Assembly: GCA_944324445.1 (NCBI GenBank)
Contig: CALUWL010000009.1
Span: 1 to 39,692 of the forward strand
Length of the DNA: 39,692 bases
Direction of reading: 5' to 3'
Source of the DNA: Candidatus Gastranaerophilales bacterium
GTDB taxonomy: Bacteria; Cyanobacteriota; Vampirovibrionia; Gastranaerophilales; Gastranaerophilaceae
Positions 1-39,692 of this stretch are shown here, in pieces. Numbering within the stretch: the stretch's first letter is position 1; every line of letters begins with the position of its first letter. The position numbers and the translations under genes are program-made. The notes below the pieces were generated by a model, which was not told the origin of the DNA, ran no database searches, and saw only the letters and a program-made list of their open reading frames with translations.

Positions 1-8
1 TAACATAA

Positions 9-37
9 TTAACATTTTATAATTCTTTTGTTATAAT
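9..37 (+). promoter_or_regulatory. Probable sigma-70-type promoter of ftsH
   Basis: A -35-like TTAACA (9-14) and a perfect TATAAT (32-37) are separated by 17 bases. A TG one base upstream of the -10 box (29-30) also makes it an extended -10 promoter. The predicted start lies near 44, giving a leader of about 30 bases that holds the ribosome-binding site AAAGAGGAG (60-68) just before the ATG at 73. This is seen in the sequence; promoter activity is inferred. Confidence 0.7.
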
Positions 38-72
38 ATCAATATATTTATATCAGCTATAAAGAGGAGTTT

Positions 73-1992
73 ATGAACAAAAATCAATCAACGGGAATTA
101 TTATTATAGTTGCAATTATACTTATTGCGCTCCTTTCAATCGCATTTGAAGGTCCTCAAACCTCTACAAGCGAGATTTCATACAGTCAATTTTTAAACAA
201 GGTTCAATTAGGGCAAATCGAAAGTGTAACAATTGCAAAAGACACTTTAACGGCAATCCCAAAAGAACAACCACAAAACCAAGAACAAAAAACAATTCAA
301 AACAAAGCACAAGATAAACAACTTGCCAAAAATCCTTTGGTTGTAAATAACAGTTTGCAATCCAAAGCTCCAAAGTTACAATATAAAGTCCAAATTCCAT
401 ACAATGACGAGGATTTATATGAAATTCTAAAGGATAAAAATGTTGAAATCAATATCTCAAAACCTCAAGACGGCTCTTGGATGAGCATTATAGGCTCTGT
501 AATAATTCCTATAATTTTCATCACTATCATGATAATTTTAATTTTAAAAGGAATACAACAAACAGGTTCATCAGCTCTTAATTTTGGAAAATCGAAAGCA
601 AAAATGCTAGCTGATGACAAAATTAAAATAACTTTTAAAGATGTAGCAGGAATTGACGAAGAAAGACAAGAGCTGGAAGAAATTGTTGATTTCTTGAAAA
701 ATAGTGAAAAATATACAAAACTTGGGGCAAAAATTCCAAAAGGCGTATTGCTTGTGGGTGCTCCAGGAACAGGTAAAACCCTCATGGCAAAAGCTGTAGC
801 AGGAGAAGCAGGGGTTCCCTTCTTTTCAATATCCGGTTCAGATTTCGTTGAAATGTTCGTCGGCGTAGGTGCTAGCCGCGTTAGGGATTTATTCGAACAA
901 GCAAAAAAACATCAGCCATGTATGATTTTTATAGATGAAATCGATGCTGTTGGTCGACAAAGAGGCGCCGGAATGGGCGGGGGTCATGACGAACGCGAAC
1001 AAACATTAAACCAATTACTGGTTGAAATGGATGGTTTTGATGAAAATACAAACATAATAGTTATAGCTGCAACCAATAGACCTGATATTTTAGATAGCGC
1101 ACTTTTACGTCCAGGTAGATTTGACAGGCAAATCTACGTGAATGAACCTGATGTAAAAGGCAGAGAAGAAATTCTTCAAGTCCATGCTAAAAATAAAAAA
1201 CTTGCAGATAACGTAGATTTAAAAGCGCTTGCAAAAAGAGTCCCCGGTTTTACTGGTGCTGACTTAAAAAATCTATTAAATGAAGCTGCACTGCTGGCTG
1301 CAAGAAATAACGAAGAAAATATCTCAATGAACGATATTGATAAATCAATAGATAGAGTTATAGCAGGTATAGAAAAGAAATCCACGGTATTAACCCAAGA
1401 AGATAAAGAAAGAACAAGCTACCACGAAGCAGGACATGCAGTAATTTTAAAAATGCTTGAAGATTGCGAAGAAGTTCAAAAAATTTCTATTATACCAAGA
1501 GGAAGAGCGCTTGGTTTAACTTGGTACACACCTAAGGATGATTCTAAACATCAAACAAAACGCAAACTCTTAGCTCATATCACAGACCTTTTAGGCGGCA
1601 GAGTTGCAGAAGAACTTGTTTATGGAGATAATGTTTCTACAGGTGCTTCTAATGATATGCAAAGAGCAACAAAAATTGCAAGAAATATGGTTGCCCAATG
1701 GGGAATGAGCGATAAAATGGGCAGTATGACATATGGCGAACCCCATGAACACGTATTTATGGGACGTGATTTCGGTCAAACTAAAGACTATTCAGAGCAA
1801 GTTGCTTATGAACTCGATCAAGAAGTTAAAAAAATAATCGATGAAAAATACCAACTTGCAAAACAAATCTTAACCGAAAATAGAGATATACTAAACGAAC
1901 TTGCAATGTCGTTATTAGAACATGAAACAATTAACGCTGAAGAATTCGACGAACTAATCGAAAAAGTTAAAGCGAGAAGAAACCAAGGTTAA
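73..1992 (+). CDS. ftsH: ATP-dependent zinc metalloprotease FtsH
   Basis: Membrane-anchored AAA+ protease that extracts and degrades membrane and misfolded cytosolic proteins, acting as a hexamer on the cytoplasmic side of the inner membrane. Two membrane segments (about residues 8-25 and 138-159) flank a periplasmic part. The AAA+ module carries Walker A GAPGTGKT (229-236), Walker B IFIDEID (285-291) and an arginine-finger region around [10 protein letters not shown]. The zinc-protease motif HEAGH is at 451-455. At 639 residues it has the usual family length. The periplasmic part contains a Gln/Lys-rich stretch (about 60-100) with no counterpart that I recall in typical FtsH. A strong ribosome-binding site (AAAGAGGAG) precedes the ATG. 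It appears monocistronic, with its own promoter and a terminator right after the stop codon. Identity is certain; the role of the linker is unknown. Confidence 0.98.
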
Positions 1993-2011
1993 ATTTAATT
2001 TAAAATTACAC

Positions 2012-2043
2012 AAAAAAGAGGCTATAAAATGCCTCTTTTTTTT
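2012..2043. terminator. Bidirectional intrinsic terminator between ftsH and the zinc-ribbon gene
   Basis: An inverted repeat AAAAAAGAGGC / GCCTCTTTTTT with an 8-base loop (2023-2030) lies between two convergent genes. T runs follow the stem on both strands, so it can end transcription of ftsH (+) and of the 2051-4021 gene (-). Confidence 0.85.
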
Positions 2044-2050
2044 AATTTAA

Positions 2051-4021
2051 TTAATCATTATCTAAAGGCGGTTCAATATTTTGACTTGGAGGAGCAGTTA
2101 AGATATCATCACTAATCTCTGTTTGTAAATCCGATTTAACGGGAATCTTGGGCATAATTTGCGGAGTATGCGTCTGTTCGCTGTTAGCACCTTCAGTTGC
2201 AGTTTCTTTATCATACACGGCAAAATCAGAAGCTTTTTCTGAATTTTCTGTGTCATTACTGCGAGTTTTGATAACAAATTTATACGTAGGAGCAGAATCA
2301 GAAGTTTCCTCTGGGTTAACATTTTTACCATGAAAAGCAACAAGAACATCATCCGCAGTATTAACTGTAAACATATTAGGCAGCACAGAAGGAACAATTT
2401 GCCCCCTGATAGCACTTAAGGTATATTGTTCATAACCTTGAGAATACCTTGATAAAATAATATATGTAGCCTTTGCATTATCTTTTTTAAGATAAATATT
2501 ATAATTAGAATAAGAATCTATATTTATAACTTCAACCCCCGGGAAAACCGAAGTAACATCTTGTGCCGAAAGATTTTGCAAATTAAATTGACGACCGTTA
2601 AAAGTAATTTTTTGAACAGAAAGCTTATCACGATTATATACGAATAAATTACCATTAAATATAAAAATTTGACCAAATTTTGATATATTTAGCTCCTGAA
2701 GAAGAGATAAAGTATTGTTATAAATCGCAACAGAATTATTCTCATCAGCTTCGCTTATAATATATTCACTAGCGTCAAGCTTAACATTTGGAGTATATTT
2801 TAACCATTTTCCATTTATGGTGCTATAAACATAACTAAAAGGAAAATCGCTGTTTTTAGCAAACAAGCTTTTTCTTAATTGAGCAAAAATATCAGAAAAA
2901 GAATTGTTTTCAACATTATCATCAAATGTTTCAGAAAACATCTTATAAGGATAGTCATTTTTAAAATTATCTTCATCATAAGATCGTTTTTTATCCATAT
3001 AACTCATTACAACAGGGCGAAGAGCAGAATCTTTTTTTGTTCTTATAAAATATGTATACGCATTTTTAAATTCTTTTTTCATTTCCTGAGTTGTAGTTGC
3101 ATAGATGGAAGGCGTGAAAATAAATTTTCTAAAATCGTTATACAATATCTTTTCACATTGTTCTTTAACAAAAGAGTCTTGAGTTAAATTAAATAATTTT
3201 TCAAAATCATAAATTTTATTAGCTAATCTTAATGGTTTTATATATAAATTAAGACCAACTCCAACAGGAGTATTGTATTTTGCTTTTAAATTAATATATT
3301 CAGAAAGAGATTTTGAAAGATATTTTGAATAAGTGTTCTTAATAAAAGCATAATCAGGATAAAGATAGATTATATTATAATCTGAAAAAGCCATTACCCC
3401 AGCTTTTTTGAATTCTTTTGTAAATTTAGCAGCACAAGATTTAGCCTTTGAGGTTGATTTAATGCTATAGCATGAATCATTTTCATCTTTTACCATATTT
3501 TCATTAGTTATATGAGAAAGTTTATCCATTTCATCCAAATATGATGTAAAAATGCTATCTTTCTTTTCAATTGGATCATTAGAATATTTTAAATACAGCA
3601 AAAGAAAATTCTGCACTTCAGAAAGATTATCCATTAATTCATTATAATTTTGAGGTTCTTTAAGTTCCGGTATATTAGAAGGATTTAACATCAAGCTCTT
3701 ATAATACAGTTCTGTTTTATAAGCATTATGCTTATTTGTTGTAAAATAAACTACTCCAACCAACACAAGTGCTGCAATAACCATAACTACAACTAAATTA
3801 AAAGCAAGCGAATCAAAAATAAATCTTCTGTTTGGGTTAAAAAGCTCGCTTTTTTTACTTTTATTTTCCTTAAAAAATAATTTTAAATCCGGCACAGGGA
3901 TATTATCATTTTGATTTTGTGCAACAACCTTATTGTCGCTTTCTAATTTACAGCCGCAACGAGCGCAAAACAAGTCAAATTCGCCATATTCAAAACCGCA
4001 TTTTGGACATTTATTTTTCAT
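2051..4021 (-). CDS. Zinc-ribbon membrane protein of unknown function
   Basis: A 656-residue protein not recognised beyond its N-terminus. Residues 5-22 form a four-cysteine zinc ribbon (CPKC ... CARC, Cys 5, 8, 19, 22). A basic linker follows, then one membrane segment at about 71-95. The rest (about 95-600) should lie outside the cytoplasm and is rich in Tyr, Asn and Lys; the last 80 residues are Pro/Thr/Ser/acid-rich and look disordered. The layout of cytoplasmic zinc ribbon, one helix and a large external part recalls other bacterial zinc-ribbon anchor proteins whose external domain does the sensing or binding; that is analogy only. Its start codon lies inside the end of the upstream FAD oxidoreductase gene (11-base overlap), so the two are probably co-transcribed and translationally coupled. 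Confidence 0.85.
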   Translation of the reverse strand: MKNKCPKCGFEYGEFDLFCARCGCKLESDNKVVAQNQNDNIPVPDLKLFFKENKSKKSELFNPNRRFIFDSLAFNLVVVMVIAALVLVGVVYFTTNKHNAYKTELYYKSLMLNPSNIPELKEPQNYNELMDNLSEVQNFLLLYLKYSNDPIEKKDSIFTSYLDEMDKLSHITNENMVKDENDSCYSIKSTSKAKSCAAKFTKEFKKAGVMAFSDYNIIYLYPDYAFIKNTYSKYLSKSLSEYINLKAKYNTPVGVGLNLYIKPLRLANKIYDFEKLFNLTQDSFVKEQCEKILYNDFRKFIFTPSIYATTTQEMKKEFKNAYTYFIRTKKDSALRPVVMSYMDKKRSYDEDNFKNDYPYKMFSETFDDNVENNSFSDIFAQLRKSLFAKNSDFPFSYVYSTINGKWLKYTPNVKLDASEYIISEADENNSVAIYNNTLSLLQELNISKFGQIFIFNGNLFVYNRDKLSVQKITFNGRQFNLQNLSAQDVTSVFPGVEVINIDSYSNYNIYLKKDNAKATYIILSRYSQGYEQYTLSAIRGQIVPSVLPNMFTVNTADDVLVAFHGKNVNPEETSDSAPTYKFVIKTRSNDTENSEKASDFAVYDKETATEGANSEQTHTPQIMPKIPVKSDLQTEISDDILTAPPSQNIEPPLDND

Positions 4022-5519
4022 AATTTAAACCGCCGATAATTTCTCTTGCTACATTTATACCACAAACCATGGCTTCGTCCATATTATTATATTGATGCTT
4101 GCCATTTCTTCCCGTTAAATATAAATTTTCAAATCTGCCCAGATAATTAAAAACTCGATTTATATTGTAATAGCTGCCAAAATAAGAAGGATACGCCTTT
4201 AGTTCCCTCAAAACTAATGATTTTATGATGTTTTTCTTTGAAAATAAATTATATTTTTCACATTCAGTGATTGCAAGTTCAATTATTTTTTCATCAGACA
4301 AATTCCATAAATCATCACCTTTATTTGCAAAATATTCTAAAGAAACAAGATAATTTTTCCTAAAATCTCCAACCAAATAAGGAGACCAATTATTCATAAT
4401 CTGAATTCTTGAGGCTATAGCATCTTTTTCTTGTAAATATATCCAACATTCAGGAGTAATATTATTTACGGTTTTAAATTTTGTTTTATTTTTAATATAA
4501 AAATCATCAGTATAAAAACTAACTAAAATATAATCTCTATAAGGAAGATTAAGGGCAATTTGTTTAATATCAAAAGGGCAATCTAAACCTTTAATTAAGT
4601 CGGAAATCGGCATAGATGAAATAAAATAATTAGCAATAAGTTCATTTATTTGTCCATTATTTTTATATTTCAAAGATATTATTTTGTTACCCTTAATAGA
4701 AAAATCAACAAATTCACTATTGTATAAAATCTTTCCACCATTAGCTTCAATATATTCCGCCATTTTATCCCACAATTGCGAGCAACCGTATTTAGGATAG
4801 TAAAATTCATCAATCAAAGAGGTTTCTTTTTTAAATTTTATAAAATTTAATTTTGAAAATAAGGCATTTAATACTGTTTTTAAAAGAGATAATTTTCTAA
4901 TTCTTTGATGACCCCATTCGCTTGATAAAACAGAAGCATTAACCCCCCAAACTTTTTTTGTATAAGATTTAAAAAATATTTCATATAAAACCTGACCAAA
5001 CCTGTTTATTAAAAAATCCTCAAGATTATTTTCCTTACGTTTAAACAACAAACTTTTTATATAACTTAATCCCGCACAAAATGACGTTTTAAAACCAAGA
5101 TTAGATAAAGTTTCAAAATTCATTTTAATAGGATATTGAAAAGACTTTTTATTGTATATAATGCTTGAATAACGTTTTCTAATAAGCATTACATCATCTT
5201 CCTTGTTTGGATCTTTTCCAATTTTTGGATATTTAATATCTCTATCACAATATATATCATCAATAGAAGGTGCATTTTGAACCTCTAAAAATTCATCCCA
5301 AATTGATTGAACATATTTATTTTTAGTAAAAAGTCTATGTCCACCAATATCAACCCCTAAGGGCCCGTCATATACTGTTCTTGATAAGCCGCCTGCACAA
5401 TTTAGTTTTTCTATTATAACAGGTGTAATTCCGGAATTATTTTTAATAAGTTCATACGCAACAGCAAGCCCCGAAGGACCTGCGCCAATTATTAAAGCTA
5501 TTTTATTATTATCGATCAT
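4011..5519 (-). CDS. FAD-dependent amine-oxidase-like oxidoreductase
   Basis: A 502-residue flavoprotein. The N-terminus carries the dinucleotide-binding fold GAGPSGLAVAYEL (about 12-24), an acidic residue ending the second strand (VIIEKL), the GG doublet motif (GGLSR), and a conserved DIGGHRLF that contacts the flavin in this superfamily. The C-terminus has the second flavin-contacting segment YLTGRNGKHQYNNMDEAM. This pattern fits the amine-oxidase/protoporphyrinogen-oxidase/UDP-galactopyranose-mutase-like group. In many genomes such proteins act in envelope sugar or carotenoid-like chemistry, but the substrate cannot be read here. It overlaps the downstream zinc-ribbon gene by 11 bases and starts one base from the stop codon of the secreted-protein gene upstream (5521), so the three (-) genes look like one operon. 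Confidence 0.88.
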   Translation of the reverse strand: MIDNNKIALIIGAGPSGLAVAYELIKNNSGITPVIIEKLNCAGGLSRTVYDGPLGVDIGGHRLFTKNKYVQSIWDEFLEVQNAPSIDDIYCDRDIKYPKIGKDPNKEDDVMLIRKRYSSIIYNKKSFQYPIKMNFETLSNLGFKTSFCAGLSYIKSLLFKRKENNLEDFLINRFGQVLYEIFFKSYTKKVWGVNASVLSSEWGHQRIRKLSLLKTVLNALFSKLNFIKFKKETSLIDEFYYPKYGCSQLWDKMAEYIEANGGKILYNSEFVDFSIKGNKIISLKYKNNGQINELIANYFISSMPISDLIKGLDCPFDIKQIALNLPYRDYILVSFYTDDFYIKNKTKFKTVNNITPECWIYLQEKDAIASRIQIMNNWSPYLVGDFRKNYLVSLEYFANKGDDLWNLSDEKIIELAITECEKYNLFSKKNIIKSLVLRELKAYPSYFGSYYNINRVFNYLGRFENLYLTGRNGKHQYNNMDEAMVCGINVAREIIGGLNYEK

Positions 5520-5520
5520 A

Positions 5521-5925
5521 TTAATTTAATGTAATAGAAGGAGCAGTAGCCTTGAGTTTTTTAACCTCTCTATAACAAGTTCCAACAACAGAATCATAAG
5601 TTACTGCTTCCAAGTTTTTAGTTTTATTTAATGTTATATTTTCATAATCTCCGTTTAGCTTTTCATATTCCTCTAGAGGATAAAATTTAATCCTTGCAGA
5701 AAATGGATTTATAACTCCGGATTGTATGGTAGCAACGGTATAATAAGAATTATGAGCATTTTTATATTTTATATTATAAAAATAATAGCCGTCTTTTTTA
5801 ACGATACTATCCTTATCTAGTGCAACACTTTTTCCTAACGGAGTAGTCAAATTAACCCACTCAACAGCATAAGCTTGACAAAACAAAAAAGAAAATACGA
5901 CTAACAAAAAGAAATTTCTAATCAA
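5521..5925 (-). CDS. Small secreted protein, possibly related to surface-adhesin E-like proteins
   Basis: A 134-residue protein with a clear signal peptide (about residues 1-20, cleavage probably after QAYA). The mature part starts WVNLTTPLGKSVALDKDSI and is then beta-rich. This opening resembles small secreted proteins of the adhesin_E type, which begin with W-V plus 'D-x-SI'; this is a weak, memory-based similarity. A good ribosome-binding site, AGGAGA, lies 7-12 bases upstream of the ATG. It is the first gene of the (-) operon with the FAD oxidoreductase and the zinc-ribbon membrane protein. Location (periplasm or outer surface) is inferred from the signal peptide; function is unknown. Confidence 0.8.
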   Translation of the reverse strand: MIRNFFLLVVFSFLFCQAYAVEWVNLTTPLGKSVALDKDSIVKKDGYYFYNIKYKNAHNSYYTVATIQSGVINPFSARIKFYPLEEYEKLNGDYENITLNKTKNLEAVTYDSVVGTCYREVKKLKATAPSITLN

Positions 5926-5975
5926 AATAATCTCCTAAATACTTATATACAACATTGTATTGCGACAAAATTAAA

Positions 5976-6004
5976 TTGCAAAATAAATTAAAAAAAGTTA
6001 TAAT
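5976..6004 (+). promoter_or_regulatory. Probable sigma-70-type promoter of rmuC
   Basis: TTGCAA (5976-5981) and TATAAT (5999-6004) are 17 bases apart. The predicted start near 6011 leaves a leader of about 20 bases containing AAGGAG. The position supports the start codon at 6030 rather than the upstream in-frame ATG at 5955, which would lie before the promoter. Confidence 0.7.
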
Positions 6005-6029
6005 TCAAACCGTAATTAAGGAGTTGAAA

Positions 6030-7004
6030 ATGATTTTATATATTGTAATTGGGGCATTACTTTTTTTGGTTGGTTTTTTAATATCTTATCTAATATTCAA
6101 AAATCAAAACAATCAAAATATGCTTTATAAAAATCTATCCGACCTCAAAAAAACAATAGATGATTATAAAATCCAGAACACAATTAATTCAAATGAAATA
6201 ATAACAAACATCAAAGAAACAGCAAAACTTGCAAAAGCATTGACTACAAATCAAAATCTAAAAGGGCAATTTGGAGAAAACTGCCTAGAAAATGTAATCA
6301 AAGCTTGTTATCCAAATGAAAACATAGATTATATCAAGCAATTAGATACCTTAAACAATGAAGACAAAAAAATCAAACCCGATTTTCTAATAAAGCTCCC
6401 AAACCAAAGATCCATATTAATCGATTGCAAATTAAATATTGAAAAATATATCGAATACAAAGAGCAAAACAATTCAAACACCAAAAATGAATTCATAAAA
6501 GACTTAAATACAACAATAAACAATCTTTCAAATAAAAAATATGAAAATGCTATTAATTTAATTCAACCTGATTTTATTCTTATGTACATACCATTAGAAA
6601 CAATTGTATCAGAGATATATACAGATAAAGACTATATTCAGGTAATCAAGAATTCTGGTGAAAAAAATATTATAATAGTAGGAAACTCATCAATCCTAAC
6701 CGTTATAAGACTTACAAAACTGCTTTGGGCGCAAAATAAACAAGAAAACAACATGCAAAATATTATATCAACAGCAGAAAACCTATATCAATCAATCGCC
6801 CAGCATTCGCAACAACTTATTAAAATAAAAGATATGCTAAACGAAAGTACTGATCTTTTTAACAAAGAATTTAATAAATTAACAAAAGAAAATCATCTTT
6901 TTAAACTAACCGAACAATTAAGGCAATATGGAATAAAGACCGCAAATAAACGAACAGGAAAAAAACTTGATGAAGTCAAAATCAATTCCGAGTTCTTAAA
7001 TTAA
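6030..7004 (+). CDS. rmuC: DNA recombination protein RmuC homologue
   Basis: RmuC-family proteins limit inversions and rearrangements at short repeats and carry a PD-(D/E)XK nuclease-like core. From the chosen start the protein has 324 residues: an N-terminal membrane anchor (about 2-23), a helical/coiled segment, then the conserved core with GQFGENCLENVIKACYP, KPDFLIKLPNQ and an ILIDCKLN strand. In the core, the Asp of 'PDF' and the D-C-K of 'IDCK' fit the nuclease motif. A longer frame opens at 5955, but AAGGAG (6018-6023) stands right before the ATG at 6030 and a promoter overlaps the longer version, so the shorter start is preferred. It is divergent from the (-) operon upstream. Length is somewhat below the usual 400-500 residues, mainly because of a shorter coiled-coil region. 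Confidence 0.9.
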   Translation: MILYIVIGALLFLVGFLISYLIFKNQNNQNMLYKNLSDLKKTIDDYKIQNTINSNEIITNIKETAKLAKALTTNQNLKGQFGENCLENVIKACYPNENIDYIKQLDTLNNEDKKIKPDFLIKLPNQRSILIDCKLNIEKYIEYKEQNNSNTKNEFIKDLNTTINNLSNKKYENAINLIQPDFILMYIPLETIVSEIYTDKDYIQVIKNSGEKNIIIVGNSSILTVIRLTKLLWAQNKQENNMQNIISTAENLYQSIAQHSQQLIKIKDMLNESTDLFNKEFNKLTKENHLFKLTEQLRQYGIKTANKRTGKKLDEVKINSEFLN

Positions 7005-7067
7005 GATATGTAAATTTTTTATTATTTAGCGATGAAATCCTCCAAATAGAGGATTAATATTAATATA

Positions 7068-7277
7068 ATGGAAATCGTTAAACTTTTAAAAGATTACGCT
7101 AAAACCCCTCAAGAAAAAGAACTGACAGAGTATTTCTCACAGGAATTTGACTCTACCATTTGCTATGAAAAAATTAAAAACAAAGATTTTATGATTAAAT
7201 ACTTGCAGCCGCTAAACGATTTTATTATACATACAACTGCATATCCATGTTGTGATGTAAGAAGAATGCTGTATTAA
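7068..7277 (+). CDS. Small protein of unknown function (69 residues)
   Basis: Not recognised. The product is a compact, charged, probably cytosolic protein with no signal peptide. The C-terminus carries a paired cysteine (PCCDVRRMLY). The coding frame is clean and runs to within 4 bases past the stop codon of the convergent RNase HI gene, a tight packing typical of real genes. The ribosome-binding site is unclear: GAGGAT sits about 15 bases upstream, inside a 7-bp hairpin (7036-7055), which is far from ideal. It could be translated as part of an mRNA started at rmuC (64-base gap). Moderately sure that it is a gene. Confidence 0.6.
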   Translation: MEIVKLLKDYAKTPQEKELTEYFSQEFDSTICYEKIKNKDFMIKYLQPLNDFIIHTTAYPCCDVRRMLY

Positions 7278-7786
7278 TTTTCAAATCCTTCATCAATTTC
7301 AAGATTAGAAGAATTTCTGGCAGCAACTGCCAATTTATCGCACAATTCATTATATTTATTTTCAGCATGACCTTTTACCCAAATAAATTCAATATCATGC
7401 ATTTTTCTTAATTCGATAAACTTTTTCCAAAGATCTATGTTTTTAACAGGATTGTTGGTATTTAAGCGCCAATTTTTGGATACCCAACCTTCAAGCCACT
7501 TTTGATTTATTGAATCAACAACGTATTTTGAATCTGAATACAATTTTACCCTGCAAGGTTTTTTCAAAATTTTCAAAGAATCAATAACAGCTAAAAGCTC
7601 CATCCTATTGTTGGTTGTCATTTTAAAACCACGAGAAAGTTTTTTTTCATGAATATTTCCCAGTGTATCTTTATAAAATAATATTGCTCCATAACCACCG
7701 CAACCGGGATTTTGAGAACATGCGCCATCGGTATAAATTTCAACATCTGCCATTTTCATAAAAAAAATAATAACATAAAACAACAT
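7274..7786 (-). CDS. rnhA: Ribonuclease HI
   Basis: Cuts the RNA strand of RNA-DNA hybrids in the cytosol (R-loops, primers). All four catalytic carboxylates are visible, numbered from the first Met: Asp20 in YTDGA, Glu63 in RMELLAV, Asp85 in YSDSKYV, Asp150 in NELCDKLA, with the conserved His140 in KGHAENKYN. The family body begins at ADVEIYTDG, so Met10 or Met12 (start near 7759 or 7753) may be the true start. The residues before it (LFYVIIFF) look like untranslated sequence, but no ribosome-binding site clearly decides. Length from Met12 is 159, the normal size. It is convergent with the 69-residue gene, overlapping it by 4 bases. Confidence 0.95.
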   Translation of the reverse strand: MLFYVIIFFMKMADVEIYTDGACSQNPGCGGYGAILFYKDTLGNIHEKKLSRGFKMTTNNRMELLAVIDSLKILKKPCRVKLYSDSKYVVDSINQKWLEGWVSKNWRLNTNNPVKNIDLWKKFIELRKMHDIEFIWVKGHAENKYNELCDKLAVAARNSSNLEIDEGFEN

Positions 7787-7871
7787 TTCTTAATAACTGC
7801 TATACATAAAACCATATTTGTGGTTGAATTTTAAATGCAACATTTACGCGCAAAAAGGAGAAAGCTAACAA

Positions 7872-8909
7872 ATGATTATTGTAATGGAGCATAACGCAAC
7901 AATTGATCAATTAAATCGTGTAGTTAAATACATTGAAGATAGAGGACTCAAAGCTCAAGTAAATAACGGTGAGCTATTGAATGTAGTAGCAGTTATCGGC
8001 GATAAAAAAGATTTAAATTCAGAAAATATAGCAGCTCTTGAAGGCGTTAGAGAAGTTAAAAAAATTCAAGAACCGTATAAACTGGTTTCAAGAGTAGCAC
8101 ACCCTGAAGATACCGTAATTAAATTTCCAAACGGCGTCAAAATAGGCGGATTAGAACGCCCTGTTTTAATTGTAGGACCATGTTCAGTCGAAAAAGATTT
8201 CGACGGATTATTACAAGTTGCAATTGCAGCCAAAGAAATGGGATGTCAATTTTTAAGAGGTGGTGCGTTTAAACCAAGAACAAGCCCATACGATTTTCAA
8301 GGACTTGAAGAAAAAGGGCTGCAATATCTTGCTCAAGCAAGAGAAAAAACCGGACTGCTTGTAGTAACGGAAGTAATGGATACAATGGATATTTCGCTTC
8401 TATGTAAATATGCTGACGTCCTTCAAGTTGGCGCAAGAAATATGCAAAATTTCAAACTTTTAAAAGCATTAGGAAGAATTAAAAAACCCGTTATGATTAA
8501 AAGAGGACCAGCGGCAACCATAAAAGAATTCCTGCTTGCTGCAGAATACGTAGTTTCAAACGGCAACCCTAATGTAATCCTATGCGAAAGAGGTGTTAAA
8601 GGTTTTGATACACAATTTTCAAGAAATGTTCTTGATATAGCTGCAGTTCCGATTATAAGGAAATACTCTCACTTACCTGTTATAGTTGATCCTTCACACG
8701 GAACAGGCAAAAGATATTTAATTGAACCAATGGGAAAAGCAGCGCTTGTTGCAGGAGCACACGGATTAATGTTTGAAGTACATCATGATCCTGATAATGC
8801 AATGTGCGACGGAGCTCAAAGCTTAAATATCGAGCAATTTAAAGAAACAGCAAGAGCACTTAATAAATTAATCGGAAGAATAGACTACGACAATAAAAAC
8901 AACAAATAG
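7872..8909 (+). CDS. aroF: 3-deoxy-7-phosphoheptulonate synthase (DAHP synthase, type I-beta)
   Basis: First step of the shikimate pathway: phosphoenolpyruvate plus erythrose-4-phosphate to DAHP. The 345-residue chain has an N-terminal ferredoxin-like domain (about 1-70), as in Thermotoga-type enzymes where it mediates feedback inhibition by aromatic amino acids. The TIM barrel follows, with GPCSVEKD (102-109), [27 protein letters not shown] and DPSHGTGKR; Cys104 and the later His, Glu and Asp fit metal binding. A strong AAGGAG precedes the ATG. It is the first gene of an operon with glyQ (8-base gap) and two permeases. The link of aromatic synthesis with glyQ has no obvious logic. The symbol follows the common annotation of this subtype. 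Confidence 0.96.
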
Positions 8910-8917
8910 GAAACAAA

Positions 8918-9793
8918 ATGGCACTAACATTTCAAGAATTAATATTAAATTTATCTAAATATTGGTCAGATAATGGCTGTGTTATTCAGCAGCCCTATGA
9001 TATCGAAAAAGGCGCAAGCACAATGAATCCTGCTACTTTTTTAAGGGCATTGGGTCCTGAACCTTTTAATTGCGCTATGGTTGAACCATGTAGACGTCCA
9101 ACGGATGCAAGATATGGAGAAAATCCGAACAGACTCGGACATTATTTTCAATATCAAGTAATATTAAAACCATCTCCTGATAATGCACAAGATTTATATT
9201 TGAATTCACTCAGTGCAATGGGAATTGATTTAGATAAACATGATGTCAGATTTGTTGAAGACAACTGGGAATCACCTACTTTGGGTGCAGCAGGAGTAGG
9301 TTGGGAAGTTTGGCTTGATGGTATGGAAATAACTCAATTTACCTATTTCCAACAGGTAGGTGGAATTGAAGTTAAACCTGTCGTTCTGGAAATTACCTAT
9401 GGGCTTGAAAGAATAGCAATGTATCTTCAAAACGTTGATAGCGTATTTGATATCAAATGGAATGATACGCTTAAATACGGTGATATTTACCTGCAAAACG
9501 AAATCGAACAATCGAAATACAACTTTGAATATTCGTCAGCAGAAAGACTCTTTAAAATGTTTGATTTAGCATCTGAAGAAGCATTAAGCTGTATGGAAGC
9601 AGGAATAGTTCTGCCTGCATACGATTGGGTTTTAAAATGTTCGCACACATTCAACTTGCTTGATGCTAGAGGTGTTATAAGCAAAGACGAGAGAATTAAT
9701 TACATAGCAAGAGTTCGAACCCTTGCATCAAAAGTAGCGGAATTATACGTAAAACAAAGAGAAAACCTTGGTTTTCCTTTGATTAAAAAATAG
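8918..9793 (+). CDS. glyQ: Glycine--tRNA ligase, alpha subunit
   Basis: Catalytic (alpha) subunit of the bacterial alpha2-beta2 glycyl-tRNA synthetase; charges tRNA-Gly in the cytosol. The 291-residue sequence is full length and typical: it opens [24 protein letters not shown] and has [33 protein letters not shown]-type and [19 protein letters not shown] segments and the C-terminal YIARVRTLA. The ribosome-binding site AGGAAA precedes the ATG. The beta-subunit gene glyS, often the next gene, is not here: 13 bases after glyQ an amino-acid permease starts. The beta subunit must be encoded elsewhere. Confidence 0.98.
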
Positions 9794-9806
9794 CAGAAAG
9801 AGGCAA

Positions 9807-11405
9807 ATGAACAACAACATTAACAATTCGGAAGGAAAAGAATTAGATACCGCTAATTCAATGCAGACAGTTGAAATCGGGGCAATTTCAAAATTTGTCA
9901 AAAATCTTCTGACAATTAAAAATCCCGACAACATGATTAAAGATGCTCAATCCGTTGGGCTTAAAAAAACGCTTGGAGCGTTTGATTTAATTATACTTGG
10001 AGTGGGCGCAATAATAGGAAGCGGAATATTTACGGTAGTAGGTATTGCAGCAGCAGGTTCATCAGAATCCGTTGGTGCAGGCCCCGGACTGGTTATTTCA
10101 ATGGTATTAGCTTCATTAGCCTGCATATTTAGCGCACTTTGTTATTCAGAATTTGCTTCAATGATACCGGCTGCAGGGAGCGCGTATTTATACACCTATG
10201 CTACAATGGGCGAATTTATGGCATGGCTTATAGGCTGGGTTTTAATGCTTGAATATTTGGTAGGATATATTGCCGTAGTAAGTGCTTGGAGCGGTTATTT
10301 TATGCAATTTATAAAGGGATTTTCAAAATTCCTGCCAGATTGTATAGTAAATCCCCCCGTTTACTTAATCCATGACTATTCAACAGTTAAAAATATGTTA
10401 GGAGATAACATAGATGCTATGGTGCCGCATTTTATGGGAATACCTATATGCGTTAATATTCCCGGAATATGTATCACATTATATATAATTATGACTCTAA
10501 TTAAAGGAATGAAAGAATCCACCAAAATGGCAGGCCTTATGGTTGCAATAAAATTAGGAGTTGTTGGATTATTTGTATTGACAGGCATATTTTATATAAA
10601 ACCGGAAAATTGGACACCATTTGCCCCAAACGGATTAGAAGGTATATTTATGGGAGCATTTATAATTTTCTTTGCATATATTGGTTTTGATGCTATAGCA
10701 ACAGCTGCAGAAGAAACAAAAAATCCCCAAAAGAATCTTCCAATTGGTATTATAGGTTCACTTGGAGTATGTACAATTATATATGTCCTCGTTGCACTTG
10801 TTTTAACAGGAGTTGTGCCGATAGATAAAATTGATGTTCAAGCACCAATTGCAAGTGCTATGGCTATGGTAGGACAAAATTGGGTAGCAGGATTAATTTC
10901 AATAGGTGCACTCACAGGTTTAACATCTGTTCTGCTTGTTTTAATGCTTGCAGGAACAAGAATTTTGTATGCTATGAGCAGAGATGGTTTTCTACCTAAA
11001 ATCTTGCAAACATTACATCCAAAATTTAAGACACCACACGTGCTAACTGTAATAGTTGGAATGATTTGTATATTAGGTTCTCTATTTTTGAATATATCGA
11101 TTGCAGCCGAATTATGTAATTTCGGTACTTTCGCATCATTTATCATAGTTTGCGTTGCGGTTCTTATTTTAAGAAAAACAGATCCGAATAGACCAAGACC
11201 TTTTAAAGTACCGTTTTCTCCTTGGCTTCCTTTAATGGGAATAATTTGCTGTGGAGGGTTAATGGCATATTCAATGCAGTTTTTAAAAACATCAAGAGTT
11301 TTATTTCCGGTCTGGGTAATTATAGGAATTATATTCTATTTCACATATAGCTACAGGCAGCAAAGAAAAGCTCAAGAAGCAAACAATGAGGAAATTAATG
11401 TTTAA
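9807..11405 (+). CDS. APC-family amino acid permease (first of a tandem pair)
   Basis: A 532-residue inner-membrane transporter, probably with 12 or more helices. The first helix carries the unwound substrate-binding motif GVGAIIGSGIF, the hallmark of the APC superfamily. Other signatures are ALCYSEFASMIPAAGSAYLYTY and FIIFFAYIGFDAIATAAEETKNPQKNLP. These fit the cationic amino acid transporter/YfnA-like subgroup, though the substrate cannot be read from sequence. The N-terminal 45 residues are polar and precede the transporter core. The start is supported by GAAAGAGG ahead of the ATG. It overlaps the next gene, a close paralogue, so the pair arose by tandem duplication. It is in one operon with aroF and glyQ. 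Confidence 0.93.
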   Translation: MNNNINNSEGKELDTANSMQTVEIGAISKFVKNLLTIKNPDNMIKDAQSVGLKKTLGAFDLIILGVGAIIGSGIFTVVGIAAAGSSESVGAGPGLVISMVLASLACIFSALCYSEFASMIPAAGSAYLYTYATMGEFMAWLIGWVLMLEYLVGYIAVVSAWSGYFMQFIKGFSKFLPDCIVNPPVYLIHDYSTVKNMLGDNIDAMVPHFMGIPICVNIPGICITLYIIMTLIKGMKESTKMAGLMVAIKLGVVGLFVLTGIFYIKPENWTPFAPNGLEGIFMGAFIIFFAYIGFDAIATAAEETKNPQKNLPIGIIGSLGVCTIIYVLVALVLTGVVPIDKIDVQAPIASAMAMVGQNWVAGLISIGALTGLTSVLLVLMLAGTRILYAMSRDGFLPKILQTLHPKFKTPHVLTVIVGMICILGSLFLNISIAAELCNFGTFASFIIVCVAVLILRKTDPNRPRPFKVPFSPWLPLMGIICCGGLMAYSMQFLKTSRVLFPVWVIIGIIFYFTYSYRQQRKAQEANNEEINV

Positions 11406-12900
11406 AAGAATAGCACGAAACCTTTTAAATAGAAAAACAACAAAAGAACTTTTAGAAAGAGCTCAAAAAGGTTCTCTAAAAAAGAGCCTTAACGCTTTTG
11501 ATTTGTTTATAATAGGTATCGGGGCGGTAGTCGGCACAGGAATACTTACTATAATAGGAACAGCTATACAAGGTGGCCCTGAAAGCGTTGGTGCGGGCCC
11601 TGCTATAATTTTTTCAATGGTACTAGCTGCTATTGCTTGCGTGTTTTCAGCACTTTGCTACAGCGAAGTAGCCTCAATTATCCCTGTTTCAGGGAGTGTA
11701 TACACATATACTTATGCAACACTTGGAGAATTTGCCTCTTGGATTGTTGGCTGGGTATTAATGCTCAATTATGTGATTGGAAATATTACGGTAGGAAGTT
11801 CTTGGTGCGGTTATTTAACTCAACTTCTAAAGGGATTTTCGGATTATTTACCTTCGTTTGTAGTTAATTTTCCGCTTTGGTTAAGATCTGATTTTCGCTC
11901 AATTTATGCAATGTGCGACAAATACGGACTAGATGTACATGATAAAATGCCTTTTATATTCGGAACAATCCCCTTTGCAATAAATTTACCCGTAGTTATA
12001 CTAACGCTTGTTTCAACACTAATTTTAATTAAAGGAATAAAAGAATCCACTCGTTTTGCAACTATTATGGTTTGCTTAAACCTTTTAATGATAGTTTCAT
12101 TCATCATAGTAGGCTCTTTTTACGTTAAACCAGAGAACTGGGTACCTTTTGCACCAAATGGATTAGAAGGTATTTTAATGGGTGCTTTTATTATATTTTT
12201 TGCATATATAGGTTTTGATGCAGTATCAACAGCAGCAGAAGAAACAAAAAACCCTCAAAAAGACTTACCCATAGCAATACTTGGTACTTTATCATTCTGT
12301 ACAATCTTGTATATACTTGTAGCACTTGTACTTACAGGAATTTGTCCAATTAATGCAATAAATACTCAAGCCCCGATTGCAGCAGCGCTTCACATTATAA
12401 ACAAAGACTATATGGCAGGTTTTATCTCTGTTGCTGCAGTTTGTGCTCTTGCATCAGTATTTTTAATATGTCATTTAGCTTCAACAAGAATATTATATGC
12501 TATGAGCAGGGATAAATTCTTACCCAGAGTTTTAAGGGCAATTCATAAAAAATATAGGACACCCCACATAATGACTTGCTGTGTTGGTCTTGTCATAATT
12601 GTGTGCAGTTTATTTATGGATTTAAATATATCAGCTGAACTATGTAATTATGGTACATTTACAGCATTTATCGCAATATGCGTTGCAGTAATTGTTCTAA
12701 GAAAAACAGAGCCCGATTTAAATAGACCCTTTAGAGTTCCTTTGGTTCCCCTTTTCCCAATTTTAGGTATTTTATGTTGCTTGGGGCTGATGTTCTATTC
12801 ATTTAAACAACTTACATCAAGCGTTTCCATGTTTATTATTTGGATATTACTGGGTATAATTATTTATGCAAGCTTCAGTTATAAAAATTTAAGAAAATAA
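11398..12900 (+). CDS. APC-family amino acid permease (second of a tandem pair)
   Basis: A 500-residue paralogue of the preceding gene, aligning along the whole transporter core. Compare GIGAVVGTGIL with GVGAIIGSGIF, ALCYSEVASIIPVSGSVYTY with ALCYSEFASMIPAAGSAYLY, and FAYIGFDAVSTAAEETKNPQ with FAYIGFDAIATAAEETKNPQ. It lacks the polar N-terminal extension of its neighbour. An ATG four codons earlier (11386) is possible, but TGAGGA (11387-11392) lies just upstream of 11398 at a good distance, so 11398 is preferred. The start lies inside the end of the first permease (8-base overlap), which suggests coupled translation. The substitution of 'GSGIF' by 'GTGIL' in the binding helix hints at a different substrate; this is an inference. 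Confidence 0.93.
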   Translation: MFKRIARNLLNRKTTKELLERAQKGSLKKSLNAFDLFIIGIGAVVGTGILTIIGTAIQGGPESVGAGPAIIFSMVLAAIACVFSALCYSEVASIIPVSGSVYTYTYATLGEFASWIVGWVLMLNYVIGNITVGSSWCGYLTQLLKGFSDYLPSFVVNFPLWLRSDFRSIYAMCDKYGLDVHDKMPFIFGTIPFAINLPVVILTLVSTLILIKGIKESTRFATIMVCLNLLMIVSFIIVGSFYVKPENWVPFAPNGLEGILMGAFIIFFAYIGFDAVSTAAEETKNPQKDLPIAILGTLSFCTILYILVALVLTGICPINAINTQAPIAAALHIINKDYMAGFISVAAVCALASVFLICHLASTRILYAMSRDKFLPRVLRAIHKKYRTPHIMTCCVGLVIIVCSLFMDLNISAELCNYGTFTAFIAICVAVIVLRKTEPDLNRPFRVPLVPLFPILGILCCLGLMFYSFKQLTSSVSMFIIWILLGIIIYASFSYKNLRK

Positions 12901-13278
12901 TTATTCATCTTTAATTTCAAATGTAGAAATTATTTTATTTGAAGAAGGTTCATAAGTATTCAATATTTTTTTAGCTAATTTTACGCTGGAAATCTCCTTT
13001 AAAATATTGCTTTTTAGAGATTTCACAAGCTCAATATTTTCAATTTCAAGCTTAATTAACTTTTTTCTAAACTCGTCTAATTCTTTTATTTTTTTTATAT
13101 CTTCAATATGAGGTTTTTCAAAGCTCAATATTCTTCTTTGAAGTTTTTCTTTTTCTTGAATCGCTAAATCAACAGCTTCCCAATCGCCATTTTCTATAAG
13201 GCTTTTTATATGTTGATTAAATTTTAGAAATTGATCATATAATAATTTTAAATGGTTAAAATCATTGATACTCAGCAT
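12901..13278 (-). CDS. FliT/FlgN-like flagellar chaperone (tentative)
   Basis: A 125-residue, all-helical, charged protein with coiled-coil character. The sequence itself is weakly conserved and the name rests on position and shape: it directly follows fliS, overlapping by one base in a TAATG stop-start junction, as fliT follows fliS in many flagellar operons. Small helical chaperones of this type (FliT, FlgN) bind the C-terminal ends of the cap protein FliD or of hook-filament junction proteins in the cytosol and keep them unfolded for export. The repeated Lys/Glu heptads and the 'L-IxEKEKLQRRI' segment fit. It is convergent with the second permease with no bases between their stop codons. 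Confidence 0.6.
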   Translation of the reverse strand: MLSINDFNHLKLLYDQFLKFNQHIKSLIENGDWEAVDLAIQEKEKLQRRILSFEKPHIEDIKKIKELDEFRKKLIKLEIENIELVKSLKSNILKEISSVKLAKKILNTYEPSSNKIISTFEIKDE

Positions 13279-13751
13279 TATTCCTCATCATCTTCATCTT
13301 CTTCATCTTCTTCATCGTCATCTTCATCGGCATCATAATAATCAGAAACCGAACTTTTTACTAATTCATCACGAGATTCTTGCTGCGCAATTAATATAGC
13401 TTTTTCCCAAGTTGCTTTTAAAGTCTTTAAATATTTTAAAACTTCATCAATTGGCTCAATTTCTTTTTTGATATTTGCATGGACAAGTCTGCGAATAAAG
13501 TATTCATACAAACTTGAAAGGTTCTCAGCTAGCTGAGGAGCAACTTCTCTATCAAGAGAATTAATGAATTCCTGAATAATGTTTTGTGCGCCAATTAAGT
13601 TATTGTGTGTTGCTTCAATTTCTTTATTTTGCATTGCAATTTTTGCTTTATTTAAAAATTGAATAGCACCATCATATAACATAATTAAAATCTGTTCTCT
13701 GGATGCTGTTTCTATACTGGATTTTTGGTATTGCTTAACATATTGATTCAT
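13278..13751 (-). CDS. fliS: Flagellar export chaperone FliS
   Basis: Cytosolic chaperone that binds the C-terminus of flagellin and prevents early polymerisation. The family signature is plain: YQKSSIETASREQILIMLYDGAIQFL near the N-terminus (typical 'Y....v.taspeeLi.mLydgai.fl'), and then a second conserved block NLSSLYEYFIRRLVHANIKKE. The FliS fold ends at about residue 128. After it comes a tail (about 137-157) made almost only of Asp and Glu, coded by a GAA/GAT/GAC-rich low-complexity stretch at about 13281-13335. The usual length is 120-135, so the tail is an extension. It starts directly after the stop codon of the flaG-like gene (TAAATG) and overlaps the fliT-like gene by one base. Confidence 0.93.
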   Translation of the reverse strand: MNQYVKQYQKSSIETASREQILIMLYDGAIQFLNKAKIAMQNKEIEATHNNLIGAQNIIQEFINSLDREVAPQLAENLSSLYEYFIRRLVHANIKKEIEPIDEVLKYLKTLKATWEKAILIAQQESRDELVKSSVSDYYDADEDDDEEDEEDEDDEE

Positions 13752-14177
13752 TTAAAATTTCCTATTAACAATGCTGCCTTGCGAATTGGATAAATAATTA
13801 ACAAAATGCGACAAATCTTCTGCGCTGATTCTTTGCACAACATTTTGCGAAGCTTTATCAATTATCATAATTTCATTAGTTGCATCATCAACCTTCAATA
13901 AATACTTCTCATTTTGAGATAAGTCATATTTAATAACCGGTGTTTCATTGACTGTTTCGTCATGCTCTGCTTGAGGTTCATCTGAAGAATTATATTGTCT
14001 ATTTAATTCCCTTTTTTCCTTTTCTCTCTCTTTATCAGGATCAACTTTTTGCCCTTGAGAAAGTCCGTCTACAGGTCGTGAATTGTCCAAAGAAAATTTA
14101 GGAACTTTGTTTAATTCGCTTGAATTATGTTCAGGCGTTATTCTAAGCTGATTTACGGAAATACCATCTAAACCCAT
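13752..14177 (-). CDS. flaG: FlaG-family flagellar protein
   Basis: A 141-residue protein, first in the flaG-fliS-fliT-like operon. The C-terminal third (about 88-135) matches the FlaG pattern: a strand around YLLKVDDATNEIMIIDKAS, then NVVQRISAEDLSHFVNYL, corresponding to 'V.V.D..TgEVIRqIP.e.ll'. In other bacteria FlaG is linked to filament length control. The N-terminal two thirds are polar, rich in Asp, Glu, Lys and Asn, and look disordered. A GAAAGAAG ribosome-binding site precedes the ATG, and a TATAAT lies on the same strand at 14198-14203. FlaG is usually next to fliD and fliS; fliD is absent here, so the cap and flagellin genes must lie elsewhere. Confidence 0.8.
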   Translation of the reverse strand: MGLDGISVNQLRITPEHNSSELNKVPKFSLDNSRPVDGLSQGQKVDPDKEREKEKRELNRQYNSSDEPQAEHDETVNETPVIKYDLSQNEKYLLKVDDATNEIMIIDKASQNVVQRISAEDLSHFVNYLSNSQGSIVNRKF

Positions 14178-14264
14178 AATTTCTTCTTTCGTTAAATATT
14201 ATAACTTATTTCACATATAATTTAATAAATTATATAATGTATTTATAAAAATTTACAATTTGTT

Positions 14265-14270
14265 TATAAT
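14265..14270 (+). promoter_or_regulatory. Probable -10 box for the 14295 gene
   Basis: A perfect TATAAT 25 bases ahead of the ATG at 14295, with a weak TTTATA 17 bases upstream (14242-14247). The 120-base divergent gap with flaG also has a TATAAT on the (-) strand (14198-14203), so both operons probably start here. Confidence 0.5.
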
Positions 14271-14294
14271 AGATAAAAATAAAGGTAATTATAA

Positions 14295-15047
14295 ATGCAA
14301 AAAATATCTGACCTATTTATACAAAATATAAAAAATCTTCCAATTTGGGTTAAACAAGTCATAACAAAAGAAATCATGGAAGATTTAACAAAAAGACTTG
14401 AAGACTTCACTGAACTGGTAGAAGTTGATAATCTTTTTCAAGACATGTGCCCCAAGTTAACTTTCAAAGGAAAACAAGAATTACTTGAAAAAAATTTGGG
14501 ATTAAGTGATGGCTATTATATTTTTCTACAGGATTTAGCAGATAATTGCAATATGTTTGAAATTACAATCAAAAATAACTGGACACTAGCTGACACTGCT
14601 AAAATATTCTGCAGACTAATGGAGCTTGAATATTTCCAAATTCCCGATTTTGCAACCAACAAAAACATAGCAATAGCGATGTTTATAGCAGGAAAAATCA
14701 AAACCGGAGAATTCTTAAAAAGAATAGGTAAGATTACCGTAATTCAGCTTGAACAAGCAATAAGATATCAAAGACAACTAAACGAAGAAGGCAGACACAT
14801 CAAAATGGCAAGCATTTTGATTAAAATGGGCTTTATAACTGATAAAGGATTAGATAGTCTGCTTTTATTAAAAGATGAAGCAAAAAAACGTCTAACATTA
14901 AGCGTTGGTTTTAACTCAATAAAATATGACGACAAAAAAGACGAAGAAGATCAAATGATTAGAATGCAAAGAGAAATTGCACGTCTTGAAAACGAAAATA
15001 ATATAATGAAAAAAAGATTAAAGAAAATGTTAAACATTAATGAGTAG
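14295..15047 (+). CDS. Coiled-coil protein with a GspE-N-like helical region, function unknown
   Basis: A 250-residue, probably cytosolic, mostly helical protein. Residues 150-200 (KIKTGEFLKRIGKITVIQLEQAIRYQRQL ... KMASILIKMGFITDKGLDSLL, quoted with a gap) have the rhythm of the N-terminal domain of type II secretion/type IV pilus ATPases (GspE/MshE: 'lGeiLv..G.it..qL..AL..Q'), a fold that can bind nucleotides such as c-di-GMP. Here it stands without an ATPase. The last 40 residues (about 212-250) form a charged coiled coil. The similarity is from memory and tentative. The weak ribosome-binding site AAAGG lies ahead of the ATG. Its stop codon overlaps the asparaginase start by 8 bases, so the two are one transcription unit. 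Confidence 0.8.
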   Translation: MQKISDLFIQNIKNLPIWVKQVITKEIMEDLTKRLEDFTELVEVDNLFQDMCPKLTFKGKQELLEKNLGLSDGYYIFLQDLADNCNMFEITIKNNWTLADTAKIFCRLMELEYFQIPDFATNKNIAIAMFIAGKIKTGEFLKRIGKITVIQLEQAIRYQRQLNEEGRHIKMASILIKMGFITDKGLDSLLLLKDEAKKRLTLSVGFNSIKYDDKKDEEDQMIRMQREIARLENENNIMKKRLKKMLNINE

Positions 15048-15975
15048 CAGCCCGAAAATTCTCCTATCAACAAAAAGGAATAAGATTATTGACTGTTCAT
15101 ATTATGGCAGCATTTATTTATCCGAGAAAAATAAAATCAAAAAATTTATCGGTTATAATCCTTCAAACATTTTTTTTATGCGCTCTCTTGCAAAACCTTT
15201 GCAAGCTTCTATACTCGCCGATTGTAATATAATAGAAGATTTTAAATTGACAAAAAAAGAACTTGCAATCTTTTGCGGTTCGCATACCGGAACATCAAAA
15301 CACATAAAAATACTTAAAAACTTATCAAAAAGACTCAAAATTAAATCTGACGACTTAATTTTAGAATCTCAAGAACCACTGGATAAAAGAGATTATAAAG
15401 GACGGAAAAATAAATATTGCAACAATTGCTCAGGCAAACATCTTATGATGCTTGCAATGTGCAAATACTTAAATTTAGATTGTAAAAACTACACTGAATT
15501 TAACCACCCTATTCAAAAATTAATAAGAAAAAAACAAGAAGAACTCTCGGAAAGTGCTTGTCAAAATCCCACAAAAGACGGCTGCGGGACACCATTATGG
15601 GGAATTGGCGCAGAAAATATAATTAAAGCGTATTACAATTTCTTTCATGATAAAAAATATGAAATAATAACAAATTCTATACTTAAAAACCCCGAAATCT
15701 ACGGCGGATACGATAGATTGGATACCGAAATTATAAAACTCAGTAAAGGAAAACTTTTTTCTAAAGTTGGAGCAGGCGGATTTGTTTTAGTGTATAATTT
15801 TGAAAAAGATTCAATTCTTTTAATAAAAATTACTCAAAACAATAATCCCATAAGAAAATTAATTGCACACAAAGCATTAAATCAACTTAAATGGATAGAT
15901 ACAAATATAGCTGAATACGAATACAATCAGCAAAAAGAAAAAGTTGCAAAATATTGTTACGAATTTAATTTTTAA
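15040..15975 (+). CDS. L-asparaginase II family protein
   Basis: Hydrolyses asparagine to aspartate and ammonia. The family is the Rhizobium etli AnsA-type (asparaginase_II, unrelated to the E. coli enzymes). Matching motifs are MRSLAKPLQAS (47-57), CGSHTGTSKH (79-88), CSGKHLMMLAM (130-140) and DGCGTPLWGI (180-189). Cys130, Lys133 and Cys182 match the spacing of the Cys-Lys-Cys zinc site reported for the R. etli enzyme, and the paired serine/lysine residues of the active site seem kept. No signal peptide, so it is cytosolic. At 311 residues it is slightly shorter than the usual 330-350. It overlaps the coiled-coil gene upstream by 8 bases. Together with the permeases and aminopeptidase nearby, it suggests amino acids are used as carbon and nitrogen sources. 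Confidence 0.88.
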   Translation: MSSSPKILLSTKRNKIIDCSYYGSIYLSEKNKIKKFIGYNPSNIFFMRSLAKPLQASILADCNIIEDFKLTKKELAIFCGSHTGTSKHIKILKNLSKRLKIKSDDLILESQEPLDKRDYKGRKNKYCNNCSGKHLMMLAMCKYLNLDCKNYTEFNHPIQKLIRKKQEELSESACQNPTKDGCGTPLWGIGAENIIKAYYNFFHDKKYEIITNSILKNPEIYGGYDRLDTEIIKLSKGKLFSKVGAGGFVLVYNFEKDSILLIKITQNNNPIRKLIAHKALNQLKWIDTNIAEYEYNQQKEKVAKYCYEFNF

Positions 15976-16012
15976 ACAAACTAGCATAAAAATTTTAGGT
16001 TAAAATTAAATT

Positions 16013-16465
16013 ATGGCAAATACAAAATTTATGAATTTAAAATCAAGAGTTCAAAAACAACAAAAGAAAAAAATACGGAAAATCAGATTTTATCATTCTT
16101 TTCTAACGATAGTTCTGCTGCTTTGCGTTGTTCAAATCAGCTATTCAGCATTATTAAATCTTGCAAAAATTGTTGTTTATCAAACTAAAATAATAAAAGC
16201 TCAAGAATTAAAAACTCAAGCTGAAACAAGAAATAAACAATTAAAAAGTGAAATTCAAAATTTTTCATCTATGTATAAAGTTGAATCTATCGCAAGAAAC
16301 AATCTAAAAATGGCAGCAAAAGATGAAGTACTAATCATCATAAATCAACCTCAAGAAGAAGCTAAAGAAACAAGCAAACTGCCTGATAATAAATTTATAC
16401 GCTTCATGGAAACTTTTGCTTCAAAATTTAATAGAGATATAACCTCTGAAAAAACAAGCGAATAA
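16013..16465 (+). CDS. DivIC/FtsL/FtsB-like cell division protein
   Basis: A 150-residue bitopic membrane protein: a basic cytoplasmic N-terminus (about 1-28), one membrane helix (about 29-48), a periplasmic coiled coil (about 55-90) and then VESIARNNLKMAAKDEVLII. That last segment is the septum-formation-initiator signature ('E.iAR..lgmv.pgE.v'). Such proteins form the FtsQLB-type complex that activates septal wall synthesis. The C-terminal 45 residues are polar. No clear ribosome-binding site is present; a -10-like TAAAAT (16001-16006) sits only six bases before the ATG, so the mRNA could be leaderless. FtsL and FtsB/DivIC are too alike at this level to choose a symbol. Confidence 0.82.
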   Translation: MANTKFMNLKSRVQKQQKKKIRKIRFYHSFLTIVLLLCVVQISYSALLNLAKIVVYQTKIIKAQELKTQAETRNKQLKSEIQNFSSMYKVESIARNNLKMAAKDEVLIIINQPQEEAKETSKLPDNKFIRFMETFASKFNRDITSEKTSE

Positions 16466-16466
16466 G

Positions 16467-16610
16467 TTATTTAACTAGTCTTATTCTTTCTTTTACATCG
16501 CAAATATTAAAGATAGCAGAAACAGCAAGACGACGTCTTTTTAACATGCCTTTTAAAATTAGTTCATTGCAAAATAAATAATTCTTATTCGTCTTCATTG
16601 TTTTGTACAT
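16467..16610 (-). CDS. Possible small gene (47 codons), unknown function
   Basis: A short frame starting with ATG at 16610 and ending with TAA at 16467-16469, one base after the stop codon of the convergent division gene. A good ribosome-binding site (AAGGTGG) lies about 4-10 bases upstream of the ATG. This is better than many real genes here have. The predicted peptide is basic, with KRRR at its centre, two Cys, and a C-terminal half LAVSAIFNICDVKERIRLVK. No signal peptide or strong membrane segment. It fills half of an otherwise empty 281-base gap between coding regions. I recognise no family. It could also be a decayed gene remnant or chance. Confidence 0.4.
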   Translation of the reverse strand: MYKTMKTNKNYLFCNELILKGMLKRRRLAVSAIFNICDVKERIRLVK

Positions 16611-16730
16611 ATACCACCTTCACTTTATATTTAAATAAATCGGCAGATAGTAATTTTTCTTTAATGTTTTAGCTAAAAAAAGCACATTTATTAAGTTATA
16701 TTAAGAATAAATATTAAAATATTGTCGAGA

Positions 16731-16736
16731 TATAAT
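16731..16736 (+). promoter_or_regulatory. Probable -10 box of trmFO, very near the start codon
   Basis: A perfect TATAAT lies only ten bases ahead of the ATG at 16747. A start about 7 bases downstream of the box would fall near 16743, leaving a leader of only a few bases. The -35 region (TAAATA, 16708-16713) is weak. Confidence 0.5.
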
Positions 16737-16746
16737 AAAAAAAGAA

Positions 16747-18069
16747 ATGGAAAAAATAAGAATAATAGGTGCAGGGCTTGCAGGCTCAGAAGCCGCAATA
16801 TATCTTGCAAAAAAGGGTTACGAAATAGATTTAATAGAAATGCGCCCCAAATATCAAACAGGGGCACATAAAACAGCCCTGCCCGCAGAATTTGTCTGCT
16901 CAAACAGTCTGGGTTCAATTGATATATTGAGTGCTTCAGGACTATTAAAAAAAGAAGCGGAATTACTGGGTTCTACCCTATTTAAACTTGCCCATAAATG
17001 CGCTGTTCCATCAGGGAATTCACTTTCAATCGACAGATTTGGGTTTTCAAAGGAAGTTCAAAATATAATTGAATCATATAAAAACATAAACCTTATCAAA
17101 GAAAAATATGAAAAAATAGATACAACAATACCAACAATCATAGCAACAGGTCCATTGACATCTAATGAACTCTGCAAGGAAATTAAAGAAAAATTCGCAG
17201 AAGAAGATTTTCATTTTTTTGATGCAGTTGCACCAATCGTTGAAAAAAATTCAATCAATTTCGAAAAAGCTTTTTTTGCTTCAAGGTGGGATAAAGGCGA
17301 AGCCGATTTTATAAATTGTCCAATGTCGAAAGAAGAATATGAAAATTTCTATGATATATTAATAAATTCTAAAAGAGCACCTTTAAAAAATTTTGAAGCA
17401 AACTATTTTGAAGGCTGCATGCCGATAGAAGTTATGGCCTCGAGAGGAAAGGACACGCTACGCTTCGGGCCGATGAAACCTGTTGGGATATTTGATAAAA
17501 GAATTAAAACGGATTTTAAAAAACACCAATTCTACGCTGTGGTTCAACTAAGACAAGATGATAAAATGGCAAATTTATATAATTTAGTCGGATTTCAAAC
17601 AAACCTTGTCTGGGGTGAACAAAAAAAATTAATTCATAGTATTCCGGGGCTTGAAAATGCAAATATTGTAAGATATGGTGTAATGCATGCAAATACTTTT
17701 ATAAATTCACCAAAAATATTAAACAAACGTTTGCAGACCAAAAAATATAAAAATATATTCTTTGCAGGTCAATTGACAGGTGTAGAAGGATACTCAGAAA
17801 GTATATCAACAGGATTATTTGCAGCAATTAACATGGATAAATATTTAAAAAAAGAAAACATGATTAATCTTTCAAATAACACAATGCTAGGCGCTTTAGT
17901 TGACTACATAACATACGAAAATCATAAAAAATTTCAACCAATAAATTCCAATTGGGGTATTATTGGAGAATTGGATGACGATCCTAAAAAATTAAAAGAC
18001 AAAATCTACAAAAACACCAAACGCTCCAATAGAGCAATTGAAGAAATTAAAAAATATATAGAGGAGTGA
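16747..18069 (+). CDS. trmFO: Folate-dependent tRNA (uracil-54-C5)-methyltransferase TrmFO
   Basis: Makes ribothymidine at position 54 of the T-loop of tRNAs, using methylenetetrahydrofolate as the carbon donor and FAD as reductant. The 440-residue sequence has the FAD-binding GAGLAGSEAA (8-17), LIEMRPKYQTGAHKT, and VCSNSLGS. Cys51 and Cys224 (in FEGCMPIEVMASRG) match the two cysteines implicated in catalysis in the Bacillus subtilis enzyme. C-terminal FFAGQLTGVEGYSESISTGL is also characteristic. Length is normal. The ribosome-binding site is weak (AAAGAA), and the -10 box at 16731 suggests a nearly leaderless mRNA. Next gene: leucyl aminopeptidase, 3 bases after the stop codon. Confidence 0.97.
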   Translation: MEKIRIIGAGLAGSEAAIYLAKKGYEIDLIEMRPKYQTGAHKTALPAEFVCSNSLGSIDILSASGLLKKEAELLGSTLFKLAHKCAVPSGNSLSIDRFGFSKEVQNIIESYKNINLIKEKYEKIDTTIPTIIATGPLTSNELCKEIKEKFAEEDFHFFDAVAPIVEKNSINFEKAFFASRWDKGEADFINCPMSKEEYENFYDILINSKRAPLKNFEANYFEGCMPIEVMASRGKDTLRFGPMKPVGIFDKRIKTDFKKHQFYAVVQLRQDDKMANLYNLVGFQTNLVWGEQKKLIHSIPGLENANIVRYGVMHANTFINSPKILNKRLQTKKYKNIFFAGQLTGVEGYSESISTGLFAAINMDKYLKKENMINLSNNTMLGALVDYITYENHKKFQPINSNWGIIGELDDDPKKLKDKIYKNTKRSNRAIEEIKKYIEE

Positions 18070-18072
18070 ATT

Positions 18073-19548
18073 ATGCATTTTTTAACTAAAAAAATTCAAG
18101 AACAAAATTCCGATACAATTATATGTTTTATTTATGAGAATAACGCAAACAAAAGTGAAACTTTTAAATACTTAAACGAATTATCAAATGGCGCACTTTG
18201 TGAACAAATAAATAAATATGAAACAATAACCGGAAAATTTCAAGAACTGTTTAAATATTCAATTAATGAAAATCTAAAAGCGCTTATTGTGGGGCTGGGT
18301 AAAAAAGAAAACATAACAAGAAAAAAACTCTCGCAAGCAATAGCATTTGCAACAAGGACTGCTAAAAATGTATCAAAAAATTCTTCAATAGCAATTGAAT
18401 TAATAGAAAATGATAATTGCTCAATTAATATAAGCGAAAAAGAAATGGCACAAATAACCCTAACATCAGCTAGAATCGGTTTATATGAATTTGATAAATA
18501 TATAAATGACAAAAAAACAAAAATTGAAACAATTGAACTATTGTGTAACAACATTACACCTGATATTGAAAAAGGAGCAGAAATTGGCGCATATACATCT
18601 TTTGCAATGAAATTTGCAAAAGATTTAGTTAATGAATCGGCTCAAATAGTAACTCCAAATTATATTGCAAACCTTGCAGCACAAATAGCAAAAGAACACA
18701 AACTTGATATAAAAGTCTACAATAAAAATCAAATAAAAGATTTAAAGATGAACGCATTTTTAGCAGTAGCACAAGGAAGCGTCAATGAACCTTATTTTAT
18801 TCATCTTACATATAAACCCGAAAACGAAGCAAGGAAAAAAATTGTCCTAATAGGTAAAGGCATAACTTTTGATGCAGGCGGCATGAATATAAAACCGGCA
18901 GCTTCAATGCTTACAATGAAATCTGATATGACAGGTGCAGCAAGCGTTTTGGGGATAATTCAAGCTATAGCAAAATTAAAACCGGATGTTGAAGTGCATA
19001 TTTTAAGTGCGCTATGCGAAAATATGACATCAGGCTCAGCATATAAACAAGGGGACGTTTTAACTGCTATGAATGGCAAAACGATTGAAGTTGATAACAC
19101 AGATGCAGAAGGCAGAATAACCCTTGCAGATGCACTATGTTATGCAGATAAATTAAATCCGGATGAAGTAATAGATATTGCAACCCTGACAGGAGCAGTA
19201 ATTGTTGCTTTAGGTAACAACATAACAGGTGTTATGGGAAATAATCAAAAGCAAATCAATAAATTTAGAGAAATTGCAGAAAATTATTGTGAAAATACTT
19301 GGCAAATGCCAATTTTAGATGAATTAAAAAATAACCTAAAGTCAGATATAGCTGATTTTAAAAATACAGGCGGAAGAAACGCAGGCACATCAACCGCTGC
19401 TTGGTTTTTATCCAACTTCACAAAATCAAAATCTTGGCTGCATCTTGACATAGCAGGAACCGCTTATCTTGATAAATCAAATAACGAAACACTTTCAGGC
19501 CCAACTGGAGTTATGATAAGAAGCATAATTAACTACATCTTGGCTTAA
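18073..19548 (+). CDS. pepA: Leucyl aminopeptidase (M17 family)
   Basis: Cytosolic di-metal exopeptidase that frees N-terminal amino acids from peptides. The catalytic C-terminal domain holds the expected ligands: Lys262 and Asp267 in GKGITFDAGGMNIKP, Asp285 in MKSDMTGAA, and Asp344 and Glu346 in the family signature NTDAEGR (342-348), where Arg348 is the catalytic arginine. The N-terminal half (about 1-170) is the more variable M17 macro-like domain. The full length of 491 is typical. A GAGGAG ribosome-binding site is formed by the last codons of trmFO, so translation of the two is probably linked. In other bacteria some M17 enzymes also bind DNA; nothing here shows that. Confidence 0.96.
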   Translation: MHFLTKKIQEQNSDTIICFIYENNANKSETFKYLNELSNGALCEQINKYETITGKFQELFKYSINENLKALIVGLGKKENITRKKLSQAIAFATRTAKNVSKNSSIAIELIENDNCSINISEKEMAQITLTSARIGLYEFDKYINDKKTKIETIELLCNNITPDIEKGAEIGAYTSFAMKFAKDLVNESAQIVTPNYIANLAAQIAKEHKLDIKVYNKNQIKDLKMNAFLAVAQGSVNEPYFIHLTYKPENEARKKIVLIGKGITFDAGGMNIKPAASMLTMKSDMTGAASVLGIIQAIAKLKPDVEVHILSALCENMTSGSAYKQGDVLTAMNGKTIEVDNTDAEGRITLADALCYADKLNPDEVIDIATLTGAVIVALGNNITGVMGNNQKQINKFREIAENYCENTWQMPILDELKNNLKSDIADFKNTGGRNAGTSTAAWFLSNFTKSKSWLHLDIAGTAYLDKSNNETLSGPTGVMIRSIINYILA

Positions 19549-19589
19549 AAGTTTTATATAATATAATAAAATAAAGGAGGATAGCGTAT

Positions 19590-19877
19590 ATGAAAAAGTT
19601 AGTAGTATCACTATTTATTTTAGGAGTTGTTTCTATATTTAATCCCGCAAATGCAGCAGGAACACATGGAACAGATGGGCACATCTCAGGAAGAAGCGTT
19701 GGTGCTTCAATATGTTCGCTTTTAATATGGCCCGGAATTGGACAAGCAATAAACGGACAATCGACAGAAAAAAACGTAACACATGCTGTACTTGGACTTA
19801 CAGGCGTATTTAGATTATGGTCTTTCTATGATGCCATAATAGATAGACAAGGCGGCGTTTGGCACAATAGAATTTAA
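19590..19877 (+). CDS. Small exported protein, unknown function
   Basis: A 95-residue protein with a signal peptide (about 1-22, probable cleavage after ANA). The mature part has one moderately hydrophobic stretch, SICSLLIWPGIGQAINGQ, followed by KNVTHAVLGLTGVFRLWSFYDAIIDRQGG. The 'WPGIGQ' plus 'HAVLGL-GVFRLWS-YDA' arrangement recalls short membrane-associated proteins with a 'PG-GQ' turn, but I cannot name a family. The start is well fixed by AAAGGAGG. It ends at an intrinsic terminator. It may have its own promoter in the AT-rich 41-base gap after pepA or be read through from it. Confidence 0.8.
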   Translation: MKKLVVSLFILGVVSIFNPANAAGTHGTDGHISGRSVGASICSLLIWPGIGQAINGQSTEKNVTHAVLGLTGVFRLWSFYDAIIDRQGGVWHNRI

Positions 19878-19883
19878 AACATT

Positions 19884-19912
19884 AAAAAAGGTTCCAACAA
19901 GGAACCTTTTTT
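19884..19912. terminator. Bidirectional intrinsic terminator
   Basis: Stem AAAAAAGGTTCC / GGAACCTTTTTT with a 5-base loop AACAA (19896-19900) lies between two convergent genes. T runs follow the stem on both strands. Confidence 0.88.
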
Positions 19913-19933
19913 ATTAACCGTTTGAATTATTGA

Positions 19934-20788
19934 TTAAAAGAAACTTGGCTTTTTAACTGCTTGAGCGCCTTGCATAGCTTCCCAGTTAGCTGCCATAATT
20001 TTTTTGAAAGATTTTAGAGCAGTATCTTCAAGTTCACCAAGTTCTTCTGCGTTAATAATCAATTCTCTTAAAGGCAACAGAGCTCTTTGGTCTCTTAAAA
20101 CACCAAGCGCAGCAGCTGCACCCGCTCTAACTAAATCATTTTCCTTTTCGTTTTTCATTACTTCAATTAAAGCTGGAACTGCTTTTCTATCGTTTAATTT
20201 ACCCAAAGAAGTAACTGCATAAATTCGAACGTTAACCCATTCATCGTTTAACATACCAATGATTTTATCTACACATTTTGGATTTCCAATTTCACCCAAT
20301 GCGCGAGTTGCATCACATCTTACGTTAACTTTTTCATGGTCTAAAGATTCAATTAAAGCATCTGTAGCAACATCACCGATTTCGATTAAAGCTTCTGTTG
20401 CAGTAATACAAACTTGGGGGTTTTCATCATTTAATGCTTCAACTAAAGGCTCTACAACAATTTCGCCGCCTAAACGACCAAGCGCACGAGCAGCACGAAC
20501 ACGAACATCTACGTTTCTATCTAATCTTAATGATTCAATTAAAGGAATTGTAGCATTTGTATCGCCAAGTTCACCCAATGCACGAGCAGCATATAAACGA
20601 ACAGAGCCGTTCTTATCATTTTTTAGAACATCGATTAATGGTTCAACTGCAGAAAAATCACCCATTTCACCAAGGATTCTTGCAGCATTATAACGAACCT
20701 TTTCCGAATTAGAAGTTTTTAAATCCTTAACCAATTCTTCAAAAGATTTCTTAGCAGTCTTTTTTCGATTGTTCACACTAATTGTCAT
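19934..20788 (-). CDS. HEAT-repeat protein (PBS-lyase-like repeats)
   Basis: A 284-residue cytosolic protein built almost only of about seven HEAT repeats of 31 residues with the pattern 'VR..AA.ALGELGD..A..PLIE.L.D'. Examples are VRYNAARILGEMGD, VRLYAARALGELGD and VRVRAARALGRLGG. Such proteins form superhelical scaffolds for protein-protein contacts; cyanobacterial relatives of this type include phycobilin lyases, but lyase function is not implied here. A frame upstream adds 9 residues (start at 20815), but GGAGGAAATC stands directly before the ATG at 20788, so this start is chosen. It ends at the shared terminator at 19884. The gene's codon pattern is repetitive, which also produces long meaningless frames on the opposite strand. 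Confidence 0.92.
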   Translation of the reverse strand: MTISVNNRKKTAKKSFEELVKDLKTSNSEKVRYNAARILGEMGDFSAVEPLIDVLKNDKNGSVRLYAARALGELGDTNATIPLIESLRLDRNVDVRVRAARALGRLGGEIVVEPLVEALNDENPQVCITATEALIEIGDVATDALIESLDHEKVNVRCDATRALGEIGNPKCVDKIIGMLNDEWVNVRIYAVTSLGKLNDRKAVPALIEVMKNEKENDLVRAGAAAALGVLRDQRALLPLRELIINAEELGELEDTALKSFKKIMAANWEAMQGAQAVKKPSFF

Positions 20789-21170
20789 TGATTTCCTCCA
20801 ATAACATTTACACACTATTACCTATATATTAATAAAGAATTTTTTGCAGAAAAATTTGCTACTTTGTTGTTAATTTTTTAACTTATGTAACGACTATTTT
20901 ATTTTTAACGAAATTTATTATTTACACTCATATTTGTATTTACAAAATATTATATTTAACACTTGCTTTGTTATCTTATCATTTTTTTTAGTGTTTGTCT
21001 TACATTATTTAGTTTAGACATAATAATTTTATATTTATTTTAATAAACATAACGAACATTACTATAAATTCATTAAATTTATATTAACATTTCTTAACAA
21101 AAAATGACACAATTTTTATATTTGTGCATTCAAAAAAATAATCAGCATGTAAACAAAAAAAATAAACATT
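20789..21170. other. Non-coding AT-rich gap of about 380 bases
   Basis: No convincing gene on either strand: stop codons are dense and no frame has a ribosome-binding site, except the GGAGG that belongs to the HEAT gene. A TATAAT on the (-) strand around 20950 could be the -10 box of the HEAT gene, giving a long leader of more than 100 bases. I saw no riboswitch-like structure or tRNA besides the one that begins at 21199. It is the longest non-coding stretch in the window. Confidence 0.6.
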
Positions 21171-21195
21171 AAAAAACTCTCCAAAAGGAGAGTTT
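21171..21195 (-). terminator. Intrinsic terminator of the tRNA-Leu gene
   Basis: Read on the (-) strand, AAACTCTCC, loop TTTT, GGAGAGTTT followed by T residues (complement of 21171-21176). The hairpin starts 3 bases after the CCA end of the tRNA, so the tRNA is ended right behind its 3' end. Confidence 0.85.
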
Positions 21196-21198
21196 AAA

Positions 21199-21288
21199 TG
21201 GTGCCCTGGGCCAGACTTGAACTGGCACGAAGTTATTAGCCTCATCGGATTTTAAGTCCGACGTGTCTACCGATTCCACCACCAGGGC
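21199..21288 (-). tRNA. tRNA-Leu (anticodon UAA), CCA encoded, no intron
   Basis: A 90-base cloverleaf on the (-) strand. The acceptor stem GCCCTGG pairs with CCAGGGC, and then the discriminator A and the CCA end are encoded. The anticodon stem CGGAC / GTCCG-like pairing (CGGACT TAA AATCCG) gives the loop with anticodon TAA. A long class II variable arm (about GATGAGGCTAATAACTTCGT) and the T-arm GTTCAAGTC follow, and the D-arm contains GGTAGACAC, as leucine tRNAs do. The anticodon loop is uninterrupted. This is notable because cyanobacteria usually carry a group I intron at this position in this tRNA. It reads UUA and UUG codons, which are common in this AT-rich genome. Confidence 0.96.
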
Positions 21289-21336
21289 AAAATCAACGCC
21301 ATTTCTGACGTGAGACTATAATACAATAAAAAAAAT

Positions 21337-21549
21337 TTATTGTCCAGCTTTTTCTTGAATAATAGTATTCATAGCAGCAACCATCTCATCAGGGTCAATA
21401 CCATGAACTTTGGCTCCTGCTTCTAAATTTTCAAAATGCGCTGCAGCACAACCGATACACCCCATGCCATATTTAGCAAAAACTTCCAATGTTTCAGGGT
21501 GTGCTGTAACTATATCCATAATTCCCATTTCTTTTGTAACTTTTTCCAT
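21337..21549 (-). CDS. DUF1858 / hybrid-cluster-associated redox-disulfide protein
   Basis: A 70-residue protein that is a single DUF1858 domain. The match is clear: MGIMDIVTAHPETLEVFAKY, then GMGCIGCAAAHFENLEAGAKVHGID. Cys31 and Cys34 form the C-x-x-C that gives the 'redox disulfide' name. In other anaerobes this domain is found alone next to, or fused with, hybrid cluster proteins and nitrosative-stress genes. No hybrid cluster protein is encoded in this window, but a flavodiiron protein lies 2.5 kb downstream. A short GCAAGG precedes the ATG. It is probably cytosolic and monocistronic, just downstream of nothing but a 140-base gap from the BFN gene. Confidence 0.88.
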   Translation of the reverse strand: MEKVTKEMGIMDIVTAHPETLEVFAKYGMGCIGCAAAHFENLEAGAKVHGIDPDEMVAAMNTIIQEKAGQ

Positions 21550-21689
21550 AACCTTGCTTTCTATAAAATCATCATTAATAAAATATCATGAACTATAAAA
21601 ATTATACAACTTTTTATTCAATCGGTCTTCAAGATATAAAAAGAAGCCAACTCAAAAAACAACTTAGCTTCGATAGAAGCAAATGGACT

Positions 21690-22202
21690 CTATTGATCCG
21701 ATTCAAAGTTCTTTTTGAGTAACTTTTCGAAATCAGAAGGCTTAATGTCCTTAATAAAATCTTTAAATTCCTTTGCTTCTTCTTCATCTTTTTCAACATC
21801 AGTTGAAATAGCCCCCACAGCAAGAACATTCGATGTAACATAAATAGGTACATCAGCTCTAAGCGCTATGGCAATAGCATCTGATGGTCTTGAATCAATC
21901 TGGATCTCTTTTTGCAATTTATCATTATACATATATATACATGAGAAATATGTCTGATCATCCACATCATTAATTTCTACTTTAGTTATTTTAAATTCAG
22001 ATTGTTTTGCTATATCAATAAATAAATCATGCGTCATGGGACGAGATGAAGTTATATTTTCAATTTTTCTTATTATGGCACTTGCTTCAGCAGAACCAAT
22101 CCAAATAGGAAGAGCACGTCTATTGTCTATATCGTTTAATACAACAATGGGTGAACCCGTTCTTGTATCGAGCGCTATGCCCATTACTCTCATTTCAATC
22201 AT
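21690..22202 (-). CDS. Bifunctional nuclease family protein (BFN, DUF151)
   Basis: A 170-residue protein. Residues 1-135 form the BFN/DUF151 domain: MIEMRVMGIALDTRTGSPIV, LPIWIGSAEASAI, MTHDLFIDI and the signature IDSRPSDAIAIALRADVPIYV. The plant relative was reported to degrade DNA and RNA; in bacteria the function is unclear. It is widespread in cyanobacteria and other phyla, often encoded as a single gene. The C-terminal tail (about 140-170) is acid/lysine-rich. The ribosome-binding site AAGGAGAT fixes the start. Promoter: TGTTATAAT (22235-22227 on the (-) strand), an extended -10. Confidence 0.92.
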   Translation of the reverse strand: MIEMRVMGIALDTRTGSPIVVLNDIDNRRALPIWIGSAEASAIIRKIENITSSRPMTHDLFIDIAKQSEFKITKVEINDVDDQTYFSCIYMYNDKLQKEIQIDSRPSDAIAIALRADVPIYVTSNVLAVGAISTDVEKDEEEAKEFKDFIKDIKPSDFEKLLKKNFESDQ

Positions 22203-22226
22203 TAATAATCTCCTTTAGTTAAAAGA

Positions 22227-22235
22227 ATTATAACA
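22227..22235 (-). promoter_or_regulatory. Extended -10 promoter of the BFN gene
   Basis: On the (-) strand the sequence reads TGTTATAAT: TG, one base, and a perfect TATAAT. Extended -10 promoters need little -35 contact, and no good -35 hexamer is visible at 17 bases. It lies 25 bases ahead of the ATG. A TATAAT on the (+) strand (22288-22293) serves the divergent acyl-CoA synthetase gene. Confidence 0.5.
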
Positions 22236-22326
22236 TCAAAGTAAACATAAATTTACAAATAATTAGACTATTTTTTAAAAAATAATATATAATATTTTTA
22301 TATTTGAGGAGGAGCGTTAATAACTC

Positions 22327-23973
22327 ATGAATACAAACATTTTAACGTTTATTGAAAAAAGAACAAAAGAACTGGAAGACCATGTAGCTTTAGGGATAAG
22401 ATCAAATCTTGGCTGGAGCGAAATTACATTCAAAGGTTTAAGTATACTTTCAAGAAAACTTGCAAGTTATTTAATAGATATCGGAATCAATAAAGGCGAC
22501 AAGGTTGCAATTTTATCAGAATCTATGCCAGAACTAGGAGCAACATTGTTTGCTTCGGTTTTATCAGGTGCAACAAGTGTACCACTCGACATTAAACTTA
22601 CAATCCATGAATTAACACACATTTTAACGGACTGCGAACCTAAGGTCATGCTTGTATCAAGCGCACACTATAACGATGCACTAAAACTAAAAGAATTGGT
22701 GCCTTCAATTGAACATATAATTATTATTGATGGTAAAAGAACAAACCAAGAGCATGTTAATTTACATTCTCTTGAAGATTTGCCTGATAAAAAATGGCGA
22801 CACAGAAATCCTGATAAAACAGCTCTAATTGTTTACACATCAGGCACAACAGGAAACCCAAAAGGTGTTGAAATTACATATAGAAACATGCTATCTCAAG
22901 TTTTAGCTGTTGGAAAATGCTTTAGTTTTGATAGAAATGATGCTATGTTATCAATTCTTCCGATGAATCATCTATTTGAAATATCAGTCGGATTTATGTC
23001 ATTTTTAAATAAAGGCGCATCAATTTATTACTCCAATAGCCTCAAACCAAAAGATATTTTCCCGATTATGAGAGAGAAAAAAATCACCTTTATGGTTGCC
23101 GTTCCTGCGTTTTTAAAACTAATGAAAACAACACTGGAAGCAGAAATCAAACAATATGGCCCGTTTAAAAAAGCATTCTTTGAATTTAAATATGCTCTTG
23201 CAAGAATGGTTAACAATAAAACCTTTTCAAAGTTCCTATTTAGAGAACTTAATCAAAAATTTGGCGGAAGATTTAAAGGTTTTATGTCAGGCGGCGCTCC
23301 TTTAGATATTGCTGTTGCTAAATTCTTTGAAACAATAGGAATTAGGATATATGAAGCATACGGTTTATCCGAAGCAAGCCCAATTATAACAATGAACACA
23401 GAAAAACACCGCAAACTAGGTTCAGTTGGAAGACCAATCCACGGAGTCAAAGTTAGAATAGATTCTAAAACCCATGAATTGCAGATTATGGGCGAAAATA
23501 TTATGAAAGGATATTACAATAAACCCGAATTAACAAAAGAGGCACTTTGCGAAGACGGCTGGCTTAAAACAGGCGACATCGCAAAAATCGATTCAAACGG
23601 ATATGTTTATATCACAGGCAGAATTAAAAATATGATAGTATTATCCGGCGGAAAAAAGGTATTTCCGGAAGAAGTTGAGGCGGTTTTAATTAAAAGCCCG
23701 TTAATTGAAGAGGTTCTTGTATATTCAGAAGTAATTAAAACGGGCTCCAAGCAAGGTACGGAAGAAATAATAGCTAAAATTCATCCAACAAAAGAAACAA
23801 TTGAAAAATATGATGATACAGAGCTTGAAAAAGCAATAAGGGCAGAAGTTAAAAAGCTTTCTCTTGAGCTTTCTTCTTATAAACGCCCGAACAATATTGT
23901 AATTACCAAAGAACCGCTGCCAAGAACAGGGATTTCAAAAGTATCAAGAAAAAAAGCAGTACAAAATGTATAA
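22327..23973 (+). CDS. Long-chain acyl-CoA synthetase / AMP-dependent ligase
   Basis: Activates a carboxylic acid, most likely a fatty acid, to acyl-AMP and then to the thioester. The adenylate-forming core motifs are present: the P-loop YTSGTTGNPKG (170-180), YEAYGLSEASPI (A5-type), LKTGDIAKID (A7) and GRIKNMIVLSGGKKVFPEEVE (A8/A9). The catalytic Lys is in the final segment PLPRTGISKVSRKK. At 548 residues it is in the range of FadD-like ligases. A GAGGAGGAG ribosome-binding site lies about 10 bases upstream of the ATG, and in-frame stop codons just upstream rule out a longer start. It could act in membrane-lipid fatty acid recycling. Acyl-ACP or other substrates cannot be excluded. Confidence 0.9.
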   Translation: MNTNILTFIEKRTKELEDHVALGIRSNLGWSEITFKGLSILSRKLASYLIDIGINKGDKVAILSESMPELGATLFASVLSGATSVPLDIKLTIHELTHILTDCEPKVMLVSSAHYNDALKLKELVPSIEHIIIIDGKRTNQEHVNLHSLEDLPDKKWRHRNPDKTALIVYTSGTTGNPKGVEITYRNMLSQVLAVGKCFSFDRNDAMLSILPMNHLFEISVGFMSFLNKGASIYYSNSLKPKDIFPIMREKKITFMVAVPAFLKLMKTTLEAEIKQYGPFKKAFFEFKYALARMVNNKTFSKFLFRELNQKFGGRFKGFMSGGAPLDIAVAKFFETIGIRIYEAYGLSEASPIITMNTEKHRKLGSVGRPIHGVKVRIDSKTHELQIMGENIMKGYYNKPELTKEALCEDGWLKTGDIAKIDSNGYVYITGRIKNMIVLSGGKKVFPEEVEAVLIKSPLIEEVLVYSEVIKTGSKQGTEEIIAKIHPTKETIEKYDDTELEKAIRAEVKKLSLELSSYKRPNNIVITKEPLPRTGISKVSRKKAVQNV

Positions 23974-23974
23974 A

Positions 23975-24009
23975 AATTTAAAAGCGGTCAATTTGACCGC
24001 TTTTAAATT
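23975..24009. terminator. Long bidirectional hairpin terminator
   Basis: A near-perfect 16-bp inverted repeat, AATTTAAAAGCGGTCA / TGACCGCTTTTAAATT, with a 3-base loop. It covers the final codons of the convergent flavodiiron gene and begins just after the acyl-CoA synthetase stop codon. T-rich flanks on both sides let it work in both directions. The 3' end of the flavodiiron coding sequence is thus part of the hairpin. Confidence 0.8.
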
Positions 24010-25196
24010 AAACATTTAACCATTTCATCAATGTCGCTTTCTTGAACTTTCTTTAATGCAGACTTGATATTTATCTTGTCCTCGATGAATTCAACATTTT
24101 TTAAACTTGATAACATTTGCTTAATTAGCTCACCGCAGCAACATGCCCAGCTGCCATTTTCAATTATGGCAAATTTTCTTCTTTGAACGTTATGATTTAT
24201 TATATCTTTTATTAAATGTTCCATTTTAACAAAAATTGAATTGTTATAGGTAGTTGAAGCCAGAACAACTTTAGAACACCTGAAAATTTCAGATATAATA
24301 TAGGAATTATCTGTATGAGAAACATCATACATTTTTATATTTTTAACACCTGCTTGAGATAATTTATTAGCTAAAATCTCAACTGCATTTTGAGTTCCGC
24401 CGTATACACTTGCATAAGCAATTACAATGGAATTATCTTCAGGAAGATAATTTGCCCAAAGAGAATATTTTTCAACCAACAATGAAATATTTTCCTTAAT
24501 AATAAGCCCATGCAAAGGACAAATCATTTTAATATCAAGGTTTTTAGCCTTATTTAAAAGCGAATTAACCTGAACACCGTATTTACCAACGATATTTGAA
24601 TAATATCTTCTATATTCACTTAGTTTACATATAAAATCAGTTTCATCGTCAAATAAATTACCGTTAACAGCACCAAACGCACCAAATGCATCAGCTGAAA
24701 AAAGAGTTTTATTATATTCATCATAAGTTACCATTGTTTCAGGCCAATGAACCATTGGCGCCATAAAAAATGATAGTGTATGTTTTCCGATTTTAATTGT
24801 ATCGCCTTCTTTTACAACATGAAAATTGTTTTCTATATCATTTTCGAATTCGAAAAATTGATGCAGCATTTGTTTTGCTTTTTGATTGCAGATTATTTTA
24901 ATATTCGGATATTTTTCAATTACATCCTTAATTAAAGCACTATGATCCGGTTCAAGATGATTAATTACAATATAGTCCAGCGGTCTTGATTTTAAAATTT
25001 CTTCTAAATTATCAAAAAATTGCCCTGCGCAGGTTTTATCCACAGTATCAAATAAAACTGTTTTTTCATCATCCAAAAGGTAAGAATTATAACTCATACC
25101 TTCTGAAACAGGATAAACATTTTCAAATAAAGCAATTTTTCTATCGCTAACTCCGATATAGTATAAATCCTCATTAATTTTTCTTGTATTATGCAT
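24003..25196 (-). CDS. Flavodiiron protein (FprA-type flavoprotein)
   Basis: Reduces O2 to water or NO to N2O with electrons from a rubredoxin or flavin donor; protects anaerobes. The N-terminal metallo-beta-lactamase-like domain has the di-iron ligands: His80, Glu82, Asp84 and His85 in HLEPDHSALI, His150 in VHWPETM, Asp169 in SADAFGAFG and His229 in CPLHG. The C-terminal flavodoxin domain (about 257-395) has the FMN-binding start IAYASVYGGTQN. At 397 residues it is a plain class A enzyme without extra rubredoxin domains. No strong ribosome-binding site (AAAGGTGATTTTTT at some distance). It is convergent with the acyl-CoA synthetase, and the shared terminator lies in its last codons. Confidence 0.95.
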   Translation of the reverse strand: MHNTRKINEDLYYIGVSDRKIALFENVYPVSEGMSYNSYLLDDEKTVLFDTVDKTCAGQFFDNLEEILKSRPLDYIVINHLEPDHSALIKDVIEKYPNIKIICNQKAKQMLHQFFEFENDIENNFHVVKEGDTIKIGKHTLSFFMAPMVHWPETMVTYDEYNKTLFSADAFGAFGAVNGNLFDDETDFICKLSEYRRYYSNIVGKYGVQVNSLLNKAKNLDIKMICPLHGLIIKENISLLVEKYSLWANYLPEDNSIVIAYASVYGGTQNAVEILANKLSQAGVKNIKMYDVSHTDNSYIISEIFRCSKVVLASTTYNNSIFVKMEHLIKDIINHNVQRRKFAIIENGSWACCCGELIKQMLSSLKNVEFIEDKINIKSALKKVQESDIDEMVKCLI

Positions 25197-25244
25197 AAAA
25201 AATCACCTTTAAAAAATTATTACAACAAAAATTCTAACATAAAC

Positions 25245-27788
25245 CTAGAAATTAAGCTCAACTTTAGAGCCATAATCAGTTTTAACAGAAATGATTCTAT
25301 TTTCAATCCTATTTTTTAAATGCTCAACATGCGAGATAACTCCAATTAATCTGTTGTTTTCACTTAAAGAATTAATAACATCCATTGCAAGTTCCAATGA
25401 TTCGCTATCTAATGTTCCAAAACCTTCATCAATAAACATTGCATCTATTCCGATTGCACCCGAGAAATTTGAAACAACGTCAGATAACCCAAGAGCTAAA
25501 GATAATGCCGCCATAAAAGATTCTCCACCGGATAGGGTCTTTGTTGATCTAGTTTTAAAAGTATGAAAATCCATAACCTCAATATCAAGTCCTGTTTTAG
25601 AATTTAGAGAATCAGCGCTCTTTTTTCTAAATAGCATAAACTGATTTTTAGTCATAATTTTTAGATGTTTATTTGCCTCATGCAAAATTAAATCCAAATA
25701 ATACCCCTGAACATATTGCTCAAATGCTATTTTCGGCCTGCCTTTTAAATTTCCGCAAGCACAGTCGGATAAAATTTTGTAGTGAAGATATTTATTTTCT
25801 GTCTTTTGATATTTTTCATAAACCGATAAAATAGCTTTTAGAAGGTTTGAATTTGTATTTTTTCTAAAAGAAATTGTTTTTAGCTTAGCATTTTTAACAT
25901 CCAATTTAGAGTTAATATCATCTGATTCTTTTTTTACTTTATCAATATCGACGTTAAAATCTCTATAATTTTCAAGCTGTTCTATAATTAATTCTTGTTT
26001 AGAAATCAAATCCGAATAATTTTGTTTTGCTAAAGAATATGTATTTGCAACGAGTTCAATTTCATCTTGCAATTTTTTAGCAGATTCCTTTAAGGCTAGA
26101 TATTTTTCTTCAACAATATCAATCATATTTTCATCAAAATTTTCACTTAAAAGTTCAATAGAAGATGATATTTTTGTTTTTTCAAGATTACATTGCAATA
26201 ATTCGTTTTCTATATTTAAAATTTCAGTATCTGATTTTTTAATTAAACTATCAAATTTTTTATCATCAAAATCTAAAATATCATCTTTAACTTCTAAATC
26301 CACAAAACCATATTTTTGTTTTGTTAATTCAAATTCACTTTTTTTAGAAAGTAAATTTTCATTCAATACAGCACAATTAATTGAAAGCTCACTTAATTTT
26401 TTATTCAAATTATCAAGTTCGCCTTTAGCTTTTTCAACTAATTCAAAACTTATGTTATCTTCAAGCACCGCAGGATTAGGATGAGCACAAGAACCGCAAA
26501 CAGGACATGGCATATTATCTTCTAATTCAGATGCCAAAATTCCGGCTTGCATAGATAAAAACTTCATATTTAAATTATTATAAAATTGAGTTTTGTTGAT
26601 TATTTCTTTTTCCAGACTAACAAATTCATTCTTAGCAATAAAATATTGTTTATCCAGATAATTACAGTAATTATAAAAAAGTTCAACATGATTATTTTTC
26701 AGAATATTTAATGTATTTTTTAATTCATCTTCTTTTTTATTCAATAATTGCAAGCTTTTTTTAAAATTTTTATACTGATTTATTTTATTCAAGATTTCAT
26801 TTTGCTTTTCAATAGATATTTTAATTTCACTCAATTCCTTGTTTTTTGTTTCGATTGTTTTATATTGTTTTTCAATAAAATCAAGTTCAGGTTTTAACTT
26901 TAAAATCTCGTTTTTAAAATTCTCAAGCTGAAAAACTAAAGAATTTTTTTCTTCAGCTTTCAAAATACTTATTTTATTATCGGAAATTAATTTATTTAAT
27001 TTTAAAATTTCTTCTTCATAAGCTGAAATTAAACTATTATCATCTGTGATTTGAGATTTTAACAACAAAATAAGCTCATCAAAATTTAAAATAGAGCTAT
27101 TGTTTTCATAAGAATCAATGCAAGATTTTAATTTTTCATTATCCGGAATTATCTGAAAAACATATTGAATTAAAGACTTAGATAAATCACTATATTGATT
27201 TTTTAGCTCCTTTTCAGATGTTTGAATACAGTTAGAAAAATTTAAATATTTATCTGTTTTAAAAATATTTCTGAATATCTCGCCGCGCTTTTGAGAATCG
27301 GTATTTAAAAGTTTTAAAAATTCACCTTGAGCAAGGAGCGCTATCTGATTAAATTGTACAGAATCAACTCCAAGCAAATTAACAATATAATCATCAACTT
27401 CTCTGACGCCTGAAATAATTTTTAAATCAGGAAGAACAATTTGAGCGGTGCTGTTTACATTTACTTTACCTTCTTTTTTAAGCTTCTTTTTTTCATAAGA
27501 AGGGGTTCTTGTTACAATATATTTTTCACCTTTAAATTCAAAAACAAATTCAACAAAACTTTCATCGCTATCTTGAGCAAAATGACTTCTTAAAGAAGAA
27601 TTGCCTCTTATAGAACCTGAAGATTTATTAAAAAGAGCAAAAGAAATAGCGTCAAAAATAGTTGTTTTACCTGAACCCGTAACGCCGGATATTAAATATA
27701 CAGCCCCTTTGGGTAAATTTTCAAAAGGTATTTCAACACGGTTTAAATAGGCTCCAAATGCTTGCATTGTCAATTTTAAAGGACGCAA
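25245..27788 (-). CDS. sbcC: Exonuclease subunit SbcC
   Basis: SMC-like ATPase of the SbcCD (Mre11-Rad50-type) nuclease, which processes DNA hairpins, protein-blocked ends and breaks. The 847-residue chain has Walker A GVTGSGKT (35-42) at the N-terminus and two long coiled-coil arms. The zinc hook CPVC (Cys428, Cys431) joins two SbcC molecules and sits near the middle, as expected. The ABC signature TLSGGESFMAALSLALGLSD and Walker B IDAMFIDEGFGTLD close the C-terminal head. Length is somewhat below the E. coli protein (1048) but usual for many other phyla. It starts 13 bases inside the end of sbcD, so the two are translated together. Confidence 0.97.
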   Translation of the reverse strand: MRPLKLTMQAFGAYLNRVEIPFENLPKGAVYLISGVTGSGKTTIFDAISFALFNKSSGSIRGNSSLRSHFAQDSDESFVEFVFEFKGEKYIVTRTPSYEKKKLKKEGKVNVNSTAQIVLPDLKIISGVREVDDYIVNLLGVDSVQFNQIALLAQGEFLKLLNTDSQKRGEIFRNIFKTDKYLNFSNCIQTSEKELKNQYSDLSKSLIQYVFQIIPDNEKLKSCIDSYENNSSILNFDELILLLKSQITDDNSLISAYEEEILKLNKLISDNKISILKAEEKNSLVFQLENFKNEILKLKPELDFIEKQYKTIETKNKELSEIKISIEKQNEILNKINQYKNFKKSLQLLNKKEDELKNTLNILKNNHVELFYNYCNYLDKQYFIAKNEFVSLEKEIINKTQFYNNLNMKFLSMQAGILASELEDNMPCPVCGSCAHPNPAVLEDNISFELVEKAKGELDNLNKKLSELSINCAVLNENLLSKKSEFELTKQKYGFVDLEVKDDILDFDDKKFDSLIKKSDTEILNIENELLQCNLEKTKISSSIELLSENFDENMIDIVEEKYLALKESAKKLQDEIELVANTYSLAKQNYSDLISKQELIIEQLENYRDFNVDIDKVKKESDDINSKLDVKNAKLKTISFRKNTNSNLLKAILSVYEKYQKTENKYLHYKILSDCACGNLKGRPKIAFEQYVQGYYLDLILHEANKHLKIMTKNQFMLFRKKSADSLNSKTGLDIEVMDFHTFKTRSTKTLSGGESFMAALSLALGLSDVVSNFSGAIGIDAMFIDEGFGTLDSESLELAMDVINSLSENNRLIGVISHVEHLKNRIENRIISVKTDYGSKVELNF

Positions 27789-28909
27789 TTTTCCTCCTTT
27801 ATATTGTCAATAGCACTTATAACTATTTCATTTTTAACATTATCCAATTCATCAGCACACTGCAGCTTATAAAAATCAGAAAAATGCTCATAAATTGACT
27901 TTTTAGCAGATATTTCAGAGTTAAACTCTGAATTTGCATTTCTTGTAAAAGTATTATCAAATTCAAGAAGCATAATATTAGGATATATTTTAGAAAGCTT
28001 CTTTTTAGCATCAATAATGTTTTCATCCAAAAGAATAAAGTGTATAAAGTCATTGGTATTAATTTTTGAATAAAAATTTTCATCTGTAAATTCAGAAAAA
28101 TAACCCTTGTATTCTTTCATTTCATGTAAAAATTTAATGTCATAAAATTCAAATTCAATGTTTTTATCTGAGATATCCAAAACCGTAAAAACTTTCTTTT
28201 GATTAATTTCACTAAATGAATATTTTAAAATTGATCCTGCATAACGAATTTTATCCAAACAAACTTTCTGAGGGCAATGCAAATGCCCAAGAGCAGTATA
28301 ATCAAACCTGCTAAATAATTCAGGTGATATACAATCAACACCGCCTACACTTTTTTGTTCGCTATCAGAATGTATAAGATTACCAAAAGCAACAAACTGA
28401 TGAGCAAGCAAAATATTTACTTTATTTTTGTTTAATTCAATATTATCCAAAACTTTTTTAATGCCGTCATTATAATCTGAAATTCTAATATCAGGATAAT
28501 ATTTTCTTATTATTTGCGGATATAAATACGGCATTAAATAAATATCAATATCATCAGATAAACTGTAGCACTGCAGATTTCCTGAAAAAGGCTTAGAAAT
28601 GTATATATCAGCACTTTCTATTATAGAAGACAAATAAGATAATCTATCTATATTATCGTGATTACCTGCAATAATATAGCATTTAACTTTTAATTTAATA
28701 AGTTCAAATAAAAATTTTCCAAATAAATCAAGCGCAAAAGAAGAAGGAACAGCTCTATCAAAAACATCTCCCGAAATTAAAACAGCTGAAATTTTTTTAT
28801 CAGAAACAATCTCCAAAGCTTGTTTTAAGACAAACTCCTGATCTAAAATAAGAGAATAATCATTTAATTTTTTCCCCAAGTGCAAATCAGCTAAATGCAA
28901 AATTTTCAT
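27776..28909 (-). CDS. sbcD: Exonuclease subunit SbcD
   Basis: Nuclease subunit of SbcCD, a calcineurin-like metallophosphoesterase with two Mn2+ ions. The motifs are all present: ILHLADLHLGKKL at the N-terminus (Asp8, His10), SGDVFDRAVPS, AGNHDNIDRL, LLAHQF and LGHLHCPQ. The frame extends 33 codons upstream (29008), but that extension is hydrophobic and Phe/Tyr-rich, and the family begins at MKILHLADLH, so 28909 is chosen. No Shine-Dalgarno motif is seen ahead of it. It has 377 residues, the normal length. It overlaps sbcC by 13 bases. A TATAAT on the (-) strand at 28963-28958 is a candidate -10 box. Confidence 0.95.
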   Translation of the reverse strand: MKILHLADLHLGKKLNDYSLILDQEFVLKQALEIVSDKKISAVLISGDVFDRAVPSSFALDLFGKFLFELIKLKVKCYIIAGNHDNIDRLSYLSSIIESADIYISKPFSGNLQCYSLSDDIDIYLMPYLYPQIIRKYYPDIRISDYNDGIKKVLDNIELNKNKVNILLAHQFVAFGNLIHSDSEQKSVGGVDCISPELFSRFDYTALGHLHCPQKVCLDKIRYAGSILKYSFSEINQKKVFTVLDISDKNIEFEFYDIKFLHEMKEYKGYFSEFTDENFYSKINTNDFIHFILLDENIIDAKKKLSKIYPNIMLLEFDNTFTRNANSEFNSEISAKKSIYEHFSDFYKLQCADELDNVKNEIVISAIDNIKEENCVL

Positions 28910-29088
28910 AAATAAATTTAACCACAAACAAAAAAAGAAACAAAGCTTAAAAACATCATTATAAGTGTATTTGATACCATATTTAGTTTTGTAATACTTT
29001 AAAAACACTATAGATTTTTGAGCAAAAATTTGATAAAATATATATAGAAAATGTAAGTGTTGTTAGCAAAAAAAGAAAAGAGAAGAGT

Positions 29089-29517
29089 ATGAAAGTTCCA
29101 CCAATCGGCACCTTTGGCACGTTTGGGGTGCTAAAGCAAAGAAAAACAAACCAAAGTATTAATTTTATCAAACCTTTAAAAAACGATACGGTAAGCTTTA
29201 CATCCAATGCAAAATACATTAAAATGTATGCGACTTTGCCGGATGAAATCAAAAAAATACTATCCCCTGAAGATGCAATAGACATGTTTAAAAACATGGA
29301 ATGGATAGCAAACGGAGTAGTCAAGGGAAAAGAAGTAGGAGAAGGCGAATATTCAAAAGTATATAAAAGCCCTTGGATTCCTGATTATTTTATCTTAATT
29401 TTAGATAGCGATAATGACGATGATAAAATCACAATTTATTCAGGAGAAAACGTAGGCGATTCAATCTGGCAAAGCGAAAATGACTGGAGACTGCAAATCT
29501 TAAAACGTTCTGCATAG
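29089..29517 (+). CDS. Orphan protein with a DTVSFTS-type N-terminal motif
   Basis: A 142-residue protein, not recognised. It opens MKVPPIGTFGTFGVLKQ, and then NDTVSFTSNAKY at about 32-43. Short motifs of this kind ('DTVSFTS' or similar, within the first 50 residues) recur, as far as I remember, in many otherwise unrelated proteins of the gut Melainabacteria. That memory is unverified. The rest is globular and mixed alpha/beta, with an acidic loop LDSDNDDDKIT and a C-terminal WQSENDWRLQI. There is no signal peptide. A reasonable AGAGAAGAG ribosome-binding site precedes the ATG. The gene starts divergently from sbcD and lies upstream of the glycosyltransferase-like gene by 37 bases. Confidence 0.75.
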   Translation: MKVPPIGTFGTFGVLKQRKTNQSINFIKPLKNDTVSFTSNAKYIKMYATLPDEIKKILSPEDAIDMFKNMEWIANGVVKGKEVGEGEYSKVYKSPWIPDYFILILDSDNDDDKITIYSGENVGDSIWQSENDWRLQILKRSA

Positions 29518-29542
29518 TTTGCTTTTTTAAAGATAAATAAGA

Positions 29543-29548
29543 TATACT
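29543..29548 (+). promoter_or_regulatory. -10-like box directly before the 29555 gene
   Basis: TATACT ends six bases before the ATG at 29555, so a start seven bases downstream would fall on the start codon. No Shine-Dalgarno motif is present, which fits a leaderless mRNA. The -35 region is weak. Confidence 0.4.
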
Positions 29549-29554
29549 TATTCT

Positions 29555-31414
29555 ATGAAGCAAGCAAAAAGTGTAAATATAATAATCTATACAACAATAT
29601 TCATACTATACTTTCTTTTTAGAATAAACTATATAATGCTTTCTGCAGGGCTTAGTGAAATAGATTTTAAAATATTATCAATTTCAAATATTCCATCCCC
29701 CTTTGAAATCATTAAACAAACAGCACTTAATACAATATTTTTACCTGCATACAATTTATTAGTTCATATTATTTTAATATTTTCAAAAAACGAATATCTA
29801 ATAAGATTATTTAATGCAATACTATCATTTATAAATATAATTGTTTTTATTCAAATAGGAAAATCCCTTTTTAAGGGCAAAAAAGCAATATATTTTGCTG
29901 CATTTATAGGTATATTCTTATCAATATCGCATTTTTTTCTATATTACACAAATTTAATAGCCCCCTACAGCCTAAATCTGCTTATAGAAAGCATAGTAGT
30001 AAATTTTTTAATTAACTACCTTAAAAAGCCGGATGATAAAAACCTTAAAAAATTGACTATCGCAAATATATTATGCATATTATGCGATAGTTTAGGATAT
30101 ATTTTTATAATTTCACAGCTAATTATCCTATTTCTAACCAGCAAAAAGAAAAGAAACTTAAATACACTTTTTATTCATTCTTTTATAGCTCTTTTAGTAA
30201 TTTTCCCAATAATAATTACACAGTATATAATACAATCCAAATTACTTATTCCAAACGCAGTAAACGGAGTCGGGATAAATTTTAATTCTTTTTATCTTGC
30301 TTTAAATGATCTGATAAGTCCTTATTTAAGTTTTGAAGCACCCGAAAACCAAACCAAAAGCACACTTGGAATGTTGTATGCTTATTTTCTCAACACCGGT
30401 TTATCTACAATAAGTTCTTTTAAAATAATACTTACGCTTCTTTTTGGTTCTTTTTTACCAATTTTAATATCAGTAATTTTAACAATGACAGCATACAAAA
30501 AAAATCCCATAATCAAAATTATTACTCAAATCGCACTTTTTTATTCAATCATCATATTGCTCGGGATTATATTAATAAAATCTGAAATCACTCCAACATA
30601 TTTTCTTGCAGCATTTATATGTTTTTTAATCTCATCAATATACGGTCTATTTACTATAAAAGATAATTTTATTAAAGGAGTGCTTATTTTCTGCATTTTA
30701 GCAATTCAATTTATAAACCCTGAAATTACAACCTTTAATTTAACAATTAAGAAAAATTATCCGACAATAGGCTGCATAAATACTTTTATCAGAGATTATA
30801 ACGTAAATGAAAATGACTTTATAATAATGCCTTATTTAGGTAAATATGCTAAATTCTATTACAAAAAACTAAACTTTATGGATTTAGATTATGAAATGCT
30901 ATTGAAAAAAGATTCTTTAACAAAAAATCTTGTAACAAAAAACGCTAAAACAATCAATAAAAATAACATACATTTTCTTATGCAGGCATATTTATACGAA
31001 AAATATCCAAATCAATATATAACCCAACATTTTATTGAAAACTACGATAAATTAGGGCAAGATGCTCAAAGGATAATATTAATTGCAGACAAAAACAATT
31101 CAAAACTAACTTCCCTGCAATCAATAATAAAGTGTGTAAACAACACTCAATACAATCCAAAAATCAAAAAAATTAACCTAAAAAATCCTAACCTTTTACA
31201 AAACCAAGCAAAAACATTGTATGATTCACTGAAATCAAAAACATTTTACAACCTAACGGATATATTAACAAAAAACTTCTATTTGCAAGAAATAGCAGAA
31301 TACAAAAAAATAGACAATGAATACTATAAAATAAAAACAAATGCAAAAAATATATACGATGCCATTAATTCAACCGATAGCGACTATGTATTCATAATTT
31401 TTAAAATATTGTAA
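29555..31414 (+). CDS. Multi-spanning membrane protein, glycosyltransferase-like (GT-C type)
   Basis: A 619-residue protein with about 11-12 hydrophobic segments in the first 400 residues and a soluble, Lys/Asn-rich C-terminal part (about 400-619) that probably faces the periplasm. The layout and the spacing of early segments ('LSEIDFKILSI' loop after helix 1) resemble lipid-linked-sugar-dependent GT-C transferases (ArnT/PMT type). These carry an acidic residue in the first loop; Glu36 and Asp38 here may be it. This is a topology-based guess, and the protein could also be another polytopic envelope protein. No ribosome-binding site is visible; see the -10-like box just upstream. It has no obvious operon partner; neighbours are orphans. 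Confidence 0.65.
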   Translation: MKQAKSVNIIIYTTIFILYFLFRINYIMLSAGLSEIDFKILSISNIPSPFEIIKQTALNTIFLPAYNLLVHIILIFSKNEYLIRLFNAILSFINIIVFIQIGKSLFKGKKAIYFAAFIGIFLSISHFFLYYTNLIAPYSLNLLIESIVVNFLINYLKKPDDKNLKKLTIANILCILCDSLGYIFIISQLIILFLTSKKKRNLNTLFIHSFIALLVIFPIIITQYIIQSKLLIPNAVNGVGINFNSFYLALNDLISPYLSFEAPENQTKSTLGMLYAYFLNTGLSTISSFKIILTLLFGSFLPILISVILTMTAYKKNPIIKIITQIALFYSIIILLGIILIKSEITPTYFLAAFICFLISSIYGLFTIKDNFIKGVLIFCILAIQFINPEITTFNLTIKKNYPTIGCINTFIRDYNVNENDFIIMPYLGKYAKFYYKKLNFMDLDYEMLLKKDSLTKNLVTKNAKTINKNNIHFLMQAYLYEKYPNQYITQHFIENYDKLGQDAQRIILIADKNNSKLTSLQSIIKCVNNTQYNPKIKKINLKNPNLLQNQAKTLYDSLKSKTFYNLTDILTKNFYLQEIAEYKKIDNEYYKIKTNAKNIYDAINSTDSDYVFIIFKIL

Positions 31415-31442
31415 AGTTTTATTAAAATTTTAAGAAAAAAGC

Positions 31443-31469
31443 TAATTTTTTAGACAAAATTGCCGAGAT
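31443..31469 (+). promoter_or_regulatory. Sigma-28 (FliA)-like promoter upstream of the 31539 gene
   Basis: TAATTTTT (31443-31450), 11 bases, then GCCGAGAT (31462-31469). The classic FliA promoter is TAAAGTTT-N11-GCCGATAA. Six of eight -35 bases and the invariant GCCGA agree and the spacer is exactly 11. No TATAAT lies at a suitable distance. The gene it would drive starts 70 bases downstream. Confidence 0.55.
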
Positions 31470-31487
31470 AAATAAACGGAAGGAAAA

Positions 31488-31505
31488 ATGTTTTCTTTTT
31501 CTTGA
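31488..31505 (+). other. Five-codon leader frame before the 31539 gene
   Basis: ATG TTT TCT TTT TCT TGA, preceded by GGAAGG, followed by a weak AT hairpin (TTTTTCTT ... AAGAAAAA, about 31496-31518) and a second initiation region AAAGGAAAGATGTT. The two initiation regions look like imperfect copies of each other. It may be a meaningless result of local duplication. Confidence 0.25.
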
Positions 31506-31538
31506 TTTTTAAAGAAAAAATATTAAAGGAAAGATGTT

Positions 31539-32042
31539 ATGGCAATAAGTTCAGTAAAGTACAATTTAGCAAACTCCTTTGGAGCATATAATCAAAAATT
31601 AACTCAAGAAACAAAAGAGAAATTAATTGAGCTAAATATACCATTCAGTGCAAATACAACTGAAGCAGAAGGAAAACGCCTAATTTCTGCCTCACAATCA
31701 AAATCAGCAAACGAAGATAGCAACATGTTTTCAAAAAATCAGAACACAAGTGATTTATTTGAAAAAGCTGCAGCATTAGCTAAAAAACTTGGAATAGAAG
31801 TAAACGAAGGAACAAACTTTAATACTTTATTAATTTCAATAGAATCAAAACTTGAACAACTTATAAACTTAAATAAAAGCAACATAGATACACTCAAAGA
31901 ACTTCAAGGATACAGCCAAGAACTTGCTAATATACAAGCTCAAAGCAACGGTTCAAGCGGATACGATAACACCAATCAAGCACTTATGACAAGTCTTGAG
32001 ATAATGGCGCAATATAACAAAAATTACCTGAACAAAAATTAA
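31539..32042 (+). CDS. Orphan helical protein, candidate flagellar-regulon member
   Basis: A 167-residue protein, not recognised. It opens MAISSVKYNLANSFGAYNQK and has two helical parts with a low-complexity Ser/Asn/Lys stretch between (about 45-75). The C-terminal half (about 95-150) looks like a coiled coil (LLISIESKLEQLINLNKSNID). There is no N-terminal signal sequence. Proteins of such size and composition are common among flagellar and type III-exported accessory factors, but no specific family match is evident. The sigma-28-like promoter at 31443 is the only functional hint. Ribosome-binding site AAAGGA fits the ATG at 31539. Its last four bases overlap the end of the convergent barrel gene. 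Confidence 0.7.
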   Translation: MAISSVKYNLANSFGAYNQKLTQETKEKLIELNIPFSANTTEAEGKRLISASQSKSANEDSNMFSKNQNTSDLFEKAAALAKKLGIEVNEGTNFNTLLISIESKLEQLINLNKSNIDTLKELQGYSQELANIQAQSNGSSGYDNTNQALMTSLEIMAQYNKNYLNKN

Positions 32043-32815
32043 AAAAAGTAAAAATTTGTACTAAAATTTACACTTTCACTATGCGTTCCGGAAGGATTTC
32101 TGGTAAGTCCTGCATATACACCAAAGTCCATAGCTTTTGATTTAAAAGGGGAAAGCTTTAAACCTATGTCATGATCGGTTGAATGTGTACTGGTATCGAT
32201 TTTATTATGAAAGCTCAAAGAAAATTTATCACTTAAAAATATGCTCGGGGTAAAATACAATTTTCTTGATGTAGGTATTTGATCAATATCTCTATAATTA
32301 GCTTCCATTCCGGATGCAATACTAAAAAAACTGCAAGGAGAATATTCAGCACCTGCCAATATCCTATAGTCGTTGCTATTATATTTATTTCGATATTGAG
32401 TCATGTTTTGAATAAAACTAAACTGACTGTTAACAGGAATTATCGTTTTAGAATCAACTTTTTTAAATGTTTCTGAGTATTTAGGTGCAGTTGTATAATT
32501 TTCAATATGAAGTTTAAAAGGGACATTGCCATCAACCAAAATCTCATCTGAAAACATATCTAAATTAGCTTTTTCATCTAAATTTGTTTCAGAAGGCTTA
32601 ATATCATCTAAAGAAGCTTGTTCAATTAATTCTTGCTCTTGCTTTTCTTGTTCAACTCGCTTTTGATATTCATCTGAAGCACACTCAATTAAATAATCAA
32701 AATAAGCATCAGAATACAAGTAATCATTTTTATACTCCTCTTGCTGAGCAGTATTTGCAAAACACGAATTTATAAAAAACAATAAAATTAAAACTGTATA
32801 CTGTATCTTATTCAT
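32039..32815 (-). CDS. Probable outer-membrane beta-barrel protein
   Basis: A 258-residue exported protein. The N-terminus MNKIQYTVLILLFFINSCFA is a signal peptide; the 'INSC' could also be a poor lipobox. Residues 30-95 are acidic and helical (EEYKNDYLYS, KRVEQEKQEQELIEQ). The remaining 150 residues show short alternating hydrophobic/polar strands and end with Phe (VNFSTNFYFF), the outer-membrane insertion signal of many barrels. I infer a small barrel of six to eight strands with a periplasmic helical region. It supports a diderm envelope. No homologue can be named. Its final bases overlap the end of the convergent orphan gene. Confidence 0.7.
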   Translation of the reverse strand: MNKIQYTVLILLFFINSCFANTAQQEEYKNDYLYSDAYFDYLIECASDEYQKRVEQEKQEQELIEQASLDDIKPSETNLDEKANLDMFSDEILVDGNVPFKLHIENYTTAPKYSETFKKVDSKTIIPVNSQFSFIQNMTQYRNKYNSNDYRILAGAEYSPCSFFSIASGMEANYRDIDQIPTSRKLYFTPSIFLSDKFSLSFHNKIDTSTHSTDHDIGLKLSPFKSKAMDFGVYAGLTRNPSGTHSESVNFSTNFYFF

Positions 32816-32862
32816 AACGAGAAATAATTATAATTTTAATAAAACTCTTTTACAATCATAAA

Positions 32863-33861
32863 TTATGAGTATATTTGACAAATTTGGTTTAATTTGTCTT
32901 TAGCTAAACCTTCATCAATTATTTTTTTAGCAAGCAAAATTCCATCCATTATTGATTCGGCTTTCTTTGAAATATATAATGCAAGAGCTGAATTTAAAAC
33001 AATAATATCATAAGGTGCAGTTTTAATTTTGTTATCAAAAACACCTTTAATTAAAGATAGACTATGTTCCGAATTCTCGCAGGATATATCATCAAAAGAA
33101 GCTTTCTTTAAACCAACCAATTCAGGATTTATCACGTAAGTAAAAATCTTATTTTTCCAAGCTTCAGCGACATAAGTATCACCATCGATTGAAGCAAAAG
33201 AAAAACCGTTATTACCGGATAAAACTAAAGAATTATCCATATTAAGCTTTAAGCAAATGTTTGCATACTTTTCAACTAAATCTTTATCATTTAAGCCAAT
33301 GAAAATGTTCTTAGAATGCAGAGGGTTTAAGAATTTATCCGTAATTGAAAAAATATTTTTAAAACACATTTTATTTGAAACATTTTTAGTATATTTAATA
33401 TAATTTACAGTACTATCAAGCTGAAAATAGGCAAAATTTGTTTTTTCAAATAAGTTTTCATCATAAGAAAAATTACTAACGCCTGCATTTTTCAAAGTCA
33501 AAAAACTTTTATTAAAATCGAAATAGCTATCTATGCAATATTTAAAAACTCGAATACCGCACGCACTTAAAACTATATCAACACCAAAAGCAATATCAAT
33601 ATAATTATCACAATCAACAAAAGGAATAATCTGCATGGTGTCGGATAAAGCGCAATTATACTTTGTTAAAGATTCACAAGAAGTTTTAACAGCGCTTGAC
33701 ACTTCATCAACGGTTTCACCTTTAATTTTTAAAGCCGTAACAAAAGAGGAAGTTAAAATATCATCGGATAAACCGGATAAAATCTCATCAAATACTTCCC
33801 TTGTGTCTGTTTCAGATAAATCATAACCCAAAATTAAATTATTAATTACTTCTTTTATCAT
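32863..33861 (-). CDS. TrpD-like fold protein lacking PRPP-binding motifs (probable pseudoenzyme)
   Basis: A 332-residue protein with the full frame of anthranilate phosphoribosyltransferase. The N-terminal helical domain fits well: MIKEVINNLILGYDLSETDTREVFDEILSG ... FVTALKIKGETVDEV (interrupted quotation). The C-terminal part also fits: NPELVGLKKASFDD, then LNSALALYISKKAESIMDGILLAKKIIDEGLAKDKL. The active-site motifs are not there: where GTGGD is expected (about residues 80-86) stands PFVDCDN; NIST (about 88-92) is replaced by YIDIA; and KHGN (107-110) by KYCI. The second metal site (Asp-Glu near residue 220) is also not visible (NNGFSFASI). The open reading frame is intact, so it is not a simple pseudogene. 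It cannot make phosphoribosyl anthranilate by the known mechanism; a structural, binding or regulatory role is inferred. No other trp genes are near. No obvious ribosome-binding site. Confidence 0.75.
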   Translation of the reverse strand: MIKEVINNLILGYDLSETDTREVFDEILSGLSDDILTSSFVTALKIKGETVDEVSSAVKTSCESLTKYNCALSDTMQIIPFVDCDNYIDIAFGVDIVLSACGIRVFKYCIDSYFDFNKSFLTLKNAGVSNFSYDENLFEKTNFAYFQLDSTVNYIKYTKNVSNKMCFKNIFSITDKFLNPLHSKNIFIGLNDKDLVEKYANICLKLNMDNSLVLSGNNGFSFASIDGDTYVAEAWKNKIFTYVINPELVGLKKASFDDISCENSEHSLSLIKGVFDNKIKTAPYDIIVLNSALALYISKKAESIMDGILLAKKIIDEGLAKDKLNQICQIYS

Positions 33862-34001
33862 AATAAAAGAATAACATTATTTAAAAAGAAAGTAAGCTAT
33901 ATTAAAAAATTTAACAATTTAATTTTTGATATACTTGCAAAATAAATATGTTTATAGTTTGATAGATTTAAGACAGTACACAATTAAAAGGAATTTAACA
34001 A

Positions 34002-34367
34002 GTGGTTAAAATAAGACTTAAAAGATTAGGTTATAAGAAAAATCCAAGCTACAGAATAGTTGTTATTGACAGCCGTTCTAAAAGAGAAGGTGCTCCGATT
34101 GAAGAACTCGGATACTACAATCCAAAAACTAAAGAAATGAAATTAAATACTAAAAGAGCAAAAGAAAGACTTGCTCAAGGTGCTCAAGCAACTGAAACTG
34201 TTATGTATTTAATTAAAAATGCAAACGAAGACGGTACTTTAAACTTTAAAAAGTCTGAAGTTAAAAAACTTTCTAAAAAAGCACAAGCAAAATTAGAACA
34301 AGAAAAAGCAGCCCAAGCAGCAGCCGCGCAAGAAGCGGAAACTTCTGCTGAAGAGGCACAAGCATAA
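34002..34367 (+). CDS. rpsP: 30S ribosomal protein S16
   Basis: Small-subunit protein that binds 16S rRNA early in assembly. The first 80 residues carry the family signature VKIRLKRLGYKKNPSYRIVV and a GYYNPKTKEMKLN segment. The start codon is GTG (34002), read as Met, with AAAGG at the right distance, and there is no ATG alternative in frame upstream. The C-terminal 40 residues form an Ala/Glu/Lys-rich helical extension beyond the usual 80-90-residue body, so the total is 121. In many bacteria rpsP is followed by a KH-domain gene, rimM, trmD and rplS; here it stands alone and ends at its own terminator. Confidence 0.97.
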   Translation: MVKIRLKRLGYKKNPSYRIVVIDSRSKREGAPIEELGYYNPKTKEMKLNTKRAKERLAQGAQATETVMYLIKNANEDGTLNFKKSEVKKLSKKAQAKLEQEKAAQAAAAQEAETSAEEAQA

Positions 34368-34386
34368 GTTTTTTTAAAGAACACTC

Positions 34387-34420
34387 AATAAGCCTCGATA
34401 ATTCGAGGCTTATTTTTTTA
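34387..34420 (+). terminator. Intrinsic terminator after rpsP
   Basis: A 12-bp stem AATAAGCCTCGA / TCGAGGCTTATT with a 4-base loop (TAAT, 34399-34402) is followed by six T residues. It lies 20 bases after the rpsP stop codon and separates it from the aminotransferase gene. Confidence 0.9.
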
Positions 34421-34446
34421 CTTTAAATACAGAATAGAAGGATTTT

Positions 34447-35646
34447 ATGGAAAACACGATAAATACAATAGATATTAAACCATCAAAAAGAATTTTAAAT
34501 TTACCTAAATATATTTTTGCACAGCTTGCTGAACTAAAACAACAAGCAATATCAAAAGGCATAGATGTCATAGATATTTCAATTGGAAACCCTGATGGTG
34601 CTACACCAGATCCTGTTGTAAAAGTTGCGCTAGAAGCAATACAAAACCCAATTAACCATGGTTATCCCAATTTTAGAGGAAAACCGGAGCTAAGACAGGC
34701 AATTTCAGATTGGATGAAAAGACGTTATTTTGTAGATATTGATCCTGATACCGAAGTTCAAACCCTTATAGGAGAAAAAGAAGGACTTGCAAATATTGCT
34801 CTAAGCTACACTGATGAAGGAGATATCAATATTATTCCTGATCCATATTATCCTGTTTTATGCAGAGGAACCTTAATCGCAGGAGGAAAACCTTTCTTTG
34901 TTAAATTAAAAGAAGAAAACAGATTTTTAATAGATTTAAATGAAATACCAAAAGAAATTGCAGCTAAAGCAAAAATGTTTTTTATAAACTATCCAAATAA
35001 TCCCACAGGAGCAGTTGCACCAAAAAGTTTCTTAAGGGATGTAGTTGCTTTTTGCAGAGAAAACAATATTTTACTTGTGTCGGATTTAGCTTATGGTGAA
35101 GTCTGTTTTTCAAATTACAGACCATATTCAATATTCAACATAGATGGCGCAAAAGATATAGCAATTGAATTTCATTCGTTTACAAAAACTTTCAACATGG
35201 CAGGCTGGCGCTGTGGTTTTGCGGTCGGCAAAAAAGAATTTATTCAAAACTTATATGCAATGAAATCAAATATAGATTACGGCACATCAACAATAGTTCA
35301 AGACGCTTGTATTGCCGCTCTTACCATGCCGCAAAGCTACGTTAAAGACATAATGGATAAATATGATGCAAGACGAGAAATTGTAGCTCAAGGCTTCAGC
35401 GAACTGGGTTTCTATGCACCCAGAAGCGATGCTACGATGTATTTTTGGATTAAAATACCATCAACATTTAAAAGTTCTATGGAATTTTGCAAATATGTAC
35501 TTGAAAAAACAGGTGTTCTAGTAACTCCCGGAAGCGCTTTTGGAGAAATGAGCGACGATAGATTCAGAGTATCTCTAGTGCAACCTATTTTAAGATTGCA
35601 AGAAGTATTCAAAAGATTCAAAGAAGCCGGAATAAGGTACGAATAA
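34447..35646 (+). CDS. PLP-dependent class I/II aminotransferase, LL-diaminopimelate aminotransferase-like
   Basis: A 399-residue fold-type I aminotransferase. PLP contacts are visible: NYPNNPTG (181-188), Asp213 and Tyr216 in SDLAYGE, the Schiff-base lysine Lys247 in HSFTKTFNMAGWRCGF, and the substrate-carboxylate Arg in the C-terminal DRFRVSL. The N-terminal LPKYIFAQLAELKQQAISKGIDVIDISIG resembles the DapL2-type LL-diaminopimelate aminotransferases. That enzyme makes LL-diaminopimelate directly from tetrahydrodipicolinate and is typical for cyanobacteria and some other phyla. If correct, it supplies both lysine and peptidoglycan precursors. Alanine- or aspartate-type aminotransferases of the same subgroup are the alternative; specificity is not settled by sequence. 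GAAGGA precedes the ATG. Confidence 0.87.
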   Translation: MENTINTIDIKPSKRILNLPKYIFAQLAELKQQAISKGIDVIDISIGNPDGATPDPVVKVALEAIQNPINHGYPNFRGKPELRQAISDWMKRRYFVDIDPDTEVQTLIGEKEGLANIALSYTDEGDINIIPDPYYPVLCRGTLIAGGKPFFVKLKEENRFLIDLNEIPKEIAAKAKMFFINYPNNPTGAVAPKSFLRDVVAFCRENNILLVSDLAYGEVCFSNYRPYSIFNIDGAKDIAIEFHSFTKTFNMAGWRCGFAVGKKEFIQNLYAMKSNIDYGTSTIVQDACIAALTMPQSYVKDIMDKYDARREIVAQGFSELGFYAPRSDATMYFWIKIPSTFKSSMEFCKYVLEKTGVLVTPGSAFGEMSDDRFRVSLVQPILRLQEVFKRFKEAGIRYE

Positions 35647-35648
35647 TC

Positions 35649-36098
35649 TCATTTCAAATATTGCGAAAATTTTTTATTAACATCAAAATAAAAACCGCAA
35701 CCATCCAACATTTCAACACCATTATATATTAAATCAGGGTTGATATTTGGATAATCTCTGCAAAAAATAGGTCTAAATAGATATATTTTACACCTATTAT
35801 CTTTTGATATAAATTTACATTCAAAAGTTAAGGCGCCGTTTTGAAATTCAAGTTTATCTTTAACTACTCCTGAAATTCGAAAGTTCCTATAATAGGGGTA
35901 TTTTTTCTTCATTTTATTAAAAACTTCTTCCGATTTTATATAGCCTTTTTGTGTTGAAAATAATATATTTCTGCAGCACCTGCCGCATTTTTTACATTTA
36001 CCTTTTACTACATATTTTGAAGAAAAAAGCTTATTATTTATTTCTAAAAATATATCTTCGATAAAATTTTTAATTTTATTCAACAACTCTAAATTCAC
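35649..36098 (-). CDS. YkgJ-family cysteine-cluster protein
   Basis: A 149-residue protein of the YkgJ type (putative zinc- or iron-chelating domain). The signature is a first cluster CKKCGRCCRNI (about 36-46), a middle Cys in LTFECKFI, and CKIYLFRPIFCRDYP near the C-terminus, giving eight or so conserved cysteines. The N-terminal helix precedes the domain. The metal and function are unknown in general for this family. The start codon is GTG at 36098, which overlaps the end of the upstream secreted-protein gene by 23 bases; a TTG a few codons later could also start it. It is the last gene of the (-) operon that begins with the TPR protein. Confidence 0.85.
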   Translation of the reverse strand: MNLELLNKIKNFIEDIFLEINNKLFSSKYVVKGKCKKCGRCCRNILFSTQKGYIKSEEVFNKMKKKYPYYRNFRISGVVKDKLEFQNGALTFECKFISKDNRCKIYLFRPIFCRDYPNINPDLIYNGVEMLDGCGFYFDVNKKFSQYLK

Positions 36099-36498
36099 CT
36101 ATTACGACCCATTGATGTAAATTTTGAATATCAAAAACCTGTAAATAGTATTTTCCTGCTTCATACAAAATAAAATAATCTGAATAATAATTTTTATTTC
36201 TTATTCTGCAAGTTACATTTCTAACTCTGCTGTATCCGCCCACATGTGCTTCATCAGCTTGCTTTACAAGTTGATACTTTATATAATCAGATTTAAATCC
36301 TTCAGGAGTATAAGCAAGAAAATATATTTTTTCTCCTATGTGAAAAATATTTTGCTGCTTATTTTTTTCAATTAAATTTTTTTCAATTTGTTCTTGAGAA
36401 ATTCCAAAATACAAAAGCGGTTTTGCCTTTTTGCCCCAAGCATAGCAAGGGCAAAACGTAAATAATATCAACAATAAAACTAAAAAACTTTTTTTCAT
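36076..36498 (-). CDS. Secreted protein of unknown function
   Basis: A 140-residue protein with a signal peptide (about 1-20, cleavage probably after CYA). The mature part is WGKKAKPLLYFGISQEQIEK followed by a beta-rich region: IYFLAYTPEGF, VTCRIRNKNYY and KYYLQVFDIQN. This alternation suggests a small beta-sandwich, periplasmic. Two cysteines remain in the precursor, only one of them in the mature chain, so no disulfide is obvious. Its ATG overlaps the TPR-gene stop codon in an ATGA junction, so translation is coupled to it. It is not recognised as any family. Confidence 0.75.
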   Translation of the reverse strand: MKKSFLVLLLILFTFCPCYAWGKKAKPLLYFGISQEQIEKNLIEKNKQQNIFHIGEKIYFLAYTPEGFKSDYIKYQLVKQADEAHVGGYSRVRNVTCRIRNKNYYSDYFILYEAGKYYLQVFDIQNLHQWVVIGEFRVVE

Positions 36499-38318
36499 TG
36501 AACTAGGCTATCATACAAAGTTTTAACTTTTGCTTGAACTTGGGATTTTAAATTCTCATCTTGAGATAATTCAATATATTTTTCATAAGCAAAAATAGAA
36601 TCTTTTGGGTTATTATCGGCTTCTAAAATCAAACCTTCAAGATAAAAATAATCAGCTTCAAGAGGTTTTAATATTGAAGCCTTTTTAATATTTACCAAAG
36701 CTAAATCAAGCTTTTTTAACTCATATTCAATAAGAGCTTTATTATAATACAATTTGTCATCATCGCTATCGCATTCTATAGCCTTATCTAAAACAGCATC
36801 CGCTGTTTCAAAATCTTTTAATTCATACAGCGCTTGAGCATAATGGGAAAGCGCTTGAGCATTAGTATTATCAATTAAAATTGCTTTTTCATAATAGTCT
36901 TTTGCAAAAGTATTCATACCTAAAGCCAAAGAACTATCCGCTAAACCAATTAGAACTCTATAATCATCAGGCTTTTCAGTTAATAACTTTTGATATAGTG
37001 AATTTGCCTTTTTATATTCAGCTAATTGATAATAATTATCTGCCATTTTAATCAAATTATCAATTCTATCATTATTAACATCGTTCAACGTAACATTATT
37101 TTTTGAAAGCTCATTTTCATCCAACTTTAATATTTGATTATAAATTGTATCGGCAAGCTGATATTGCCCCAATTGAGATAATACAACCGCTTTATTGTAT
37201 AAGGCTATATAATTTAATTTATCCGTCGCCAAAACGTCATTATAATATTTAAGTGCATCATTAAATTCAGCGTTATTTTGATACATTCTAGCCAATTCAA
37301 ACTGAATAAACGTATTATCCGGTTTTAATTTCCTTGCTTTTTCAAGAGTATCTATTGCGCTAACATAATCAGAATTTTTTGAATACAGATTTGCAAGATT
37401 AATATAAGCGTTAACATTATCCGGATAATGCTCTATAAACATTTTATATTGCTCAATTGCAAGAGCTGTTTTATTGCTTTTATCCAAAAGTACGGCGTAA
37501 TCAAAACGAACTGAATTTAAATCTTTATCCAATTCCAAGGCCTTTTTAAATGAATTTTCAGCATCTTGCAATTTATCTTGTTTCATTTGAACAACACCTA
37601 AATTAGCGTAGCTCATTGAATCATTTTTATTAATTCCAACAGCACCCTTAAAAGCAAGCTCTGCCTTGGGATAATCGCCTTTTCTTAAAAGTGCTAATCC
37701 GTAATTTGAATAATCTCTAAATTCAGAAGGGTTTGTTCTTAGCGCAAGCGCAAATTTTTCAATTGCATTATCATAATCTTTTTCTTCAAGATAAATATTT
37801 GCAATAGCTGATTGTCCTTCTAAATTATTCGGATAAGCAGCAAGAAATTGCTCTAATGACGCAATAGCACCCTTGTTATCCCCCAGTAAATCTTTTGCAT
37901 TAGCAATATTTATGTAATTGTATTTATAGTCGTTCATCAAACTTTGAGCTTTTTCATAAGATAAAAGAGCATTTTGATAATCATATATCTGCATATATAA
38001 ATTGCCTAAGCTGATATACAAAAAACCGTCTTCAGGTCTTAGGCTAACCGCTTTATTATATGCGCTGATTGCTTCTTGATATTTACCCAAAGCAGAATAT
38101 AGGCCTGCAAGTTTAATATTTAAAACAGCATCATCAGGCGAATACTGCAGAGCCTTTTGAATATATGTTAGTGCCTGTTCGGTATTTCCCTCTTGCTCTT
38201 GAACTATTGCACTATTATATAATTTATTTGATTCAGCGCTCATCTTAGCTTCAGCGTTTGATAAAAATGCGCTCATCCAACACAATATAAAAACCGTAGA
38301 TAAAATTCTCTTTTTCAT
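36495..38318 (-). CDS. Exported tetratricopeptide-repeat (TPR) protein
   Basis: A 607-residue protein of about 15 consecutive TPR units of 34 residues with the pattern 'A...lG.y..Ai..y.kAi.l.P.....y..la'. It starts with MKKRILSTVFILCWMSAFLSNAEA, a signal peptide, so the repeat solenoid acts in the periplasm or on the outer membrane. A frame with 12 more residues (38354) is possible but lacks a ribosome-binding site, and the signal peptide decides for 38318, although that site also has no Shine-Dalgarno motif. It is the first gene of an operon with the secreted protein (ATGA overlap) and the YkgJ-type protein, and is divergent from another exported TPR gene at 38458. Such solenoids bind partner proteins; which ones cannot be read. 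Confidence 0.92.
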   Translation of the reverse strand: MKKRILSTVFILCWMSAFLSNAEAKMSAESNKLYNSAIVQEQEGNTEQALTYIQKALQYSPDDAVLNIKLAGLYSALGKYQEAISAYNKAVSLRPEDGFLYISLGNLYMQIYDYQNALLSYEKAQSLMNDYKYNYINIANAKDLLGDNKGAIASLEQFLAAYPNNLEGQSAIANIYLEEKDYDNAIEKFALALRTNPSEFRDYSNYGLALLRKGDYPKAELAFKGAVGINKNDSMSYANLGVVQMKQDKLQDAENSFKKALELDKDLNSVRFDYAVLLDKSNKTALAIEQYKMFIEHYPDNVNAYINLANLYSKNSDYVSAIDTLEKARKLKPDNTFIQFELARMYQNNAEFNDALKYYNDVLATDKLNYIALYNKAVVLSQLGQYQLADTIYNQILKLDENELSKNNVTLNDVNNDRIDNLIKMADNYYQLAEYKKANSLYQKLLTEKPDDYRVLIGLADSSLALGMNTFAKDYYEKAILIDNTNAQALSHYAQALYELKDFETADAVLDKAIECDSDDDKLYYNKALIEYELKKLDLALVNIKKASILKPLEADYFYLEGLILEADNNPKDSIFAYEKYIELSQDENLKSQVQAKVKTLYDSLVQ

Positions 38319-38457
38319 AAAATATATTATTAAACTTATAAGAATAAAATGCAACTATTAAAATTTATAACAATAGTCTTTTGTTTATTTATTTTAAGAC
38401 GATTTTATATTAAAATAATTCCAAGGATGTTTTAAACATGTTTTAGAGGTAGAATTT

Positions 38458-39692
38458 TTGAATAAAAGTATATTAAAAACAATAGTTTTAGCATTATTTC
38501 TACAAAGCGCAATTAATTCGTTTGCTTGCGCAGATACATCTAAAATTCAAGAAATTGACCTTCTTAGAGCAGAATTATCAACACTCAACAAAACATCAGC
38601 GCAATACATTAAAACAAAACACAAACTTGAAAAAATAATATCTCAAAATAAAATCGATTATTCAACTCAAGCAAGAATAAATGATATAGAAAGACTTATC
38701 CAAGAGCAAAAATTCAATTCTGCAACCTATGAACTTAATGATTTAATAGAAAACGGAGTTGAATTAAGTACATGTTATATGCTTTTAGGGGATATTTCAG
38801 CTAAATCCGCTAAACCGGCAAAAAAAACAGCAAGTCTATATAAAGAAGCACTAAGAAACAATCAAGATAATTATCTTGCCTCATACAAGCTTGCAAAATT
38901 ATATTTAAAAGAAAATAAAAATATACTCGGAATAGAATATTTAAAATACACAATTCAAATAACAGAAGATGATAAACTCTTAAAAGAAATAGAATACATT
39001 ATTCAAAATAAAATTACTCCTCAAGATAAATATGATGCAAACAATTTATATGAAGCACTAGGAGAAATCTATAAAAAACAAGATAAAAAAATGGATTCAT
39101 ATATTGCCTTTGCAAAAGCCATCCAAATTAATCGAAACGATATATTCTTAAAATACCGATTAGGGGACATGCTTTTTTGTGATTACAAGGATAAAGAAGC
39201 AATAAGTGTCTATGATGACATTTTAAAAGAATACCCCAACGATACAATGATTAGAATTTCAAAAGCAAAAGCTCTTGCAAATGAAGGCAATCTTTTAAGC
39301 GCGGATAAGGAATTTAGGCAAGTCCTAAACATAAACCCAAATTCACCAAGCGCAATATACGGACTATATAAAATCTATGAAAGAAAACTTCCACCGGATA
39401 AAATTTTAGAAAAAATATATCCAAATAAAACCAATTTAACTGCAAATAAAAAAGAGTACCTTAATTTTGCTAATTTCCTTGCTGAAATGAACGACGAAAA
39501 AGGCTCTTTGAATTTTAAAAAATACGCATCAAAACTGGATGAAATAGAAAAAGAAAAACAGCTTGCAAAATCAAGAGCTCTTGAAATTGAAAGATTAAAG
39601 CAAGAAAAAATTAAACAAGAAAAATTAAAACAAGAAGAAAAATTAAGGCTGCAGAAAGAAAAAAAAAAAAAAAAACTTGCTCAAATTGAAGC
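38458..39692 (+). CDS. Exported TPR / coiled-coil protein, 3' end outside the window
   Basis: An open frame from TTG at 38458 to the window edge, at least 411 codons. TTG is the only plausible start: AGAGGT lies 7 bases upstream and the first residues (MNKSILKTIVLALFLQSAINSFA) form a signal peptide. Residues 60-360 contain degenerate TPR units: YELNDLIENG, LYKEALRNNQDNYLASYKLAKLY and FAKAIQINRNDIFLKYRLGDM-type segments. After about 365 comes a Lys/Glu/Leu-rich coiled coil with repeated 'RLKQEKIKQEKLKQEE'. A run of 17 A residues (39659-39675) codes for five lysines. It is divergent from the other exported TPR gene; the two genes may be distant paralogues. The true C-terminus is not visible. 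Confidence 0.85.
   Translation, partial: MNKSILKTIVLALFLQSAINSFACADTSKIQEIDLLRAELSTLNKTSAQYIKTKHKLEKIISQNKIDYSTQARINDIERLIQEQKFNSATYELNDLIENGVELSTCYMLLGDISAKSAKPAKKTASLYKEALRNNQDNYLASYKLAKLYLKENKNILGIEYLKYTIQITEDDKLLKEIEYIIQNKITPQDKYDANNLYEALGEIYKKQDKKMDSYIAFAKAIQINRNDIFLKYRLGDMLFCDYKDKEAISVYDDILKEYPNDTMIRISKAKALANEGNLLSADKEFRQVLNINPNSPSAIYGLYKIYERKLPPDKILEKIYPNKTNLTANKKEYLNFANFLAEMNDEKGSLNFKKYASKLDEIEKEKQLAKSRALEIERLKQEKIKQEKLKQEEKLRLQKEKKKKKLAQIE

Follow-up and report, generated by a model that had tools for sequence, protein, structure and literature searches.

Anthranilate phosphoribosyltransferase (TrpD; TIGR01245) combines a helical N-terminal domain with an α/β C-terminal domain. The fold is not restricted to enzymes, as the TrpD2/YbiB proteins share it without having the PRPP motif or the chemistry (PMC9835598, PMC10123104). 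The class II nucleoside phosphorylases (thymidine and AMP phosphorylases) have a helical N-terminal domain of the same kind. Within the tryptophan pathway, the eudicot TSB-like pseudoenzyme illustrates how an enzyme can lose catalysis and be kept for another role (PMC12727527).

In this study, we analysed a TrpD-fold pseudoenzyme gene located at 32863..33861 (minus strand) of the window, that is, the whole stretch of 39,692 nucleotides from a Candidatus Gastranaerophilales bacterium. The encoded protein resembles TrpD2/YbiB in presenting a TrpD fold without PRPP motif and without chemistry, but it is of separate origin, scoring 142.3 bits against the TrpD profile and 22.9 against that of YbiB. 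Its family is also acidic, lacks the groove arginines and was found in one Gastranaerophilales genus only. The likeness to the class II nucleoside phosphorylases is confined to the shared helical domain; the extra C-terminal domain is missing from the 332-residue protein, the catalytic domain gave no notable match, and the scores of 12.9–19.4 bits fall far below the cut-offs of 434–535. The TSB-like pseudoenzyme is closest in spirit, being a retained protein of the same pathway with lost catalysis, although it derives from TrpB, is altered at two key residues and not throughout a site, and has a known partner enzyme that is present. The literature found did not describe the TrpD-like protein of Gastranaerophilales, and a search of viral contigs found no relative of it.

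Fold, descent and distribution

The reading frame begins with ATG and continues uninterrupted for 332 codons and a stop, in agreement with the coordinates, strand and frame given in the earlier note on this DNA. Two Pfam domains were detected, Glycos_trans_3N at 49.8 bits and Glycos_transf_3 at 97.9 bits, the latter from profile position 14. The TIGR01245 model matched from end to end, although the score lay below its cut-off of 199. A signal peptide was not seen. The AlphaFold2 model, built with 26 orthologues, was of high confidence (pLDDT 93.2, pTM 0.92), and its best matches among solved structures were TrpD enzymes. One of these is 9ucw (VIA Z 41.6 over 315 residues at 1.8 Å), to which the protein is 28–30% identical. 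TrpD chains headed both the Foldseek and the VIA rankings; YbiB (4MUO) lay outside the matches listed, which is no evidence against it. The two-domain architecture of TrpD is therefore present according to both Pfam and the superposition on 9ucw, as the note had claimed from the alignment of both domains.

Among the 28 genomes of the genus, which include that of the window, 26 carried a full-length frame without internal stops (25 of them relatives); the sample names of several relatives mention rumen, cecum or colon. One genome (G009) has an in-frame, internally deleted copy. Intact-frame orthologues, whose absence would have pointed to decay, are the rule: 26 full-length species and one short form. 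The short form (L122:1838-2389) encodes 183 residues, lacks about residues 11–150 with both active-site loops, and occupies the same locus, where both the promoter and the neighbouring gene are retained. No copy was found in G005, a 77% complete genome, and this region is probably just missing from the assembly, since neither rpsP nor the adjacent exported-protein gene was found there.

The TrpD-like proteins formed a monophyletic clade (support 100/100) whose stem, 1.33 changes per column in length, joins the tree among Gastranaerophilales TrpDs; the tree was midpoint-rooted, and we infer the direction of descent from it. A separate orphan TrpD-like protein of 246 residues was observed in another genus of the family (L131:4119-4859; G058:C4, minus strand). 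This protein is independent of the clade, has no N-terminal domain, partly keeps GGGG..NIST and IIKH, and has no adjoining trp genes.

State of the former active site

The site positions were mapped by alignment to 26 canonical TrpDs of related genomes, with residue roles taken from the M. tuberculosis enzyme (AnPRT) as given in PMC9835598. The former GTGGD loop (33610..33624, minus strand) now reads PFVDC at residues 80–84, with G107 replaced by P80, the threonine by F81, G110 by D83 and the aspartate by C84. The former NIST (33586..33597, minus strand) is now DIAF at residues 89–92; N117 corresponds to D89, S119 to A91 and T120 to F92, while the isoleucine is retained. In the former KHGN (33532..33543, minus strand), now KYCI at residues 107–110, K135 is retained as K107, the histidine is replaced by Y108 and N138 by I110, and the glycine is also gone. 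The SSxSG loop has F114 and D115 in place of S142 and S143, and the anthranilate-binding R193 is replaced by S162. The second metal-binding pair, in the β5-β6 loop (33196..33201, minus strand), is now Ser-Phe (D251 to S221, E252 to F222), and across the clade the glutamate occurs in none of 26 sequences and the aspartate in one. Of the 40 positions with a conservation of at least 92% in canonical TrpD, 31 show its loss or weakening when the clade is taken as a whole.

These replacements bear out what the earlier note had reported for GTGGD, NIST, KHGN and the Asp-Glu pair. Its wider claim that the whole PRPP site had been erased is nearly, though not wholly, exact, because the pyrophosphate lysine survives as Lys or Arg107 in 26/26 orthologues, the NIST isoleucine is kept, and the Mg-ligand serine, which is alanine in the window, is still serine in 15/26 relatives. 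Within the four PRPP motifs, only that lysine and that isoleucine remain. A shift of otherwise intact motifs, which the note had named as a possible refutation, is ruled out by the collinear alignment with canonical TrpDs and by superposition on TrpD over 315–325 residues. By its motifs, metal residues and profile score, the protein is classed as not a TrpD enzyme.

Redistribution of conserved residues

Conservation was compared between the pocket and the remainder of the protein. In canonical TrpD, conservation is highest in the pocket columns (0.88 versus 0.60 elsewhere); in the TrpD-like clade these columns average 0.55 versus 0.63 elsewhere (P = 0.027 against random columns). Two other regions have become more constrained. 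The first is a β-hairpin at residues 229–244 (AEAWKNKIFTY; 33130..33177, minus strand), in which residues 229–240 reach a conservation of 0.90 in the clade versus 0.57 in canonical TrpD. Residues E233, W235, K238, F240 and Y242 are invariant, three of them (W235, K238 and F240) at positions that are variable in canonical TrpD. The AlphaFold2 model places the strands at 229–235 and 238–244. Since the invariant residues occupy alternate positions in these two strands, which a two-residue turn connects, their side chains are predicted, by standard hairpin geometry, to share one face. From this alternation, and from the variability of these positions in canonical TrpD, we infer that the face is exposed; it may serve for binding. 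The second region is a C-terminal helix segment at residues 289–303 (LNSALALYISKKAES; 32953..32997, minus strand), where residues 289–300 show a conservation of 0.86 in the clade versus 0.64 in canonical TrpD.

The old pocket floor has not become free to vary throughout. Asp89 (26/26), Asp95, Lys/Arg107 and Tyr108 (25/26) are near invariant, and three of these, Asp89, Asp95 and Tyr108, differ from the canonical residues. Because of these new invariants, some probability must be granted to a remodelled small-molecule protein that binds or converts another ligand through these four positions. We nevertheless consider this unlikely, as the remaining pocket positions, those of the former GTGGD, SSxSG and Asp-Glu, either vary or are hydrophobic, the pocket columns as a group are conserved below average, and the G009 protein has deleted the pocket region while retaining all five hairpin invariants.

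A second alternative is a role like that of TrpD2/YbiB, in which nucleic acids, or acidic proteins such as ObgE, are bound through positive grooves. The fold class is the same and the PRPP motif is likewise lost, and the earlier note had suggested a change of function of this kind. The comparison did not support it, and a YbiB-like function was rejected on profile score, groove residues and acidity. The YbiB model covered only residues 13–71 and scored well under its cut-off of 185, and the protein shares 15% identity with E. coli YbiB. YbiB R92 and R123 align to Asp and Phe in the window protein, and the commonest residues of the clade include no Arg there, with an alignment that is uncertain at this identity. 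The isoelectric point is 4.59–5.36 in 25 of the 26 orthologues (8.59 in the other) and the window protein has a net charge of −11; bulk charge alone is, however, weak evidence, because E. coli YbiB itself has a net charge of −3 (pI 6.4). Sequence-independent nucleic-acid binding is judged unlikely for proteins this acidic, and we regard the YbiB-like role as a whole as improbable.

Selection on the TrpD-like gene

Pairwise dN/dS ratios (Nei-Gojobori, 11 pairs) ranged from 0.06 to 0.28; they are rough, as dS was 0.9–1.9 and therefore near saturation. Among the orthologues, 21 columns are invariant. A relic of a trp operon in slow decay, readable by chance, would fit the genus-wide loss of the pathway described below and the large internal deletion in one species. 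Such plain decay was rejected on the genus-wide intact frames and the dN/dS values, and is further contradicted by the invariant columns, the conserved promoter and the lack of internal stops in the genus copies; we rate it as very improbable. The proposal that selection keeps the fold without the chemistry is, in contrast, strongly supported by the intact frames, the dN/dS range, the movement of conservation out of the pocket and the absence of the pathway. We conclude with high confidence that this is a pseudoenzyme under purifying selection.

Loss of tryptophan synthesis in the genus

The genomes were searched for the tryptophan pathway. The searches for TrpC, chorismate-binding synthase and TrpD were positive in 14/14 control genomes. 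Within the genus, TrpC (PF00218) exceeded the cut-off in one genome of 28, chorismate-binding synthase (PF00425) in four and canonical TrpD in one. None of these, nor TrpB, was found above cut-off in the 97% complete genome of the window, which answers the earlier call to look there for a separate intact trpD. The genus has lost tryptophan synthesis. The TrpD-like gene of the window stands outside any trp operon, and in the rest of the order, all true TrpDs with a neighbourhood that was read sit within trp operons. TrpB was observed above cut-off in 18 of the 28 genomes, which, with TrpC in only one, suggests indole salvage.

A single member of the genus (G022; L127, G022:C73) holds a complete trp operon with fused trpEG, D, C, F, B and A. 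Its true TrpD clusters apart from the TrpDs of its own family in the tree, suggesting that the operon was regained by transfer. The same genome retains the degenerate gene in addition to the true TrpD, and the degenerate protein is therefore unlikely to be a substitute for TrpD. A divergent but still active anthranilate phosphoribosyltransferase is the least probable alternative and hardly credible: single losses can be tolerated, as in yeast Trp4, which still supports growth after Ser-to-Ala replacement of its Mg ligand (PMC12750150), but here almost none of the residues that contact substrate or metal is left, the genome lacks both the anthranilate synthase that would supply the reaction and the TrpC that would use its product, and G022 has a true TrpD besides.

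The adjacent exported protein and the promoters

The gene directly downstream (32039..32815, minus strand) encodes an exported protein with a signal peptide, a conserved NDYLYSxEYFDYLIECA segment and a β-barrel-like C-terminal domain ending in Phe. Its AlphaFold2 model has nine strands (pLDDT 74 overall, mostly 83–94 over the strands), and the best Foldseek match, a weak one, was the KdgM porin. The two genes adjoin in 25/25 fetched loci with gaps of 8–78 bp by ORF call, and the pairing persists where the upstream genes differ and also in L088, where both flanks are different. Relatives of the exported protein are also present in other genera, at sites apart from TrpD; one of them (L126:3724-5313, G112) begins about 6 bp after a shikimate dehydrogenase-like gene.

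The constant adjacency first suggested a two-gene operon. This was dropped, as both genes have their own conserved promoter. The downstream gene is preceded by TTGTAA-17-TATAAT (32827..32855, minus strand), 11 nt before its ATG; a TTGAAA-like-17-TATAAT element occurs in nearly every locus with the TATAAT 8–14 nt before ATG, and the exact TATAAT is found in the window and in 23/25 relatives as scored, one exception being TATTAT. The TrpD-like gene has a weak −10-like hexamer in the window (TATTCT, 4/6 matches; 33868..33873, minus strand), 6 nt upstream of its ATG, and in most loci of the relatives the hexamer is mostly TATATT, TATAGT or TATTAT, mostly at that same distance. As the −10 hexamers lie 4–14 nt before the start codons (window 33857-33941 and 32815-32890, and the same sites in L067–L091), transcription of both genes would begin at the ATG or close to it, implying leaderless transcripts. 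The genes of the window overall showed no excess of close −10 hexamers (8/37 versus 26% in shuffles). At two loci (L080 and L085, upstream of 8001), an aminotransferase gene lies within a few bases ahead of the TrpD-like gene, and no promoter of the usual kind was seen; the two may be co-transcribed there.

The earlier mention of a putative outer-membrane protein beside the gene thus holds, in that the neighbour is real, of outer-membrane type and always adjacent, with the qualification that it has its own conserved promoter. Rate covariation between the two proteins did not exceed background (partial r 0.03, 14 loci). The exported protein is a candidate for a shared function, and its adjacency is a lead and no more.

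Proposed role and implications

The former enzyme very probably serves a new purpose, since the pathway is lost, the active site is gone, the conserved residues now lie elsewhere and the gene is kept genus-wide. The reading we favour, at a probability of roughly 0.6, is a clade-specific, TrpD-derived pseudoenzyme in which a new surface mediates binding or an adaptor function. The ancestral TrpD would have lost catalysis, so that the protein no longer makes phosphoribosylanthranilate, and its descendant may act as a cytoplasmic, probably dimeric, binding or adaptor protein. The face formed by E233, W235, K238, F240 and Y242 would be the new interaction surface, a role for the hairpin that we moderately favour. 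The emptied pocket may be held by its own residues, for example a pair of Asp89 and Lys/Arg107 sitting where the Asn and Lys of TrpD both held pyrophosphate. To the fuller account we give even odds: a TrpD turned once into a dedicated interaction protein in a genus that had dropped tryptophan synthesis. It would form another non-catalytic family derived from TrpD, separate from TrpD2, and its new hairpin surface would have been kept by one lineage even after the whole active-site region was deleted.

The family offers a well-bounded natural case in which chemistry was lost, the fold was kept and conservation moved to another surface. It also provides a comparison set, with many species, a natural truncated variant (G009) and a species with both forms (G022). 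As the TrpD-like genes pass the Pfam thresholds for the TrpD domains, they may be misnamed anthranilate phosphoribosyltransferase, and Gastranaerophilales would then wrongly seem to make tryptophan.
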